From Cellvibrio zantedeschiae (GTDB lineage: Bacteria; Pseudomonadota; Gammaproteobacteria; Pseudomonadales; Cellvibrionaceae): 64,000 nucleotides of DNA. The notes beneath the pieces are model-generated. The model did not search any database and was not told the DNA's origin. It saw nothing but the letters and a program-made list of their open reading frames with translations. This document shows positions 1-64,000 of this stretch, piece by piece. Both the position numbers and the translations under genes were made by a program. The stretch is from NCBI RefSeq assembly GCF_014652535.1, contig NZ_BMYZ01000002.1, forward strand, positions 62,001 to 126,000, in the 5' to 3' direction. Within the stretch, counting starts at the first letter, position 1; each line of letters starts with the position of its first letter.

Positions 1-485
1 TTCCGCAAGAATTGTGCGTACCGAGTTGCATCCAAATGATAGGCAAAGTTAATGCTGCTTTTTTTTGATGTGGCAAATTTATTAGCTTTAGCGGCTTGTA
101 TTTCGAAGCTATATTCTCCGAACTCTGCATTTATACCTTTGCTTTTACCATGTAACCAAAAGTGCTGAAAATCGGCGAGGAAGCTGCCTTGTCCCGTGGT
201 ACCAAAGGGGTGAATATATTCGTCGCCGATTTGTCCCCAATTTTTAAACGAAATCCCTAGCTTGAATACAGCTTTGGTAGCGCGCATGAATTCTTGTTCG
301 TCTATACCTAATAACGAGTGAAATACTCGCATTGGCGGAATAGTCGCTTCACCAACACCCACAGTACCAATTTGTTCCGACTCAACCAGAACAACTTCAA
401 TTAATTTTCCAAGTTGCTTTGACAAGGCTGCTGCTGCAACCCAACCAGCGGTACCGCCGCCTGCAATTACGACTTTTTTTACCAT
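1..485 (-). CDS. Flavin-dependent (tryptophan-type) halogenase, C-terminus cut by window edge
   Basis: An open frame runs from an ATG at 485 off the left edge, showing about 161 residues. The N-terminus has a Rossmann FAD-binding stretch with the halogenase signature GGGTAGW (residues 9-15), then GVGEATIP (43-50) and an FKLGI segment whose Lys75 matches the catalytic lysine position of PrnA-type halogenases. Enzymes of this family use FADH2, O2 and halide to make a lysine-bound haloamine or hypohalous species. It is the last visible gene of a TonB receptor, SapC, cupin, halogenase run, all on the minus strand. The same neighbourhood is known for halogenases of Caulobacterales and Xanthomonadales whose natural substrates are largely unknown. 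The family call is firm; the substrate is not known. Confidence 0.88.
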   Translation of the reverse strand, partial: MVKKVVIAGGGTAGWVAAAALSKQLGKLIEVVLVESEQIGTVGVGEATIPPMRVFHSLLGIDEQEFMRATKAVFKLGISFKNWGQIGDEYIHPFGTTGQGSFLADFQHFWLHGKSKGINAEFGEYSFEIQAAKANKFATSKKSSINFAYHLDATRYAQFLR

Positions 486-537
486 ATTATTTTTCAACGC
501 TAGTCACTCTTTATTAGGTTGTTGTAGATAATTCCAT

Positions 538-1572
538 TTAGCGGTTTAGCTTATTCATAAGCATAGCGCGTAACATTTTACTTTTTGTTGTGTCAATTTC
601 GCCAAGATATCCGCGCGCTTGTTCAGGTATGTGCGCGCCTGCCTGCTCAGACTCACCGAAGATGTAATAATCGAAAATATGTTTCCACGCCAATTTTTCA
701 TGTTCAGGTTTATCACGCAAGCTTAGCAATGCGTGATATAAAACATTCATTGCAGGACCCATGTGTTTTGCAGAATTACTCCACCAATAATTAACTAACA
801 CATTAAATGGGCGTTGGGCCTCCACCTGATGCCACCACATACTTGGCAAATATAAGGCATCACCTGCTTCCAATTCAGCAATTTGGCCGTGTTTTATTGC
901 TTCAGCAAATTTGGGATATTTTGTGAAATCAGGGTTGTTAAAGTCAACCATGCTTAATGCTTGCCCACCTGGAGTAGGGGTCAGTGGCCCAGGGTAGAGA
1001 TTGGCGATTTGATCGGGCGGAAAAAGTGTAAACCTACGCTTGCCTACGACACAGCATGCCAAATTATCGGAAGCATCGTAGTGGCAGCAAGCGGTTGTAC
1101 GGTTTCCAATCCAAATACCTATACGCATATCTTCAAGCGGGTAATCCATAACCGGCCGGGGGATAACAACATCGTTCTCTTTCCTGAAATCAGGAAAGTG
1201 TGTATCAATAACATTAGATGCAATGTAGTAAGAGGTAGGATTATTCTCTGGAAAACCTTTTTGTATGAGATCGAGAACCTCATCAATTTTCATTTGCTGA
1301 GTATCGAAATTGAGCTGGGTGCCCAAAGTATCGTAGAAAAAACGCCCTTGTATCTCCGGTGGGCCAATGCAGGCAACGGAAGGGCGGCCGTTATAATGTG
1401 ATTTTAAATAATTAATCGCATTAGCATCTGACTTGCGTCCTTCTTCTACGAGCTTCCAGCGGTTGACCAAACCTTTAATAATTACCGGCGTTTTAGACGA
1501 TAAAATACGCTCATCTAAAGTTTCATTCACGTAGTCGGTAATAACTGTAGTGGTAGCCGTAATCGTTGACAT
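538..1572 (-). CDS. Cupin-like (JmjC/Cupin_8) domain protein
   Basis: This 344-residue protein carries the double-stranded beta-helix signature of Cupin_8/JmjC-like Fe(II)/2-oxoglutarate oxygenases. An HYDASDN segment gives the HxD iron ligands, and the distal histidine is in LPSMWWHQVEAQ. GKRRFTLFPPDQ and LEAGDALYLPS are typical flanking strands. Family members hydroxylate proteins or small molecules, but the substrate here cannot be read. It lies 43 bp downstream of the SapC gene and 52 bp upstream of the halogenase, so co-transcription is likely. The ATG at 1572 has only a weak ribosome binding site. JmjC-like cupin genes next to flavin halogenases and TonB receptors form a recurrent cluster in gammaproteobacteria. 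Confidence 0.85.
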   Translation of the reverse strand: MSTITATTTVITDYVNETLDERILSSKTPVIIKGLVNRWKLVEEGRKSDANAINYLKSHYNGRPSVACIGPPEIQGRFFYDTLGTQLNFDTQQMKIDEVLDLIQKGFPENNPTSYYIASNVIDTHFPDFRKENDVVIPRPVMDYPLEDMRIGIWIGNRTTACCHYDASDNLACCVVGKRRFTLFPPDQIANLYPGPLTPTPGGQALSMVDFNNPDFTKYPKFAEAIKHGQIAELEAGDALYLPSMWWHQVEAQRPFNVLVNYWWSNSAKHMGPAMNVLYHALLSLRDKPEHEKLAWKHIFDYYIFGESEQAGAHIPEQARGYLGEIDTTKSKMLRAMLMNKLNR

Positions 1573-1615
1573 AATTTAAGTTTTTGCGCTGGGTTTGTAG
1601 CTTATTCTGACACTA

Positions 1616-2341
1616 TTATTTTTTGTTATTTTTGATTTCCGTCAACTTTCGAATATTTGTCAGAGAGGTAATTACTGCATAAGCCAAAGGTAAAAAACCC
1701 TTTTTGTTTAGCTTTTCTAATTGTTCACCACTGAGTGCAGTGAGCTTGTCTTCATTAATAGTATAGTTTCCAACTAACTTGATCCTTTCATTATTATTTA
1801 AATCTACATCGATATCGATAGGCTCAAGTAAATCGAATTCCGAAAACATATCAAACATTGCATCTTGTTGTGCCATGCCTTCATGAATCACGTTTAAGTT
1901 TTTCGCAATATGTTCTAGGTATGGACTATTACCTCCATGTTCTAAAAATAAGGGGTAACCGTCTTCTTGACTCACTTTGGGGTGGTCTAAATCGATATGA
2001 ATTACAGGAGTTTTGCTATTGCCTGAGTTCTGCGATTGAAAACCGATTAAAAATGGACCTTTAACAACACTTGCGGGAATGTAATTCGCAGCCCATCCAG
2101 ATCCAAGATTTGGATTTAAAAAAAGATTTTCATTTTGGCTTAGCCCTAAAAGCACAGTAGTGTGGTACTTCTGGGTTTCTAAATTCCGTCTGAATAAAAT
2201 CGTGTATTCTTTTTGTAATTCAATAAACTCTGCTGGAAAAACTAAAACGCTACTTACATTATTTCCAAATTCGGGACCGAAACGCCCAATCACTTTCAAG
2301 TTTTGGTGTGCTACGTTATTGAGTAATACGTTATTTGCCAT
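1616..2341 (-). CDS. SapC family protein
   Basis: A 241-residue protein matching the SapC family (named after a Campylobacter S-layer-linked protein). Recognisable parts are FVFPAEF-like text near residue 35, the central GWAANYIPASVVKGPFLIGFQ region and the C-terminal KGFLPLAYAVITSLTNI helix. It has no signal peptide or membrane segment, so it appears cytoplasmic. SapC proteins are repeatedly encoded beside TonB-dependent receptors and flavin halogenases in Caulobacter, Xanthomonas and Cellvibrio relatives; no biochemical role is established. The gene starts 155 bp after the receptor stop, past an intrinsic terminator, so it may depend on read-through or its own promoter. The family call is confident, the function unknown. 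Confidence 0.85.
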   Translation of the reverse strand: MANNVLLNNVAHQNLKVIGRFGPEFGNNVSSVLVFPAEFIELQKEYTILFRRNLETQKYHTTVLLGLSQNENLFLNPNLGSGWAANYIPASVVKGPFLIGFQSQNSGNSKTPVIHIDLDHPKVSQEDGYPLFLEHGGNSPYLEHIAKNLNVIHEGMAQQDAMFDMFSEFDLLEPIDIDVDLNNNERIKLVGNYTINEDKLTALSGEQLEKLNKKGFLPLAYAVITSLTNIRKLTEIKNNKK

Positions 2342-2420
2342 GTCTTTTACTAGACCTTCAATAAATTGCCTGACTTCAACGGATGGGTAAATATTTACAG
2401 CATTATTTACCTACTAGAGT

Positions 2421-2450
2421 AAAAAAAGCCGCTTTTCAGCGGCTTTTTTT
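2421..2450 (-). terminator. Intrinsic terminator after the TonB receptor gene
   Basis: The stem GCCGC / GCGGC (2428-2443, loop TTTTCA) is flanked by seven A on the left and seven T on the right, so it can work in both directions. On the minus strand it lies 46 bp after the receptor stop and before the SapC gene, so it may trim expression of SapC, cupin and halogenase relative to the receptor. Confidence 0.8.
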
Positions 2451-2495
2451 CTTATCAGAGATAAGGTGTTCTAATTAAATATAAAAACTATTTAA

Positions 2496-5400
2496 TTAGA
2501 AGGTATAACGAGCACCCAATTGGTAACGAGCACCCAAGTCATACATATCCCACATCATGGCGTAGTTACGGCCATGAGAGCGACTGTTTTCACCAGTTAC
2601 GTTAAGACCTTCAAGAGAAACGGTCAAAGCGTCAGTGATTGCGTAACTTACGTTAAGATCGATTTGAGAGTAAGCCTCGATATAACGTGGGTTAGCAGAA
2701 CCACCACGGTTTGTTTCATTCAGGTATTCACCACGCCAGTTGTAAGCGATACGAGCTTGAAGGCCATCTTTCTCATACATGGCAACCAAGTTTGCTGTAT
2801 CGCTCAAACCAACGAGAGCAAATTGAGACTGGGTGAAAGAGCCTTCGTTATTGAAGCCAACATCACCGCGAACAAGCGTGTAGTTCGCTTGAACACCAAA
2901 ACCGGTCTCGCCGAAGAAGTGCTGCACAGCAAATTCAGCACCGTAGATCTTAGCTTCTTTACCGTTATTTGGGGTGTTGGTGCTGAATACTGTTAATGGG
3001 TCAGTATCATTGCTCTCAATATCCCAACCAGCATGGTTTGCCAAGAAGAAGTTTTGTGCGTCAGTACCGGTGTAGTCAGAATTGCCAAATTGAGCGATCC
3101 AATCTGCAGAGCCTTTACCGAACTGGGTGTAAACTGTTTGGTTGAACAGGGTATCATCGTTAATCGCAATGCCTTTCGCTTTCAATGCAGCAGCCGCAGC
3201 TTGTACTCTTGGGCCATTGGTTGAGTTACGAATATTCAACAAGGTACGGTTTACACGCTCAGAACCAATAAAGTTCTTAACGTTCTTCTGGAATATACCA
3301 GCAGATACATAACTAGTGTCGTCGTAATACCATTCTAACGACATATCAAGGTTGCTTGATTCTAACGGTAATAGACCTGGGTTTGATGCGCTTGCTACAG
3401 GTACTGAACCTAAGTAGGTTGAACCACCACCTGCGCCGAAGCCAGATGCTGATACACCCAAGCTACCCAAGCCCGCTCTAGCGATAGTTTTGCCTACTGA
3501 GAAACGGCCAATCAAATCGTCAGAGATGTGCAGGGTGAAGTCCAAGCTTGGAAGCAGGTTGTCATAGCTTGCTTCAGCTTCAGCCAGAGAAGCAGGCTTA
3601 GAGCTATCTACACGAATAGCAACGTCGTTGTTATCTTCCCAAACAGTTTTATAAGCAGATGCTAGAGAGCTTGATTCAACGTCGGTAGTTTCGTAACGCA
3701 AGCCAGTCAAAATGTCGAAAGGCATGCTGCCAAAATCACCGCCCAACTTAAATTGGAAGTAAGCAGCTTGAGTCTTCTCATTTACCAAGTTGTCAGCAGT
3801 TTGCTTCATCTTCGCTGGCAAAATGTTTGCGTAACGAGGAATCTTCTGCGCTGCTACGTACAAGTCTGCTGCATTAGCTTTAAAGCCATAACCACCGGCT
3901 TTTGGAGTCCAATCGTCAAACTCGCCTTGGATGTCGAAAGGCTGAACCAAATTGCCAAATTCACCTGGGTAGCCCGCGTTCCAGTTACCCAATGCTACGT
4001 TTTCTGCAGCATAGTTAAGTGAGTGAGATTCCATTTCTTTTGATTCAATGCCGAAATCAAATTGGCTCTTATCATCAAATTTATAGGTACCATCCAATCT
4101 GTATTGGTCAACAGTCGCTTTTTGATCCGCTTGACGCAAGTTGAACATAGACGAACTAACGTCAAGGTTGTCAGTTTTACCATTTACACCAGGCTTCACG
4201 TAGCCTGCGTTACCACCTTTACTGTCATCATACTTGTTAAGGTAAGTTGGGAACTCTGAACCGAACCACCACTCACGTGCAACAACAGTTGGAGCACCGA
4301 GACCCATACGGATTGAACCTGCACCAAATGGGCCAGTACCACGGCTGTGCATTTCAGAGTTGTGACCATCTAATCTCAACTCAAGTGCATCGTTAACTTG
4401 GTATGCCAAGTTGATACCAAATGAACCCAAGGTGTTGGTTTGCTCTCTCCACTGTTGCTCAAAACCTTCATCGATACCATCTGGGTAGCTTTCTCTGGCA
4501 TAGATAGGAGTGGCAATAGTTTGGCTATCAAAGGTAACTTCTTGCAATCTGGCACCTGTTTGCATCCAGTTACCGGTTTGACCCAAGGCTTCCTCAATTT
4601 GGTTTTCTGCAAACGTATAGTCCACAGTACCTTTGAAGTCTTCAGTAGGTGCGAATTGAAGAGTTAACTGCGCGTTATCACGAGTACGCTGGGTATCAGT
4701 GAATTCATAACGCAAATCGTTAGGACGTGCATACAACTGACCTTCTTTAGGTGCATTATTCACCTTGGTGTTGGCGTTGTTCCACATTCTAGCTGGAGCA
4801 TTGACTGAGTCCCAAGTACGGATGTTCCAGTCGTTAACTGTAGCACCTACGGTACCTGAGTCACGCTCTTGGTGGCTAACGCTCAAGCCAACGCCGAAAG
4901 TAGCGTCGCTATTAGCCCAGCTTACAAGACCTGCCAATTCTGGGGTAACGTCATCACCAACACGGTTGGTAGAATCCATTACTGCTTTAACACCAACGCT
5001 TCCGTTGAACCCATCGCGATCCAATGGTTTAGCAGTTTTGATGTTAACGGTTGCGCCAATACCACCAGTGGTGATGTTTGCTTTACCGGTTTTGTATACT
5101 TCTACGCCCGCAACACCTTCAGAAGCGATGTTAGCGAAGTCGAAAGCTCTTGAACCGCCGCCGTCACCGTTAAAGGTAGATGCAGCTGGCATAGAACGGC
5201 CGTTCAAGGTAATCATGTTGTTTTCTGCGCCGAAACCACGCACAGTAATTTGCGAACCTTCACCGTTACTACGGCTGATAGAAACACCGGTAATACGTTG
5301 CAAAGATTCTGCAAGGTTTGTATCAGGGAACTTACCCATGTCTTCAGCAGAAATCGCATCAACAACACCGGCTGAATCGCGTTTGATATCCATGGCAGCT

Positions 5401-5546
5401 TGCAAGCTCGCCTTGATACCTGTAACTACGATTTCTTCAGCGTCGTCTTGGGCGTAAGCCATTGAACCTGCTGTTAAAGAAATGATCGATGCTACCGCTG
5501 CTGTTAGTGGTCGTACTCTGAAGTTTTTTTGTAAAGTTTTAAGCAT
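2496..5546 (-). CDS. TonB-dependent receptor (Xanthomonas/Caulobacter type)
   Basis: A 1016-residue outer-membrane active transporter. A Sec signal peptide ends near residue 32 (SMAYA), followed by a TonB box (EEIVVTG, 37-43), a plug domain with DTNLAESLQRITGVSISR and ITVRGFGAENNMITLNGR, and a long barrel ending in aromatic LGARYTF, as expected for BAM-assembled proteins. The length and plug text fit the TIGR01782 class, commonly associated with oligosaccharide uptake and not classical siderophores. The ATG at 5546 has a GGAGG site 10 nt upstream. It heads the SapC-cupin-halogenase gene set and has its own promoter and structured leader, so regulated expression is likely. The substrate is not predictable from sequence alone. 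Confidence 0.95.
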   Translation of the reverse strand: MLKTLQKNFRVRPLTAAVASIISLTAGSMAYAQDDAEEIVVTGIKASLQAAMDIKRDSAGVVDAISAEDMGKFPDTNLAESLQRITGVSISRSNGEGSQITVRGFGAENNMITLNGRSMPAASTFNGDGGGSRAFDFANIASEGVAGVEVYKTGKANITTGGIGATVNIKTAKPLDRDGFNGSVGVKAVMDSTNRVGDDVTPELAGLVSWANSDATFGVGLSVSHQERDSGTVGATVNDWNIRTWDSVNAPARMWNNANTKVNNAPKEGQLYARPNDLRYEFTDTQRTRDNAQLTLQFAPTEDFKGTVDYTFAENQIEEALGQTGNWMQTGARLQEVTFDSQTIATPIYARESYPDGIDEGFEQQWREQTNTLGSFGINLAYQVNDALELRLDGHNSEMHSRGTGPFGAGSIRMGLGAPTVVAREWWFGSEFPTYLNKYDDSKGGNAGYVKPGVNGKTDNLDVSSSMFNLRQADQKATVDQYRLDGTYKFDDKSQFDFGIESKEMESHSLNYAAENVALGNWNAGYPGEFGNLVQPFDIQGEFDDWTPKAGGYGFKANAADLYVAAQKIPRYANILPAKMKQTADNLVNEKTQAAYFQFKLGGDFGSMPFDILTGLRYETTDVESSSLASAYKTVWEDNNDVAIRVDSSKPASLAEAEASYDNLLPSLDFTLHISDDLIGRFSVGKTIARAGLGSLGVSASGFGAGGGSTYLGSVPVASASNPGLLPLESSNLDMSLEWYYDDTSYVSAGIFQKNVKNFIGSERVNRTLLNIRNSTNGPRVQAAAAALKAKGIAINDDTLFNQTVYTQFGKGSADWIAQFGNSDYTGTDAQNFFLANHAGWDIESNDTDPLTVFSTNTPNNGKEAKIYGAEFAVQHFFGETGFGVQANYTLVRGDVGFNNEGSFTQSQFALVGLSDTANLVAMYEKDGLQARIAYNWRGEYLNETNRGGSANPRYIEAYSQIDLNVSYAITDALTVSLEGLNVTGENSRSHGRNYAMMWDMYDLGARYQLGARYTF

Positions 5547-5580
5547 AAGACTATGCCTCCAGTGATTGTTATTAGATTAA

Positions 5581-5717
5581 AAGCCACTGACCTCGTGGCT
5601 TTAAACTGTTCCTGTCAGCCGTGGTTAGTGGCTAAGCAAGAAGCAAGATTCCAATTGGGTTGTGCAGGTGGATTGGAACCTTACTACCTGAATACTTCCT
5701 TCTGCGAGTTAGTATTC
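5581..5717 (-). promoter_or_regulatory. Structured 5' leader of the TonB receptor mRNA
   Basis: Three hairpins can be read in the untranslated leader: GAATACT / AGTATTC (5690-5696 with 5711-5717), TTCCAAT / ATTGGAA (5649-5655 with 5672-5678), and AAAGCCAC / GTGGCTTT (5581-5588 with 5596-5603). The last sits about 35 nt upstream of the start codon. They match no riboswitch class I recognise. A post-transcriptional control role is inferred from the leader length and the series of stems. Confidence 0.4.
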
Positions 5718-5760
5718 AAAGTTCTTTATGAGCATTTTTTGTAATTGAACGGCTGCTCAT
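5716..5760 (-). CDS. Possible 14-residue leader peptide upstream of the TonB receptor
   Basis: Inside the receptor leader a short frame encodes MSSRSITKNAHKEL. Its ATG at 5760 is preceded by a purine-rich AAGGGAAAGTGAG stretch that would be a good ribosome binding site. Its TGA stop overlaps the first leader hairpin (5711-5717), so ribosomes leaving the short frame could influence folding downstream. No run of a single amino acid is present, so it does not look like a classical amino-acid attenuator. Short frames with fair ribosome sites also occur by chance, so this call is tentative. Confidence 0.25.
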   Translation of the reverse strand: MSSRSITKNAHKEL

Positions 5761-5832
5761 CTCACTTTCCCTTCTATATTTCTAATAGAAATTCTCTCAA
5801 CGCCTGGCGGCGCGACCAGCTTTATTAACATG

Positions 5833-5846
5833 GTTATATTTATAAC
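5833..5846. promoter_or_regulatory. Inverted repeat, possible operator for the TonB receptor
   Basis: GTTATATTTATAAC is a perfect 6+6 inverted repeat around TT, set within a longer imperfect symmetry (about 5825-5860). It lies about 30-45 bp downstream of the predicted transcription start, a position where a bound repressor could block transcription. No specific regulator is identified. Confidence 0.3.
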
Positions 5847-5881
5847 ACCTTGGTAATAAAAACACCTCTCCGATATGGTCA

Positions 5882-5910
5882 TTGATACTATAACCGCGGG
5901 TGGGTGTCAA
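5882..5910 (-). promoter_or_regulatory. Sigma-70 promoter for the TonB receptor
   Basis: On the minus strand TTGACA (5905-5910) is followed by a 17-bp spacer and TATCAA (5882-5887). This is a perfect -35 with a 4/6 -10 at optimal spacing. It predicts a transcript start near 5875 and an untranslated leader of about 330 nt. Confidence 0.55.
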
Positions 5911-6063
5911 CGGTAGAACACTGCAATTCTAGCTGGTTTTTTAAAAATAGCGACCAAAATATCTTACGTAAAATATTCAATTTCAAATGTAATTATTTTT
6001 TTGCCAGCAAAATAATCAATTTGAATTTAGGCGCCATATGGGCAGTATTGGGTGGAATCAATG

Positions 6064-6090
6064 AAAAAAGAGCACCCAAATTGGGTGCTC
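6064..6090 (-). terminator. Strong intrinsic terminator, minus strand
   Basis: GAGCACCCAA and TTGGGTGCTC form a near-perfect palindrome (6070-6090). On the minus strand it is followed by six U (6064-6069). No protein-coding gene ends just upstream of it on that strand; the nearest, the LytTR gene, ends at 6523. This supports a separate short transcript. Confidence 0.7.
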
Positions 6091-6162
6091 TAAATGCCCG
6101 GAGGCTCTCCATTACATAACAGTTGCCTGAATACAAAAATGAGGTATCAGAACACCTGATGC
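6064..6162 (-). ncRNA. Candidate small RNA
   Basis: A promoter-like element (6169-6197) and a strong terminator (6064-6090) on the same strand frame a transcript of about 99 nt with no meaningful reading frame. Within it I see an ATCAG / CTGAT stem near the 5' end, and a GGAG-AGC-CTCC stem whose CCUCC arm could pair with ribosome binding sites, before the terminator. It resembles no RNA family I recognise. Alternatively the terminator only ends LytTR mRNA and the promoter match is chance in AT-rich DNA. Confidence 0.4.
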
Positions 6163-6168
6163 ACTTGC

Positions 6169-6197
6169 ATACTAAAATTGAAAATTTTTATTGTCAA
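6169..6197 (-). promoter_or_regulatory. Promoter-like element for the candidate small RNA
   Basis: TTGACA (6192-6197), a 17-bp spacer and TAGTAT (6169-6174) on the minus strand give a consensus -35 and 4/6 -10, with a predicted start near 6162. AT-rich surroundings raise the chance-match rate. Confidence 0.4.
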
Positions 6198-6522
6198 TAT
6201 GACTATAACAAAATAATAAAAATACTTTTACTTGTGGTGGTAAGTAAGTTTTATCATATAAATAGATGTGCGGCAGATTGTGGTTTTTTAGTTTTCGGAG
6301 AGTGGTGAAAACTTTGCGTCATCTTGGGAATTATTTTTTATATTTAATTGTTTTTTTTAAAATAAAAAAATTGAGCTGCGAGTAGTTAGCCATAAGTGAA
6401 TTTTTAATGTTCATATCGTGAACGTAGGTAGCTAGGAACTTTCCGAAAAATTATTTGCGTTTCCACGAGAAGAAAAAAGCTTTGTGTTTATTTTTTGAGT
6501 GCATTTGATTCGGCTATAAATA
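6198..6522. other. AT-rich intergenic region
   Basis: This stretch lies between the candidate small RNA promoter and the LytTR gene stop at 6523. It is markedly AT-rich, with T and A runs near 6330-6370. I see no convincing gene, terminator or repeat in it. Confidence 0.6.
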
Positions 6523-7458
6523 TCAAGTGAGACTTAACAGTGTTTTGAATTCCTCCCTATAGCGGCGAGAGAGTGTAAGAATTTCTTTGTTGCGTAAAGT
6601 TACTTGATAGTCGCCAGTATCCAGCGGTTGTATTTCCTGAATTTGTTCGAGATTGACGATGGTGGAGCGATGTATGCGTGTGAAATTAGATGGCAATAAT
6701 TTTTCTAATTTATCCATAGTAATGCGCATAGGGTAGACACTATTTTTAATATGCAAATTAGCATAATTGCCCGATGCCTCAATCCATTCTATGTCTGCTG
6801 TTTGAATTAAAAACTCGCGCCCGAGTTTTTTTATTAACAAGCGTTCTGGTGGTGATTCAGACGTTGCGTCTTCATTTTCTTCATCCTTGGCTAAATAACT
6901 GGCTTCACCTTGTAGGCGTCGCACAATAAGTCTGTATCCAAACACGACTAATGCCACCGTCAAATAGGTTTGCGCGTCCTTTCGGTATTCATATAAAGAC
7001 TCAATCAATAGATTTCCAAATTCATAATCTTGATTCATCGCGGAATAGGTGAGATTACGAATCGCCACCATGCCCGCTACGTGGATGGCCGAAAAAGGAA
7101 TGGTCGCCAATAGGTGGCATGCCAGCCGAGTTTTTAAACCCAGCTTCTCCAGCCAGCGATCATTCACGAATATTCCCAGTGGAATGAGTAGCAAAATCAT
7201 AAGCGCGCTGGATATTTCCCAGCAGAAGGGTTTCCACGTTGGGACCACATGTCCGGCTCGTTGGTATTCCATGAGTTTGGTAGTGGCTAACACAGCAACG
7301 TTGATGCTGAACCACCCAACCAAAAGCGCGCTTGCCCAGAGTCGTTGATGCTTTAAAAAATGTTGAATCTGCTGGTTGGACATCTTGCTCATTCGGTGCT
7401 CGGGTGGAAAGGGCGTGAGTGTGTGCGTTGCAGTATAAACCGCAATAGAGTTGGTCAC
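6523..7458 (-). CDS. LytTR-family membrane-anchored transcriptional regulator
   Basis: A 311-residue protein with about four N-terminal membrane helices (roughly residues 36-58, 80-100, 112-132 and 160-180) and a C-terminal LytTR DNA-binding domain (about 208-308). The domain shows the typical IEASGNYANLHI, FTRIHRSTIVNL and LTLSRRYREEF segments. LytTR proteins bind DNA through a beta-sheet domain; with a membrane N-terminus this one probably senses a membrane or lipid signal without a receiver domain. The GTG at 7458 has a weak AGG site; ATG at 7392 or 7383 is possible. It is divergent from an acyltransferase gene, a pairing common in marine gammaproteobacteria, so it probably controls that neighbour. 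Confidence 0.88.
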   Translation of the reverse strand: MTNSIAVYTATHTLTPFPPEHRMSKMSNQQIQHFLKHQRLWASALLVGWFSINVAVLATTKLMEYQRAGHVVPTWKPFCWEISSALMILLLIPLGIFVNDRWLEKLGLKTRLACHLLATIPFSAIHVAGMVAIRNLTYSAMNQDYEFGNLLIESLYEYRKDAQTYLTVALVVFGYRLIVRRLQGEASYLAKDEENEDATSESPPERLLIKKLGREFLIQTADIEWIEASGNYANLHIKNSVYPMRITMDKLEKLLPSNFTRIHRSTIVNLEQIQEIQPLDTGDYQVTLRNKEILTLSRRYREEFKTLLSLT

Positions 7459-7568
7459 ACCTGGCTTCCGTTCGTCACATCTTCACGTAGAACAATCACT
7501 TAGCATCAATACACAAGTCGGGCGTCCCTTAGGATGGCGTTTATACAACGCAAACTTAAGAGGCGCAT

Positions 7569-8756
7569 ATGACCCAGGCAGTTAATCTTCCCTTGCACGA
7601 AATTACCCGGAAACGTTTGATCGAGTTGGATTGGTTGCGTGTGATGGTTTTTGGGCTATTGATTTTTTACCACGTCGGTATGCTTTATGTCGAAGGTTGG
7701 GGTTGGCATTACAAAAGTACTTACACCAGTAAATTCCTTACCAATATTATGTTGTGGTCGAACCAGTGGCGGATGTCTTTGCTATTTATGATTAGTGGCG
7801 CGGCTGTGTCATTTCTATTGGCAAGCCAGTCGTGGTGGCAGTTTATTGTTAAGCGTGTGCCGATTCTGCTCTTGCCCTTGTTATTCGGGATGCTGGTAGT
7901 TGTGGTTCCGCAAGTGTACGTGGAGGCGAACAGCAAAGGCATCATCAATTGCCCCAACTACTGGCATTTTTGGTATGCATACCTCGATCAAAACAGCCCC
8001 GAGTTTGCTGACCATAAAACCCTGGGTTCTATGCATTTAACCTGGAATCATCTTTGGTTTTTGCTTTATTTATTAGCTTACAGTCTGATTGTGTGGGCAG
8101 CTTACCCTTTGCTGATGTCGTCTCGGCTAATGCCTCTAAGGAATGCGTTTGCGAAACAAACGCCAATGTCTGTAGTGATTGTTCTTCCAATAATGATTTC
8201 CTATTTTCTAGGGTTGTGGCTAGACGAAAAAAATCCTGTTACGCATAACTTTGTACAGGATTGGTTTAATCACGCACGTTCATTGCTGGTGTTTTTGATT
8301 GGTTTTGTGTTGGTGAGAATGCCTCTGGTTTGGAATCGCTTTGCTGGTTTGCGCTGGCATTTCCTTGTTACAGCAGCAATCACCTTCAGCTATATCCTGT
8401 TTTCCTTTAATGGAGGCTCTTTGGGTGATGGTGGTATTGCCAAGAGCATCAACCGATTGTTCTGGACCGCCAACGGGTGGTTTTGGATGCTTACGCTTAT
8501 CGCGTGGGCGCAGCATTGTTTTCATAACAGCAATCCGATACTGCGTTATTTGAATCGCGGCGTTTACTGCTTTTATATCGTCCATCAAACCTTAATTATT
8601 GCGATTGCCTATTTTCTGGTGCCGAAAACTCTCGGAGGTTTTTGGGAGCCAATGCTTATTATCTTGATGGTCATCAGCGGTTGTATATTGATGTTTGAGA
8701 TCATTAAACGCCTGCCGGTATTGCCAATATTTTTTGGGATACAAAAGGGGCGTTAA
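7569..8756 (+). CDS. Acyltransferase family membrane protein (acyltransferase 3 / OpgC-like)
   Basis: A 395-residue polytopic protein with about ten hydrophobic helices. Its N-terminal RLIELDWLRVMVFGLLIFYHVGM motif is typical of acyltransferase-3 proteins, with the conserved histidine after the first helix. The NHLWFLLYLLAYSL region and FYIVHQTLIIAIAY near the C-terminus are also characteristic. Such enzymes transfer acetyl, succinyl or other acyl groups from cytoplasmic donors to extracytoplasmic glycans or lipids. The ATG at 7569 follows a GAGGCG site. It is divergent from the LytTR regulator across a 110-bp region, suggesting local control. The acceptor is unknown. Confidence 0.88.
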   Translation: MTQAVNLPLHEITRKRLIELDWLRVMVFGLLIFYHVGMLYVEGWGWHYKSTYTSKFLTNIMLWSNQWRMSLLFMISGAAVSFLLASQSWWQFIVKRVPILLLPLLFGMLVVVVPQVYVEANSKGIINCPNYWHFWYAYLDQNSPEFADHKTLGSMHLTWNHLWFLLYLLAYSLIVWAAYPLLMSSRLMPLRNAFAKQTPMSVVIVLPIMISYFLGLWLDEKNPVTHNFVQDWFNHARSLLVFLIGFVLVRMPLVWNRFAGLRWHFLVTAAITFSYILFSFNGGSLGDGGIAKSINRLFWTANGWFWMLTLIAWAQHCFHNSNPILRYLNRGVYCFYIVHQTLIIAIAYFLVPKTLGGFWEPMLIILMVISGCILMFEIIKRLPVLPIFFGIQKGR

Positions 8757-8898
8757 CTTTGGGCGCTAGCATGATTGGTGTTTTGGTTATAAATAAACGT
8801 TAAAAGTGACACTAAAAAGTCTTTTAGTTTTCAGTGTTCTGGCCGATGTCGAAGATAGCGGGGCTTCACTTTAATACTTCTCATTGGCCAGGTGCTTT

Positions 8899-10119
8899 AT
8901 GACTCTATCTTCAATCAACTCCGGCGCATTTCCTTCGTCTTCATTATTAAGCAGGCAGGATCAAGCTCGCGCTCAATCCAAATCCTCAGTAATCAAGGAA
9001 GCTCCGCCAATTGAGGAAAAACGTCAATCTGCCCTCAAGTTAGTAACCCGCACGCTCAGTCAGGCCTATGAAAAAATTGCTGGTAAAGACGCTGTCGCCA
9101 CGACAGCCTACAGCGATCAAGAGCCGATGACGGCCACGAAAGCAGCCGGTACTATTTTGGGTTTTATAGAGCGCCGTCTAGCAATGGATGTTGCTGAAGG
9201 CGCAACTCAGGAACAATTACAATCGCGTTTAGAGGCGGGGCTAGAGGGCTTTAAGAAAGGCTTTGCCGAAGCGGAAGAAAAGTTAAAAGCCTTGAGCATG
9301 TTTTATCCAGAAGTGGAGGCAGACCTTAAAGATACCTATTCGCAAGTTTTATCCGGTATAGACGCGTTAAAAGAAAAACTTGTTTCGGGCGTTAAAACTG
9401 ATGCTTCAGTACCAAAAGAATCACTTCCAAATGTAGCTACGCCAGCTTCTATTAATAATATTGCGATACAACAAGGTCTTTATGAGTATGCGGAGGCGCG
9501 CGATTTCAAATTCGAATTAATCACCAAAGAGGGTGATAGAGTGAGCATTCGCGCATCATCCAGCCTGGGAGTGAGTGTTGCAACTGCACAAGATAAAAAT
9601 GGTGTCGAGGTTAATGCCAGTAAAAGTTCTGCAAGTAATTTTGAGCTTTCAATTGAAGGTGATTTGAATGAAAGCGAATTGAATGCGATTAACGATTTGC
9701 TCGGGCGCGTGGATAAGTTGGCCGGGCAATTTTACTCAGGTAATTTGGATGATGTTTTTGATAAAGCGGTAAATCTTGGCTACGACGATCAACAAATTGC
9801 AAGCTACGCGTTGAATTTATCGCAAGTACAAATTCAACAGGTTGCTGAGAGCTATAGCGCGTTTTCACCGGAAGGCGAACAAGTTCCGAGTTTGGCAAAC
9901 CAATTGGCGCCAGTGGGGGACTTTATTAAAGATGTATTGTCTACTTTAAATGTAGCGGGCGAGTTTGCTAATCCGCATCAATTGTTGTTGGATTTAACCA
10001 GAAAAATGGCTGATCAGGCAGCTTTAAAAAATGAAGAGCCTAGTGCTTTATCGCAATTCCTGGAACGAATCCTAGCATTAAACGTTCCGCAAAAAACAGA
10101 AGCAGTTTCTGCTTCTTGA
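8899..10119 (+). CDS. DUF5610 domain protein
   Basis: A 406-residue soluble protein. The start is set at ATG 8899, which has an AGG site 6 nt upstream, in preference to TTG at 8884. Residues about 75-155 match DUF5610: AAGTILGFIERRL, then an amphipathic helix with EGLEGFKKGFAEAEEKLKAL and a DTYSQVLSGIDALKEKL helix. The N-terminus is serine-rich and disordered-looking (SSINSGAFPSSS), as in several flagellar or secreted proteins of gammaproteobacteria. The C-terminal half has no recognisable domain. No signal peptide is visible. It is a single gene convergent with the RiPP operon and separated from it by a bidirectional terminator. Function unknown. Confidence 0.75.
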   Translation: MTLSSINSGAFPSSSLLSRQDQARAQSKSSVIKEAPPIEEKRQSALKLVTRTLSQAYEKIAGKDAVATTAYSDQEPMTATKAAGTILGFIERRLAMDVAEGATQEQLQSRLEAGLEGFKKGFAEAEEKLKALSMFYPEVEADLKDTYSQVLSGIDALKEKLVSGVKTDASVPKESLPNVATPASINNIAIQQGLYEYAEARDFKFELITKEGDRVSIRASSSLGVSVATAQDKNGVEVNASKSSASNFELSIEGDLNESELNAINDLLGRVDKLAGQFYSGNLDDVFDKAVNLGYDDQQIASYALNLSQVQIQQVAESYSAFSPEGEQVPSLANQLAPVGDFIKDVLSTLNVAGEFANPHQLLLDLTRKMADQAALKNEEPSALSQFLERILALNVPQKTEAVSAS

Positions 10120-10140
10120 TCCGGTCTTCATCTATCTGCT

Positions 10141-10168
10141 AAAAGCTCTTTGTAAGTGAAGAGCTTTT
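10141..10168. terminator. Bidirectional intrinsic terminator
   Basis: AAAAGCTCTT (10141-10150) and AAGAGCTTTT (10159-10168) form a perfect 10-bp stem with an 8-nt loop between convergent genes (DUF5610 on plus, DUF2063 on minus). It can serve both. Confidence 0.75.
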
Positions 10169-10203
10169 AAATCAATCGCTCATGCGTACCTGTTTTTTTT
10201 GTT

Positions 10204-10956
10204 TTATGTTTGGTTGCAGAATATAAGCTCGTCTTGCGCAAGTGTGCGCAATACGGACAAGACTCTTGGTAGCAGTATTTCTTTAGTGTGATTATCAAGC
10301 TCTTCCGCCAGGAGCTGGAATATTTGCGAATAGTTGATTTTTTCATGCGCTTGTAGCAATTGAATAATGCGTAGGCTTAAACCGTCCGTCTCTAAAATTT
10401 CCAAATCATCATTTCGTTTTCTATGTACCAATAAATAAGTTGGTTGCGCGGTTTGCTCTATGGGCAAATAATCTTTGTCAATAATGTGCACGGGGTAGGA
10501 ATAAGTCAATCCAACAACAAACGGTGACGCATTCCAAAGCGAGCTTTCTGCAGGCTCTGGGATGCATGTTGTTTCCGGCAAACTTAAATCAGCAATATCT
10601 ATGGCTAATTGAATCCATTCAAAATGCATAAGTTCAATAATGAATGGGTAATCTGTTGGCTGCAATTTTCGAGTGTTGACGAAATATGCTAGAAACTCTT
10701 GGCAAATCTCCAAAAAATAAGGCGTGTGCGAAGGATGGATTTTAATGAATTCACGTATCATTGCCTCCCATTCGCTTTCAGGAATAATGCTTTTCGTTGT
10801 TTGGAACACGTCTGAAATACATTGACTTATATTTTTATAAATCAGATCGCGATAAATTTCTTCTTGTCTGGATTTTTTATCGTTTGCTGAATCTCCACTT
10901 GTGTTTCCACGTAGATATTCGGTAAAAGCCAGTTGAGTGTGCTGAAAAGATTTCAT
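10204..10956 (-). CDS. DUF2063 / HvfC-BufC-type partner protein of an MNIO enzyme
   Basis: A 250-residue protein of the DUF2063 family. The N-terminal part (MKSFQHTQLAFTEYLRG, YRDLIYKNISQCI) and the helical PYFLEICQEFLAYF, LMHFEWIQLAID segments match the putative DNA-binding/peptide-handling domain of HvfC/BufC proteins. These partners bind RiPP precursor peptides and are needed by MNIO (DUF692) oxidases, as in the hvf and buf systems. The C-terminal half (about 160-250) looks like a winged-helix recognition element (LLQAHEKINYSQIFQLLAEEL). Its ATG overlaps the MNIO stop codon (ATGA, 10953-10956), so translation is coupled. It is the last gene of the three-gene operon. Confidence 0.85.
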   Translation of the reverse strand: MKSFQHTQLAFTEYLRGNTSGDSANDKKSRQEEIYRDLIYKNISQCISDVFQTTKSIIPESEWEAMIREFIKIHPSHTPYFLEICQEFLAYFVNTRKLQPTDYPFIIELMHFEWIQLAIDIADLSLPETTCIPEPAESSLWNASPFVVGLTYSYPVHIIDKDYLPIEQTAQPTYLLVHRKRNDDLEILETDGLSLRIIQLLQAHEKINYSQIFQLLAEELDNHTKEILLPRVLSVLRTLAQDELIFCNQT

Positions 10957-11813
10957 GTTTTTTGACTGCTTGATAGCGTTTGGTATTCCATTATTTGATT
11001 AATTTCCTGTAGGAGTGCATTAATTGGTGGGATATTATTTTCACGTTCTAGTAAGGTTGGCCTTACACCAAATAATGAATAGGCGAGCTGCAGCAGGCTC
11101 CATACGTCTTTCACTACAGGGGCGCCATGAGTATCTGTGTAGAAGCTTTCTCTTTCGGTGTCGTGCCCCGCAATATGAATATAAGCAGTCCGCTCACCGT
11201 GCAAATTTTGCAGAAATTCAAGAGCATCATATTGATGGTTAACACTGTTTACGTACAGATTGTTTACATCCAACAATAGAGCGCAATCTGCTTCGTACAT
11301 TACGGCGTTAATAAATTCCCATTCAGCCATTTCTTGTTGGGGGGCGTAGTAATAGGTTGCGTTTTCTATCGCAATGCGTTGGCCAAGAATATCCTGTGCC
11401 TGGCGAATACGCGATGCAACATAATGCACAGCATCTTCGGTAAAGGGTATTGGAAGTAATTCGAAGAGATTGCCAGCATCGCCGGAATAGCTGAGGTGTT
11501 CGCTGTAGTAGTGGATCTTGTGTTGACGTAAAAATACTTTAACTGCTTTTAGTAAATCGATATTTAAAGGAGCAGGTGCTCCCAGTGAGAGCGAGAGCCC
11601 ATGGCAAACAAAAGGAAATTTTTCAGTATACGACCTTAGTTGTTTGCCTAGACGGCCGCCAACATTAATCCAGTTTTCCGGGGCAACTTCCAAAAAATTA
11701 ATATCTTCAGCGCTCAGATGATTCAATTTATCGAGCAAGCTGCGGTGCAGGCCAAGGCCCGCACCGCTAACAGAAGCAGAAAAATTCTTATCTACCATCA
11801 TTAATGGCCGCAT
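10953..11813 (-). CDS. MNIO (DUF692) family RiPP-modifying iron oxidase, HvfB/BufB-like
   Basis: A 286-residue TIM-barrel enzyme of the multinuclear non-heme iron oxidase family. Family metal-ligand segments are visible: VCHGLSLSLG (His71), YYSEHLSYSG (Glu105, His106), AIENATYY (Glu150), LLLDVNNLYVNSVNH (Asp182, His193), YIHIAGHD (His213, His217) and DTHG (Asp227, His229). MNIO enzymes oxidise Cys or other residues of precursor peptides, for example to oxazolone-thioamide or thiooxazole, usually making metal-binding products. The ATG at 11813 abuts an AGGAGG site. ATG 11801, which overlaps the precursor stop as TAATG, is better spaced and may be the real start. It is coupled to both neighbours. 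Confidence 0.9.
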   Translation of the reverse strand: MRPLMMVDKNFSASVSGAGLGLHRSLLDKLNHLSAEDINFLEVAPENWINVGGRLGKQLRSYTEKFPFVCHGLSLSLGAPAPLNIDLLKAVKVFLRQHKIHYYSEHLSYSGDAGNLFELLPIPFTEDAVHYVASRIRQAQDILGQRIAIENATYYYAPQQEMAEWEFINAVMYEADCALLLDVNNLYVNSVNHQYDALEFLQNLHGERTAYIHIAGHDTERESFYTDTHGAPVVKDVWSLLQLAYSLFGVRPTLLERENNIPPINALLQEINQIMEYQTLSSSQKT

Positions 11814-12028
11814 CCTCCTGATGGAAGCGCGCGCATGCTGCGCGCACGTTTCTTTTCATCTGCTTTCTTTTTTTCTGCAGCCGCACGAGCAGCATCCTCT
11901 GGAGTTTGACTTTGTTGGGTGGTAGCAGTTTCTTTGGTTGGAGTCGCGGCGCAAGAAGATAGGCCGACAGTCATTATAAATGCAGCACTTACCGCAACGG
12001 CAAGTGGTGTAGAAAGTAATTTATTCAT
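11801..12028 (-). CDS. Putative lipoprotein-type RiPP precursor with C-terminal GGCGH core
   Basis: A 75-residue peptide from ATG 12028, with a GAGG site 8 nt upstream; a TTG at 12049 is less likely. Residues 1-25 form a signal sequence ending in GLSSC, a lipobox-like motif that would place a lipidated Cys26 followed by Ala. A Thr/Gln-rich linker and a charged Ala/Lys/Glu helix (about 44-63) lead to a tail RALPSGGCGH with the only other cysteine, Cys73. The stop overlaps the MNIO start region, and MNIO and DUF2063 genes follow directly. I infer that this is the modified substrate. It lacks the EGKCG repeats of HvfA and the multi-Cys core of bufferins, so it appears to be a different precursor class. 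Confidence 0.7.
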   Translation of the reverse strand: MNKLLSTPLAVAVSAAFIMTVGLSSCAATPTKETATTQQSQTPEDAARAAAEKKKADEKKRARSMRALPSGGCGH

Positions 12029-12166
12029 ATAGTACCTCAGTGAAAACAATGATTAAGGTTTAGGTTTTGCAATCCATTTCGATTTAACAAGTCTTGCAAC
12101 AGAAGGATTCTATTCCTTGATTCCTTTGTTGATTTCTTCAAGAGTGACGAGGTTGAAGATCGTTAT

Positions 12167-13117
12167 TTAAAAAAGATCGTAGTGCTCCACGATTTTTTTA
12201 TTATCTACACGGAACATATCTACCAAGGTTAAATTGCCGTCGCCTTTAAAGGTCCATACCAGGTCATCGTCAGATATAGTGGCGAAAAAACTTAATCCTC
12301 CCGGTGTTCGTGCGTTAACAAAGTTCCTAAGCGCTTCGCTGCCGTTGGGGACATAGGGATTATGTTGGAGGTAACTTGGCGCGATGTTCTGGTCAATCAA
12401 ACTCAGGTTTTTATCGTTGAATAGGCCCAGGTATGTCGAAGTAACGAGTTGATTATTAGCGGCCTCTGAATCTTGTGTAGCTACGGGCTTGGTGCCCGTA
12501 TATTTATAGAGATCACTAAAGAGCGAGTTTCCGCTAACAGTGGTATCGCTCAGGTTTGCAGACAAGTGCCAATGCTCGATAATTTTATTGCCCGCTACCC
12601 TGTAGAGATCTACAACCGCTTTACCATTAAATTCATTGTCAGGTTTAGCGGAGAGGTGCCAGTGTGCGGCGACATAATCGCCATCGGCCGCAAGATGTTT
12701 TAGGGTGGCAATGTAATTGGGATTGTTATTTTTCAGTGATTGTAAGTGCGATGTTTCGCCAGTGGCCCCGTTATTGGCACCAGAAATATGCAGTATTACG
12801 TTAGCATCAAAATAAGTGTTAACTAGGTCGGTCTTTCCTCCGTTCATAATGTCAGTGTAAATTTTTTGTACTAAGTCCTTGTTTTTAGATTCACAATCCT
12901 GCGTCATGCAGGGGGCAGCTGAGCTTGAGCTGCTACTGACTGAGCTGCTGGTTGCGATAGAACTTGCCGCTGCGCTGGATGTTGTTGAGCTGGCACTACT
13001 CAGCGAGCTACTGGATGACGGAATAGCGTCCTTAGCCGGTTCTTTTGAATCACTACTGCCGCCGCAGCTGCTTAAGCTAATGAGCAGCGTCGATAGTATA
13101 AGCGAGTGTATTTTCAT
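12167..13117 (-). CDS. SnoaL/NTF2-like lipoprotein with poly-serine linker
   Basis: A 316-residue secreted lipoprotein: the signal peptide ends at SLSSC (Cys18), followed by a long Ser-rich linker (about 33-67) of the kind common in Cellvibrio envelope proteins. Then come two NTF2/SnoaL-like domains in tandem (about 78-190 and 205-316), each with the pattern of a short helix (LVQKIYTDIMNGG; LVTSTYLGLFNDKN), a QHNP or HISGANNG loop, and a C-terminal strand (KIIEHWHL; KIVEHYDL). The fold binds small hydrophobic ligands or catalyses simple isomerisations; no activity is assignable here. The ATG at 13117 has a GGAAA site. It is divergent from the CadC-like regulator, which may control it. Confidence 0.75.
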   Translation of the reverse strand: MKIHSLILSTLLISLSSCGGSSDSKEPAKDAIPSSSSSLSSASSTTSSAAASSIATSSSVSSSSSSAAPCMTQDCESKNKDLVQKIYTDIMNGGKTDLVNTYFDANVILHISGANNGATGETSHLQSLKNNNPNYIATLKHLAADGDYVAAHWHLSAKPDNEFNGKAVVDLYRVAGNKIIEHWHLSANLSDTTVSGNSLFSDLYKYTGTKPVATQDSEAANNQLVTSTYLGLFNDKNLSLIDQNIAPSYLQHNPYVPNGSEALRNFVNARTPGGLSFFATISDDDLVWTFKGDGNLTLVDMFRVDNKKIVEHYDLF

Positions 13118-13356
13118 TTTAATTTCCTTTTTCGAGTGAGAAGGTCTAAACGAGAGGCCGCTTTTTAAAGCTAGCCAGCCGTAACACGAATATTTCAGCT
13201 ATTCGTTTCGCGCAATCAAATTGAATTGCTGGTAATGTGCGCCAGTCGAAGCATGCGGGCGCATTAAGCGAAAAACGGATGGCTATTGCCATTACGATAA
13301 AATAATGAAAATATTTATTTATTATCTCTATATAAATCAAATGGATAGATGCTGGT

Positions 13357-15438
13357 GTGAAAGCTTTATTAATGGATAAATTTTCTTTCGATAAGATTGT
13401 TGTTGATCCAAAATCTAATACGATCTATTTAAATGGTGTCGAAAAGCGCCTTGAGCCAAAACTTATTAGCTTGCTCTGCCTATTGGCTGCGCAAGGGCGG
13501 GATGTTATTTCTCGTCAGGACATAACCCAAGCTATTTGGTCGGATGTTGTGGTCGGCGAAGAGTCAATTACTCGCGCTATTTTCGCGCTGCGCAATGCCT
13601 TGGGGGATGATGCAAAACAGCCTAAATATATTGAGACCATCCCGAAAAAAGGCTACCGCTTTTTAGTGGATGCAGAAGTCGTCAAGGATTCCCCTCCACT
13701 TGAACCCCTGACTACCAAGGTTCTGGTCGCCAAAAAAATATCATGGACCGTCTACAGTGCGGCCGCAATTCTGTTGATCATTGTTCTGTTTGGGATCTGG
13801 CAAAAATACACGATTCCGAATGTTGAAATCGAAAGCATCCTGCCCTTAAATAAAATGGAAGGAGTTGAAAGGGATATCAGCCTGAGTGCTGATGGCACCA
13901 AGCTTTTGTTTATTCATGAGTTTGATCAGAGAAATGATCTTTACAGTCGCGATTTGGCTAACGCAAAAGATATTCTTTGGGTGCGTGATGATTTTTTCAA
14001 AACATCACCTATTTGGATTGATGCCAATACCGTTGCTTATATTCGCCAAGCAGGTGGCGAGAGTCAGCTGGTGCGTAATTATCAAGGGCAACCGCCGCAG
14101 ATTCTTTATACGTCTGCCAAGCGAATTATGAAGTTGGCCATGGCTAGTGGCGATACCGAAAATTTATTCTTTCTAGAGTTTCAGAATAATGATCTCATTG
14201 AATTGAAATCACTCAATTTGCGTAATGGTAAACAACAAACTTGGCGTGATTCGATTTCAGGGCTCCCCCATAAAATTGGTCAATTACAACATTCGACGAA
14301 ATCCAATACTTTGTTGATGGTACAGAACGAATATGATAGCCCTGCTATTATTTCGTTAGATTTAAATACGAAGAAAATTACGACAATTAACAATAGTAGT
14401 CATTTTAGTGAAATTAATAAGCTTGTTGCTATTAATGATCAGTCTGTTTTAGTCGTTGGTGTTATGGGGGCGGCTGAGGGAATTTGGTTTGTTGATGAAC
14501 AAAAACGACCACAATTAGTGCTTCGTTCTTCAGGTTCGGAAAAGATTGTTGATGCGCAATTTGATGTTAGTCGTAACATTATCTTTTATACCAATCTACA
14601 GAAAAATGCAGATATCCAAATGGTTTCTGCTAAAAAATCAGAAATATTACCCTTGCCTGAATTAAATTCGAGTGGCATCGATATACAGGGGATGTTTGTC
14701 GGTAATAATAAGTTTATCTATTTCATCTCTAACCGCACGGGTTACTACGATGTGTGGCGCTACGATACAGAATTAAAATCTGTTAAACAGATTACAAAGT
14801 TGAATGCTTTATCTATGACCTGGTTTTCGTTATCACATGATAATAAAAAGCTTGTGGTTGGATATCGTACGGAAGGTTTGTCTTTAGGTGTAGTTGATGT
14901 TGAAACCGGTAAATTATTAAACCACGTTAAAACGCCTTCTCGCCGTCATCCGCTGGGGTGGAGTAACGACGACAGGGTCATATATGCCAGCGAACACGAA
15001 GCAGAGATCAATCTGTTTAATTATGATGCCATTACCTTAAAGCAATCCCTGTTCGCTGAAAAATCCGGCTTGTACGTAAAGGATCTGGATGGAAGAAGAG
15101 TGGTGTATGTTGACTATGCCCGTCACGCCTTGGTAGAGCGGGATTTGGAAACGAAACAAGAAAAAATATTGCACGACAAAATTTCTGATTTAACAGCCTT
15201 GGCGCCGCGAAAAATCACCCTGAATAAAACGAACGATGGGTTTTACACAAGTTGCCAAATAGAGTGGGCTCATAAAACCTGCTTCTATTCTTTGTCAGTA
15301 GCCAATGGGTCACCGGTTTTTGTAAGTGATATTCCTTTTTGGAAGGTGTTTGATATTGCGGAAGATGGTGAAAAACTCTTAGTGATGGATACCAAGCCTT
15401 CATCTGGCGATATTATGAAAATGCAGCTGCGGGATTAA
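13357..15438 (+). CDS. CadC-like membrane transcriptional regulator with beta-propeller-like sensor
   Basis: A 693-residue protein: an N-terminal winged-helix OmpR/CadC-type DNA-binding domain (about 9-103, with SRQDITQAIWSD, EESITRAIFALRNALGDD and YIETIPKKGYRF), a single membrane helix (about 129-148) and a large periplasmic region of about 540 residues with TolB/WD-like repeats (DISLSADGTKLLFI, GYYDVWRYDTELK, SHDNKKLVVGY). Such proteins bind promoters while anchored in the inner membrane and read a periplasmic signal. The start is GTG 13357 or ATG 13372. It is divergent from the SnoaL lipoprotein gene. Its stop codon falls at the edge of a duplicated sequence block (15434-15528). Confidence 0.85.
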   Translation: MKALLMDKFSFDKIVVDPKSNTIYLNGVEKRLEPKLISLLCLLAAQGRDVISRQDITQAIWSDVVVGEESITRAIFALRNALGDDAKQPKYIETIPKKGYRFLVDAEVVKDSPPLEPLTTKVLVAKKISWTVYSAAAILLIIVLFGIWQKYTIPNVEIESILPLNKMEGVERDISLSADGTKLLFIHEFDQRNDLYSRDLANAKDILWVRDDFFKTSPIWIDANTVAYIRQAGGESQLVRNYQGQPPQILYTSAKRIMKLAMASGDTENLFFLEFQNNDLIELKSLNLRNGKQQTWRDSISGLPHKIGQLQHSTKSNTLLMVQNEYDSPAIISLDLNTKKITTINNSSHFSEINKLVAINDQSVLVVGVMGAAEGIWFVDEQKRPQLVLRSSGSEKIVDAQFDVSRNIIFYTNLQKNADIQMVSAKKSEILPLPELNSSGIDIQGMFVGNNKFIYFISNRTGYYDVWRYDTELKSVKQITKLNALSMTWFSLSHDNKKLVVGYRTEGLSLGVVDVETGKLLNHVKTPSRRHPLGWSNDDRVIYASEHEAEINLFNYDAITLKQSLFAEKSGLYVKDLDGRRVVYVDYARHALVERDLETKQEKILHDKISDLTALAPRKITLNKTNDGFYTSCQIEWAHKTCFYSLSVANGSPVFVSDIPFWKVFDIAEDGEKLLVMDTKPSSGDIMKMQLRD

Positions 15439-15528
15439 TACACATCCCGCACATAACGTTTATCCATATTTAATTTACGCATATGGTTTGCGGTTTCGGC
15501 TTCGTCAAATTTTCCGTATTTTTTGGAT
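15434..15528 (-). pseudogene. Decayed duplicate of the 3' end of the nitrate reductase gene
   Basis: This 95-bp block matches 17046-17139, the last codons of the nitrate reductase fusion gene. The first 49 bp are identical; the rest has about five substitutions and a one-base T insertion in a T run. On the minus strand it still encodes KYGKFDEAETAN-H-MRKLN and the terminal KRYVRDVY plus stop, but nothing upstream of it is reductase-like. The intervening Sel1/TonB gene therefore lies between two copies of the same gene tail. It is a relic of duplication or recombination, not a functional gene. Confidence 0.85.
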
Positions 15529-15543
15529 GCTAGAAATAGACTG

Positions 15544-16947
15544 TTACTCTCGCCATGCTTGGTGCTGTTGGTAGGCTACTAAACGCGCTTCCAATTCTGT
15601 TAGTGGATAATCAATTTTCTTTGCTAAATTTATGGCTGTTTTTTGGGTTTTAATCGCTTCATCAAATATACCATTGGCTGCCTGCGCTGCGGCTAGATTT
15701 TCATTTGCGCGGAGTTGATCCGGGTACTTCTCATAAATGTTTGTGACTAACTCCATGGCGCGTTTGGGGTCGCGGACACTGTCATTTGTATCGGTTGCTA
15801 AAATCCATGCAAGGCGCATGGCTGCTTTTTCGTGGCCACCGGCAACGGCGTGATTCAACCACTCAATCGCTTGCTGTTTGTTTTGCGCAAACTTATTTGA
15901 ATTTAAAAGCGAAACTCCCAGAAAATACTGCGCGTTTGGGTTGTTACTTTTGGCGGCCAAGGTCAGCCAATAGACCCCCTTGGTTTGATCTGTTTTGCAG
16001 CCTTCGCCGCGCATTAAAGCTTTGCCAATTTCATATTGCGCATGTGGCAAACCCGCTTGTGCGGCTTTGAAATACCAACTGTTGGATTCTTGCTTTTGCA
16101 CCTGAAGTTCTGGCAATAAATTTGCGATATAGGCGAAAGAATACATATCCACCACTTTGCCAGATTCTGCTTTGCCTCTTAACTCGTCAATATATTTTTT
16201 AACGGCATCTTTATTGAGGGTTGAACCCGCAATACTAAACTTTGCGCGCAATTGAGTAACGGCTACTTCAGTGGCTTTACCGTCGACCAATACGGGTTGG
16301 TACTGCCATTTTTTGAGCGCCGTGAGTACAGCTTTCTCAAAACCTTTATCGGTGGCTACGATGATTGAATAGTCGCGCGCAAAACCGAGTTTGTCGATTG
16401 TATATTCAACATCAACCGATCCGCCCTTGTTTTGGTTAATGAGTTCGTTAGGGTATAACGGCGCAGGCATTTTTAAGGGTGCAAGCTGAAATTGACACTC
16501 CATATCCGAGAGCATCACAGGTGTGAGTTTTTCTTGTAGCGCTTGATCACTCATTTGTGCGAGCAATTCAGTGGCTCTGGCTAACGCTTGTGACTTTTCG
16601 TCTGGTGTTAGGCGTTTGTTTATCAGGTCGCGCACGTGTGCTTTATTGGCATCACCATCGGATGCCGCAAGTGCTGTCCACGCATAAGCTTCAATTGGAT
16701 TTTTGTCTATGCCTTCTCCTCTAAAGTACATTACGCCAAGATTCATCTGAGAGTGCTTATGGCCTAGTGATGACAAGCGCTTAAACTCGGTCATGGCGCT
16801 GGTAAAATCCTTGGCCTCGTAGAGTGCCATTGCGCTGTCAAAATCGGCGTGGGCGAGCGGAGTGCTAATGATAAAAAGAAAATTGAATAAGGTTAAGGCT
16901 GCTACACCAAAACCTTTGTTAACGCGGGAGGGAGATATGATCTTCAC
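15544..16947 (-). CDS. Periplasmic Sel1-repeat protein with internal TonB C-terminal-like domain
   Basis: A 467-residue protein with a Sec signal peptide ending near ISTPLAHA (about residue 34). Sel1/TPR-like repeats follow (about 36-105, with SQMNLGVMYFRGEGIDKNPIEAY). A TonB-C-like domain comes next (about 158-240: APLYPNELINQNKGGSVDVEYTID, ALKKWQYQPVLVDGK). Further Sel1 repeats fill about 285-410 (AQYEIGKALMRGEGC, AQYFLGVSLLNSN), with a final TPR-like helix pair. A TonB domain without an N-terminal membrane anchor cannot be a classical TonB, so a periplasmic binding or scaffold role is likelier. It lies 99 bp downstream of the nitrate reductase gene, between duplicated tails of that gene. 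Confidence 0.8.
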   Translation of the reverse strand: MKIISPSRVNKGFGVAALTLFNFLFIISTPLAHADFDSAMALYEAKDFTSAMTEFKRLSSLGHKHSQMNLGVMYFRGEGIDKNPIEAYAWTALAASDGDANKAHVRDLINKRLTPDEKSQALARATELLAQMSDQALQEKLTPVMLSDMECQFQLAPLKMPAPLYPNELINQNKGGSVDVEYTIDKLGFARDYSIIVATDKGFEKAVLTALKKWQYQPVLVDGKATEVAVTQLRAKFSIAGSTLNKDAVKKYIDELRGKAESGKVVDMYSFAYIANLLPELQVQKQESNSWYFKAAQAGLPHAQYEIGKALMRGEGCKTDQTKGVYWLTLAAKSNNPNAQYFLGVSLLNSNKFAQNKQQAIEWLNHAVAGGHEKAAMRLAWILATDTNDSVRDPKRAMELVTNIYEKYPDQLRANENLAAAQAANGIFDEAIKTQKTAINLAKKIDYPLTELEARLVAYQQHQAWRE

Positions 16948-17045
16948 ACAGATTCCTTTTGTTGGCTAGATGGGCTTGTTGGTGTATCCATGGTGCCATC
17001 ATAAAGGAAATGTATTTGTCTAACAAATAAAGGGATGTGGTGTTA

Positions 17046-17140
17046 ATTAATACACATCCCGCACATAACGTTTATCCATATTTAATTTACGCATGTAGTT
17101 GGCTGTTTCGGCTTCGTCGAATTTTCCGTATTTTTGGATG
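17046..17140. repeat. Source copy of the 95-bp duplicated block (nitrate reductase 3' end)
   Basis: The functional 3' end of the reductase gene, matching 15434-15528 in direct orientation about 1.6 kb away. The pair frames the Sel1/TonB gene. Confidence 0.85.
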
Positions 17141-20100
17141 ATATCGCGCAGTGCGTTGTCTACATCTTTTGCCATACGGCTTGCATCGCCGCACACGTAG
17201 AAATACCCGCCTTCGGCATCAATCCAGTTCCAGATTTTTTCGCCGTTTTCGCGCATGCGGTCTTGCACGTAAATTTTTTGTTGTTGATCGCGTGAGAAGG
17301 CGAGGCTTAATTCTGTGAGTACGCCTTGCTTTTGGAATTCTTCTAATTCGTCTTGGTAGTAGAAATCCGTAGCCGCGTGTTGCTCGCCGAAGAATAGCCA
17401 GTTTTTACCGCTATCGCCGCGCGCGCGGCGTTCTTGTAGGAATCCACGGAAGGGTGCAACACCGGTTCCGGGGCCGACCATCATAATTGGCAAGTTGCCA
17501 TCTCCTGGTACGCGGAAATTTTTATTGGCTTGGATAAAGAGTGGAATATCCACGCCGTCTGCACGATCTGCCAGGAACGTTGAACTCACGCCTTTGCGAA
17601 TTTTTTTGCCGTGAAAAAATCTTTCATAGCGCACCGCTGAAACGGTGAGATGAACTTGCTGTGGTAATTCTTTCGAGCTGGATGCAATGGAATATAAACG
17701 CGGTTGAATGCGTTTTAGTAACGGCATAAATTCGTCCACGCTGCAGCGCACGGGGAATTCGTGAATGATGTCTACCAATTGACGACCGTAAAGCCAGTTT
17801 TGCAAATCGGCTTTTTTATCGGCATGTAAAAGTCCCGCCAATTCTTTACTGCCGGAACGTTGCGCAATAAATTGCAGTGCTTCGTTGCTCGGGCGGCAAA
17901 TTTCAAAGTTGTGTTGCAGAGCTTCGCGTAGCGGTTTTTCGTTGGCGTCCACAATCACGGGTGCTTCACGGTTTACGTTAAGTGCAATCGCCAACTCATT
18001 AACTAAATCAGGGCAGTTTTGTGGCCATACACCCAACGCATCGCCCGCTTCGTAACTTAAGCCGCCCTCTTTGTTGCCGAGTGCGCCCAAATCAAAACCG
18101 AATTGGCGCGTGTCTTTGGTGTTGCTGCCGCTGTTCAAACGTTTATTAATCACAAGGCGCGATAAATAGGGATTGGTTTTGGTGAAACCACCTTCGGCTT
18201 TTTTCGTGCTAGAGCTTGTGATGTCGGTCATGTTGGATGAAGTCTCTTTAGGCAAATGTGCCTTGAGTGATTCATTCAGTTTAGTAAACCATTCGTTCGC
18301 TGGAGTTTCAAAATCGGTATCGCAATCCACGCGCTCAACCAAAGGCTTGGCGCCGAGGGCTTGCAGGCGGGCAAATAATTTTTTGCCGTGGCCGCAGAAT
18401 TGATCGTAGTTGGAATCGCCGAGTGCGAGCAATGCGAATTCTAAGTTGGCGAGATTGGGTGCTGAATCGCCACTGAGTTGTCCCCAGAAATCGCCGCCGC
18501 TGTCGGGCGCATCACCATCGCCAAAGGTGCTGGTGACGAAAATCGCATGTTTATCTTGCGCGAGTTTTTCCACGCTGTAGTCATTCATCGCCAACAAATT
18601 TACGTTCCAGCTGCCGCTCAATTGTTCAGCGAATTTTTCCGCGAGGGCTTCGGCGTTGCCGGTTTGCGATGCCCACAAAATATTGAGTGCAGGCTTTGCA
18701 TTTACTGCATTTGCGCTTACGCCAATCGGAAGTGTTCTGCTAAATAATCCGGCGAGTAATCCGTTAACGTAAACGCGATTCGCAGGGCTTACAGGACAAT
18801 CTTGCGGCAAGGTTGGCACTGCATTGATAAGTTTTGCGCTGGCGGTTAAACCGCCGATAAATCCGCTTAAGAAGGTTTTCTCTTCTACCGATAATTCGGG
18901 AGCAACCACAGCTTTCAAACCGAGCGTGGTGGCGAAAGTGTCGATCAAGGTCATGCTGGTTTCCTCGCTCAAAGCGGCAAAAGCCATACTGGTTTGAGCT
19001 AAACTCGTTTGTGCCGCGCTTGCATGTTGCGCTTGCGAATCGTCGGCAAAAACTTCAACGCGCTTGAGTGCAACGGCACACACTTTTAATTCGGGTTGTT
19101 GCGAAATCGCATCAATCGCATCGCTGGTAACCGCGTTGATCGTTAAATTTTCGCCGTAAATATCGTTCCAGTGAAAGGGCGCGAAGCAGGCGCCGGGCAG
19201 CACGCGATCAGTCACGATCGCCGGCAGTATGGCGTAGCCGCGGCGCGAGCGCACCTCAACTTTATCTTTGGATTTAATGCCGAGCTCGGCGGCGTCTTCG
19301 GGGTGGATTTCCACAAAAGGCGCGGGGTTTAATTTGTTAAGCGTGGGCACCTTGCCGGTCTTGGTCATGGTGTGCCATTGGTGCTGCAGGCGGCCGGTGT
19401 TGAGGATAAACGGATAATCGCCGTCGGGCATTTCCACCGCGTCCACATGGGGGCGGGCGAAGAAGTTGGCTTTGCCGGAGTCGGTCGCGAACAAAAGCGC
19501 AGGTGTGCTGCCATCTTCAAGCACTTTAAGCGTTTGGTTGATGCCGGTATTCAGGTAGCGAATGGGATTGCGGTCGCTGCTGTCTTTGCTCGCGCAAGGC
19601 CATTGGATCGGGGTTTCGCGCAAGCGGCTGTAGCTTACGCCGCGCAAATCGTAGCCGGTTTTGGGGTTGTAACTGCGTTTGATTTCTTCGAAGACTTCTT
19701 CGGCGGAGTTAAAGCTAAAACCATCGGCAAAGCCCATCTCGCAGGCCACTTTGGCGACAATTTCCCAATCCGCCATGGCTTCGCCCGGTGGTGGCAAGGC
19801 TTCTTGCATAAGTGTGAGATTGCGTTCGGAGTTGATCATCACCCCTTCGGCTTCTGCCCAAAGCGCGCCGGGCAAAAGAATATCGGCGTAGCGATTGGTT
19901 TCGGTATCGAGGAAGGCGTCTTGCGCGATCACCAGTTCGGCGCGTTGCAGGCCATCGATTACGATTTTGCGGTTGGGAATACTGGCGACCGGGTTGGTGC
20001 AAATCACCCAACAGGCTTTAATCTCACCGGCGGCCATGCGTTCAAACATATCCACCGTGCCCTTGCCGAGCTTGGTGCTAATGTTGCCGCGTGGGATGCC

Positions 20101-21228
20101 CCACATATCCTCAATAAAGTTGCGGTCGGGTTCAGCGAGTAAGGTGCGCTGGCCGGGTAGGCCAGGCCCCATATAACCCATTTCTCTGCCGCCCATGGCG
20201 TTGGGTTGGCCAGTGAGCGAGAAGGGGCCGCTGCCTTGTGAGCAAATTTTGCCCGTGGCCAAATGCAGGTTGCAGATGGCGTTGGTGTTCCAGGTACCGT
20301 GCGTGGACTGGTTCAAGCCCATGGTCCAGCAGGTCATAAAATTCTTGGCTTCGCCGATCATCTTCGCGGTTTTGCGGATATCGTCCTCGGGAATGCCGGT
20401 AATGGTGGCGACTTTGGCGGGCGTGTAATCCGCCAGAAACTCCGGCATAGCCTCCCAGCCTTGGGTGAATTGCGCGATAAACTCCGGGTCGGTATGGCCG
20501 TTTTCGACCAGCAGATGCAACAAGCCGTTGAGCAGCGCCAAATCCGTACCGGATTTGATCTGCATAAACAGTTCAGATTTTTCAGCGGTGAGCGTGCGGC
20601 GCGGGTCAACCACAATCAATTTCGCACCGGCTTTGATGCGATCCATCATGCGCAAATAAAGGATGGGATGGCAGTCAGCCATGTTGGCACCGATCACGAA
20701 AAAAAGATCGGTGTGTTCGAAGTCTTGATAGGAGCCGGGTGGAGCATCGGAGCCGAGCGACAGCTTGTAACCCGCGCCCGCACTCGCCATACACAAGCGC
20801 GAGTTGGATTCGATATTGTTGGTGCGCACAAAACCCTTGGCGAGCTTGTTGACCAGATATTGCGACTCGATGGACATTTGCCCGGAAACGTAGAAGGAGA
20901 GAGCGTCTGGGCCGTGCTCATCCAAAATCGCCTTCAAGCGTTTGGCGGTGGTTTTGATCGCCTCATCCATTGGCGTTTGCACAGATTGTGCGGTGCGATC
21001 ATTGCGCACAAAAGCTGCTTCCATACGGCCAGATTCGCGCAGCGCTTGGGCGCTGGTTTGGCCTTTGGTGCATAGGCGGCCAAAGTTGGTGGGGTGATTT
21101 TTATCGCCGCTGACTTTCAGGATTTTCTTGCCATCGGTTTCCAGCAACATGCCACAGCCGACGCCGCAGTAAGGGCAGACCGATGAAACAGTTTTGGTGA
21201 CAGCAGGATTCATAACGCTAGAAGACAT
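17047..21228 (-). CDS. Bifunctional assimilatory nitrate reductase / CysJ-like flavoprotein fusion
   Basis: A 1393-residue fusion. The N-terminus is a NasA-type molybdopterin oxidoreductase: 4Fe-4S cysteines C18, C21, C25 and C53, the Mo-bisMGD core to about 500, and a molydopterin-binding domain (about 610-720). An Ala/Ser/Thr-rich linker (about 735-775) leads to a CysJ-like half: flavodoxin FMN site SQTGNAE (about 854), FAD-binding RLYS (near 1175), NADP-binding GPGTGVAPFRGF (near 1247) and the C-terminal YVRDVY typical of CysJ. This predicts NADPH to FAD/FMN to Fe-S to Mo electron flow within one cytoplasmic chain, reducing nitrate to nitrite. No nitrite reductase or transporter gene is adjacent. 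NCBI uses a similar bifunctional name for related proteins. Confidence 0.93.
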   Translation of the reverse strand: MSSSVMNPAVTKTVSSVCPYCGVGCGMLLETDGKKILKVSGDKNHPTNFGRLCTKGQTSAQALRESGRMEAAFVRNDRTAQSVQTPMDEAIKTTAKRLKAILDEHGPDALSFYVSGQMSIESQYLVNKLAKGFVRTNNIESNSRLCMASAGAGYKLSLGSDAPPGSYQDFEHTDLFFVIGANMADCHPILYLRMMDRIKAGAKLIVVDPRRTLTAEKSELFMQIKSGTDLALLNGLLHLLVENGHTDPEFIAQFTQGWEAMPEFLADYTPAKVATITGIPEDDIRKTAKMIGEAKNFMTCWTMGLNQSTHGTWNTNAICNLHLATGKICSQGSGPFSLTGQPNAMGGREMGYMGPGLPGQRTLLAEPDRNFIEDMWGIPRGNISTKLGKGTVDMFERMAAGEIKACWVICTNPVASIPNRKIVIDGLQRAELVIAQDAFLDTETNRYADILLPGALWAEAEGVMINSERNLTLMQEALPPPGEAMADWEIVAKVACEMGFADGFSFNSAEEVFEEIKRSYNPKTGYDLRGVSYSRLRETPIQWPCASKDSSDRNPIRYLNTGINQTLKVLEDGSTPALLFATDSGKANFFARPHVDAVEMPDGDYPFILNTGRLQHQWHTMTKTGKVPTLNKLNPAPFVEIHPEDAAELGIKSKDKVEVRSRRGYAILPAIVTDRVLPGACFAPFHWNDIYGENLTINAVTSDAIDAISQQPELKVCAVALKRVEVFADDSQAQHASAAQTSLAQTSMAFAALSEETSMTLIDTFATTLGLKAVVAPELSVEEKTFLSGFIGGLTASAKLINAVPTLPQDCPVSPANRVYVNGLLAGLFSRTLPIGVSANAVNAKPALNILWASQTGNAEALAEKFAEQLSGSWNVNLLAMNDYSVEKLAQDKHAIFVTSTFGDGDAPDSGGDFWGQLSGDSAPNLANLEFALLALGDSNYDQFCGHGKKLFARLQALGAKPLVERVDCDTDFETPANEWFTKLNESLKAHLPKETSSNMTDITSSSTKKAEGGFTKTNPYLSRLVINKRLNSGSNTKDTRQFGFDLGALGNKEGGLSYEAGDALGVWPQNCPDLVNELAIALNVNREAPVIVDANEKPLREALQHNFEICRPSNEALQFIAQRSGSKELAGLLHADKKADLQNWLYGRQLVDIIHEFPVRCSVDEFMPLLKRIQPRLYSIASSSKELPQQVHLTVSAVRYERFFHGKKIRKGVSSTFLADRADGVDIPLFIQANKNFRVPGDGNLPIMMVGPGTGVAPFRGFLQERRARGDSGKNWLFFGEQHAATDFYYQDELEEFQKQGVLTELSLAFSRDQQQKIYVQDRMRENGEKIWNWIDAEGGYFYVCGDASRMAKDVDNALRDIIQKYGKFDEAETANYMRKLNMDKRYVRDVY

Positions 21229-21549
21229 AATACAAAACTCCGGATTGCTGGGAGTTTTGCAAGCGCTATGCCATAGGTGTCGATTTAAGCGATTGAGGTT
21301 TTAAATGCAGTTAACTTCTTGAATTGAGTCGCCAAAATTAGCAATTAGACTAGGAAAGCTATCTGGTTGGTGGTGAATGGCTGGGTTAAAGGCGTGATTT
21401 CAAGAATTTTTTGATCATCTATGGTGCACAAAAATGGCCTGTGGGCACGAGTTGGTAGTCTTGTGGGGCGATTTTTTGAGGTGATCCAATACTGTGCCCC
21501 AACGATGAGAATGAAAAATGCGTTTTTGTGGTGCAAATATGCAGTTTTG
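21229..21549. other. Intergenic region upstream of the nitrate reductase gene
   Basis: It holds the likely promoter region of the minus-strand reductase gene and the space after the DUF1501 gene. Two TGGTGCA half-sites (near 21422 and 21527) resemble NtrC half-sites but do not form a spaced palindrome. No gene, clear promoter or terminator was recognised. Confidence 0.4.
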
Positions 21550-22980
21550 TTAACGCATAAACCCCAAATTACTACTCGCAAACCGACTCACATTCGGCAA
21601 AATCGAATTGATTTCCGTACTACTAACCCCAAACCAGCGCGCCAAGGTCGCAGCGAGTTGATCTACCGAGGTTGACGGCAACAAGCGCCCTTGTCCGACC
21701 TGATCATCGCTGGTGAGGGAGATTTGCGGAGCTGTACCATAAAACTGTCCGCCGTTGACAGCGCCGCCCACCACGAAATGATGGCCACCCCAACCGTGAT
21801 CTGAACCGTCGCCATTGGATGCGAGTGTTCGGCCAAAATCGGATGCTGTAAAACTGGTGACTTTATCGGCAACACCTAATTCGACCGTTGCCTGGTAAAA
21901 CGCGCTCATGGCTTCGTCGACTTGCGCCAGTAATTTCGGGTGGTTTTCGGTAAGGCCATCGTGTGTATCAAACCCACCTAATGAAACAAAAAACACCTGA
22001 CGTTTCGCGCCCAGGGTGGTGCGTGCACCTATCAAACGCGCGACGACTTTTAATTGATCCGCGAGTGAATTCTTTTTGTTATCGCGATCAAATGACGTGG
22101 ATAAGTTCACGGGATTCAAGGCCGCGTTAACTACTTCTTCCAGTTCCATTGAACGCTTGGTCACTATGGCTAATTCATTTTCCAAAATGTGATTGCTGCT
22201 TTGGGTAATTAATTTTTTTAACGCGGTGGACGCAGCAGTAGAGTTAAATGCTGAACCTTTTGCGGGCCAAATAGGAATCGCTCCCGAGGGGCTGATTTGA
22301 TATTGCAGCGCATTATTGCCCGCTAAAAATACCGCGTTGCCTGAGGCAGAAATGCAAGTCAGAGTGCTGATGCTGTTACTCGACAGCGCAAGGTCACCCA
22401 TATAGCCGCCCCAACCGCGCGTTGCACCTTCGCTGTTCAATGCTTGCCAAATGGATTGCTGATCGTTGTGTGAAAATAATTTTGGTGGCAGCGGATATTT
22501 TACGCGGTCTGAACCTTTGTATTGTGCGAGTGTGAGTGGTGTCAGTAGTGGTCCGATATTTAATTGCACTGCCGCTTTGCCGGAATTAAATAATCCCGCC
22601 ATGGATTTCAATTCGGGCGATAAAGCATATTGAATGTTGTTGGTGAGTGTTTGGGGTTTGAGTGTTTGCAGTTTTGTCGCGGTGAGTGCATCGTGCGCCA
22701 AAGCTATGCCGCCTGCTGTACGGTTTACACCACCGCCGCGAATACTGCTGTAGAGATCGTAATTGGCGGTATCAAAAGGCACGACTGTATTGGCGTAATC
22801 GTTGCCGCCAAATAAAAATACGCATACTAATGCTTTGTAATCACTCGCTTCAAATGCAGCTGCTTCGCTAATACCTGCAAGATTTAGCGCAAGTGGTGCG
22901 CCTGCGCCCATAATAGAAAGTGCGCCCGCACGTTTTAAAAAAGCGCGGCGAGTCATGTCATTTATTTTATTAATATGCAT
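21550..22980 (-). CDS. DUF1501 domain protein with Tat signal
   Basis: A 476-residue exported protein. The TRRAFLKR twin-arginine motif (residues 10-17) and a following hydrophobic stretch indicate Tat export. DUF1501 features are VCVFLFGGNDYANTVVPFD, RQVFFVSLGGFDTHDGLTENH, SFTASDFGRTLASNGDGSDHGWGGHH and an alkaline-phosphatase-superfamily-like metal site built from Asp/His residues. It is 6 bp downstream of the DUF1800 gene, the standard pairing. The pair is widespread in Gram-negative bacteria and is thought to act on sulfated or other substrates at the envelope, but no reaction is established. The ATG at 22980 is used; ATG 22956 is possible. Confidence 0.88.
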   Translation of the reverse strand: MHINKINDMTRRAFLKRAGALSIMGAGAPLALNLAGISEAAAFEASDYKALVCVFLFGGNDYANTVVPFDTANYDLYSSIRGGGVNRTAGGIALAHDALTATKLQTLKPQTLTNNIQYALSPELKSMAGLFNSGKAAVQLNIGPLLTPLTLAQYKGSDRVKYPLPPKLFSHNDQQSIWQALNSEGATRGWGGYMGDLALSSNSISTLTCISASGNAVFLAGNNALQYQISPSGAIPIWPAKGSAFNSTAASTALKKLITQSSNHILENELAIVTKRSMELEEVVNAALNPVNLSTSFDRDNKKNSLADQLKVVARLIGARTTLGAKRQVFFVSLGGFDTHDGLTENHPKLLAQVDEAMSAFYQATVELGVADKVTSFTASDFGRTLASNGDGSDHGWGGHHFVVGGAVNGGQFYGTAPQISLTSDDQVGQGRLLPSTSVDQLAATLARWFGVSSTEINSILPNVSRFASSNLGFMR

Positions 22981-22986
22981 AGTTCG

Positions 22987-24768
22987 CTACTTCTGGATTA
23001 AGTATTCAGGGCAGGCAGCTACTAATAAAATGGCTGCGTAAAGGCGATCATTTTTTGCATTGCTGGAGCTTGATGCTGTCACCGGATTTGCTTCAAGAGC
23101 TTGCTGAATAATATCAAGCGTCGCTGCAGAAAGTTGATTGGCCGTTAAATGTAAATTCAACCATTCCACCAAGGCTTTTGCATCGGTCGCAAGTGATTCA
23201 ATTGCACTGAGGCTGACTTTTACATCGGCGTAACCGGACTTAATAAAATAAGCCACCATGTTGATGTAACCCGCTGTGGAAGTTTCATTGTGCAGTTGAA
23301 ATTCCGGCGCGAGTAATCCTTGAGATGCCAACGCTGTATTGGGGGGCACGTATCCGGGGCGAAAAAAATTAAATACCGATGGTGAACGTAAAGGTGCCTG
23401 GCCTAAACCAGTATCCGCATTGGAAAGATCGTAAATTTCCCATTTGCCGTTAGTGCTGCTCACGTTAAAAGTGCGTGCAATTTGTGTAAGTCGCACTATA
23501 GGTTCACGCAATTTCCCGGCGGTGTTGTTGCTCGGCAATGTGCGCGCTTCGGTATCCGTCAGGATTGCTCGCCACACCGCTTTTAGATCACCACGCACAT
23601 TTGCACCGTTATTATTAAACACGGTTGCAACACGTTGAATATACGCAGGGCTTGGATTGGATGTGATCAAGCGTTGGATCATTTGCTTCGCAAAAAATGG
23701 CCCGGTGTTGGCGTGATTAAATAAGGTATCTAACGCGATGCGCAGCGCATCAGCGCCTGATGTGTTTGCGGGAATATTAGTTCCTAAAAAACTCACTGCT
23801 AAATTGGAGTGTTTTTTCGCATCAAATGCCATGCGCCCGCTGGTGAACTCGGGTGTGGGAACCGGATAGGATTCAAAACCATGTTGTTGTGTGACTTTGG
23901 AATAATCCCAATCGTAACCGGTAAAAACACGCGCAAGATTGGTGATATCGGATTGCACATAGGTTTCAATTGGATTGCCCTGTGCGTTGGTTTTTAAGGA
24001 GCCATCCAAATTTAATTCGTAAAGCCCAATTGAAAACAATTGCATGATTTCACGCGCATAGTTTTCGTCGGGTTGCCTACCACTTTCGGCATCTTCTTTT
24101 AAGTTGCCTTTGGTGTTGAGGTAAAAACCCATCGCAGGGTTAAGGCTAATGTCTTCCAACAAGTTTCTGAAATTATCGAAAACTTTTGCATTGAGTAAAT
24201 CCCAGTAGCCAGCAATGAGCATAGGCGGCCAAAAGCCATCGATAGGATTTAATGACACCACAAAAAATTCGGAAAGCGCGAGCGACAAACGTTTGCGCAC
24301 TTGGCCTGTGCCCGTGAGCAATTGATTCCATGCCATCCAATCGCCAAACACAGGATTAAAATAGTTGCCATCTTTTTTGGGGGTGGCGTGACCGCTAGCG
24401 GTTAACCACTGCGCGCCGGTTTGGTCGATGGCTGAATTGAATTGCGTGGTGAGCCAAGCGTCGTAGCCTGAGGTTCTTACGGCGAGGATTTCTTCATCGG
24501 TCGCCGTGAATTGTGTTTGCAATAAAAACCGGGCAGCTTCTGCTTTGGTGTAAAGCAGTTGAGGTGCGACCGAGCTTGCAGTCGAACTGGTTTGAATGCC
24601 GCCACCGCTACTTGCCCCGCTTCCTCCACCGCCGCAACTATTGGTGGCCAAGGCTACCAAGCTGGCTACTCCAGCTGACGAATAGGCTGCAGAAGTAAGC
24701 TTTACGGGAAGATCTTCAGTTATGGTATTTGATGAGATTGGTGCTTGTACCACGTTGTTATTATGCAT
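22987..24768 (-). CDS. DUF1800 domain protein
   Basis: A 593-residue protein of the DUF1800 family: EAARFLLQTQFTATDEEI at the start, RKRLSLALSEFFVVS, YAREIMQLFSIGLYELN, VFTGYDW, FFAKQMIQRLITSNPSPAY and LREPIVRLTQIARTF are characteristic. The N-terminus is odd: about 25 polar residues precede a hydrophobic stretch ending in ATNSCGGGG (Cys45), which resembles a lipoprotein signal with an extended N-region. A Gly/Ser-rich linker follows. It is the first gene of a two-gene operon with DUF1501, and the two proteins are presumed partners at the envelope. Their biochemical role is unknown. Confidence 0.88.
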   Translation of the reverse strand: MHNNNVVQAPISSNTITEDLPVKLTSAAYSSAGVASLVALATNSCGGGGSGASSGGGIQTSSTASSVAPQLLYTKAEAARFLLQTQFTATDEEILAVRTSGYDAWLTTQFNSAIDQTGAQWLTASGHATPKKDGNYFNPVFGDWMAWNQLLTGTGQVRKRLSLALSEFFVVSLNPIDGFWPPMLIAGYWDLLNAKVFDNFRNLLEDISLNPAMGFYLNTKGNLKEDAESGRQPDENYAREIMQLFSIGLYELNLDGSLKTNAQGNPIETYVQSDITNLARVFTGYDWDYSKVTQQHGFESYPVPTPEFTSGRMAFDAKKHSNLAVSFLGTNIPANTSGADALRIALDTLFNHANTGPFFAKQMIQRLITSNPSPAYIQRVATVFNNNGANVRGDLKAVWRAILTDTEARTLPSNNTAGKLREPIVRLTQIARTFNVSSTNGKWEIYDLSNADTGLGQAPLRSPSVFNFFRPGYVPPNTALASQGLLAPEFQLHNETSTAGYINMVAYFIKSGYADVKVSLSAIESLATDAKALVEWLNLHLTANQLSAATLDIIQQALEANPVTASSSSNAKNDRLYAAILLVAACPEYLIQK

Positions 24769-25015
24769 AGGTGGCCTGCCAAAATAGGGAATCAGTGATT
24801 CGCGTATAAATCTAAGGCTTGAGTATAGGGTGCATCAATCATCTATGCTGCATACAAAGTGTTCAATTTTTGTAAAGGTGGATGTAATTTTATTGGAGGA
24901 TGGCATAGCAAGATTGTGGCGTTCACTGGATTGCCTACGCCATCTTTTTACTGGTTGCCTAAGTGTGCGGCACCCACTAAGCTGGCTGCCTCTGAAAAAT
25001 CGAAGTCTTCTTATC

Positions 25016-25231
25016 ATGTTAAAAGTTCGAATCCTTGCGGCGATTGTCGCGATCCTCCTGACGCTCCTGACTATTTATCTGCTGCCCAAAATTGTCTACA
25101 CCTACACGTCTTTTATGGATGGTATGAGCCCTGACCAGCGAACTGCATTCAGCCTTTTCCAAGCCTTATTAGGCGCTGCGCTTGGCGTTTATGGTTGGTG
25201 GCTTTGGAAAAAATCCAAAAAGAAAAAGTGA
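25016..25231 (+). CDS. Small two-helix membrane protein
   Basis: A 71-residue hypothetical protein from ATG 25016. Two hydrophobic helices (about 6-28 and 46-64) are joined by a short loop (SFMDGMSPDQRTAFS), and it ends in a lysine-rich tail (KKSKKKK). An in-frame upstream extension to 24830 has no membrane-protein-like composition and is unlikely to be translated. The ribosome site is weak (GAAG). It is convergent with the NfeD gene. I recognise no family, and a function cannot be proposed. Confidence 0.5.
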   Translation: MLKVRILAAIVAILLTLLTIYLLPKIVYTYTSFMDGMSPDQRTAFSLFQALLGAALGVYGWWLWKKSKKKK

Positions 25232-25273
25232 TGGCCGCACCTGAACCTGCGAGGGCTCAGGTGGGGTGAAATA

Positions 25274-25732
25274 TCAAACGAGTTTTACGATTAAAAGAGT
25301 ACCCTCAACGCTGGTCACCTGCACCTGGCTTCCAGCTTCTACAGGTTCGCTGCTTGAATTATCCAGGCGTGCCAACCAATCCACTCCTGAGTAACTTACG
25401 CGGCCATCAATTGATGTAATACGTGATGTTACGAGCAATACTTTTCCAACCATGTCACTGCTGGTTTCGGGGCCGACTTCTTTGTTTTGCAGTTTTTTAA
25501 GCGGCCCCCATAACAATGCCGCGCTGGAAACGGATAAGCCAGCAAGCAACACTATGGCAACGCTGAATGCATGCACCAAACCGAGCGAAATAAAAGCGCC
25601 CGTTAGTAAGCTGCCCAATGCAACGAATAGCAAGGGGCCGCTCATGCCAAGCAGTGCCAGTTCTACCAACAAACAAATTCCCGCTAATGCGTAGAAAAAA
25701 TAATCCTGGTGCTGTGAAAAATATTCAATCAC
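25274..25732 (-). CDS. NfeD family membrane protein
   Basis: A 152-residue short NfeD: three or four membrane helices (residues about 10-75) and a C-terminal OB-fold-like soluble domain (about 90-152: MVGKVLLVTSRITSIDGRVSYSGVDWLARL). The GTG start at 25732 has an AGGAG site 8 nt upstream. NfeD proteins work with stomatin/SPFH proteins in membrane microdomains and membrane protein quality control. The SPFH gene lies immediately upstream in the same operon (29-bp gap), matching the conserved pairing (as with QmcA and YbbK-type proteins). Confidence 0.85.
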   Translation of the reverse strand: MIEYFSQHQDYFFYALAGICLLVELALLGMSGPLLFVALGSLLTGAFISLGLVHAFSVAIVLLAGLSVSSAALLWGPLKKLQNKEVGPETSSDMVGKVLLVTSRITSIDGRVSYSGVDWLARLDNSSSEPVEAGSQVQVTSVEGTLLIVKLV

Positions 25733-25761
25733 GGCGCTGCTCCTGATTATGGATTGCTGAT

Positions 25762-26733
25762 TTATGCATGATTAATTGTTGAAGATACAGCTAAAGCTTG
25801 CGCTACTGTACTTGCAACGTTATCACCTGTTCTGCCATCGCTCAAAACAATAGTGCCTTCTTTCGCGATGGCTTTGTGCGCGTCAATTGTGCTCTGCGCA
25901 AGTTTAAAATTCACAGCAACGCGCCCATTAGGTGTTGCGGCGGCATCACCCACGGTTTGTAAAGCTTCTGCATCTGCAAAGGCAACTAATTTGATCGCAG
26001 CAGATTTACCTTCTGCTTCCAGAATTTGCGATTCCTTACTCGCCATTGCAGCAAGTACTTGTTGTTCTTTTGCAGCTTCTGCTTCCAATACAATCGCCGC
26101 TTTTTGGCCTTCAGCTTTGGCGATAGCTGCGGCTTTTTCACCTTCAGCCGTTAAAATTGCAGAACGCTTTTGACGCTCGGCAGACATTTGTCTTTCCATA
26201 TCTTCTTTAATAGAAGCAGGAATTGTAATTTCCAACAACTCGAAACGTAATACCAAAATGCCCCAGGGTTGCGTGGCTTCCAGCATGGCTTTTTGAATTT
26301 CTGCGTTAATGGCTGCGCGGTTTTGGAAACACTCGTCCAACTCCATGGTACCGATTGCGTTACGCATAGAGGTCATGGCCAACTGCGTGGTTGCCAATTT
26401 GTAATCGGTAATATTGTTGGTCGCCGCTGCCGCATCAATCACTTTAATAAAGAGCACGCCGTCAATCATAAGTGCGACGTTGTCTTTGGTAATGGCTGAT
26501 TGGTGTGGCACAACCAAGGTTTGTTCTTTGAGGTTGCGGTCAGCGGCAACTGAGTCTAGAAAAGGAACAATCCAGTTAAAGCCTGAACCCAAGGTTTTAG
26601 TGTATTTACCCATACGATAAATCACATAGCCGCGGTTTTGCGGAACAAAATGAATCCCTTTTTTAAGCGCAAATAGTAAAACGGCCGCAATCCAAAAAGA
26701 CGGATTGGATAGAAACGAAAAAAGTGAGTCCAT
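25762..26733 (-). CDS. SPFH/stomatin-like protein (QmcA-type paraslipin)
   Basis: A 323-residue protein with one N-terminal membrane helix (about 8-25) and an SPFH domain (about 25-190: VPQNRGYVIYRMGKYTKTLGSGFNWIVPFLD, TQLAMTSMRNAIGTMELDE). Then comes an Ala/Glu/Lys-rich coiled coil (EGEKAAAIAKAEGQKAAIVLEA) that drives oligomerisation. ATG 26733 is preferred over ATG 26742 because AAAGG lies 9 nt upstream of it. Stomatins form ring oligomers that organise membrane domains and regulate proteases. It is in an operon with NfeD downstream. Confidence 0.88.
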   Translation of the reverse strand: MDSLFSFLSNPSFWIAAVLLFALKKGIHFVPQNRGYVIYRMGKYTKTLGSGFNWIVPFLDSVAADRNLKEQTLVVPHQSAITKDNVALMIDGVLFIKVIDAAAATNNITDYKLATTQLAMTSMRNAIGTMELDECFQNRAAINAEIQKAMLEATQPWGILVLRFELLEITIPASIKEDMERQMSAERQKRSAILTAEGEKAAAIAKAEGQKAAIVLEAEAAKEQQVLAAMASKESQILEAEGKSAAIKLVAFADAEALQTVGDAAATPNGRVAVNFKLAQSTIDAHKAIAKEGTIVLSDGRTGDNVASTVAQALAVSSTINHA

Positions 26734-26838
26734 AGCGTGCATCCTTTATAAAATTTTAATGGAACGAAAAAACGATAAAACCAGATTCGTTGTGGCATGA
26801 GAATATAAGCAATAGGCGGTGTTTAGCAAGCAAACCGG

Positions 26839-26867
26839 AGCGGTAATCAATAGCTGGATTTACCGCT
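26839..26867. other. Hairpin after the ferredoxin reductase gene
   Basis: AGCGGTAA (26839-26846) and TTACCGCT (26860-26867) make a perfect 8-bp stem 13 bp beyond the stop at 26880. It lacks a U run, so it is either a weak terminator or an mRNA 3'-end stabiliser. Confidence 0.35.
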
Positions 26868-26879
26868 AGATGTCGCGAC

Positions 26880-27845
26880 CTAGAGTGCAATTACAAGTTT
26901 CTCGCCCTTTGCACGTGAGACACACAAGCACATGTAGCCTTGGCTTTTTTGTGAATCACTTAACACATGATCGCGATGCTCTGCTTCACCTTCAAGAACT
27001 TTTACTGCGCAACTTCCGCAATCGCCAACGCAACAATCGAATTTGACCTCAACACCTGCATCGCGCACGGCATTTAGCAAAGGCTGGTTAGCATTTACCT
27101 TAATTAATTTGTTGGAATAGGCTAATTCCAGTAAGAGAGGTGTATCTTGCTCGGATCCCGGTGCAGAAAAGTGTTCAATCTGGATTCTATCTTTTGCAAT
27201 ACACAGTAAGCGTGCGCTGGTTTCAATATCATCCAGCATTTTTTGCGGGCCGCACGCATAAAACAATGTATTGCTAGTTGCATCGCCAAGCAGGTTCATA
27301 AGGTCCAGGCGTTTACCTTCGTCGGCATCATAAAAAAATAAACTGCGTGGAAAATTATTTTCCAGCTCTGGCACAAAAGCCATATCCTTTTTATGGCGAC
27401 CAGCATAATGAAGTGTAAATCGACGGCCCCGCAATGCGAGTGTATGAGCTATTGCCATTATGGGGGTGATACCAATTCCGCCGGCAATTAAAACTGCGGG
27501 GCTGGCATCTGCGTGGAGATGAAAATTATTAGTCGGTAGAGCACACTCTATTTGCGTACCGGTTTGAAAATGATTATAAATAAATTGCGAACCGCCGCGG
27601 CTGTTGTCTTCAAGCAAAACAGCAATTTCATAAAATTCGCGCTGGTTAGGATTGCTACAGATAGAGTAATGGCGAACATCGGTTTTGCCATCAGCCAACT
27701 GAACCGGTATTGCAATATGCGAACCCGCAGTCACCAGTGGTAATTCTTCGCCAGTTGTTGAGCGCAATTCATAAGCGCGAATGCGCGGTGTTAAGTCGCG
27801 CACTCGGCTTACTGTCAATGCAAGTTTTTGCTCATTAGATGTCAT
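26880..27845 (-). CDS. PDR/VanB-type oxidoreductase (flavin reductase with C-terminal 2Fe-2S ferredoxin)
   Basis: A 321-residue protein: a flavin-binding barrel (HYSICSNPNQREFYEIAVLLED), an NAD-binding domain (AVLIAGGIGITPIMAIAHTL, FYACGPQKMLDDI) and a C-terminal plant-type 2Fe-2S domain. The ferredoxin cysteines are in FDCCVGDCGSCAVKVLEGE and GYMCLCVSRA. Phthalate dioxygenase reductase-type proteins pass electrons from NAD(P)H to Rieske oxygenases. No oxygenase is encoded nearby. It overlaps the FHA gene by 4 bp (ATGA) and is the last gene of a protease-FHA-reductase operon, which suggests a redox role linked to signalling. That link is inference. Confidence 0.88.
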   Translation of the reverse strand: MTSNEQKLALTVSRVRDLTPRIRAYELRSTTGEELPLVTAGSHIAIPVQLADGKTDVRHYSICSNPNQREFYEIAVLLEDNSRGGSQFIYNHFQTGTQIECALPTNNFHLHADASPAVLIAGGIGITPIMAIAHTLALRGRRFTLHYAGRHKKDMAFVPELENNFPRSLFFYDADEGKRLDLMNLLGDATSNTLFYACGPQKMLDDIETSARLLCIAKDRIQIEHFSAPGSEQDTPLLLELAYSNKLIKVNANQPLLNAVRDAGVEVKFDCCVGDCGSCAVKVLEGEAEHRDHVLSDSQKSQGYMCLCVSRAKGEKLVIAL

Positions 27846-28825
27846 GGTTTCTGGGATGACTTTTTCTCAGCTTTTTCTTTCAGTGCCTTATCGCGCTCCG
27901 CATCTATTTCAGTTTTCAGATCCTGAATAGATTGATCAAACTCTGCAAGGCTATGATTAGGGCTAACCCGCATAGCGGGAGGTAATATCTCGCTCATATA
28001 AAGTTCGTCGGCTACTTTATTAGTGGTTTGATAATTGTTTAGCAATCTCAATCCGGAAATGGTGAGTGCGGCACTTATGCATAAGATTTTGATCAGTTTG
28101 CGCCTGCGGGTATTAATCAGACGCAAATGATAATAAATAGTGGTGGTTGCTATAGCTATGGCTATGTGAACCTTGTAAAGCAGCGGTGCTTCCCATGAAA
28201 AAGAGAAGCCCAATATGGTGTAAATAATTTCTGAAATTTGCGCCGCTAACAAGCCGCAACATAAGGTAAATAAATGCCGGTTAAAATTGGCGGTGCCACC
28301 AAATACGCGATTTGCCAAGGCCCAAATGCCCGCCCATACGGCACCCGAAATAAGCCATGGGAAAATTCCCATAATGTAATCACTGGCCTTATTTTCGTTA
28401 ATGTCATTAATCCAGGCTTCTGATAAAGACAAGGCGCACAAAATAAGAATTGAAACAGCGAGCAGCGGCCAACCTTGCCAATGTTGGTGGGTTGAAACAC
28501 TAACTTCTGCGCTGACTGCATAATCACTATCGCGTACACGAATTTGTGTTTGGCCGAGATGTACAACAGTGTCGCCGTTAATGTGTAACTGCGAATGACG
28601 CTTGCCTTTAATTTTTATCCCATTTTGGCTGCCCAAATCACGCAGGGTAAGCATACCGCTTTCACCCATCTCGATCAGGGCGTGTTCCGCTGCAACGTGG
28701 TGGTCATCCAAAATAATATCGTTGCGATAGCTACGGCCCAAGCTGATCGGTAACTCGGTAAATTTATAGCGGGTTTGTACATCGCCATTGTGGTTAAGAA
28801 TTTCAACAAAATAAAAGAAGCTCAT
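27842..28825 (-). CDS. FHA-domain membrane protein
   Basis: A 327-residue protein. Residues about 5-95 are an FHA phosphothreonine-binding domain (LGRSYRNDIILDDHHVAAEHALIE, LRDLGSQNGIKIKGKR). Four or so membrane helices follow (about 115-245), then a charged C-terminal helix (LAEFDQSIQDLKTEIDAERDKALKEKAEKK). FHA domains bind phosphorylated partners; no kinase gene is nearby. The start is only 2 bp after the protease stop, and its end overlaps the reductase start, so the three genes are tightly coupled. The topology suggests a membrane-tethered cytoplasmic FHA domain. Confidence 0.85.
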   Translation of the reverse strand: MSFFYFVEILNHNGDVQTRYKFTELPISLGRSYRNDIILDDHHVAAEHALIEMGESGMLTLRDLGSQNGIKIKGKRHSQLHINGDTVVHLGQTQIRVRDSDYAVSAEVSVSTHQHWQGWPLLAVSILILCALSLSEAWINDINENKASDYIMGIFPWLISGAVWAGIWALANRVFGGTANFNRHLFTLCCGLLAAQISEIIYTILGFSFSWEAPLLYKVHIAIAIATTTIYYHLRLINTRRRKLIKILCISAALTISGLRLLNNYQTTNKVADELYMSEILPPAMRVSPNHSLAEFDQSIQDLKTEIDAERDKALKEKAEKKSSQKP

Positions 28826-28827
28826 AA

Positions 28828-30201
28828 TTACTTGGCCTCCTTTGTATTAGGCAACGCATTTTTTTTATTTGCCGAATTTACAGTTTTGTTAAAGCCTGCC
28901 AGAAATTGCGACACAAACTTTTGTCCGTTCTCAAAAGAAACCCCGTCTATATCTAAACGGCTTTGTAAATTCATTAGCGGCTCATCGGTGCTGGATGTAA
29001 AGAGCACGAAATCATAAAGTCCTGCAAATTTTTTGTAAGCCTGCACACATACTACTGCGCGATGGCTGACATTATTGTTTGCGATAAATTCCTCCGTACA
29101 TTTGGGTGTGGTGACATCATCATCTTTGATATTGCTGTTCACCCGGTTGTTGAAGGAGTTGCCAATTAGCCTGGCGAACCGCAACGAATTCAATTGGTCG
29201 GTTTGTACAAATTTGTGGTTGATAGAAAGTTGTCCCGTTTGCAAATCGTTGGAAACAAAAATTTCAGATTCCATACGGCAGTTAATTTGATCGGTTTTGT
29301 AAGTCTTCTCGCGTTTTGAATCGGAGTTACCCCAGCAGCGCACTTGTTCCGATTCGCGCACAGGAACCGAGTAGGGGCCAAGGTTTTTTGCGGTGAGCGG
29401 TGTGGCAAGCAAGGTATTCATCATAATGGTTTGGTGAGCCAACAATTGTTCACCAATGATCGGTTTAAAATCTGTCGGTGGTTTGCTTGCCTCGGTGATG
29501 CTGGCAATCAATTTTTGCGCAAATATCGCGGGCACTAAAAAACTCACCAATTCACCGTCGCGACGATGGGCTACGTTCACACCCGCAACTTGTCCATTGG
29601 CTTTTACGTTGGGGCCGCCGCTCATGCCGGGGTTAACCGGGCCGGTAAACATAATTTGATCGCTAAAACCGCGATGGCTCAGGCCGTTGTAAGTGCCTTC
29701 GGAAATAAAGAATCCCAAATCCAGGGGGTTGCCCAGGGAATAAAGATGTTCACCCTGGGCCAGCGGGGCAGGTGGATCGATTAAGTTAAAAAATCCTGTC
29801 CCCTGGCGATTCACCCGCACTACTGCTAAATCGTGTTGTACATCAACGGCCAGCAGTTCTATATCGCCGCTTTTGCCTTGGGTATCTTTGAACTCGCCTA
29901 AATAGGTTTCAGGTTCCAGTGCAATTTGCGAGACCACGTGAAAGTTGGTGATAACCAGATTGCTGGTACCAATTAAAAAACCTGAACCCACTGCTGATTG
30001 GCTGTGGCCGTTTTTAAGTAGCACACGTATTTGAAGCAAATCGCTTTGGGCGGCAGCGTAAAGTTCCTGGGCGGTGGAAGATGGTGGGGTAGATGCAGCT
30101 TCTGCTTCTTTCTCTGCGTTAGAGGGTGCTGAGGAGCTGGACGCAGCAAAGACGGGTAGCGACAAACAGGCTAGTAGAAGCGGTAGACGCAAGAGGATCA
30201 T
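28828..30201 (-). CDS. Trypsin-like S1C serine protease, exported
   Basis: A 457-residue protein from ATG 30201, which has an AAGGA site; a GTG at 30279 would add a non-signal extension. The signal peptide is LLRLPLLLACLSLPVFA. The chymotrypsin fold has His88 (ITNFHVV), Asp124 (QHDLAVV) and Ser194 (GMSGGP), an intact triad. No PDZ domain is visible; the C-terminal half (about 250-457) is unassigned and contains several cysteines. It probably acts in the periplasm. It is the first gene of an operon with an FHA membrane protein and a ferredoxin reductase. An Asp/Ser/Glu-rich linker precedes the protease domain. Confidence 0.87.
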   Translation of the reverse strand: MILLRLPLLLACLSLPVFAASSSSAPSNAEKEAEAASTPPSSTAQELYAAAQSDLLQIRVLLKNGHSQSAVGSGFLIGTSNLVITNFHVVSQIALEPETYLGEFKDTQGKSGDIELLAVDVQHDLAVVRVNRQGTGFFNLIDPPAPLAQGEHLYSLGNPLDLGFFISEGTYNGLSHRGFSDQIMFTGPVNPGMSGGPNVKANGQVAGVNVAHRRDGELVSFLVPAIFAQKLIASITEASKPPTDFKPIIGEQLLAHQTIMMNTLLATPLTAKNLGPYSVPVRESEQVRCWGNSDSKREKTYKTDQINCRMESEIFVSNDLQTGQLSINHKFVQTDQLNSLRFARLIGNSFNNRVNSNIKDDDVTTPKCTEEFIANNNVSHRAVVCVQAYKKFAGLYDFVLFTSSTDEPLMNLQSRLDIDGVSFENGQKFVSQFLAGFNKTVNSANKKNALPNTKEAK

Positions 30202-30314
30202 AGGGTTCCTTGACTGATGTAACGACTTTGGACAAGTAAAATGGTGATCAGTATGCCCAGACTCCCTAGCCTTGACCACTCTATTTAATGGCGGGTTTTC
30301 ACAGTACTATCGCG

Positions 30315-30354
30315 TCAATGAAGCATCTTACGCATCAACGAAGCATCTTGCGTA
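30315..30354. repeat. Tandem 20-bp repeat in a divergent intergenic region
   Basis: Two adjacent 20-bp units, TCAATGAAGCATCTTACGCA and TCAACGAAGCATCTTGCGTA, differ at three positions. They lie in the 323-bp space (30202-30524) between the divergent protease and DUF6249/sigma operons, and could be paired regulator-binding sites. Apart from these units and the palindrome at 30467-30480, I see nothing else in this gap. Confidence 0.55.
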
Positions 30355-30466
30355 CTTTGTATTTGCGGGCATGACAGGGCACCGCTAAGCGGCTTCCGTG
30401 GCGAATGAATAAAAATAAACCAGATCTGAATCCAAAATATCCCAAGCTGTGTCTATATCAGTAATC

Positions 30467-30480
30467 ACTGTTGCAACAGT
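30467..30480. promoter_or_regulatory. Palindrome upstream of the ECF sigma operon
   Basis: ACTGTTGCAACAGT is a perfect 14-bp palindrome 44 bp before the DUF6249 start codon. The position suits an operator or overlaps the promoter. The regulator is unknown. Confidence 0.35.
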
Positions 30481-30524
30481 TTGCAGAAACCAGAATTAAC
30501 ACCTTACCCTGACGAGTAATCATT

Positions 30525-31298
30525 ATGCGAATCATCCCATTGGCCCATCAAGCTTTACGCAAATTGGCGCTCATAGGCCTCTTGTTAACACCTTTCTCCC
30601 TGAGCCACGCCGCCGAATTGGTAGGCAAACCTGTACCTGTAGGAGCCTCCGGCGCTAGCACGGCTGCACATTCTGCTGCCGCCGCACCGGTACCGCCCGT
30701 AGAGGCTGTTGTGCCGCCAGCACCGGTAGATCCTATACCGCCAGTACCGGATGACGTAGAGTCAGCTCACGACGATATGCGCCAAGCCATGGAAGATATG
30801 CGCCGTGATTTTCACCAGGATTTTGGACATGAAATGGATGGATTTAATATGAGCCCTGATCTTCTCATTCCTATTGTTGCCATGTCGCTTTTGTTTGGCG
30901 GACCTGTGCTCCTGTTAATTATTTTGGCCTTTCTACACTACCGGGCAAAATCGCGTCGCCAACACAATATTAACGCCAATATCGACAAATTATTGGCCGC
31001 AGGTCGTGATATTCCTGTTGAACTCTTGTTAGGTGAAGAACCTGCTGCGGTAAAACGTAATGTGAACGGCGAGGTCACCGTCTATCACAATTCGGACGAA
31101 AACATGCAAAAAGGGGTGCGCAATGTTGGCTTGGGCATCGGCTGGTTAATCTTCCTCACCATCATGTTTGGAATCAAAATCGGAGCCTTCGGGTTCGTCT
31201 TTATCGGCTTGGGGCTTTCCCAGGTGATTATCTGGAAGTTATCTGGCACTAGCGTGAGCCCTACGCCAAGCACTGACATCGCACGAGTTCAGGAATAA
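30525..31298 (+). CDS. DUF6249 domain membrane protein
   Basis: A 257-residue protein: signal peptide (FSLSHAAE, about residue 29), a Pro/Ala/Val-rich stretch (about 38-80), a charged helix (DDMRQAMEDMRRDFHQDF) and a DUF6249 region with one helix (LLIPIVAMSLLFGGPVLLLIILAFLHYRAKS, about 110-140). Then come a cytoplasmic loop (NIDKLLAAGRDIPVELLLGEE) and two C-terminal helices. DUF6249 proteins usually lie next to ECF sigma genes, as here (the sigma start is 5 bp downstream). They may sense or restrain the sigma factor, but this is not shown. The ATG at 30525 has a weak site. Confidence 0.8.
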   Translation: MRIIPLAHQALRKLALIGLLLTPFSLSHAAELVGKPVPVGASGASTAAHSAAAAPVPPVEAVVPPAPVDPIPPVPDDVESAHDDMRQAMEDMRRDFHQDFGHEMDGFNMSPDLLIPIVAMSLLFGGPVLLLIILAFLHYRAKSRRQHNINANIDKLLAAGRDIPVELLLGEEPAAVKRNVNGEVTVYHNSDENMQKGVRNVGLGIGWLIFLTIMFGIKIGAFGFVFIGLGLSQVIIWKLSGTSVSPTPSTDIARVQE

Positions 31299-31303
31299 GT
31301 AGC

Positions 31304-31846
31304 ATGTCAGTTCCCGATCAGGAATTGATTGCGCGCGTAGTCGCAAAAAAAGACCAGCATGCGTTCTCGCAGCTGGTTTTGCGCTATCAGTCGCAACTGC
31401 GGGTTTGGGCGCGCCGTCTCTGTGATGGCGATGCTCACCTGGCAGACGATCTCGCGCAAGAGACCTTTATCAAGGCCTACGCCGCGCTGGGTGCATTCCG
31501 TGCAGAAGCCAAGTTTTCGACTTGGCTGTACCGTATTGCTTTTAATATCGCCGCCAATCGTTGGCGCGGTAAAAAAATTCAATGGTGCGAGTTAGACGAT
31601 AACGAAGACGTGGAGTCTGAACATTGTGAGTTGAAACAATTCGACGCCAAGCGGGATGTGGAGGCGGCTATGCAGCAACTTTCTGCTGCGCAACAGCTCG
31701 CAATCAGGCTATGCTTTGAAGACGGGTTTTCACACGATGAAGCGGCTAGTATCATGGGTGTCCCTCTTGGCACTTTAAAAACCCATGTCGCTCGCGGTAA
31801 ACAAAAATTGCAAACTCTTTTAGCGTCCTGGAGTCAGGTAGCATGA
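31304..31846 (+). CDS. ECF-type RNA polymerase sigma factor
   Basis: A 180-residue sigma-70 family factor with region 2 (AFSQLVLRYQSQLRVWARRLCDG, DDLAQETFIKAYAAL, STWLYRIAFNIAANRWR) and region 4 (QLSAAQQLAIRLCFEDGFSHDEAASIMGVPLGTLKTHVARGKQKL). It is of ECF size without extra domains. It is encoded between DUF6249 and a small membrane protein whose ATG overlaps its stop (ATGA). It probably controls envelope genes and may autoregulate its operon. It resembles the second sigma factor at 47949-48497, and the two are likely paralogs. Confidence 0.92.
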   Translation: MSVPDQELIARVVAKKDQHAFSQLVLRYQSQLRVWARRLCDGDAHLADDLAQETFIKAYAALGAFRAEAKFSTWLYRIAFNIAANRWRGKKIQWCELDDNEDVESEHCELKQFDAKRDVEAAMQQLSAAQQLAIRLCFEDGFSHDEAASIMGVPLGTLKTHVARGKQKLQTLLASWSQVA

Positions 31847-32205
31847 TCAAACAAGAACCCACACTGTTGCTCGATGATGACGGCTTCGATAATTTTTTAA
31901 GCGCGCAATTAAAGCAGGCGCAACCTTATTTATCGGATGAAGATTTCACTGCGCAAGTCATGGCTAAATTGCCTGCAGCAAAAAAACTATCGCCCTGGCA
32001 AGAGCGGTTGATTATTTTGGTGCCCTTCCTGATTATCAGTTTATTGGTGATCAGCCAGTTTTCAGTGGTGGCGGTATTAGTAAAGGTTTGGACGCTGTTG
32101 GTTTCTGCAGACGTAACGAGTTTGTTAACTATTAGTTTGATGATGTCTGTGACTGCTGTTTCTGGCGCTTCTTTGTGGTTTGCCAAGCAATCCAAATTAA
32201 TTTAA
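31843..32205 (+). CDS. Small membrane protein, putative anti-sigma factor
   Basis: A 120-residue protein: a cytoplasmic N-terminus of about 55 residues (FDNFLSAQLKQAQPYLSDEDFTAQVMAKLP) and two membrane helices (about 57-82 and 90-112). It lacks the His-x3-Cys-x2-Cys zinc anti-sigma motif, but its position (4-bp overlap with the ECF sigma gene) and topology match membrane anti-sigma proteins. The FTAQVMAKLP helix resembles the N-terminal segment of short anti-sigma proteins in this group. Function is inferred from context. Confidence 0.6.
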   Translation: MIKQEPTLLLDDDGFDNFLSAQLKQAQPYLSDEDFTAQVMAKLPAAKKLSPWQERLIILVPFLIISLLVISQFSVVAVLVKVWTLLVSADVTSLLTISLMMSVTAVSGASLWFAKQSKLI

Positions 32206-32226
32206 GTTTCACAAGGTTGAAAACAA

Positions 32227-32250
32227 AAAGCCCGCAATTGCGGGCTTTTT
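32227..32250. terminator. Bidirectional intrinsic terminator
   Basis: GCCCGCAA / TTGCGGGC (32231-32246), flanked by A and T runs, lies between the convergent sigma operon (plus) and the ThuA-like gene (minus). Confidence 0.85.
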
Positions 32251-32270
32251 GTTTTGTAGGCAACAGAAAA

Positions 32271-33044
32271 TTATTTCTCTTTCAAGCCTTTGCCAGTGGC
32301 TGCCCAATAAATACCACCGTAAACGTGTTCCAAAAATAATGGATCTGAATAATCCGCAGCGGTGTGGCCGAGTGCGGTGTAGAAAGACCGGCCACCATCG
32401 TATTGGTGATACCAGGCGATGGGATGGAACTTGCCCATGCCAGATCCTTTCTTAACTTTCCAATCGGTAACTGGATCGTAAGTTTTTTCATTGACGGCCA
32501 AAATGTAATTCAAACCTTTAGTGTGTTCTGGGCCAAACTCATACCATTCTTCGGTCCACAACAAACGATCAGGCATGCGTTCAAGCCCGGGAAATTTGCG
32601 ATCAGTAACTTGCAGTTCTGCTGTTTGGATGGTTGGATGAATATGGAAACTGCGACCCACTAATTTGGTGTACCACTCCCATTGGTATTCAGTATCTGAT
32701 GCGCTGTGAACACCTACAAAACCCTTGCCGGATTTAATAAAGCGTTCCATAGCTGCCTTTTGCTCAGGGTTGAGAATATCGCCAGTGGTAGATAGGAATA
32801 CGATGACTTGGAATTTTTCCAAATTTTTGTCATTAAATACCGCAGGGTCTTCTTGCCAATCCACTTTGAAAAAATGTTTATCGGCCAGTTGGCGCATTGC
32901 AGCCACACCTTCCAATTGGGATTGGTGGTGGAAACCTTGTGTCATGGTAAAGAGCAGAACGTTAAATTGTTCGGCATAACTGCTTAGGCTCACCATGAGT
33001 AAGCAGGCGCATAGCGAGAATTTGGATAGAACTCGTTTCAACAT
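32271..33044 (-). CDS. ThuA-domain secreted protein
   Basis: A 257-residue protein with a signal peptide (LLMVSLSSYAE, about residue 24) and a ThuA-like class I amidotransferase fold: FNVLLFTMTQGFHHQSQLEG, VIVFLSTTGDILN, FVGVHSASDTEYQWEWYTKLVGRSF and MGKFHPIAWYHQYDGGRSFYTALGH are typical. ThuA proteins are linked to trehalose and other sugar use, and many are secreted enzymes of unknown reaction. It is a single gene downstream of a bidirectional terminator. The substrate is not predictable. Confidence 0.88.
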   Translation of the reverse strand: MLKRVLSKFSLCACLLMVSLSSYAEQFNVLLFTMTQGFHHQSQLEGVAAMRQLADKHFFKVDWQEDPAVFNDKNLEKFQVIVFLSTTGDILNPEQKAAMERFIKSGKGFVGVHSASDTEYQWEWYTKLVGRSFHIHPTIQTAELQVTDRKFPGLERMPDRLLWTEEWYEFGPEHTKGLNYILAVNEKTYDPVTDWKVKKGSGMGKFHPIAWYHQYDGGRSFYTALGHTAADYSDPLFLEHVYGGIYWAATGKGLKEK

Positions 33045-33189
33045 AATCGACCTCGTTATTGATATTTATGGAAAATCAAAACCGTGAATAGACTATAGCA
33101 GTCGCGCTCATCGTGAGGATAATTTTTGTAAAGCGGGAGGGGTGAACGAAGACTGAAACGTTTTAAAAACTTTCTTATTTATGTGGAAT

Positions 33190-33222
33190 CATTTCTGGCA
33201 AGCTCGGGGCTCGCCAGAAATG
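33190..33222. other. Long hairpin downstream of a secreted-protein gene
   Basis: CATTTCTGGC and GCCAGAAATG form a perfect 10-bp stem (33190-33199 with 33213-33222), with an inner AGC/GCT pair. It follows the stop at 33236 on the minus strand, but no U run follows, so it may act as a mRNA-stabilising or factor-assisted terminator. Confidence 0.5.
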
Positions 33223-33235
33223 CTAAAAGCGTAGC

Positions 33236-33673
33236 TTATTCGGTAACGACCAAATCACCTGAAATAGAAACGCCGGATTTCAGCATACCAGAATCGCAAG
33301 CATAAATTTCTTTACTGGAAACGGCTTTGCCTTTTGCGTTGGATTTAATGTTAATCACCGCCGTTGCGCCTTCTTTTTTTGCCGCTTCACGCAATTCTTT
33401 CAGGGCAACAACCAAGGCAGAATGGCAAGCAGTAATTTGTGATTTTAATGAGGCATTGATTTCACGATCAAAGGTGTACTGACCGATGGTTTTGGTAATG
33501 TTGCCAGTGGGAACTGCATCGCCAAAATAAAATTTAATATCGTCAGGTAAGCCCAATTTAGCATCGTCTGATGCTAAAGCGTCTGCAATTGAAATATTTT
33601 TCAATTCACGCGCTTCAGCTTGAAAAGTAATTGCACACAGGGTTGAGATAAAAACAAATAATAGCTTTTTCAT
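33236..33673 (-). CDS. Small secreted protein, YbjQ-like fold possible
   Basis: A 145-residue protein from ATG 33673, with a GAGGTG site. The signal peptide ends near FQAEA (about residue 22). The mature part has LREAAKKEGATAVINIKS followed by SKEIYACDSG, reminiscent of YbjQ-like heavy-metal-binding or RcsF-type folds. Two cysteines (in ITACHSA and YACDSG) could form a disulfide. Close relatives in databases often carry an 'excinuclease' label that does not fit a secreted protein. Function unknown. It is downstream of the Tex gene on the minus strand (43-bp gap) and may be cotranscribed. Confidence 0.6.
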   Translation of the reverse strand: MKKLLFVFISTLCAITFQAEARELKNISIADALASDDAKLGLPDDIKFYFGDAVPTGNITKTIGQYTFDREINASLKSQITACHSALVVALKELREAAKKEGATAVINIKSNAKGKAVSSKEIYACDSGMLKSGVSISGDLVVTE

Positions 33674-33716
33674 AAACACCTCATAGTTGGTCATCGTTAA
33701 ATAATACGGCCTAAGC

Positions 33717-36098
33717 TTACTTCTTCTTCATGGCTTGTTGCAATAACGCACCCATACTGCCCATTGCTGCTGGAGCGGGGTTGTTGCGTTGTGCATTGCG
33801 CTGTTGATTTTGCGACTGTGGACGCTCGCCGCCCTTCTTCCCCTCAACCTTTTCGCCGGGGGTGTCATCCAGGCGTAACGAAAGTGCGATACGCTTGCGA
33901 GGCACATCAACTTCCATCACTTTTGCCTTCACTATATCGCCAGCTTTCACTGCTTCGCGCGGGTCTTTAATAAAGGTATGGGATAGTGCAGAGATGTGTA
34001 CCAAACCATCCTGATGCACACCAATATCCACGAAGGCACCAAAGTTGGTGACGTTGGTTACAGTACCTTCAAGTACCATACCGGGAACCAAATCGGTAAT
34101 TTCGTTAACACCATCCTGGAAGGTTGCGGTTTTAAATTCAGGGCGCGGGTCGCGGCCAGGTTTATCCAATTCTTTAATGATGTCGGTCACTGTAGGCACA
34201 CCAAATTTTTCATCGGTGTAATCAGCCGCTTTTAAACCACGCAAGAAAGCGGAGTCGCCAATTAATCCTTTTATTTCACGGGTGTGTTTCTCGGCGATTT
34301 TTTCAACAATCGAATAAGCTTCGGGGTGTACGCCTGACGCATCCAATGGATTACTGCCACCGGCAACGCGTAGAAAGCCCGCCGCCTGTTCAAAAGTTTT
34401 TTCGCCAAAGCGTGGGACTTTCTTTAATGCCGCACGTGATGCAAATGCACCGTTTTGATTGCGGAATTCAACAATATTATTGGCGAGCGTAGTGTTCAAA
34501 CCCGATACGCGTGCAAGCAATGCTGCCGAGGCGGTATTTACTTCTACCCCAACGGCGTTTACGCAATCCTCAACCACGGCATCCAGCGAGCGAGCTAATT
34601 GCGATTGTGATACGTCATGTTGGTATTGACCCACACCAATTGATTTAGGATCAATTTTTACCAATTCTGCGAGCGGATCTTGCAAGCGACGCGCAATCGA
34701 AATTGCACCTCTAATGGTCACATCCAAATCCGGAAATTCTTTTGCTGCAAATTCTGATGCCGAATAAACCGATGCGCCGGCCTCACTCACAATCACTGTA
34801 CTCGCCGTAATATCTTTGTGAGCTTTCAAAACATCCTTCGCAAATTTTTCGGTCTCGCGTGAGGCGGTGCCGTTACCAATGGCAATCAAACCAACGTTAT
34901 ATTTTTTGCAGAGATGAACCAAAATAGCTTCGGATTCTGCAATTTTGTTAAGCGGTGGTGTTGGGTACATTACGGTGTGATCGAGCACTTTGCCGGTTGC
35001 ATCTACCACCGCGACTTTTACGCCGGTACGCATACCAGGGTCCAACCCGATAGTCGCTTTTTGCCCGGCGGGCGCAGCGAGCAATAAATCTTTTAAGTTG
35101 GATGCAAATACTTTAATGGCGCCGTCTTCGGCTTTTTCGCGCAATTCGCTTAACAAATCTGTTTCGAGATGGGTTAATAATTTAACGCGCCATGTCCAGC
35201 GTACAACTTCTGCTAACCATGCATCAGCTGCTCGGCCTTTATCCTGAACTTGCCAATGTTCGGCAATCATGGTTTCGCAGGGGTGGCCGATTCGTACTGT
35301 TTCATCACCCACTTTAATAGCTAAGGTAAGTGCGCCTTCATTGCGGCCACGGAACATAGCTAAAGCGCGATGTGACGGAACGGATTTGAGCGGTTCATCG
35401 TGCTCAAAATAATCGCGGAATTTTTGTACTTCCTGGGAGTTGTCAGTTTCTTTGCCAGCCACAACGCGCGCACTCAAGGTACCTTCCTGGGTTAGGAAAT
35501 TACGTAATCGCCCAAGCAGCTCTGCGTCTTCGCTGAACTTTTCCATAAGAATATATTTAGCACCATCGAGTGCCGCTTTGGTATCGTCGATTTTGTGCTC
35601 GGCATTCAAGTATTTTGCAGCTTCAACTTCTGGGTTAAGTGTTGGATCTGCCATGAGTGCTTCTGCCAAAGGCTCCAAGCCTGCTTCTTTGGCAATTTGG
35701 CCTTTGGTGCGGCGTTTGGGTTTGTAGGGCAGGTATAAATCTTCCAGGCGATTTTTGGTGTCTGCCAAATTAATATCGCGCTCCAGCTCAGGAGTAAGTT
35801 TTTCCTGCTCGATAATAGATTTTAAAATGCTCGCACGGCGCTCTTCCAGCTCGCGCAGATAACGCAGGCGTTCCTCTAATGTACGCATTTGCCCATCGTC
35901 CAATCCACCGGTAACTTCTTTACGGTAGCGGGAAATAAAGGGTACGGTTGCACCTTCATCCAAAAGCGCGACGGCAGCGCTAACTTGTTGTTCCTGAACG
36001 GTTAATTCGTCGGCGATGCGTTTGAAAATACTAGGTAGGCTAGCGATGCTGGTCATAAAGCGAACTCGTATTGCGGTAGGGATATTGAGGGGAGCCAT
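33717..36098 (-). CDS. tex: Tex family transcription accessory protein (S1 RNA-binding)
   Basis: A 793-residue Tex protein with the usual domain order: N-terminal helical region ([34 protein letters not shown]), a YqgF-like nuclease fold ([24 protein letters not shown], about 335-460), helix-hairpin-helix repeats ([29 protein letters not shown]) and a C-terminal S1 domain ([29 protein letters not shown], about 660-730). The tail is Gln/Asn-rich. Tex binds nucleic acid and influences transcription. ATG 36098 has an AGGG site with tight spacing; ATG 36056 (MTSIASLPS) is an alternative nearer the family start. Confidence 0.95.
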
Positions 36099-36243
36099 TA
36101 TCCCTAAATTGCTGTGGGCTGCCAGTCTTGCTTTTGCATTTTTTCTGAGGTTGAGTTTTTTATAAAAAGTGAATCCAAATTAGCCGGAGCTGTGTCTTAG
36201 TAGTAACTCATTCAATTCCATCACTGTGTGTAAGGGTACCCCT

Positions 36244-37047
36244 ATGAAGATATTACGATTTTCACCTTTTTCGATTTTAGCTTTCGCCGTGCTGTTGTTT
36301 TCCGTTGAAGCTGCTGTTGCCGATGAAACCCTTGCTCGCTCTTACGATATAAAAAATGTCTCAGAGGTTGTGGTTGGGGGTGGTGGACGTATTCGCATTA
36401 CCCAGGGCGATACCGAGACCTTGCGAGTGGAAGCGGAGGCAGATGTGATTAATCGCGTCAGTGTGGATTTAAGTGGAAATAAACTTAGCCTGAATGTGAA
36501 AAGAAGCTCAGGAAAAGGCTTTAGCTTGTTTGATTTTTTCTCTCACCAAAATGATGAGGTGCTGTATATATTGCAACTGAAAAACCTCAGCTATCTCGGG
36601 TTATCTGGTGCATCGCGTGCGACCTTGAGTGACTGGGTGGGCAAGAATATGGCTGTTAATGTTAGCGGTGCGGGTGAAATTAATTTTGCCAATCTCAGCG
36701 TGGATGATTTGTTTGTTGAACTAACCGGCGCAAGCAATGCCCACACACAATCTCTTACTGCAAATAAAATTAAATTCGAACTCTCCGGCGCAGCCAACGC
36801 AAATATTAAGGCGCAAAGCCAAACTAAATTCCTGCAAGTTGGTGCGAGTGGTGCGAGTAACTTTCGCGGCAAATTGTTAACTGTCACCCAAGCCGATGTA
36901 GGCGCGAGCGGCGCATCAAACATCGAATTAAACGTGACAGAATTTTTAAAAGCTAATGCAAGCGGTGCGTCCAACGTGCGCTATTTGGGGCAGCCAAAAC
37001 TGCAAAGCGATTCCAGTGGTGCGAGCCATGTAAGTTCAATAAATTAA
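36244..37047 (+). CDS. GIN (DUF2807) domain secreted protein with Gly-Ala-Ser repeats
   Basis: A 267-residue protein from ATG 36244, with an AAGGG site; a GTG at 36226 is less likely. The signal peptide ends near AAVAD (about residue 26). The GIN domain (VVVGGGGRIRITQGDTETLRVEAEAD) folds as a beta-helix. The second half contains five or so imperfect repeats built on GASGASN or SGAANAN at about 22-residue spacing, ending in SDSSGASHVSSIN. GIN proteins are putative auto-transporter-like adhesins of unknown role. It is a single gene followed by a terminator. Confidence 0.82.
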   Translation: MKILRFSPFSILAFAVLLFSVEAAVADETLARSYDIKNVSEVVVGGGGRIRITQGDTETLRVEAEADVINRVSVDLSGNKLSLNVKRSSGKGFSLFDFFSHQNDEVLYILQLKNLSYLGLSGASRATLSDWVGKNMAVNVSGAGEINFANLSVDDLFVELTGASNAHTQSLTANKIKFELSGAANANIKAQSQTKFLQVGASGASNFRGKLLTVTQADVGASGASNIELNVTEFLKANASGASNVRYLGQPKLQSDSSGASHVSSIN

Positions 37048-37146
37048 CGCGTGGCGCTACCCAGGTCGAATCTAGTTGATTAAATAAATCGGATGTTAAT
37101 GTGAGGTACTAGCTTGTTCGTGGTTCGCCACGGCTGCTATAGTTTT

Positions 37147-37173
37147 AGCGCGGTTTAGCCGCGCTTTATTTTT
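37147..37173 (+). terminator. Intrinsic terminator after the GIN-domain gene
   Basis: AGCGCGG (37147-37153) and CCGCGCT (37159-37165) form a 7-bp stem followed by a T-rich run, 100 bp after the stop at 37047. Confidence 0.7.
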
Positions 37174-37219
37174 TTCGGCTTGCGAAGAAATACCACCTCA
37201 ACTATTTAGGGAATACAGG

Positions 37220-38548
37220 ATGCAATTTCCAATCATTCGAACATGCCAATCATTTGCCGTTGTTGTTCTGCTAGCTGCCTGTGGCGGCGGTGGCGGGAGC
37301 GATGGAAGCTCTTCAGGTCCGTTTGGCAGCAATATCTCTGTTAATAACACGGGCAACAATGTTCCCGATGGTACCTTTCGCCCTGCGGTTGCAAATTCGC
37401 CATACAGCTCACAGATTGTTAATTGTGTAAAAATCGTTAATGACAATCCGGTTAACGAGTGCAAATTAAGTACATTGCCATTTATTGGCCAAAAAACCAG
37501 CTCACCAACCAAAGCCGATATATTGGCGCAAACCGTTGTTTCACATCCCTGGATGGCCACGCGTTTTGAGCAACTGCTCGACCAAATGCCAAAAGATATT
37601 TTCTTGCTGTTTCGCGGCGTTACGGCGGTGGTCATAGGTGCAGACATTCGCCCATCGCATTATCGTTCAGATTCCGGTGCCATTTATTTAGATCCAGCAG
37701 ATTTGTGGCTCAACGCTAGCGAGCGTGCCACTATTTCGAAAGTAGAAGATTTTCGCAGTGGCTTCTCTAATGGTTTGGCCTTCCGCAGTTTGTGGCGCTA
37801 CGTTCAGGGCAACAAATATGCCTATGAATACTACGACTTGGATGGCCCAATCAGTTCGCGCACCATTGGCGATATTGTGCGCCCTATGGCAGCACTGTTG
37901 TTTCACGAATTAGCCCACGCCAATGATTTTATGCCGCCGGCTTATGTTGCGCAGGTTAATCCCCAGGTAACGCCACTCAGCGCAATTGAGGCGTTGGGAA
38001 ATGCGCGAATTTCCACTGGATTGACAGCACAGAGCCCACTCAATTCGGAGATGCAATTTAGCTTGGCGCGAGTAATGTATCGGGGTGTGACCGCGACCGA
38101 TGCGCAAAAGAGATTGTCTGCTGAACAAGTGGGGCTTGATTTCGCAATTGATGGCGCAAGCGACTCTTACAATTATTCAAGCCAATATGAAGACGCCGCC
38201 ATGTTGTTTGAAGAAGTCATGATGAAATACCACTACAACGTTGATCGGGAATTGGCATTTACGGATGCACCACCCGCAACAGGCGCTAGCTGTGCCAACT
38301 ATGTAGTGCGTTGGGGAGTGAGAAATCGAATTGGTGAGCCTTTAGTGAAATCCCGCGCGCAAATAGTTGTGAACAAATTGCTTGGTGTAAATGACACCGC
38401 TGTTTATTTTGCAGCCTTGCCCGCTCCTCGCAGCATGCGGCTTGGTGTAGATTGGTGTAATAATTTGACGGCTGCAAGCCGCGAAGGCAGTATGCAAAAA
38501 ATGTCGTTTGAGCCAATGCCAGCGCGCGATTTATTGCCAGTTGATTAA
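37220..38548 (+). CDS. Lipoprotein with HELAH zinc-protease motif
   Basis: A 442-residue lipoprotein. The signal peptide ends in VVLLAAC (Cys21), followed by a Gly/Ser-rich stretch. Residues 229-233 read HELAH inside LLFHELAHANDF, a clean HExxH metal-binding motif preceded by hydrophobic residues as in zincins. Two acidic clusters downstream (DAAMLFEEVMMKYHYN) may supply the third ligand, but the family is not one I recognise. Four Cys in the mature part (VNCVKIV, NECKLS, GASCANY, VDWCNN) could form disulfides. The ATG at 37220 follows a GGAATACAGG site. It is predicted as an outer-membrane metallopeptidase; the activity is inference. Confidence 0.6.
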   Translation: MQFPIIRTCQSFAVVVLLAACGGGGGSDGSSSGPFGSNISVNNTGNNVPDGTFRPAVANSPYSSQIVNCVKIVNDNPVNECKLSTLPFIGQKTSSPTKADILAQTVVSHPWMATRFEQLLDQMPKDIFLLFRGVTAVVIGADIRPSHYRSDSGAIYLDPADLWLNASERATISKVEDFRSGFSNGLAFRSLWRYVQGNKYAYEYYDLDGPISSRTIGDIVRPMAALLFHELAHANDFMPPAYVAQVNPQVTPLSAIEALGNARISTGLTAQSPLNSEMQFSLARVMYRGVTATDAQKRLSAEQVGLDFAIDGASDSYNYSSQYEDAAMLFEEVMMKYHYNVDRELAFTDAPPATGASCANYVVRWGVRNRIGEPLVKSRAQIVVNKLLGVNDTAVYFAALPAPRSMRLGVDWCNNLTAASREGSMQKMSFEPMPARDLLPVD

Positions 38549-38588
38549 TGCTCATTTAGATTTTTCTTAAGTGATATGATTTACTACA

Positions 38589-38620
38589 GCCGCTAGTTAG
38601 ATAATTAGCGGCTTTTTTTT
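38589..38620 (+). terminator. Intrinsic terminator after the HELAH lipoprotein gene
   Basis: GCCGCTA (38589-38595) and TAGCGGC (38606-38612) form a 7-bp stem followed by eight T. Confidence 0.85.
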
Positions 38621-38678
38621 TAAGTGTCATCTTTATATGTTATAGCTCGTAAAAAACTCCTGTTGCGAAGATTGAATA

Positions 38679-39692
38679 ATGTCACTTGTTAAACAATTAA
38701 TTTTTATTTCTACAATCCTCTGCACAAGCGGTTGGGGGTTAGCACAAGAGCTTTCGGAAGAGCACGCAATCCAGGAATCATCTGCGGATGATGTGGTAGA
38801 AGTCCTGGTGGTGGGTGAACAGCCCGGTCCAAGCTTGTGGAAAGTCTATAAAGATCAGCATGTGCTTTGGGTGATGGGTACAATTTCACCCGTACCCAAA
38901 AATATGCAGTGGCATTCAAAACAAGTTGAAAATGTAGTGGCGAGCTCGCAGGAGTTTTTAACCCAACCAGGTGTAAAGGTAGAGGTTGGTTTTTGGAGTA
39001 AACTCAGTTTATTGCCTTCACTGGTTGGTATTAAACACAACCCCGATGGCAAAAAACTCGTCGATGTTTTACCTGCAGATCTCTATGCGCGCTGGTCGAT
39101 ATTAAAAGAAAAATATATCGGCAAAGATAATGATATTGAAAAGAATCGCCCGATTTTTGCGGCGACAGAATTATTTAAAAAATCAATTGATAAGTCCGAC
39201 ATGGCTCCGAACGACAGTGTGCGATGGGCGATTGAAAATATTGTTCGCAATAACAAAATCAAAACGACAAAACCCATTGTTGGTCACGAGCTGAAAAATG
39301 CACGTGCAACGGTTAAGAAATTTAAAAAATCTTCGTTAGATGATACTGCATGTTTTGCGAGAACGATTGAGCGCCTCGAAACCGATTTAGGGGCAATGCG
39401 CACACGCGCCAATGCCTGGGCAAAAGGTGACTTGGATGCCTTGCGTAATTTGCCTTATCACAATGAACGTGAGGATTGTGAATCAGCTGTGCTCAATTCA
39501 GAAATTGCCCAAGACCAAGGCGTGCAAAATATTAAGCAGCTGTTAAAAGATGAATGGCTTGCTGCAGCAGAAGTTGCGCTTGCGACTAATGAATCCACCT
39601 TCGCCATCTTGCCTATGGCCGAACTCTATAAGTCAGATGGCTATCTGGCTGCCCTTGCCGCTAAAGGATATGTGGTGGAACGGCCTGAATAG
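38679..39692 (+). CDS. TraB/GumN family protein
   Basis: A 337-residue secreted protein. The signal peptide ends near GWGLAQE (about residue 23). It has the TraB/GumN-type SLWKVYKDQHVLWVMGTISPVPKNMQWHS start, which places the conserved histidine-bearing strand at the N-terminus, and ends with EVALATNESTFAILPMAELYKSDGYLAALAAKGYVVE. These proteins share a fold with Tiki-type metalloproteases. The conserved N-terminal GxxH motif is here a GTIS variant, so peptidase activity is doubtful. It is a single gene behind a terminator. Confidence 0.8.
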   Translation: MSLVKQLIFISTILCTSGWGLAQELSEEHAIQESSADDVVEVLVVGEQPGPSLWKVYKDQHVLWVMGTISPVPKNMQWHSKQVENVVASSQEFLTQPGVKVEVGFWSKLSLLPSLVGIKHNPDGKKLVDVLPADLYARWSILKEKYIGKDNDIEKNRPIFAATELFKKSIDKSDMAPNDSVRWAIENIVRNNKIKTTKPIVGHELKNARATVKKFKKSSLDDTACFARTIERLETDLGAMRTRANAWAKGDLDALRNLPYHNEREDCESAVLNSEIAQDQGVQNIKQLLKDEWLAAAEVALATNESTFAILPMAELYKSDGYLAALAAKGYVVERPE

Positions 39693-39836
39693 CAATTTGA
39701 GTCATTGTCTTATTGGACCTAACCTATGATTGGATTGAGCAACTGAACTTGGCCTTAAAAATGAGTTCTCTGGATCTTGTCATTTAACCGGGTCAGATTC
39801 TGCGAATAGAATGACATAATATTCCCCCCAATTTTT

Positions 39837-40529
39837 ATGGCGCTATCGATGAAACACCTTTCTTTTCTGCACCTTACTTCGCGCCATCCATCGGCAATTC
39901 TCTTACTGGTCCAGCTGACGGGAATGCTGCTGTATCCTTTCCTTGAAGGAACTCAGGCGGGGCTTGTTGCCTTCAACGCCTTTGGAGTGACGGTGCTAAC
40001 GCTCACCACGCGAATGGTGCGGCGCACCCCGGGACTAACCTGGATTAGCGGCAGCCTTGCAATGGCCATTATCGTGTTGTTAGTGCTGCAAACTTTTTTT
40101 TCGATGACTGAGTTGCTGCCCTGGAGCTCTGGTCTGGAAGCGATTTTTTATTTCTATGCTGCAGGCAGTTTGATTGCCTACATGATGGAAGACCTGCGTG
40201 CTACAACCGACGAACTGTTTGCCGCCGGCGCGACCTTTACCTTGCTGGCCTGGGGCTTTACCCACTTGTTCATGCTGATTCAAATACTTGAGCCGGGCAC
40301 TTATGCCGCCGCCGTTAATCCGCAGGACATGCGCACCTGGACCGAGCTTAACTATCTTAGCTTTGCGCTGCTATCGAGTACCGGGATTGGAGATGTTATA
40401 CCGCTGACCCCACACGCGCGTGCGGTGGCCAGCGTCGAAATGTTTGTTGGCTTGCTCTATCTGGCTGGCGTAGTTGCCCGCTTGATCGGCCTGACGCAAT
40501 TGCATCATGGCGACACACCTAAGTCATAA
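39837..40529 (+). CDS. Ion channel family (two-helix K+ channel-like) membrane protein
   Basis: A 230-residue membrane protein with several hydrophobic helices and a pore region SFALLSSTGIGDVIPLTPHARAVASVEMFVG (about 174-205). The filter sequence is TGIGD where TVGYG is canonical. It is preceded by a pore helix and followed by the last membrane helix. A domain of about 150 residues with further helices precedes it. Such channels are commonly annotated as ion channel family proteins; with this filter, selectivity may be altered. ATG 39837 or 39849 can be the start. Confidence 0.78.
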   Translation: MALSMKHLSFLHLTSRHPSAILLLVQLTGMLLYPFLEGTQAGLVAFNAFGVTVLTLTTRMVRRTPGLTWISGSLAMAIIVLLVLQTFFSMTELLPWSSGLEAIFYFYAAGSLIAYMMEDLRATTDELFAAGATFTLLAWGFTHLFMLIQILEPGTYAAAVNPQDMRTWTELNYLSFALLSSTGIGDVIPLTPHARAVASVEMFVGLLYLAGVVARLIGLTQLHHGDTPKS

Positions 40530-40623
40530 TGTGCTCGCCCCATGGTCGGATAAGTCAAACCAAAACTGATTTATCCAATGACTCATTGATCAAACAAATT
40601 TTTGTTATGCATTGCCACCAATA

Positions 40624-40917
40624 TCAAAATGTTGCCTTTACAGCAGCGCTGAAAATACGTGGTGCACCGGGCCAAACTTCAAACCGACTAAACGTGTGCT
40701 CGTAGTAAGTTTCGTTAAATAAATTCTCAACCGAAAAGCGAAGTTGAACATGGGTGTTAATGCTGTAGTTGGCAAAAGCATCTACTCTCCAATAATCCGG
40801 CCGTTTGAATGAAGCTGCGGTATCATCCGTACGTTCATCCATATAATTGATGGCTGTATCTACATTTAGCGAATCGCCAATCTGATAATCCCTTGCGAGT
40901 GACCAAGCCGCCTAAAG
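40624..40917 (-). pseudogene. C-terminal remnant of a TonB-dependent receptor
   Basis: An open stretch of about 98 codons encodes only the final barrel strands of a siderophore-type receptor: DSLNVDTAINYMDERTD, FKRPDYWRVDAFANYSI, FSVENLFNETYYEHTFSRFE and the terminal AAVKATF. Upstream in the same frame a TAG stop occurs at about 40918, directly at a GCCGCC / GGCGGC hairpin that follows the intact receptor gene. The plug and most of the barrel are missing. The break next to the hairpin suggests a deletion that removed a second receptor gene and left its tail. Confidence 0.75.
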
Positions 40918-40935
40918 GCGGCTATAACGGAGAAG

Positions 40936-43029
40936 TTAAAAGGAAACTTTCACACTGGCGCTGGCATTTCGCGGTGCGCCGTAAAAGGATTGTGACCAGT
41001 ACAAACTGGTAAGGTATTTTTCGTCGGTGACGTTATTGAGGTTGAGCGCCAGTTTAATGTGATTGCTCACCGCATAAGTGATGTAGGCGGAACCTACTCC
41101 GTAAGCCTCTTGTTTGATGGCACCGGTGTGAATGTCATCTTGCCAGCGCCAGCTTGCGCCAATTTCCAACGCAGCAGTGGGTGTGTATCGAGCACCGAAA
41201 TTAAACGTTTTACCCGGCACAAACGTACGCACCTGATTACCATGACCATCGTCCAGATCTACCTTGGTGAAACCCGCAAGCAGATGCCAGTGATCAGTTA
41301 TTTTTCCTGAGGCCTCTAATTCGTAGCCTTCAGACACAACGTCAATTCCTTTTGAGTAATCCACATTGTGCTCGTCGTTATGACCCGCAAACTCGGCGTA
41401 ATTACTTTGGTCTGCCTTGAATACGGCAAAGGATGTGAGCAGCTGCTCGTCAAACCATTGTGACTTCACGCCCAGCTCATAACTTTTACCTTGGGCAGCG
41501 CCCAAAGGTTTGAGCTGTTCATTTATGTCGGCTTGAGGTTCAAAAATATCGCTATAGCTGCCGTAAAGCTTAATGTTGCTGGCAAGCTGATAGTTCACAC
41601 CGAAGTATGGGCTGGTTTGTTGCTCATCTTTAGCCATGGAGTCGCCAAAGTTGAAACCGCGGGTGCTGTTATCAATGCTGTTTGCACCCAAAACGAAGTC
41701 AAGACGGTCAGTGGCACGGAGGTGAGTGATGATATAAAGGCGACGCAGATCATCATTCCAATCACCTGCAACTTGCGCCGGACCAAAATCAGGGCGGGCA
41801 ATTTCGCGACCGCTCCAACCCGGGAAAGCTGGCAGTGCACCCCAAGCCGGATCGTCGCTTGGTGCATGGTATTCCAGGTATCCACTGTCAGCTTTTGAAC
41901 CGCTGAAGCCAATTAAAATATCCTGACTGCGTCCGCCGAATTCAAAACTGCCAGACAGGGTTACATCCAGCAGGTCGCGTTTGGATTCGTTGAAATATTT
42001 ACCTGGCCAACCAAAAAGTCCCAAGCCTGTGTCTTTGTCAGGTTCTCCGTATACATAAAATAGTTCAGAGGGTTCTTCGTATTCGCTGTGGGTATAAACG
42101 GTTTTAAATTCCCATCCACCGCCCAGTTTATGGGTGTACTCCACAAAACCGGTTTTGTTAGATGTATCGTAAAAAGCCCAAGGCATGCTGGTAGTAGTTG
42201 AAGTCGGGTAATTGGTTTGTTCACCATTGGTATACAACAGTGGTAAAGCTCCCCAAAGGGGCGATTGTGCTTTGTTGGTTTGATCGGTGTAGCCAAAGGT
42301 GATGGTGCTACTTTCACCTAGTTGGCCGTCCACGACTCCGTAAAAAATATCCCTGTTGGTGCTGTATAGCTTCAGATAAGAATCTGCATCCTGACTTGCA
42401 ATTACAATACGACCGGCCCAGGTACCTGAATCGGTGAAGGGAGCTGAGACATCAAGCTCCCCACGCTGCTTGCCCCAAGCTCCTAACGTAAATTCGGTAC
42501 TAGCCTTAAACTCGTTGGTCGGGCGTTTGCGAATATAGTTAATAGTGCCGGAAGGATTGCCTGTACCAGTCAACAAGCCGTTAGCACCGCGAATCACTTC
42601 TATCTTTTCATAAACAGCCGTATCCAGCGCACCCACCACGTTCCAGTTAAATGGCATACCAATACCATCCACTTGCATGCTTTTAATATCGAACCCGCGC
42701 GAGTTGTAGTACGTACGGTCGGTTTCCGTTTCATCGACGTTTACACCCGTAATGAACTTGAGCGCGTGGTTTACGTCGTCCAATCCAAACCCTTCGATGA
42801 ACGCCTGATCCATTACCGTTACTGATTGCGGCGTCTCGTAAAGCGACATGGCCAACCCGGTAGCACCCTTGCTGACGCGGTTATCCCGCAGGCCGACAAT
42901 ATAAACTTCCTCAATCTCACTTCCTGCACCAGACCCCTGATCATTAAGGATTTCCTCAGTACCATAAGACCATTGGGTGGCCATAGCTACGGCAAGAGCG
43001 AGGATAGATTTTGCGGCTGGACGAGACAT
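40936..43029 (-). CDS. TonB-dependent siderophore receptor
   Basis: A 697-residue receptor from ATG 43029, with a GGAG site 5 nt upstream; an in-frame ATG at 43092 lies inside the Fur-like box and is unlikely. It has an N-terminal signal (AKSILALAVAMATQWSYG), a TonB box (EEVYIVGL), and a plug with LYETPQSVTVMDQ, ITGVNVDETETDRTYYNSRGFDI and IEVIRGANGLLTGTGNPSGTINYIRKRP, typical of FhuE/FpvA-type ferric-siderophore receptors. The barrel ends in SASVKVSF. It lies divergent from a PepSY protein across a Fur-like box. The substrate is probably a ferric siderophore; which one is unknown. Confidence 0.93.
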   Translation of the reverse strand: MSRPAAKSILALAVAMATQWSYGTEEILNDQGSGAGSEIEEVYIVGLRDNRVSKGATGLAMSLYETPQSVTVMDQAFIEGFGLDDVNHALKFITGVNVDETETDRTYYNSRGFDIKSMQVDGIGMPFNWNVVGALDTAVYEKIEVIRGANGLLTGTGNPSGTINYIRKRPTNEFKASTEFTLGAWGKQRGELDVSAPFTDSGTWAGRIVIASQDADSYLKLYSTNRDIFYGVVDGQLGESSTITFGYTDQTNKAQSPLWGALPLLYTNGEQTNYPTSTTTSMPWAFYDTSNKTGFVEYTHKLGGGWEFKTVYTHSEYEEPSELFYVYGEPDKDTGLGLFGWPGKYFNESKRDLLDVTLSGSFEFGGRSQDILIGFSGSKADSGYLEYHAPSDDPAWGALPAFPGWSGREIARPDFGPAQVAGDWNDDLRRLYIITHLRATDRLDFVLGANSIDNSTRGFNFGDSMAKDEQQTSPYFGVNYQLASNIKLYGSYSDIFEPQADINEQLKPLGAAQGKSYELGVKSQWFDEQLLTSFAVFKADQSNYAEFAGHNDEHNVDYSKGIDVVSEGYELEASGKITDHWHLLAGFTKVDLDDGHGNQVRTFVPGKTFNFGARYTPTAALEIGASWRWQDDIHTGAIKQEAYGVGSAYITYAVSNHIKLALNLNNVTDEKYLTSLYWSQSFYGAPRNASASVKVSF

Positions 43030-43089
43030 GAGAACTCCGGGTTGGGTAGAGGCTAGGTTGCGCAAATATAAACCCAAAAAGCTCATTGT

Positions 43090-43104
43090 CAATAATAATT
43101 CTCA
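43090..43104. promoter_or_regulatory. Fur-box-like operator between receptor and PepSY genes
   Basis: The reverse strand reads TGAGAATTATTATTG, which matches the 7-1-7 Fur core (TGATAAT-N-ATTATCA) at 11 of 14 symmetric positions. It sits between the divergent siderophore receptor (start 43029) and PepSY gene (start 43163), where Fur repression of both is expected. Confidence 0.6.
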
Positions 43105-43162
43105 TTTGCATTAGAGAATGAATCCGGTAAACTGCTGTCAATTGTCCCTTGGAGCAAAGCTC

Positions 43163-44368
43163 ATGCGCGCACTTTTGACCTTGCTGCACCGTTGGTTTGG
43201 CCTGTTTATCGCGGTGTTTTTGGCGATTGCTGGCGCAACCGGGGCTCTTATCGCTTGGGATCACGAGCTGGATGCGATGCTCAGCCCCAAGTTTTATCAC
43301 GCGGTTGATGTGAGCCAAGGCAAGGTTCAACCCATGACCAGCCTGCAATTGGCCGATAAACTGGAGTCCGAGCACCCGGAGCTGAAAGTCAGCTTTATGG
43401 GCACAGCTATAGAACCCGGCGAAGCTCACAACTTGTTTGTAGTGCCCACCAATGGTGTTGAAGGTTCCTTGGGTTACAACCAAGTGGCGATGAATCCTTA
43501 CACCGGTGAAATCCAGGCGAAACGGCAATGGGGCGAGCCGGTTCTCGCTGCAGACCACCTGATGCCGTTTATCTACAAGCTGCATTATTCGTTACACATA
43601 CCTTCGGTTGGTGGCACGGATCTGGGCATGCTGCTGATGGGGATCATCGGAATAGTCTGGTTTCTGGATTGTTTTATCGCACTGAGCATTTCCTTTCCTT
43701 CGCTAGCACAATGGCGTAAATCCTTTGCCTTTCGCTGGCGCGCCAGCAATCACAAACTCACCTTCGACTTACACAGGTCTGGGGGTGTGTGGGTGTGGGG
43801 CTTATTGTTAGTCATGGCGATAACATCTATCTCCATGAATTTGGGGCATCAGGTGATGCGCCCCTTGGTAAACGCTCTATCGCCCATAACCCCCACGCCT
43901 TTTGAAACTCAAGCCCTGAGCGAAGCCAAAAGTCCCACCTTGAATCGAGAGGCCGTTACACGACTAGCTGAAGCAGAAGCTCTTAAGTTAGGTATCAATA
44001 AGCCCTTGGGTGGGCTGTTTTACGGTTCCCAACAAAATATTTACCAGGTCATGTTTTATCAGCCAGGCTATGCCCACGGCGATTGGGGCTTGGGCAACCC
44101 CAGCCTGTATTTTGATGGCGCATCCGGCAAATTGTTGGGCACAGAAATACCGGGTGAAGGCAGCGCTGGCGACATATTCGTACAGCTGCAATTTCCTTTG
44201 CATTCAGGCCGCATTCTGGGCGTTGGTGGCCGCGTGTTAGTGACTCTCCTGGGGTTGATGGTCACCACTTTATCGGTGACCGGAATTATTATTTGGGCTC
44301 GCAAACGCCTTGCCCGCAAAACTATTATGTTGAGAGGAGCAATGGGGGCTGAGTTAGTCAATGGCTAA
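43163..44368 (+). CDS. PepSY-associated TM helix protein
   Basis: A 401-residue protein from ATG 43163, with a GGAG site 8 nt upstream; an in-frame ATG at 43118 is unlikely. It has four or so membrane helices and the typical RWFGLFIAVFLAIAGATGALIAWDHELDA start. A PepSY-type periplasmic region (YNQVAMNPYTGEIQAKRQW, LKLHYSLHIPSVGGTDLGMLLMGIIGIVWF) and a C-terminal helix before ARKRL complete it. These proteins commonly neighbour siderophore receptors and are proposed ferric-siderophore reductases in the inner membrane. Its position opposite the receptor and the Fur box fits that role. Confidence 0.88.
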   Translation: MRALLTLLHRWFGLFIAVFLAIAGATGALIAWDHELDAMLSPKFYHAVDVSQGKVQPMTSLQLADKLESEHPELKVSFMGTAIEPGEAHNLFVVPTNGVEGSLGYNQVAMNPYTGEIQAKRQWGEPVLAADHLMPFIYKLHYSLHIPSVGGTDLGMLLMGIIGIVWFLDCFIALSISFPSLAQWRKSFAFRWRASNHKLTFDLHRSGGVWVWGLLLVMAITSISMNLGHQVMRPLVNALSPITPTPFETQALSEAKSPTLNREAVTRLAEAEALKLGINKPLGGLFYGSQQNIYQVMFYQPGYAHGDWGLGNPSLYFDGASGKLLGTEIPGEGSAGDIFVQLQFPLHSGRILGVGGRVLVTLLGLMVTTLSVTGIIIWARKRLARKTIMLRGAMGAELVNG

Positions 44369-44431
44369 AAAATCAAATTAGAGCCTACCATTTGTTTTTC
44401 GCGTCAGTAAAAAATTACAGTGGAGATTTAT

Positions 44432-44680
44432 ATGAAAGGTATTTTGGGAAAAGTATTGGCAGGTATTGCGCTATTCAGCATCTTAAACAGCTTGGCATTT
44501 GCTGAAACATATAAAGAATTTGGCAAGCGCACAACCTACTTTTATGCGGATGCAAATCAAGAAAGTTTCTCCAATCTCCAAGATTCCGCAGCGGCCTATG
44601 AACAGGATTTGAAAAAAGCGCGTAACAATGCTTATGCATTGATGAGCATAATGATCGCAACAATTGCCGAGAAAAATTAA
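44432..44680 (+). CDS. Small secreted protein of unknown function
   Basis: An 82-residue protein from ATG 44432, with a GGAG site 6 nt upstream. The signal peptide (LAGIALFSILNSLAFA) is cleaved near residue 24. The mature part is rich in charged and aromatic residues (KEFGKRTTYFYADANQESFSNLQ, AAYEQDLKKARNNAYALMSIM) and looks helical. No cysteine is present. I recognise no family. It lies 63 bp after the PepSY gene and could belong to its transcript, or be separate. Confidence 0.5.
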   Translation: MKGILGKVLAGIALFSILNSLAFAETYKEFGKRTTYFYADANQESFSNLQDSAAAYEQDLKKARNNAYALMSIMIATIAEKN

Positions 44681-44721
44681 ATTTTTTTATCCTCGTGTCG
44701 CAGTAACACTTCGTCAATCAT

Positions 44722-45804
44722 TCACTCTGCGGGCACGCTGCGCATCATGAATCCCCAACCGCCAAAATTTTCAGTCAGTTGCAAAAGAATTTCATTTTCG
44801 CCTTTATTTAAATCAAGGTAGATAGCATCGTTGTAGCCGACTAAACCGTAAAACGAAGGCTCGCGTGAGCGGAAGCTGGCTTGCCCTGAATAAACCGCAC
44901 GTCTGTTATGGAAAATGATCACGTCATCACTGTAACCAAACTCCAGTTTAATGCGCTTTTGCTTGTCGGATTTCAAAACCGTTTTTGCATAAACTACACT
45001 GGGTTTATCTTTTACAAGCGGTAGGTAGCGCGATATGTTCGCGAGTCCCGATGGTTCAAGCTCGATTTGGGTCCATTCGATATTTTTTGCATCAAGGAAT
45101 GACAAGTTTTTTATGCCCGGGTCATCGGCAGGAAAGGCTTTGGATATTTTCCAGCTTGGCAATCCGCTAATGATTGTTGGGGCAGGAGGTATTTCCGGGA
45201 AATTTAAATCAGATGTTTTCTTCATACGAAAATTTGCCAGATAAGTTCCTTTTCCTCCATCGCTAATTAAGATTCTTCCGGGCCCTGGCTTACCTTTTAA
45301 TGTGGGAGTTACCAGTATGGGGGAGCTCATGTCGTTGAGAAACGCGCGCGCTTTAGAATCCTTGACTTCAATACGTAGTGTCAGCCATTGATTGGAGGCT
45401 ATAGTCGGGCTAGCCGTAAATCCCTCACCATAATATAGCTGCCAGCCTGTTTGATCATTAAAATCCGGGGCATATTGAGCAGCATCGTGGCGGCCTGAGT
45501 TATGTGGGCGCAGATAAATGTTTTCTCCGTTGCCTGCGCCGTCTTCGCGAAAAATTATACCTGGAAAGCCGCGTGAGCCATCAGTCTTTAGCTCCATTTC
45601 AATAATGCCATTCTCAAAGGTTTGCCCGGTTAATACAGCAACACCGCTGATAGCCTGACGTCCATCAATGTTTACTATTTTCGCTTTTTCAAGATTCCAG
45701 GAATCTTTGGTAAATGGAATGAAATTTTCATCCAATGAAGTTCCAGCCTGAGCAGTTAGTGTAACCAGACACAAAAACACTAACTTAATATTTCTTAACG
45801 TCAT
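44722..45804 (-). CDS. Secreted LamG-like (DUF1080-type) protein
   Basis: A 360-residue protein with a signal peptide (LVFLCLVTLTAQAG). Residues about 25-200 look like a concanavalin/LamG or 3-keto-disaccharide-hydrolase-type jelly roll (TFENGIIEMELKTDG, GFPGIIFREDGAGNGENIYLRPHNSG, NQWLTLRIEVKDSKARAFLND). A second beta-rich domain (about 230-360, ENEILLQLTENFGGWGF) may bind sugars. No catalytic residue assignment is possible. It is divergent from an AraC regulator (131-bp spacing), which probably controls it. Confidence 0.7.
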   Translation of the reverse strand: MTLRNIKLVFLCLVTLTAQAGTSLDENFIPFTKDSWNLEKAKIVNIDGRQAISGVAVLTGQTFENGIIEMELKTDGSRGFPGIIFREDGAGNGENIYLRPHNSGRHDAAQYAPDFNDQTGWQLYYGEGFTASPTIASNQWLTLRIEVKDSKARAFLNDMSSPILVTPTLKGKPGPGRILISDGGKGTYLANFRMKKTSDLNFPEIPPAPTIISGLPSWKISKAFPADDPGIKNLSFLDAKNIEWTQIELEPSGLANISRYLPLVKDKPSVVYAKTVLKSDKQKRIKLEFGYSDDVIIFHNRRAVYSGQASFRSREPSFYGLVGYNDAIYLDLNKGENEILLQLTENFGGWGFMMRSVPAE

Positions 45805-45935
45805 CGTTCTTCTCCCTTGCTAAAGATGAGTAGTATCTTACTCAAAGCCGACCCCTTAAACTTTCACCTTTTTCCCAAAGGCTTGCACTGGCATCCCAAT
45901 CGGATGTTAGGGTTTGCACAAATTGATTTACTGCC

Positions 45936-46856
45936 ATGACTAACAGCGAAATATTATTTGTTAATCGAAAGTTGCCTCATGTTGATGTCAACATTCTTAA
46001 AGGTAATGAGCCCACTCCTTTTGTTGCTCGCAAGTATGATAAAGGGACGCATATTGCAGAGTGTATTCATCAGCATCCAGAGGCCGAAGTGTGTTTTATG
46101 CCTTGGGATTCGGGAATTATGTTGATGGACGGAATGGAGCAATCGTTTTGCCCAGGCGATATGTTTTTAATTCCTGGTAATACTTACCATCACCCTGTCT
46201 TCAATACTTCAGGCAACAAGGGGTTGGTAGTCGTATATTTTTCCTCAGGGTTTATTGATCAAATTCCCCCTGCATGGTTTGATTTGAAAGCCGTATTAGC
46301 ATCGCGTGGAGCTGCGATAAAACTTGAGGGGAATCTGGACGCTGCTCGGCTGATATTAAAATTGGAGCGTTTACTCCAATCTGCAGAGGAGGGAAGGGAT
46401 ATATTGTGTCAGGGAATTTTTTTACAATTAATGTCGCATTTTGCATTAGAGCTTAGGTTGCAATACCCTCACTTAAATCAAAAAAAGAACACCTTAATTA
46501 AAAAGTTTTCCAAAACCCTGGATTATATTCATGCGAATTTATCGTCTGATATAGATCTGCCTGAACTGTACCGGCGTGCGGGGCTTTCACGCTCCAGGTT
46601 TTGTGAACAATTCAAAGAATGCTTCGGAGTTTCAGCAGCTCAATACATCCAGACGGCACGTCTTGAGAAATCAAAATACTTGCTGGTTTCGACTCGCTTG
46701 TTAGTCAATGAGATCGCCTATGCGTGCGGCTACAATTGGCCAAGTTTCTTCAACCGTGTTTTCAAAAAAAGTACAGGTGTTTCACCCTCGGAGTTTCGCC
46801 AAAACGAGAAAAGTCTGGGTGAGAATATAAAAATCCAGGAATTCATCGGCAGCTAG
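45936..46856 (+). CDS. AraC family transcriptional regulator
   Basis: A 306-residue regulator: an N-terminal cupin-type effector-binding domain (HPEAEVCFMPWDSGIMLMDGMEQSF, PGDMFLIPGNTYHHPVFNT) and a C-terminal AraC DNA-binding domain (LDYIHANLSSDIDLPELYRRAGLSRSRFCEQFKECFGVSAAQYIQTARLE, NEIAYACGYNWPSFFNRVFKKSTGVSPSEFRQ). It is divergent from a secreted LamG-like protein and probably activates that gene in response to a small molecule, perhaps a sugar. Confidence 0.9.
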   Translation: MTNSEILFVNRKLPHVDVNILKGNEPTPFVARKYDKGTHIAECIHQHPEAEVCFMPWDSGIMLMDGMEQSFCPGDMFLIPGNTYHHPVFNTSGNKGLVVVYFSSGFIDQIPPAWFDLKAVLASRGAAIKLEGNLDAARLILKLERLLQSAEEGRDILCQGIFLQLMSHFALELRLQYPHLNQKKNTLIKKFSKTLDYIHANLSSDIDLPELYRRAGLSRSRFCEQFKECFGVSAAQYIQTARLEKSKYLLVSTRLLVNEIAYACGYNWPSFFNRVFKKSTGVSPSEFRQNEKSLGENIKIQEFIGS

Positions 46857-46882
46857 TCAAATATCCCTTTAACCGGGTAGAA

Positions 46883-46944
46883 GTTGAGTCTGATCGATAT
46901 CGCTGAATGCCTTTGAATCTCCTGTACCGGATCAGACCTTCAAC
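46883..46944. repeat. Long imperfect inverted repeat downstream of the AraC gene
   Basis: GTTGAGTCTGATC (46883-46895) and GATCAGACCTTCAAC (46930-46944) pair over 8 perfect plus about 5 further bases around a 34-bp loop. It could be a terminator-like or REP-like extragenic palindrome. A TTAACCGGGT motif at the left flank recurs at 39784-39793. Confidence 0.45.
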
Positions 46945-47050
46945 AAGCTCAAAATCCTATCTCAGATAACCCCGGTAATACCCGCATAGGGTGGCCAGAC
47001 GGCCAAATTATCTGCATTTGCCCCTGCAACAAAAAATTATTGTTCAACTA

Positions 47051-47078
47051 TTGTACTTTATTGTTTTGGTGTTATAGT
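47051..47078 (+). promoter_or_regulatory. Promoter for the YggN-ECF sigma genes
   Basis: TTGTAC (47051-47056), a 16-bp spacer and TATAGT (47073-47078), followed by a GTTAT-GT-ATAAC symmetry, lie about 50 bp before the ATG at 47129. Confidence 0.4.
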
Positions 47079-47128
47079 TATGTATAACAGCATTTCAGTG
47101 GCATTGTTGCCCAGGTGGGAGAATTCAG

Positions 47129-47911
47129 ATGAAAGCCTTAGTTGTTGCCTTAGCTTGGTTATTTTCTGTTGTGGCTTATGCCAAGGACGGATGCAGTCTC
47201 GAGTTTGAGGGCGGTTTACACATCACTAAAGACGCACTTTCGTTCACTGAAGGCGACAAAACCCGCTTCACCATTTTGAACAATCAGCAATTGCTGGTTA
47301 ATGGTCGAGCCGTGGCGCTCGATGAAAAGCAACAGTTGTTAGTGAAGCAATACGCCAACGACATTCGCGCGCTAGTGCCTGAGGTGCGTGTGTTGACCCT
47401 GGAGGGCGTCGATCTCGCGGCGCAGGCTATGGATTTGGCCTTTCAAGAGCTATTGGAACCGGGAGATCAAACCCGTCAGCAAGTGAATGCAGAATTTGCG
47501 TTGCTAAAACGGGATGTTGAAAAGGGCTTTTCTGACGGCAGGGCAATAAATATTAATCAGAAAGGTTTTAAAGACAGGGATTTTTTGGGAATGGATTTTG
47601 AGTCTCGCATTAGCAAGATTGTAGAAACATCAACAAAGGATTTGAGTTGGAGTGCAGTGAAAAATTTTCTGTCATCGCTATTTTCAGATGACAACCCAAA
47701 AGGTGATTTTGAAACGCGTATGAAAAAGTTTGGCGAGCGTATGGATCGCGAAATGAAAGGCAGATCTGAAAAGCTGAGCCAGCGTAGCGATAAGATTTGC
47801 GTATCGGTTATAGCTCTGGATCGCAAAGAAGAAGAGATGAGAAAGTCCATTAAAGAAATCGATTCTTTCAATTTAATCAAGTTAAAAAGTGTTCCATCAA
47901 AGTCGATTTAA
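47129..47911 (+). CDS. YggN family periplasmic protein (DUF2884)
   Basis: A 260-residue protein with a signal peptide (LAWLFSVVAYA) and the YggN/DUF2884 pattern: FEGGLHITKDALSF, ILNNQQLLVNGRAVALDEKQQLLVKQYANDIRALVPEV, followed by a long charged helical region with DREMKGRSEKLSQRSDKICVSV. YggN-type proteins are periplasmic and of unknown function. An ECF sigma gene follows 37 bp downstream, so the pair may be a co-expressed envelope-stress module. The ATG at 47129 has a GGGAG site about 11 nt upstream. Confidence 0.85.
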   Translation: MKALVVALAWLFSVVAYAKDGCSLEFEGGLHITKDALSFTEGDKTRFTILNNQQLLVNGRAVALDEKQQLLVKQYANDIRALVPEVRVLTLEGVDLAAQAMDLAFQELLEPGDQTRQQVNAEFALLKRDVEKGFSDGRAININQKGFKDRDFLGMDFESRISKIVETSTKDLSWSAVKNFLSSLFSDDNPKGDFETRMKKFGERMDREMKGRSEKLSQRSDKICVSVIALDRKEEEMRKSIKEIDSFNLIKLKSVPSKSI

Positions 47912-47948
47912 TTCTGTACAACTCTGTAGAAAACTTACGCAATAGGTA

Positions 47949-48497
47949 ATGGAAATGTTAGATTCGGATGCTGTTTTGGTTGAACGTACCTTGAAGTTAA
48001 ATGATCAGCAAGCTTTTGCGCGATTAATGTTGCGTCATCAGTTAGTGGTGCGTAGCCTGTTAGCGCGCTGCTGCCGCAATGATCGACACGCGGTTGATGA
48101 CCTGGTTCAGGAAACTTTTTTACGCGCTTATTTATCCTTGTCCAGCTTTAGGAGTGAGGCAAAATTTTCAACCTGGCTGTATCGCATAGCGTTCAATTTG
48201 GTTGCCGATAAATTTAGACGTAAATCGCTTGATTATTGCGATCTCGATTCCATTCAGGGTATTGCTGATAACTGCAAGCTCTTAAGTCAAAGTGATTTGC
48301 GTGGTGACTTGGTGAAGGCGTTGGATAAAATTAGCGAGCAGCAAAAAATTGCGGTGCGTTTATGTTTGGAAGAAGGCTATACCCACGCTGATGCAGCCGA
48401 AGCCATGAATTTGCCATTGGGAACGGTAAAGTCCCATGTGTCGCGCGGTCGCGCGCAATTACAACAGTTATTAGTGCACTGGGGCGAGGTCGCGTAA
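47949..48497 (+). CDS. ECF-type RNA polymerase sigma factor
   Basis: A 182-residue sigma factor with region 2 (DDLVQETFLRAYLSLSSF, STWLYRIAFNLVADKFRRK) and region 4 (ISEQQKIAVRLCLEEGYTHADAAEAMNLPLGTVKSHVSRGRAQL). It is similar to the sigma factor at 31304-31846, and both have a linker with ISEQQ/LSAAQ text. No anti-sigma gene is adjacent; a GntR-ABC run starts 53 bp downstream. The start is ATG 47949; an in-frame ATG at 47955 is also possible. Confidence 0.92.
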   Translation: MEMLDSDAVLVERTLKLNDQQAFARLMLRHQLVVRSLLARCCRNDRHAVDDLVQETFLRAYLSLSSFRSEAKFSTWLYRIAFNLVADKFRRKSLDYCDLDSIQGIADNCKLLSQSDLRGDLVKALDKISEQQKIAVRLCLEEGYTHADAAEAMNLPLGTVKSHVSRGRAQLQQLLVHWGEVA

Positions 48498-48550
48498 GTG
48501 AACTCATCAAGTGTACTTTTATCGTTCATTTATTTTCCAGAAGGTAATTT

Positions 48551-48922
48551 ATGACCCACTCGTGGAATGACGATCAACCCATTTATCGCCAGCTGCGCGA
48601 GCGCATAGTCAGCTTGATGTTGACTGGCGTATTCAAGGAGGGTGACCCATTGCCCTCAGTCAGGCAGGTAGCAAGCGATTATCAAATTAATCATTTAACG
48701 GTAAGCAAGGCTTATCAGGAGCTGGTGGATATGCAATTAGTTGAAGCTCGGCGCGGTATGGGAATGTATGTGATGCCTGGTGCTCAAGAAAAATTACATG
48801 GAGTGGAAAAAGAAAAGTTTCTCACCACTGAATTACCGGCACTACTTGCGCGTATAAAAAGTTTGGGTATTAGCACAGAGGAACTTTGTGCCGCAATCCT
48901 TAAGTCTGACGGGGAAAAATAA
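48551..48922 (+). CDS. GntR family regulator (YtrA subfamily)
   Basis: A 123-residue GntR regulator: only a winged-helix (IYRQLRERIVSLMLTGVFKEGDPLPSVRQVASDYQINHLTVSKAYQELVDMQLVEARRGMGMYV) and a short C-terminal dimerisation helix. The small size is typical of the YtrA subgroup, whose members repress linked ABC transporter operons in response to cell-wall antibiotics or membrane stress. It is directly upstream of ATPase and permease genes, with 0-bp spacing to the ATPase. Autoregulation of the operon is expected. Confidence 0.9.
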   Translation: MTHSWNDDQPIYRQLRERIVSLMLTGVFKEGDPLPSVRQVASDYQINHLTVSKAYQELVDMQLVEARRGMGMYVMPGAQEKLHGVEKEKFLTTELPALLARIKSLGISTEELCAAILKSDGEK

Positions 48923-49783
48923 ATGAGCGCGATTATTCATGCTAAAGGAATTCACAAAGCATACGGAAAAAAAATTGCGTTAAACAATGTTGATTTGCAA
49001 ATTCCTGCGGGTCGAATTGTAGGTTTAATCGGCCCTAATGGTGCTGGTAAAACAACGCTGCTTAAAGGCATTTTGGGATTGGCTACAGTCGAGGGCGATT
49101 TACGTGTGTTGGATCTAAACCCTTTTACTGAACGCGTAAAGCTTCTGGAAGAGGTTTCTTTCATTGCCGATACAGCAATTTTGCCGCGCTGGTTAAGGGT
49201 AAGTGAAGCGCTTGATTATATTGAAGGCGTACACCCTAAATTTAGCCGTGAAAAAGCTATGGGTTTTCTCAGCAAAACGAATATAGCTCTAACAAATAAA
49301 GTGAAAGACCTTTCCAAAGGAATGGTTACCCAGCTGCACCTTGCGTTAATTATGGCGATAGATAGCAAATTGCTCGTGTTGGATGAGCCGACCCTGGGGT
49401 TGGATATTATTTATCGCAAGCAATTTTACGAGGCGTTGCTTAACGATTATTACGATGCGGAGAAGACTGTCATCATCACTACCCATCAGGTGGAAGAAAT
49501 TGAAGGCATTCTCACTGATTTACTATTCATTAACGATGGAAAGATTTTGCTGGAAACATCCATGGAAACATTGCCAGAAAAATTTTTCGAGTTACATGTG
49601 GATGCTAACAACAAAGATGCTGCCTTGGCATTAAAGCCGATACATTCCAGGGCAACTCTGGGTGGTTTTGTTATGGTATTTGAAAATGTAGATGCGACGC
49701 TGTTAGAGCCCTTAGGGAAGCTGACCACGCCAAGCGTAGCTGATTTATTCGTTGCAAAAATGCAACCTGTAAAAACTTTGTAA
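48923..49783 (+). CDS. ABC transporter ATP-binding protein
   Basis: A 286-residue ABC ATPase with Walker A GPNGAGKTTL, Walker B LLVLDEPTLGLD and the H-loop TTHQ. The LSKGM signature is a variant of LSGGQ, as seen in YtrB-type ATPases. A C-terminal extension of about 60 residues follows the core. It is translationally linked: the GntR stop is immediately upstream, and the permease ATG lies at or just past its stop. It is predicted to export or sense an antibiotic or lipid together with the permease. Confidence 0.93.
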   Translation: MSAIIHAKGIHKAYGKKIALNNVDLQIPAGRIVGLIGPNGAGKTTLLKGILGLATVEGDLRVLDLNPFTERVKLLEEVSFIADTAILPRWLRVSEALDYIEGVHPKFSREKAMGFLSKTNIALTNKVKDLSKGMVTQLHLALIMAIDSKLLVLDEPTLGLDIIYRKQFYEALLNDYYDAEKTVIITTHQVEEIEGILTDLLFINDGKILLETSMETLPEKFFELHVDANNKDAALALKPIHSRATLGGFVMVFENVDATLLEPLGKLTTPSVADLFVAKMQPVKTL

Positions 49784-49794
49784 TGGGGATTGAT

Positions 49795-50799
49795 ATGAGT
49801 TTATATAAAACACAAATCAAAAGAGAGCTTTGGGAAAACAAAGTCAGCTTTGTTTATACCCCTGCAATTGTTTCATTGTTAATTGTGTTATTGGTAGCTT
49901 GTGCTGCGTTTTATTCAGGCGGCAAGATCGATAACAACGGAGTCGGGTTCCATTACTCATCCAGCAACTCATCGGACGATTTTGGTATCCATGTTCCAAA
50001 TCAGGATACAGCTGTTATTAAATCTTCAGATAACCAAGGAGCTGATGATCTCAAAAAAGAGCATCAACAACATGTCTCAATGGCTGCGATTATGAAGGAT
50101 ACCTCCGTATTTAACGGAATGGTGACGGGAATCATGTATTCAAATTGCGCCATGTTGTATCTGGTTTTTGCTGTGGTACTTGCTGCTTACGCCTTGCGGT
50201 GTTTGTTTGATGACAGGAAAAATAAAGATATTTTATTTTGGCGTTCCATGCCGGTTAGCGAGACGACTAACGTACTGGCTAAATTGATCATGATATTTTT
50301 AATTGCACCTGTAACCATGCTGGCGTTGAATTACATTGTTACCGTGATTGTTTTTATTTGCGGAGTAATTTATTTGGGCTTGCACGGCGTTGCAATGGGT
50401 GGATTGGTCTCGTCCGTTATTGAAGGCGGTGCTTACTACATTCCTTTGCAGATCTTTTATGAACTTATTTTTAGTTTGCTCATGCTGTTACCTGTTATCG
50501 GCTTTGCATTATTTTCGTCAGCCTTTGCAAAGAAAACCCCCATTTTTATTTTTGTAAGCCCTTTGCTCCTCTGCTTGGCGGACAAAATTATGAACTCCTT
50601 GTTTGGTATTAACTTGGGTGTTGTGAAACTTTTCTTGGAATACGGCCAGGCAATTGCTCTCACGAGAGATGCATTTTTGCTTCAACATAGTTTTACATTT
50701 ACGCAAGCCATGATCTTGCCCTTGTTTATCTGCGTAACTATAGGTGCTTTGTTTATCGCTGGAGCTATATGGTTGCGCAATAATCGTTACGAAATTTAA
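49795..50799 (+). CDS. ABC transporter permease
   Basis: A 334-residue permease from ATG 49795; an ATG at 49783 that overlaps the ATPase stop is also in frame, but the GGGGA purine run fits 49795 better. It has about six membrane helices: one near the N-terminus (SLLIVLLVACAAFYSGG), a large extracytoplasmic loop (about 45-110) and five more. This is typical of YtrC/D-type permeases. A lipoprotein and a PspC protein follow, forming a likely cell-envelope stress operon. Confidence 0.88.
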   Translation: MSLYKTQIKRELWENKVSFVYTPAIVSLLIVLLVACAAFYSGGKIDNNGVGFHYSSSNSSDDFGIHVPNQDTAVIKSSDNQGADDLKKEHQQHVSMAAIMKDTSVFNGMVTGIMYSNCAMLYLVFAVVLAAYALRCLFDDRKNKDILFWRSMPVSETTNVLAKLIMIFLIAPVTMLALNYIVTVIVFICGVIYLGLHGVAMGGLVSSVIEGGAYYIPLQIFYELIFSLLMLLPVIGFALFSSAFAKKTPIFIFVSPLLLCLADKIMNSLFGINLGVVKLFLEYGQAIALTRDAFLLQHSFTFTQAMILPLFICVTIGALFIAGAIWLRNNRYEI

Positions 50800-50821
50800 T
50801 TGAATCTATATAGGGAAACCA

Positions 50822-51172
50822 ATGAAACGTTTATTAATATTGCTTCCATGCTTTTTGTTGTCGGCCTGTGTGTATCACCAACACACCAAAGATCATCGCA
50901 AAGGCACGGAAATTAGCTCTCAACAACTCGCGTCTGTTGAGGTAGGAAAAACAAGCAAGCAGTGGGTGCTTACAAATTTTGGAATTCCTGAGCGCACGCA
51001 GGTTGAAAAAGATGGCTTGGAAGTTTTTGAATATGTTAACGAGCATACAAAATCATCCAATAAATCTTTCATTTTCTTGTTTGATATAGATTCTGACCAA
51101 ACAGTTGATCGTAAGGTGACGCGGCTGGTGATGCGTGACGAAGTGGTAGTAGGAATAAACACCAAAGATTAG
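50822..51172 (+). CDS. Small outer-membrane lipoprotein, SmpA/OmlA-like
   Basis: A 116-residue lipoprotein: the signal ends in LLSAC (Cys16) and an SmpA/OmlA-like fold follows (EVGKTSKQWVLTNFGIPERTQVEKDGLEVFEYVNEH). SmpA-type lipoproteins, such as BamE, support outer-membrane assembly. The gene follows the ABC permease by 22 bp and probably belongs to the GntR-ABC operon. The link is inferred from spacing. Confidence 0.7.
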   Translation: MKRLLILLPCFLLSACVYHQHTKDHRKGTEISSQQLASVEVGKTSKQWVLTNFGIPERTQVEKDGLEVFEYVNEHTKSSNKSFIFLFDIDSDQTVDRKVTRLVMRDEVVVGINTKD

Positions 51173-51194
51173 TATTAACAACTTGCAGGTGAAT

Positions 51195-51434
51195 ATGATG
51201 AGTGACGAACGTAAATTTCGCGATCTGAAAAAATCGTCTGTTGATGTAAAAGTAGCAGGTGTTTGCGGCGGCTTTGGTGAATATACGCCACTACCTTCGT
51301 GGATGTGGCGAGTGATTTTCCTTGTATCGCTTTTTATTGGCGGCTTAGGGTTAATTACCTATATTATTTTATGGATATGTATGCCCTCGGCACATACACC
51401 TCCGCGCCAGGAGCGTGTCATTAACCCGCAGTAG
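51195..51434 (+). CDS. PspC domain protein
   Basis: A 79-residue protein from ATG 51195 (ATG 51198 is possible); a TTG at 51183 is unlikely. The PspC domain is clear: VAGVCGGFGEYTPLPSWMWRVIFLVSLFIGGLGLITYIILWICMP with one or two membrane helices. PspC proteins act in phage-shock/membrane-stress signalling. It is the final gene of the GntR-ABC-lipoprotein operon, followed by a terminator. Confidence 0.85.
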   Translation: MMSDERKFRDLKKSSVDVKVAGVCGGFGEYTPLPSWMWRVIFLVSLFIGGLGLITYIILWICMPSAHTPPRQERVINPQ

Positions 51435-51452
51435 ATGAGGTCGCTATACCAA

Positions 51453-51480
51453 AGCCCCAAGGGAAACCGCGGGGCTTTTT
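51453..51480 (+). terminator. Intrinsic terminator after the PspC gene
   Basis: AGCCCC (51453-51458) and GGGGCT (51471-51476), followed by a T run to 51480. Confidence 0.75.
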
Positions 51481-51572
51481 ATTTTGTTGCTGTGCACAAA
51501 AGAATATTTGCATGTCTGTAGCACAAGCGATAAATTCTCTGCGCTGCTAAAACTATCCAAAAGGAATCTTTA

Positions 51573-54434
51573 ATGAAAATAAGTAAATTGCATTGGTTAA
51601 GTGCCCTAGCTCTTTCCGGAGCCTTATTAACAGCGTGCCAGCATGAGCCTGCCAAGAAAGCTGTTCCAACAGTGAGTCCCGCTGCCGCGGCTATTAACAA
51701 TGCGGTTATCCAGAAGAGCCCAAATGATGACCGCACCTACGCCGCAGTAGTCTTAGCTAACAATTTGCAAGTGGTATTGGTATCTGACCCCGGGTTGGTC
51801 AATTCTGCCGCTTCTTTGGCTGTTGGCGTGGGCAGCGCCCAAGATCCGCAAGAACATCAGGGTTTAGCGCACTACTTGGAGCATATGCTTTTTTTAGGCA
51901 CCAAAAAATTCCCTGAGCCTGATGGCTTTATGAAATTTACGCAAGCTAATGGTGGTATGACTAATGCGTTTACAGCATTTGATAAAACAAATTTCTTATT
52001 CCAGGTAAATTCCAATAAATTTGATGAGGCTTTAGATAGATTCAGCGATTATTTCAAATCGCCGACTTTTGATCCGCACTACTCTGATAAGGAACGTGCA
52101 GCGGTGAACAATGAGTGGTCTATGCAAAAGCAGCAAGATGGCTGGATTATGAATCGTGTGGATGCAATAACCGGTAACCCGCAAAGCCCGCGCGCTAAAT
52201 TCAATATAGGTAATTTAGAAACTTTGGTAGATGCGCCAAATTCAAAATTGAATGAGGCTATGAAGAATTTTTATCAACAGTACTATTCATCCAATATTAT
52301 GCGCTTGACTTTGGTAGGTAAACAATCAATTCCAGAGTTAAAAATGCTCGCCGAAAAATACTTTGCGGATATCCCCAATAAAAACGTGGTGAGACCAGAA
52401 GTCACCATTCCCGGGTTAACGGATGCGGAAAAATCGAAAAATATTTATTACAAACCCAATAAAGATTTTAAAGCGCTTTATGTTGATTTTCCGGTTAAGT
52501 CCAATAAAGATCAATGGCGATTAAAGCCCAACGAATATGTACGCAATTTGTTGACGACGGAAGAAGCAGGCACCCTGTGTGAGCAACTGCGTAAAAAAGG
52601 TTTAGCTGTAAATACTACTGCTTACTTTGCATCTGAGGCCTATGGCGCAGATGGATACATGCGTGTTCAGGTTGAGCTGAGTGATCTTGGTCTTAAACAT
52701 CAGGACGAAGTTATAGCGGCTATTTTCTCTTATATCGACTTGGTAAAGCGTGAAGGCTTAAACGAAAACTATTTCCGTGAGCTACAAGCTATGCGTTCAA
52801 AAGATTTTTTGAATGCAGGAAAGCCAAATCCGTTGCAGCAAGCTGTTCAATTAACCACTTTGCAATTTGATATTCCGGTTGAAAATTTGCTCAACGCAGG
52901 TTTTGTTTATGAGCGCTACGATGAAAAAGCAATTAAAGATGTGTTGGATCAGTTGGATACGCAAAAAGTGCGCATCTGGCATGTAAGCCAGCAAGAAAAA
53001 GTGAGCAAGCCTATCAGTTATTTTGATGGCAATTATGATATTCAAAATATACCGCCGGAAAAATATGCCCAGCTGGCTGTACTCGCTAAAAAATACACGT
53101 TTAATTTGCCACCATTAAATAATTTGTTTACTGACAAGCCTGCGCCTATTGTAGAAAGCAAATATCTTAGGCCGCACGAGGTCGTTAGTTCTGCTGGAAT
53201 AGAAGCATTTTTGCAGCATGCTGAATTTTATCGCGAGGATAAGGGCCAAATATCCCTGGAAATCAATTCAGGCTTAGGTATTAAAAACGCAAAAAATGTT
53301 GTGCTGGCGAGCCTACTAAGTGAAATCTATAAAAAGCAAAACACGTCTTTAATGGATCGCGCGCATAATGCCTCTCTCGGAATTTTTCTTTCCACCGGTG
53401 GGCCTGGTTCACAATCTATTTACGTGTCTGGTTACACCACCAAGCACAGCGTACTGATTGAAGAGTTGTTAAAGAATTTTGCGAAGCTTGAGTTTGTTCA
53501 GTCAGAATTTGATGAGGCTTTGGTGAGTTATAAGCAAGGCTTGGCTAACAAAGACAAAGATCATGTATATCGCCAGTTGTTCGGGCATTTAGGGCGGCTT
53601 ACCAACAAAGTGCAATGGCGTGACAGTGAATATTTAGCTGCGGCAGAAAAAATAACCTTGAAGGATGTAATTGCCTATTATAACGGCGTTAAGCGTGATC
53701 CTTTAATTCGTATTTTAGCTGTAGGCAACTACAGCGAGGAAGCAGTCAAGCAAATGGCTGCTTCGGCCACTAAAATTTTGCCCGGTAAACGTTTGCCGAA
53801 GGATCGCATAATTTCGCAATACACAACGCCCTCTAGTGGTAAAGTTATTGAGTTGAAGGAGTCGGTAAATTTAGCTGATAACGGCCTTATGCTAGGTTGG
53901 TTCCGCGATAAAAAGTCCGATGATGAGCAGGCTCAATTAGTTATTCTTAATGCATTTTTGGATAAAGCTTTTTTTGCACAGTTACGTACGCAGGATCAAT
54001 TAGGCTATGTAGTACAAAGCATGCCTTACGCCGTTGATGAAGTGCCGGGCTATGTGATGATGGTGCAAAGTTCAAATACAGATCTTGTTAAAATTAAAGC
54101 GCGCATTGATAAATTCCGCCAGGACTATTTGGCTGAATTAAAAGCAATTGACCCAGCGGCGATTGAGGCTACCAAAAAAGCCACTATCGAGAATATCATG
54201 CAAAAGCCCACCGATTTTTATAAAGAGGCGGGCCTGTACGTGGGCGAGTTCTGGCACGCTAAATATGCATTTGATGCGCGTGACCGTCATTTAACGGCGC
54301 TTAAGATGGTGACCAAAGAGGATTTAATTAAAATCTACGAAGATATGCTCATGAATGATAAAAGTTCCGGTATTTTGTTGCAAACTCGTGGCACCAATTT
54401 TAAAGATTCACCTTTTGTAGCCACAACACCTTAA
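51573..54434 (+). CDS. M16 family metallopeptidase, pitrilysin-like lipoprotein
   Basis: A 953-residue M16 peptidase. The signal peptide ends in LLTAC (Cys22), making it an envelope lipoprotein. The inverted zinc motif HYLEH places His100 and His104 as ligands, and Glu181 (NNEWSM) is the third, at the same 77-residue spacing as pitrilysin. The N-terminal domain (VSLAVGVGSAQDPQEHQGLAHYLEHMLFLGTKKFPEP) and C-terminal domains are complete. It degrades small peptides in the periplasm or at the outer membrane. It is a single gene with its own terminator. Confidence 0.94.
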   Translation: MKISKLHWLSALALSGALLTACQHEPAKKAVPTVSPAAAAINNAVIQKSPNDDRTYAAVVLANNLQVVLVSDPGLVNSAASLAVGVGSAQDPQEHQGLAHYLEHMLFLGTKKFPEPDGFMKFTQANGGMTNAFTAFDKTNFLFQVNSNKFDEALDRFSDYFKSPTFDPHYSDKERAAVNNEWSMQKQQDGWIMNRVDAITGNPQSPRAKFNIGNLETLVDAPNSKLNEAMKNFYQQYYSSNIMRLTLVGKQSIPELKMLAEKYFADIPNKNVVRPEVTIPGLTDAEKSKNIYYKPNKDFKALYVDFPVKSNKDQWRLKPNEYVRNLLTTEEAGTLCEQLRKKGLAVNTTAYFASEAYGADGYMRVQVELSDLGLKHQDEVIAAIFSYIDLVKREGLNENYFRELQAMRSKDFLNAGKPNPLQQAVQLTTLQFDIPVENLLNAGFVYERYDEKAIKDVLDQLDTQKVRIWHVSQQEKVSKPISYFDGNYDIQNIPPEKYAQLAVLAKKYTFNLPPLNNLFTDKPAPIVESKYLRPHEVVSSAGIEAFLQHAEFYREDKGQISLEINSGLGIKNAKNVVLASLLSEIYKKQNTSLMDRAHNASLGIFLSTGGPGSQSIYVSGYTTKHSVLIEELLKNFAKLEFVQSEFDEALVSYKQGLANKDKDHVYRQLFGHLGRLTNKVQWRDSEYLAAAEKITLKDVIAYYNGVKRDPLIRILAVGNYSEEAVKQMAASATKILPGKRLPKDRIISQYTTPSSGKVIELKESVNLADNGLMLGWFRDKKSDDEQAQLVILNAFLDKAFFAQLRTQDQLGYVVQSMPYAVDEVPGYVMMVQSSNTDLVKIKARIDKFRQDYLAELKAIDPAAIEATKKATIENIMQKPTDFYKEAGLYVGEFWHAKYAFDARDRHLTALKMVTKEDLIKIYEDMLMNDKSSGILLQTRGTNFKDSPFVATTP

Positions 54435-54460
54435 CTTGAGCAGTTTTATCGCTATAATTA

Positions 54461-54488
54461 AGCACTGCGTTAGTTGCAGTGCTTTTTT
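54461..54488 (+). terminator. Intrinsic terminator after the M16 peptidase gene
   Basis: AGCACTGC (54461-54468) and GCAGTGCT (54476-54483), followed by six T. Confidence 0.85.
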
Positions 54489-54508
54489 CTCACATCGATA
54501 GGTAAATT

Positions 54509-54811
54509 ATGAGCAAGGCTGAAGAAGGTCAATTTTGGGATTTGGTGGATGCTTTCATCGAAAAAGCGAATGATGCGTGCGACGAGGCCGATCCTGGAAT
54601 AGTGAGTGCTGCGCTCTTAAATGCTGCTGCACGTTTCAATGCTTTTGTAGTGGCTAGTTCTTCTATTGATCGCAAAGAATATATCGATGAAATAGAAAGT
54701 GCGCAAAAATATCTTACAGGCCGCTATGCGGAATTAGTTCGCGACAATTTAGATGACTATCGCGATAACTATAAAGTCTACATTCGTCCTGATGACGAAG
54801 AGGCGCCTTAA
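54509..54811 (+). CDS. DUF3144 domain protein
   Basis: A 100-residue soluble protein matching DUF3144: FWDLVDAFIEKANDACDE, PGIVSAALLNAAARFNAFVVASSS and YLTGRYAELVRDNLDDYRDNY. It has no signal peptide and an acidic tail (RPDDEEAP). Function is unknown; the family is common in gammaproteobacteria. It is a single gene, flanked by terminators on both sides. Confidence 0.88.
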   Translation: MSKAEEGQFWDLVDAFIEKANDACDEADPGIVSAALLNAAARFNAFVVASSSIDRKEYIDEIESAQKYLTGRYAELVRDNLDDYRDNYKVYIRPDDEEAP

Positions 54812-54814
54812 AAT

Positions 54815-54840
54815 AAAACCAGCCATGTGCTGGTTTTTTT
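54815..54840 (+). terminator. Intrinsic terminator after the DUF3144 gene
   Basis: AAAACCAGC and GCTGGTTTT pair around CATGT, followed by T run. The hairpin begins 4 bp after the stop. Confidence 0.8.
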
Positions 54841-54889
54841 ATATCTGCTATTTTTGAAGAATGAATGGTGAATGTAAAAATTTGCATTT

Positions 54890-54901
54890 CTTGTATACAA
54901 G
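54890..54901. promoter_or_regulatory. Palindromic operator upstream of the sialate esterase
   Basis: CTTGTATACAAG is a perfect 12-bp palindrome 66 bp before the ATG at 54967. It resembles the TTGTATACAA type of site bound by FadR-subfamily GntR regulators (UxuR/ExuR-like), known for sugar acid metabolism. No such regulator lies in this window, so control from elsewhere is inferred. Confidence 0.45.
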
Positions 54902-54966
54902 AGTTTGGGCGTATTGCAAAATCTGCTTGGTCACAAAATCCGAGTCAATAATAAAGAGAGCTAACA

Positions 54967-56889
54967 ATGAAAATACTACTGCGTTTTGTATGTATCTACC
55001 TGACCGTTGTTGCATTTGGTGCTGCTGCCGACGTGAAGTTACCGCGTCTGGTGAGCGATGGCATGGTTTTACAACGCGATAAACCGGTACATATATGGGG
55101 TTGGGCAGATGAAGGTGAGGAGGTGACGGTCACCTTAGGCAAACAAACACTCAGTACTAAAGCGCAAGCAGGCCGTTGGCAGTTAACTTTTAAACCCCTG
55201 GCCGCTGGCGGTCCTTATGTTTTAGATATTCAGGGTAAAAATCACCTCCAGGTAAAAGATGTCTTGTTTGGCGATGTATGGATTGCATCAGGGCAGTCCA
55301 ATATGGAATTACCCCTAAGGCGTGTTAAGTACCAATATCTGAACCTTATTGAATCAACTCATCTTCCCCGAGTGCGTGAATTCAATGTTCCGGTTATTTA
55401 TAACTTTAAAGGCCCTGTAGATGATTACCCGCAAGGCGAGTGGAAAGCTGCAGAGCCAGCAAATCTTTCTGGTTTTTCTGCCGTCGGTTTTTTCTTTTCG
55501 CGTGCATTGCACGAAAAACTTAAAGCCCCAATTGGCTTGATCACAATTCCTGTTGGAGGTTCACCGGCAGAGGCATGGGTGAGTGAAGCGGGTTTGGCAA
55601 AATATCCACATTACCTGGCGCAGCTGCAACCATTTAAAAGCGATGAGTTTGTAGCCAAAACTATTGCAACCGACAAAGCTGCAAGTGCAGGTTGGTATGC
55701 TGATTTGGCAGCGAAAGACGAAGGCTTAAAAGGCAATTGGTCGAATGAAAATCTTGATACCAAAGATTGGAAAAATTTTACCGTTCCGGGATATTTAAAA
55801 GAACAGGGTAGCGATTTTATTCAGGGCGCCGTGTGGTTCCGTAAATCCTTTAACTTAACGGCAGAGCAGGCAAGTAAAGCCGCAACGCTGTGGATGGGAG
55901 TAATTGTTGACGGTGACCAAGTGTTTTTAAATGGAAAAGAAATTGGTCAAACCGGTTATAAATATCCGCCGCGTATTTATTCTGTTCCTTCGGGGCTGCT
56001 AAAAGCCGGTAAAAATACGATTAGTATCCGCGTCACCAGTTACACAGCCAACGCAGGTTTTGTAAAAGAAAAACGCTATGAATTAGATTTAGGTAGTGAG
56101 GCAATTCCGTTAGCCGGTGATTGGCAATATAAAATTGCAGCACGCACTGGCGATATGCCGAAAACAACCACACTGCAATATCAACCAGCCTCACTGTTTA
56201 ATGCCAAGCTGGCACCAACTTTGGGCTTGGCGATAAAAGGCGTAATTTGGTATCAAGGTGAATCTAATACCACTCGCGCTAAAGAATATGAAACGCTTAT
56301 GCCAGATTTAATTTCTGATTGGCGCGGACAATTCAAGCAAGGTGATTTCCCCTTTATTTTCGTACAACTCGCAAACTTCATGGATGCTTATCCTGAGCCG
56401 CGCGAAAGCGACTGGGCGGCAACCCGTGAAGCACAACGCAAAACCTTGAGCGTAAAAAATACAGCTATGGTGGTGGCAAGTGATGTGGGTGAATGGAACG
56501 ATATTCATCCGTTAAACAAGCAAGCTGTTGGTGAGCGTTTAGCATTGGCTGCGCAACGCATCGCTTATGGCAATAAGAAAATAGTTACAAGCCCCAACGC
56601 AATCAACATTAAGCGCGATAAAAAGAGTTTGATTGTTGGCTTTGATAAAGCGGGTGGCGATTTGGAAATCACTAAAGACGGCGTTTTACATCATATCGCC
56701 ATTGCCGGTGCCGACAAAAAATACGTGTGGGCTAAAGCAAAGCTTCAAGGCAATAAATTAGTCGTGTGGAGTGATGATGTTGCCGAGCCTGTTAGCGTGC
56801 GTTATGCGTGGGCAGATAACCCAGAGGGCGCAAATCTGTATAATAAAGCTGGTTTGCCTGCATCGCCGTTCGAGTTATCTCTGCAATAA
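54967..56889 (+). CDS. Sialate O-acetylesterase (SGNH/GDSL-like)
   Basis: A 640-residue secreted esterase. The signal peptide ends near AFGAAAD. It has the SGNH-type DVWIASGQSNMELPL block (Ser nucleophile), IPVGGSPAEAWVS, and the GVIWYQGESNTTRAKEYETLMPDLI block. A galactose-binding-like beta domain is inserted (residues about 245-370). The catalytic His region is DVGEWNDIHPLNKQAVGERL. It removes acetyl groups from sialic acids or, in plant-cell-wall degraders, from xylan or pectin. A 32-bp gap separates it from the flavoprotein gene, and the three genes to 59473 form a probable operon. Confidence 0.92.
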   Translation: MKILLRFVCIYLTVVAFGAAADVKLPRLVSDGMVLQRDKPVHIWGWADEGEEVTVTLGKQTLSTKAQAGRWQLTFKPLAAGGPYVLDIQGKNHLQVKDVLFGDVWIASGQSNMELPLRRVKYQYLNLIESTHLPRVREFNVPVIYNFKGPVDDYPQGEWKAAEPANLSGFSAVGFFFSRALHEKLKAPIGLITIPVGGSPAEAWVSEAGLAKYPHYLAQLQPFKSDEFVAKTIATDKAASAGWYADLAAKDEGLKGNWSNENLDTKDWKNFTVPGYLKEQGSDFIQGAVWFRKSFNLTAEQASKAATLWMGVIVDGDQVFLNGKEIGQTGYKYPPRIYSVPSGLLKAGKNTISIRVTSYTANAGFVKEKRYELDLGSEAIPLAGDWQYKIAARTGDMPKTTTLQYQPASLFNAKLAPTLGLAIKGVIWYQGESNTTRAKEYETLMPDLISDWRGQFKQGDFPFIFVQLANFMDAYPEPRESDWAATREAQRKTLSVKNTAMVVASDVGEWNDIHPLNKQAVGERLALAAQRIAYGNKKIVTSPNAINIKRDKKSLIVGFDKAGGDLEITKDGVLHHIAIAGADKKYVWAKAKLQGNKLVVWSDDVAEPVSVRYAWADNPEGANLYNKAGLPASPFELSLQ

Positions 56890-56921
56890 TCTCCGGGCCG
56901 GGCATTAACAGTACAAAGGTA

Positions 56922-58199
56922 ATGCCCTTGCTACATTTACAAAATACTCAAGTCTCCCTTCCGCAGGTCGCCATTATTGGTGGTGGGCCTGCGGGTTTAA
57001 TGGCTGCGGAAGTTATCGCCAGCGCCGGTTTTCATGTTTCTCTTTTTGATGCAATGCCCTCAGTTGGCCGTAAGTTTTTGTTAGCGGGTGTTGGCGGCAT
57101 GAATATTACTCACTCTGAGCCGCAAGAAAAATTCCTGTCTCGCTACGGTCAATCCTCGTCCCATATAAAACCGTTTATCGAAAAATTTTCCTCAGAAGAT
57201 TTGTGTAAATGGATTCATGGCTTAGGTGTGGAAACCTTCGTGGGTTCATCAGGTCGGGTGTTTCCAACGGATATGAAAGCAGCTCCCTTACTACGCGCAT
57301 GGCTGCATAGATTGCGTGAAATGGGTGTGCAAATTTATCCGCGTCATCGCTGGAATGGTTGGAATAGTGCGGGTGCTCTTAAAATCACAGAGCACAACAG
57401 TAATGAATTAGTTGAGAAAATTTTTTCTGCAGATGCAGTAGTGCTAGCGCTTGGTGGTGCCAGTTGGCAACGTTTAGGTTCCGATGGTGCTTGGGTAAAT
57501 TTATTGCGTGATAAAGCTATTCAAATCACCGAACTATTGCCCAGCAATTGCGGATTTGAATGCGCTTGGAGTGAGCCGTTTAAAGATGCTTTCGCTGGCG
57601 CACCCTTGCAAACCGTAGGCTTGCGTACAAAGGATCTGAACGGCGTTGTGCATTCGATTCGCGGTGAAGCCATGCTTGCCAAAACAGGTGTTGAGGGCAC
57701 TAGCATTTACGCGCTTTCAGCGATATTGCGCGAACAGATTTTAGCTAATGGCTCTGCCGAACTTCTCATAGATCTTTTACCTGATTTCAGCGAAGAAAAA
57801 ATTATTGCGCAATTAAATAAGCCGCGCGGTAAAAACTCGGTCAGCAATTTTTTGCGAAAGCAATTACATCTTCCACCAATAAAGCTTGCAATGTTACGTG
57901 AATTAACGCCTGTTTCTATCTGGCAAGATAACCGAGCAATTGCACAGGCGCTAAAAAATCTATCTTTGTCCCTCACTGCTTTTCGCCCCATTGATGAGGC
58001 CATAAGTTCTGCTGGCGGAATTAAATTTTCCGAACTTGATTCCAACCTAATGCTGACTAAGTTGTCCGGCGTATTTTGCGCCGGTGAAATGCTGGATTGG
58101 GAAGCTCCTACGGGGGGCTACTTGTTGACGGCATGTTTTGCAACGGGCCGCGCTGCGGGCCTCGGAGTCGTGAGTTACTTGAAGGATCTAGATGCGTGA
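56922..58199 (+). CDS. TIGR03862-type FAD-dependent oxidoreductase (BaiN/RdsA-like)
   Basis: A 425-residue flavoprotein with an N-terminal dinucleotide-binding motif (VAIIGGGPAGLMAAEVIASAG), the GRKFLLAGVGGMNITHSEP stretch typical of the BaiN/RdsA family and the C-terminal GVFCAGEMLDWEAPTGGYLLTACFATGRAAGLG. Members are 3-dehydro-bile-acid reductases or unassigned oxidoreductases. The substrate here is unknown. The ATG at 56922 is used; the gene overlaps the next by 4 bp (GTGA). Confidence 0.9.
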   Translation: MPLLHLQNTQVSLPQVAIIGGGPAGLMAAEVIASAGFHVSLFDAMPSVGRKFLLAGVGGMNITHSEPQEKFLSRYGQSSSHIKPFIEKFSSEDLCKWIHGLGVETFVGSSGRVFPTDMKAAPLLRAWLHRLREMGVQIYPRHRWNGWNSAGALKITEHNSNELVEKIFSADAVVLALGGASWQRLGSDGAWVNLLRDKAIQITELLPSNCGFECAWSEPFKDAFAGAPLQTVGLRTKDLNGVVHSIRGEAMLAKTGVEGTSIYALSAILREQILANGSAELLIDLLPDFSEEKIIAQLNKPRGKNSVSNFLRKQLHLPPIKLAMLRELTPVSIWQDNRAIAQALKNLSLSLTAFRPIDEAISSAGGIKFSELDSNLMLTKLSGVFCAGEMLDWEAPTGGYLLTACFATGRAAGLGVVSYLKDLDA

Positions 58200-59473
58200 A
58201 AACATTATTAATTATTGGTTATGTATGGCCCGAACCTAAATCATCAGCTGCTGGCAGCAGGATGATGGAATTAATTCATTTTTTTCTGGCGCAGCAATGG
58301 AAAATAATTTTTGCCTCTGCTGCTGCACTTTCAGATCATAGGGCAGATTTAGCTTGCCTGGGCATACAAGAAAAATCTATTGCACTTAACGATTCAAGCT
58401 TTAATGACTTCATCGCAGATTTAAAGCCGCATGCCGTACTGTTTGACCGTTTTTTTACAGAGGAGCAATTTGGTTGGCGAGTCGAACAGGTGTGCCCAAC
58501 TGCTTTACGTTTACTTGATACGGAGGACTTACATAGCCTTCGTCATGCTCGACATCAGTTATTAAAACAATCACAAAAAAATATCGACAGTGAAGTAGCT
58601 CGCCAAAGTGTGAATCCTGTCTTGGCAAATGCAGCTGAGCTTTATGAGACGATGGCGAATGATGATATGGCGCAGCGTGAAGTTGCTGCCATTTTTCGCT
58701 GCGATCTAAGCTTGATGATATCTACATTTGAAATCGAATTATTAATTAATTATTTTTCAGTACCTCCACAGTTATTACATTACTGCCCATTTTTGACTGT
58801 TCGTAAAGCACAGGCTTTGCCAGATTTTAATGAGCGCCAGCATTTTATTAGCATTGGGAATTTTCGCCACGAACCCAATTGGGATGCTGTGCTTTATTTA
58901 AAACATGCAATATGGCCGTTAATTCGCGCGCAACTTCCGCAAGCTGAACTGCATGTATACGGCTCATACCCTCCACCGAAAGCGACGCAGTTACATAATC
59001 CAAAACAGGGCTTTCATATAAAAGGCTGGGCTGATGATGCCTTTGATGTAATGAAAAACGCCCGGGTATGCTTGGCACCTTTACGGTTTGGTGCTGGCAT
59101 AAAAGGCAAACTAATGGATGCAATGCAATGCGGAACACCCAGCCTAACAACAGCCATAGGCGCAGAAGCTATGCATGATGGAACGCCGTGGGGTGGTGCA
59201 ATTCAAAATGATTTGGAGAATCTTGCAGTTGCGGCAATAAAGCTCTACACGGATCAATCTGAATGGCAAAAAGCCCAAGACTGTGGATTGAATAATCTGG
59301 AAAACTATTTTTTAAATAAAGATTACGCGCAGGAACTTAAAGACCGTTTTGAATCCTTGGAAGAAAATTATGAACTGGAGCGTCAGCAAAATTTTATCGG
59401 CTCCATGCTGCGCCATCATTCGCTAAAAAGCACACAGTATATGTCGCAGTGGATTGAGGCTAAGAATAAGTAA
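58196..59473 (+). CDS. Glycosyltransferase (GT4-like)
   Basis: A 425-residue glycosyltransferase. The start is GTG 58196, overlapping the TGA of the flavoprotein gene, with an AAGGA site upstream; an ATG at 58097 would lie inside the flavoprotein gene and is rejected. The C-terminal half has the GT-B pattern FISIGNFRHEPNWDAVLYLKHAIWPLIRAQLPQAELHVYGSYPP and IKGWADDAFDVMKNARVCLAPLRFGAGIKGKLMDAMQCGTPSLTT. It transfers sugars from nucleotide donors to an unknown acceptor. Context suggests envelope or surface-glycan synthesis. Confidence 0.85.
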   Translation: MKTLLIIGYVWPEPKSSAAGSRMMELIHFFLAQQWKIIFASAAALSDHRADLACLGIQEKSIALNDSSFNDFIADLKPHAVLFDRFFTEEQFGWRVEQVCPTALRLLDTEDLHSLRHARHQLLKQSQKNIDSEVARQSVNPVLANAAELYETMANDDMAQREVAAIFRCDLSLMISTFEIELLINYFSVPPQLLHYCPFLTVRKAQALPDFNERQHFISIGNFRHEPNWDAVLYLKHAIWPLIRAQLPQAELHVYGSYPPPKATQLHNPKQGFHIKGWADDAFDVMKNARVCLAPLRFGAGIKGKLMDAMQCGTPSLTTAIGAEAMHDGTPWGGAIQNDLENLAVAAIKLYTDQSEWQKAQDCGLNNLENYFLNKDYAQELKDRFESLEENYELERQQNFIGSMLRHHSLKSTQYMSQWIEAKNK

Positions 59474-59557
59474 GCCATCATTGGAACTATTAATGCTTAA
59501 TTTAAGGCTGTTTACAATTCACGCAAGACTATTATTAGAAATTTGGGTGGGTGTTTA

Positions 59558-60358
59558 ATGAAGATCAACCATAGGGTTACTTTGTCAGTAGATGAACGCA
59601 TTGCAAATGCTTTTTTTAAAATAGGACTTGTTCTAAATGTAGGATTTACAACTTTCGATATTGACGAGCAAGATGAACGTTGGCCTGCTGTCTCGGTTTT
59701 AATTGAGTCGTTTAAGGGAGTGGATATTGTTGCATCTAGTTTTGAGAAAGAAGAGCTTAATAGTGCACATTATTTAGAAATGATTCCTGATTGGCACCAT
59801 GGATATCCTGAACCATCAGATGATGCTAGTTACAAGGATAAAACATATGACATGAGTAATTGCTGTCAATTATGTAATACTGGGTATGTGCAAAATAATC
59901 CATTTCGAATGAGAAAAAATCCTGGGTGGGGGCAGCGATCTATCCTTCAGCTCAATTGGATTTTCGGTGATTATTTTGTACAGCCGGATGTATGGCACTC
60001 AGTGTTTAGTCCTTTTGGCATTAATAGAATTGAAGTCGTTTCGAATAAAACCTTGAATGCATTAACTGATATTCTTCAGCTAGAAATATCTAATAGAGTG
60101 GCTGTGAGAATGACGGAGGAAAATAAATATGAAGTTTGTTTAAAATGCGGGGCAAAGAAATATCTTCCTCATAGTCGAGGCTTTTTTCCTCCTGTTGATT
60201 TAGAAACTGATACGCCTATTTTTAAAACAGAACAATGGTTTGGAAGTGGGGGTAGTGCGTGGCAAGCAGTTATAGTTTCCGCAGCGCTATATCGAGCAAT
60301 TGTTGATAGTGGAATTCGAGGCGTTAGATTTAAACCTTTGGCAAATGCAGTAGTATGA
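59558..60358 (+). CDS. Orphan double-CxxC protein
   Basis: A 266-residue protein from ATG 59558, with a GGGTG site. It has no signal peptide. CCQLCN (about residue 103) and CLKCGAKK (about 195) form two CxxC pairs, suggesting a zinc ribbon split by a long insert. GIRGVRFKPL closes the protein. This layout recalls the double-CXXCG proteins such as SitI6-type immunity proteins of Myxococcus, but the first pair lacks the following Gly and the match is weak. The gene looks more AT-rich than its neighbours, hinting at horizontal transfer. Function unknown. Confidence 0.55.
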   Translation: MKINHRVTLSVDERIANAFFKIGLVLNVGFTTFDIDEQDERWPAVSVLIESFKGVDIVASSFEKEELNSAHYLEMIPDWHHGYPEPSDDASYKDKTYDMSNCCQLCNTGYVQNNPFRMRKNPGWGQRSILQLNWIFGDYFVQPDVWHSVFSPFGINRIEVVSNKTLNALTDILQLEISNRVAVRMTEENKYEVCLKCGAKKYLPHSRGFFPPVDLETDTPIFKTEQWFGSGGSAWQAVIVSAALYRAIVDSGIRGVRFKPLANAVV

Positions 60359-60609
60359 GTTACTCGAATAACGTTTCTTATTAATTCACACCAATATATG
60401 GACTCTGGCATAAGTTATCTTTTAAATATCAGGTATCTGTCTGTTCATATTGTTTAACTAATCACATGCACCTACCTGGCTTTGCCACTAATCCACATTA
60501 CGCATCTAAAGCCCATCCATCGTAAATTTTCGTAAGTTCCCACCAAATTCCCTCCACACAAATCTACACTGGGGAGCTTTAAACTAGCTTATTTCTGATA
60601 GGAGGTTTT

Positions 60610-61482
60610 ATGTGCAAGAAATTTTTTCTGGTTTTTCTGATGTTTTTTGTCGGAGCGACTTCTGCTTGGTCAGAAACCTATAAACCTTTTGTACTAAACA
60701 ACACCCAAATAGTCCCCATACATTCGAAGTTTACCGGGCGTGATCACGAACTGGTTGTGGTGCTTCCGTCGAGCTACGCTACTAACCCTAATAAAAAATA
60801 TCCGGTGCTTTATTATCTTGATGCTTATTGGGATACGCCTTTGCTGGTATCTACCTACGGCAATTTAACCTATGACAATGTGGTGCCCGAATTTATTATG
60901 GTGGGTTTGTCTTATCCGTCGTCTGCCAGCTATGACAAAGAGCGACGCCTTGATTACACGTTTACTGTTGCGGGTGAGCAGTCTGGCAAAGCGAATTTGT
61001 TTTTAGATTTTATTCAAAAAGAAGCTGCGCCTTTAATTGAGGCAAAATTCCGTGGCGATAAAAAGGATAGGGTGTTATCCGGTAACTCTTTGGGCGGGCT
61101 TTTTACCATTACTGCCGCTTATCAAGCACCAAATTTCTTTTCAGGGTTCATTGCTATAAGTCCTGCCGCAAGTTGGGATAATGGCGCTTTGTTTAAGCTG
61201 GATGAAAGCTACGCTAATCAAAACAAATCTTTAAATGGCCGTATGTTTATTTCATACGGTACTACTGAATACCCATCCTTTCGCGATCCGATTATTCAAT
61301 TCCAAAAACAAATTGAGGCGCGCCAATACCAAGGTCTGGAATTACTAAATTATTCTATGGAAGGGCTTGATCACACCAGTGTAAAAGGTGATGGTTATGT
61401 GCGCGGTTTGATGTGGGTGTGGAAAACCAAAAAGCCGGCGGGGCCAAGTGGATTGGAGCGCGCCATTACGGGTGCGAAATAA
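60610..61482 (+). CDS. Secreted alpha/beta-hydrolase esterase (Fes/BesA-like)
   Basis: A 290-residue secreted hydrolase. The signal peptide ends near ATSAWSE. PVLYYLDAYWD, PEFIMVGLSYP and the nucleophile motif GNSLGG (Ser160) are typical of the esterase D/Fes-type family, and HTSVKGDGY supplies the histidine region. An AGGAGG site precedes ATG 60610. The family hydrolyses siderophore esters, acetylated polysaccharides or S-formylglutathione; secretion argues for an extracellular ester. The downstream large secreted protein may be functionally linked. Confidence 0.85.
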   Translation: MCKKFFLVFLMFFVGATSAWSETYKPFVLNNTQIVPIHSKFTGRDHELVVVLPSSYATNPNKKYPVLYYLDAYWDTPLLVSTYGNLTYDNVVPEFIMVGLSYPSSASYDKERRLDYTFTVAGEQSGKANLFLDFIQKEAAPLIEAKFRGDKKDRVLSGNSLGGLFTITAAYQAPNFFSGFIAISPAASWDNGALFKLDESYANQNKSLNGRMFISYGTTEYPSFRDPIIQFQKQIEARQYQGLELLNYSMEGLDHTSVKGDGYVRGLMWVWKTKKPAGPSGLERAITGAK

Positions 61483-61694
61483 TTAAATCATTTATAAGAT
61501 GATTAAAAACGCATTAGGTTAACATCTGTTCACTTACATCAAGTTTTGTGAGTATTAATAAAGATAACCAATAGCAGCTACGTCTTGTGGCATGGCTGCT
61601 TATAATCTCTCCCGCTTTTTTAATGCAGTGAAGGATCAATGTTGCATCTTGGCGTCGGCCTTCAGTCCCTAAAACTCTTCATAAGATAATCATC

Positions 61695-63566
61695 ATGTTA
61701 AAAATAAATCACTTGATGTTGGCTTTTATGCTTGCGGTTATTGTAGTTCCTGCCCAGGCACAGAAAAATTATAAAAATTTTAAAGTAGCAGTTTATTCCA
61801 GATCCTACGAAACCAAGTTGATGGCAGACGAACAATGGTTGGATAGGACCTGGACGGAAGTCACTAACCAACTTAAGGTCGACAAGATCTATTTAGAAAC
61901 CCATCGCGACCTTGTCATGGTTGACCAGAAAACATTAGACACTGCCAAAGCCTATTTTAAGAAAAAAGGCGTTGAGATGGCTGGTGGTATTACCTGGACG
62001 ATTGACGAAAGCAACAATTTTGAAACCTTTTGCTACAGCAATCCTGAGCACCGTAAAAAAGTGCAAGAGATTATTGAATTTACTGCAAAGAATTTTGATG
62101 AAGTGATTTTCGACGATTTCTTTTTTACCAGTTGTAAATCCGATATTGAAATTAAAGCCAAGGGGAACAAGAGCTGGACTCAGTACCGTTTGGATTTGAT
62201 GACGGAAGTTACCAAAAACATCATGCTCGCATCTGCCAAGAAGGTGAATCCTAATGTTAAGGTTATTGTGAAGTACCCTAACTGGTATGAACACTTTCAG
62301 GGCTTGGGTTTTAACCTTGAAACTGAACCCAAATTGTTTGATGGTATTTATACAGGTACAGAAACCCGTGATGCCACGCTAAGCGCACAGCATTTACAAG
62401 AATACCTGGGTTATGAAGTCATTCGTTATTTTGAAAATATTGCGCCCGGCCGCAATGGCGGCGGATGGGTTGATCCTTTCGGCATTAAAACCTACGACCG
62501 TTACGGTGAACAACTGTGGTTGACGCTTTTTGCAAAAGCTCCGCAAGTTGCTTTGTTTGACTTAAAAAATATTCAAGCACCCCTCACTGAAAAATTAAAA
62601 GCGTCCTGGCAGGGCACGGGTACCAGCTTTGATTATGCTGAAATGATGAAGCCAGTTCAGGTGGATGGTAAGTCGATAAAACCAACGACGATTGCCAGGG
62701 TGGCTGGTATTACTTTTGAAAAAGTGGACAAGTTTTTGGGTGAGTTAGGAAATCCCGTAGGGTTAAAGAGCTATAAGCCTTTTCATTCCACGGGCGAGGA
62801 TTTCTTGCAGAACTTTTTAGGTAATGCAGGTATCCCCATTGAGATGGTTCCTTATTTCCCTAAAGATGAAAATGTTATTTTGTTAACCGAGTCTGCCAAG
62901 TTTGATCAACAGCTGGTGCCACAAATTAAAGCGCAATTAACAGCGGGTAAAAAAGTTGTCATTACGTCTGGATTGCTTAAAGCTATTCAAGATAAATTGA
63001 GTGATATAGTCGAATTGCAATACACCGACAGAAAAGCCTTGGTAAAAGATTTCTTCTTTAATGGAAAGTCTTATCACGGTGACAAAGCGATTCTAATTCC
63101 GCAAATTCAATACTTAACTAATGACTCCTGGGAAGTTATCTCCAGTTATGATGGCCCTAATGGTTGGCCGCTGTTGCATGGGGCTGATTATTCCAAAGGT
63201 CGCTTGTTAGTATTGGCGGTACCGGAAAATTTTGCGGACTTATCCCAGCTACCTGCTGAGGTTTTAACTAAACTCAAACGCGAATTGAGCGATGATAAAA
63301 CCGTATTGGAAGGCCCGGGTCAGATGAGTTTATTTTTGTACGACAACAACACCCTGATCGTTCAGAGCTATCGCGATGCGCCAGTTGACGTGAAAGTATC
63401 TGCGGTAAAAGAGTTTACCCAGATGAAAGATATACTTACTAATGAAGTCTTGAAAGCTGAGGTTAGAAAACCTGACATGCATTGGGGTAAAGCAGTGGGT
63501 AGTGAAAAAAGTGTGTTCAGTGTAACTGTTAAACCACATTCTTATCGTGTGTTTAAGTTGCAGTAA
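61695..63566 (+). CDS. Large secreted protein, possible uncharacterised glycoside hydrolase
   Basis: A 623-residue secreted protein with a signal peptide ending near VVPAQAQ. The first 300 residues read like a TIM barrel: ETHRDLVMVDQKTL, a strand EVIFDDFFF (136-144) with Asp140/Asp141 at a position where glycoside hydrolases carry catalytic acids, VIVKYPNWYEHFQGLGF and LFDGIYTGTETRD. The second half is a Rossmann-like region (KVVITSGLL, GRLLVLAVPENFADL) plus a final beta domain (HSYRVFKLQ). I recognise no GH family. Neighbouring esterase genes suggest carbohydrate degradation; this is inference. Confidence 0.6.
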   Translation: MLKINHLMLAFMLAVIVVPAQAQKNYKNFKVAVYSRSYETKLMADEQWLDRTWTEVTNQLKVDKIYLETHRDLVMVDQKTLDTAKAYFKKKGVEMAGGITWTIDESNNFETFCYSNPEHRKKVQEIIEFTAKNFDEVIFDDFFFTSCKSDIEIKAKGNKSWTQYRLDLMTEVTKNIMLASAKKVNPNVKVIVKYPNWYEHFQGLGFNLETEPKLFDGIYTGTETRDATLSAQHLQEYLGYEVIRYFENIAPGRNGGGWVDPFGIKTYDRYGEQLWLTLFAKAPQVALFDLKNIQAPLTEKLKASWQGTGTSFDYAEMMKPVQVDGKSIKPTTIARVAGITFEKVDKFLGELGNPVGLKSYKPFHSTGEDFLQNFLGNAGIPIEMVPYFPKDENVILLTESAKFDQQLVPQIKAQLTAGKKVVITSGLLKAIQDKLSDIVELQYTDRKALVKDFFFNGKSYHGDKAILIPQIQYLTNDSWEVISSYDGPNGWPLLHGADYSKGRLLVLAVPENFADLSQLPAEVLTKLKRELSDDKTVLEGPGQMSLFLYDNNTLIVQSYRDAPVDVKVSAVKEFTQMKDILTNEVLKAEVRKPDMHWGKAVGSEKSVFSVTVKPHSYRVFKLQ

Positions 63567-63581
63567 TTGAACTCTGGTAAT

Positions 63582-63613
63582 AAAAAGGGGCGTCCAGTAG
63601 GGCGCCCCTTTTT
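63582..63613. terminator. Bidirectional intrinsic terminator
   Basis: AAAAAGGGGCG (63582-63592) and CGCCCCTTTTT (63603-63613) form an 11-bp stem between the large secreted protein and the convergent solute-binding protein. Confidence 0.85.
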
Positions 63614-63627
63614 ATTTGTTACAACAT

Positions 63628-64000
63628 TTATTTTAAAGGTTTTAGCTTTAACACCAGTCGGTCTTTATTGGCTATTTCTTCGTAACCACGTTTATAGCCG
63701 GGGATGCTATAAAACAGTTGGTTGAAACTGCCATCAGCAATCGCTATTTTTAAACCTCTTTCTATTCGGTCTGCCAGTTTGGGATTATTGGGGCTGACGA
63801 AAAAATATTTTAACGTGACGTAGCTCAACATAATGTGTTGCTCAATGGCAATGCCTTTGTCACTAAATAGTTTTTCTTCGTTCCAAATCTCATCTAATCC
63901 ACGTGGAAAATAATCAAAACGTTTTCCCAGTAACATATTAAACAGTGGCTCAAACATAGGTGATGTCACCACTGGCAAATCATTTACTTTCAGCACGTTG
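63628..64000 (-). CDS. Partial solute-binding-protein-like CDS, N-terminus beyond the window
   Basis: The last 124 or so codons are visible on the minus strand, with the frame open to the window edge. The segment FDYFPRGLDEIWNEEKLF, IEQHIMLSYVTLKYFFVSPNNPKLADRIERGLKIAIADGSFNQLF resembles the C-terminal lobe of periplasmic amino-acid-type binding proteins (SBP_bac_3 class). It lacks the start, so a signal peptide cannot be judged. It is convergent with the preceding gene across a bidirectional terminator. The ligand is unknown. Confidence 0.65.
   Translation of the reverse strand, partial: NVLKVNDLPVVTSPMFEPLFNMLLGKRFDYFPRGLDEIWNEEKLFSDKGIAIEQHIMLSYVTLKYFFVSPNNPKLADRIERGLKIAIADGSFNQLFYSIPGYKRGYEEIANKDRLVLKLKPLK

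Follow-up and report, generated by a model that had tools for sequence, protein, structure and literature searches.

A candidate derived hvfABC operon with a putative lipoprotein precursor of one core cysteine in Cellvibrio zantedeschiae

The stretch of Cellvibrio zantedeschiae DNA analysed here (64,000 nucleotides, hereafter the window) contains, on the minus strand, a compact operon encoding a putative lipoprotein precursor with one core cysteine, an HvfB-family MNIO and an HvfC-family DUF2063 partner. From its gene content, the family membership of both enzymes, the likeness of the precursor's signal and tail to HvfA and the altered sites of the MNIO, all of which are observed, the operon looks like a reduced and unusual form of an already known copper-binding peptide system and not like a novel type. 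Here it is proposed, with about even confidence, that it is a derived hvfABC (captophorin) system, in which a single modified cysteine would be placed on a lipid-anchored tail. More tentatively, a captophorin system may have been converted to a single-site, membrane-anchored one, with the MNIO re-specified along with its substrate and possibly altered in its chemistry; if true, this would be a natural case of such a joint change in enzyme and substrate.

The operon and its three genes

The precursor gene (11801..12028, minus strand) runs from an ATG at 12028, with a GAGG stretch ending 6 nt upstream, through 75 codons to a TAA stop at 11803-11801. Its product begins with MNKLLSTPLAVAVSAAFIMTVGLSSC, ends with RALPSGGCGH and has two cysteines, Cys26 of the lipobox and Cys73 of the tail, which agrees with the preliminary description of a 75-codon gene with a lipobox-like signal (GLSSC) and a single C-terminal core cysteine. 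The signal peptide (11951..12028, minus strand) has a charged n-region, an uncharged h-region which is of the HvfA type in the alignment to the HvfA profile (STPLAVAVSAAFI), and the lipobox LSS-C26 with Ala at +2, the lipobox being predicted from a pattern match (LSSC). Between signal and tail there is a stretch of about 48 residues in which Ala, Lys and Thr are frequent, with a low-complexity Ala/Lys middle, followed by the presumed C-terminal core SGGC73GH (11804..11821, minus strand), which aligns with the last GxCG of HvfA. The Ser-Gly-Gly codons of this tail contain an AGGAGG (11814..11819, minus strand), a possible ribosome-binding site for the MNIO gene, and it is possible that the tail GG is forced solely by this overlap. 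The overlap was also considered as the cause of the CGH ending, which it does not explain, since the three relatives with an xCGH ending whose junctions were compared (L028, L029 and L081) have no AGGAGG.

The second gene (10953..11813, minus strand) encodes an MNIO of the DUF692 family (PF05114, MbnB_TglH_ChrH, E 2.5e-96), which scores above the cut-off of the HvfB equivalog (NCBIfam NF003818, 395.1 bits, cut-off 360) and has 3bww as its best solved chain. Membership in BufB was rejected (NF050167, 248.5 bits, below the cut-off of 310), and the score against the ChrH model was 43.2 bits (cut-off 600). The third gene (10204..10956, minus strand) encodes the partner, with DUF2063 (E 9.8e-19) and NGO1945_C domains, a score above the cut-off of the HvfC (PME-type 1) equivalog (NCBIfam NF050145, 207 bits, cut-off 142) and 3dee as the sole solved chain matched. 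These two chains have been named as an MNIO and a PME1, respectively (PMC13097082). The two enzyme reading frames overlap by ATGA, and together with the Pfam and equivalog matches this confirms the MNIO-DUF2063 RiPP-type operon with overlapping enzyme genes that had been recognised at first. The precursor and MNIO genes probably overlap by just 1 nt, in TAATG (11803-11799); a start of the MNIO at 11801 or 11798 would be likelier than the ATG at 11813, since the latter abuts the AGGAGG with no spacer. MNIO residue numbers are nevertheless counted here from the ATG at 11813.

A search of the window with one DoxX query (from L086) gave no match at E up to 1e-3, and no transporter was found by Pfam among the ten proteins scanned between 6523 and 21228, in line with the earlier statement that the operon has neither a DoxX (HvfD-type) gene nor a transporter. 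The minimal three-gene layout, which had been pointed out at first, turned out to be ordinary in the genus: none of 17 comparison loci (L062-L078), of which 15 belong to this genus, gave a DoxX match at E 1e-6, and fon, a published cluster, likewise consists of three genes (PMC13097082). At L084-L086, a DoxX gene directly precedes the MNIO.

The precursor and its relation to HvfA

Comparison loci were collected through an MNIO search at E 1e-20, which gave matches in 138 of 144 family genomes and 253 of 390 order genomes. HvfB-type family loci were taken as those with at least 46% identity among the matches listed, and some loci from the order and from 43 public contigs were added; the window's own locus is L135. 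Duplicates were removed, including L161, a duplicate of L083 (the precursor of which has EGKCG repeats), L049 was dropped for its short upstream DNA, and loci below 43% identity were left out of the resulting 182-row table. Besides the window's own, this gave 104 unique loci of the family with an MNIO of the HvfB type, 103 of them with a readable precursor. At each locus, the ORF richest in xCG motifs within 700 nt upstream of the MNIO was taken as the precursor, a rule that favours repeat precursors; 11 of the 182 rows had no xCG ORF, leaving 171 with a chosen ORF, and at L084, L085, L086 and L097 the chosen ORF is probably not the precursor.

Each of the 103 readable family precursors has 2 to 18 xCG motifs, whereas the window's precursor has one (GGCG). 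An NPF..GY-type motif after the signal peptide was found in 99 of the 103 and is absent here, which counts against the derived hvfABC reading. The chosen ORFs of these 103 included none with a lipobox; when every ORF of 40-200 aa within the same 700 nt was considered at the 104 family loci, three had one (L013, L016 and L018), in frames which end 373-454 nt before the MNIO, have 4-6 Cys and look like chance frames. Across the 171 chosen ORFs of the 182-row table, the lipobox pattern occurs only in the window's precursor and in L117, where we read an ordinary cleavage site after the match. The CGH tail is not unique, with xCGH endings in 8 of the 103 readable family precursors.

When 1293 signal-like N-termini, among them the query and its own duplicates, were scored with a profile built from 123 HvfA N-termini, the precursor reached 19.7 bits (E 3.9e-5). 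Every one of the 63 better-scoring entries is an MNIO-adjacent precursor of the HvfA type, and many of these had gone into the profile; the next entry other than the query has 8.4 bits. In an earlier position-matrix test, 13 of 1302 controls scored as high as the query or higher, 8 of which were HvfA proteins missed by the filter. Furthermore, the top-scoring local alignment to an HvfA (score 89) extends from the signal peptide through the final GxCG. The highest of 300 shuffles had 62; the shuffles were scored against the best 60 precursors, the real sequence against every precursor with two motifs or more. At the level of sequence, the precursor is a stripped-down HvfA, in which the signal peptide and the final Cys motif are retained and the repeats and NPF..GY are lost. 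The claim that it is unlike Hvf precursors was thus right for the missing EGKCG repeats and the one core Cys, and wrong in that the signal, linker and last Cys do align with HvfA.

Homologous precursors were also sought with the 75-aa protein, as the preliminary description had suggested. Among 57 relatives (E 0.001) there were two matches, the own genome and a 586-aa frame, and among 369 class genomes (E 0.01) there were six, the own genome and five in frames of 121-788 aa with E 0.003-0.009, for which no homolog is claimed. A second species with this form of precursor was therefore not found in either set, which counts against the derived hvfABC reading, and the CGH was aligned with the final GxCG of HvfA.

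Both MNIO-modified lipoproteins (DybA, NedA) and HvfABC-type operons are already known. The operon shares with HvfABC/oxazolin, fontiphorin (fonABC) and bulbicupramide (mmrABC) the precursor-MNIO-DUF2063 order, the HvfA-type signal peptide, the HvfB and HvfC equivalog enzymes and a Cys in GxCG. Compared with these EGKCG captophorins, its precursor lacks the EGKCG repeats and NPF..GY, has a single core Cys where they have several and has a predicted lipobox, and its MNIO has H-R-E-N instead of R-R-D-F at four sites discussed below. NedA of Neisseria dentiae, a lipidated EGKCG precursor, has been shown to be tri-acylated and modified (PMC12636315); it resembles the present case, as predicted here, in having a lipoprotein signal on the precursor of an MNIO-partner pair, but has three EGKCG (-12 Da in all) where the Cellvibrio precursor has one SGGCG and a changed MNIO. 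RiPP lipoproteins of the DybA/chryseobasin type (PMC12636315) also have a lipidated precursor with a C-terminal core for an MNIO, as predicted here, but with the core CPACGMG and macrocycle chemistry, and the window's MNIO is of a different subfamily. Bufferins (Buf1/Buf2) have in common with it a signal peptide, an MNIO and a DUF2063 partner, and differ in their 6 or 12 (Buf2) or four (Buf1) conserved Cys and in their BufB enzymes, below whose cut-off the present MNIO falls. Lipoprotein signals are present in about 16% of Buf2 precursors, and MNIOs are adjoined by hundreds of small ORFs that have a signal peptide and 1 to 18 Cys (PMC12452194); a further lipidated MNIO group, with CxxxxC, has been predicted (PMC12636315). 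In the accessible text of PMC12452194, the one mention of Cellvibrio is a PME-type 2 protein. The literature searched described no HvfB enzyme in which the base position is Glu and, in its accessible parts, no one-Cys lipoprotein derived from HvfA, although this precursor may be in Table S2 of PMC12452194.

In the derived hvfABC reading, the modification and its chemistry, lipidation, location and metal role would be as follows. HvfC would recognise the precursor by its HvfA-type signal peptide, which would serve as the leader, and Cys73 in the tail (SGGC-GH) would be oxidised by the HvfB-type MNIO to a single 5-thiooxazole (-4 Da). The peptide would next be exported through Sec, lipidated on Cys26 and cut by signal peptidase II. 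Lipoproteins with Ala at +2 are carried by the Lol pathway to the outer membrane, and given its Ala at +2 the product would take the same route. It would consist of a Lys/Ala-rich tether of about 48 residues that ends, in the periplasm, in a thiol-bearing Cys-Gly-His, and may act as a membrane-bound soft-metal (copper) ligand, possibly paired on the membrane, not as a multi-site chelator.

The two retained parts are those published as mattering, which supports this reading: full-length Haemophilus HvfA received ~5/6 modifications in vitro and less than 1 without the signal peptide (PMC13419390), and in substrates of FonBC, Ala, Arg or Thr is tolerated ahead of the Cys and a small residue is required behind it (PMC13097082). 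The scores of both enzymes above the equivalog cut-offs, the likeness of the precursor to HvfA and the published acylation and modification of NedA speak for it as well. Against it, FonBC left a one-repeat EGKCG substrate unmodified (PMC13097082), which makes it doubtful that this precursor would be a good substrate for an ordinary enzyme, and Gly before Cys is not among the FonBC variants described in the accessible part of the same source. The characterised EGKCG products have several modified Cys, which is also counted against it.

Altered sites in the MNIO and competing readings

Four residues of FonB have been tied to substrate and catalysis (PMC13097082). In a model, Arg15 and Arg16 flank Glu1 of the repeat; Phe250, a selectivity residue, is near Lys3 and Gly5; and Asp249 is the proposed base, with D249A giving unmodified peptide. 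Products were still formed with Ala at Arg15, Arg16 or Phe250 (PMC13097082), so changes at these sites need not kill the enzyme. FonB positions 15, 16, 250 and 249 were putatively equated with positions 23, 24, 259 and 258 of the window's MNIO through the motifs GAGLGLRR and LLERDF and their spacing. By this mapping, His23 (11745..11747, minus strand) would correspond to Arg15, near the substrate Glu1, and Glu258-Asn259 (11037..11042, minus strand) to Asp249 and Phe250. That D249A in FonB leaves the peptide unmodified and the equated residue here is Glu was counted against the derived hvfABC reading.

The 182 aligned MNIOs include the window's own and the genome's second MNIO (L001), upstream of which there is a multi-Cys, bufferin-like ORF. 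At the four sites the window's MNIO has H-R-E-N, and R-R-D-F is found in 177 of 180 other HvfB-type enzymes, the other departures being L107 (KRDF), L113 (RRDL), L116 (RNDN) and, apart from these 180, L001 (RSDD). The precursors of L113 and L116 have no EGKCG. In the window, EGKCG was lost from the precursor and named sites changed in the MNIO, so that both parts are altered, which speaks for the derived hvfABC reading. Against it, L076, L117 and L208 have unusual precursors (in L208 the repeats were lost and just two Cys are left) and keep R-R-D-F, so the changes in substrate and enzyme are not strictly linked. Eight of 85 near-invariant columns are changed in the window's MNIO, and three of the four named sites are among these eight (hypergeometric P 0.002); the sites were taken from PMC13097082 and the changed columns had been listed beforehand, and two of the sites are adjacent and perhaps not independent. 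As for His, Asp, Glu, Asn and Cys positions common to at least 97% of 83 other MNIOs, 21 of 23 are kept, in favour of the derived hvfABC reading, the exceptions being D118E and D258E, and C110S is changed at the 95% level.

The main alternative, though a rather unlikely one, is that the locus is a decaying hvf, with selection and repeats lost, enzymes drifting and no functional product. The loss of the repeats fits this, as does the branch length of the MNIO, which has an end branch of 0.53 compared with 0.02-0.24 in the 13 others of a 14-row same-genus group; a long branch alone is no sign, however, since L077 has 0.56 together with a many-Cys precursor. L077, from another genus, forms a 16-row clade (95/92) of the MNIO tree with 15 genus rows including the window's own, and L076 of the genus falls outside this clade; the place of the window's MNIO in it counts in favour of the derived hvfABC reading. 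The eight changes at near-invariant columns are the third most of 181, after L116 (10) and L113 (9), and the partner is 34-40% identical to 14 genus members, which have a median of 58% among themselves. Furthermore, the genome keeps its second MNIO locus with the multi-Cys, bufferin-like ORF, and in five species of the genus (G003, G005, G006, G017 and G020, the last with a 77% complete genome) the MNIO matches listed reach no more than 37-40% identity. Decay is at odds with the three intact frames and their TAATG/ATGA coupling, with both enzymes scoring above the equivalog cut-offs and with the concentration of MNIO changes at the named sites; changes were also less frequent in the family-near-invariant columns (8/85) than in other genus-conserved ones (22/109), although with P of only 0.046.

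It is quite improbable that the MNIO was re-tuned to a different reaction on the C-terminal Cys-Gly-His, other than 5-thiooxazole formation and permitted by the Glu for Asp. H-R-E-N is unique to this enzyme, none of the 181 other aligned enzymes has Glu at the proposed catalytic Asp, and other MNIOs vary their chemistry on C-terminal residues (PMC12452194, Table 1); on the other hand, Asp to Glu is a conservative change and the enzyme groups with HvfB, the characterised members of which make 5-thiooxazoles. Very improbably, the small protein would be a lipoprotein unrelated to the pair, the enzymes acting on another peptide, as a weak match to the Ala-zipper lipoprotein model NF040598 (15.9 bits, cut-off 43, among the sub-cut-off matches) and the low-complexity middle might suggest, but the HvfA-type signal peptide, the hvf-like gene order and overlap and the tail Cys in GxCG argue against it.

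The MNIO family is counted in tens of thousands (PMC13097082), and how its members choose their Cys is a question that could be addressed with a one-site, 75-residue substrate and a naturally altered enzyme. With just three small genes, tests could be made of substrate selection and of what the proposed catalytic Asp does. Additionally, the operon may provide one more example of a RiPP lipoprotein, of which few are listed.

Genomic setting

The operon belongs to a 6.9 kb segment (10120..17046) which also contains SnoaL lipoprotein-like, CadC-like and Sel1/TonB_C genes and stands between a DUF5610 gene and a molybdopterin/flavodoxin oxidoreductase gene. In G005 (L155) and G003 (L156) these two genes adjoin each other and the segment is absent; G020 (L157), where the genes are arranged differently, gives no answer either way. 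Horizontal transfer was considered from this absence, yet the MNIO groups with same-genus HvfB, and transfer and relocation are indistinguishable here. The GC of the operon genes (0.385-0.498, with 0.446 for the window) gives no clear signal. There is a terminator-like hairpin at the end of the SnoaL gene, in a region with 8 such sites where 3.6 are expected, and separate transcription of the operon is only a guess. Within the segment, a 90-nt copy (94%) of the end of the oxidoreductase gene is found at 15434-15523.

The segment carrying the operon

The segment at 10120-17046 of the window (6.9 kb), which carries the operon, is missing from between the two corresponding flanking genes in two related species of the genus (G005 and G003). 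A 90-nt copy (94%) of the 3' end of the gene downstream of this segment was found at 15434-15523. The segment looks like the product of one or two insertion events at the end of that downstream gene. The segment also encodes a SnoaL-type protein (12167-13117) with two SnoaL_2 stretches, whose closest counterpart across 20 further genomes from the genus shares 33% identity with it, as well as a CadC-like protein (13357-15438) with a Trans_reg_C DNA-binding domain and a PD40 beta-propeller-type region. The N-terminus of the SnoaL-type protein is lipobox-like (LSSC), and its linker is Ser-rich.

Altered MNIO pockets and divergent precursors

Two loci, L113 and L116, encode HvfB-type MNIOs whose precursors lack EGKCG, the HvfA core repeat. 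Their pocket residues, at the sites equated with FonB Arg15, Arg16, Asp249 and Phe250 (RRDF), are altered to RRDL and RNDN, respectively, and both MNIOs have the highest counts of changed near-invariant alignment positions. These sequence features make them candidates for additional re-tuned MNIOs.

A second divergent HvfA was found within the genus (L076), its repeats degenerated into EGRCA, EGKCA and EGVCA forms; the L076 MNIO is only 57% identical to that of the window, although it retains RRDF. In a different genus of the same family, the HvfA-type precursor of L208 has only two Cys, plus a run of HGEGMQ repeats without Cys, and is, as read from its sequence, a case of partial repeat loss.

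Precursor C-termini and DoxX placement

Eight EGKCG-type precursors of the family (L028, L029, L167, L176, L184, L198, L200 and L081) end in xCGH, where the terminal His behind the last repeat may be an additional ligand. The DoxX gene immediately precedes the MNIO gene in L084, L085, L086, L088, L094, L095 and L096, and follows the partner gene in the remaining loci with a DoxX match.
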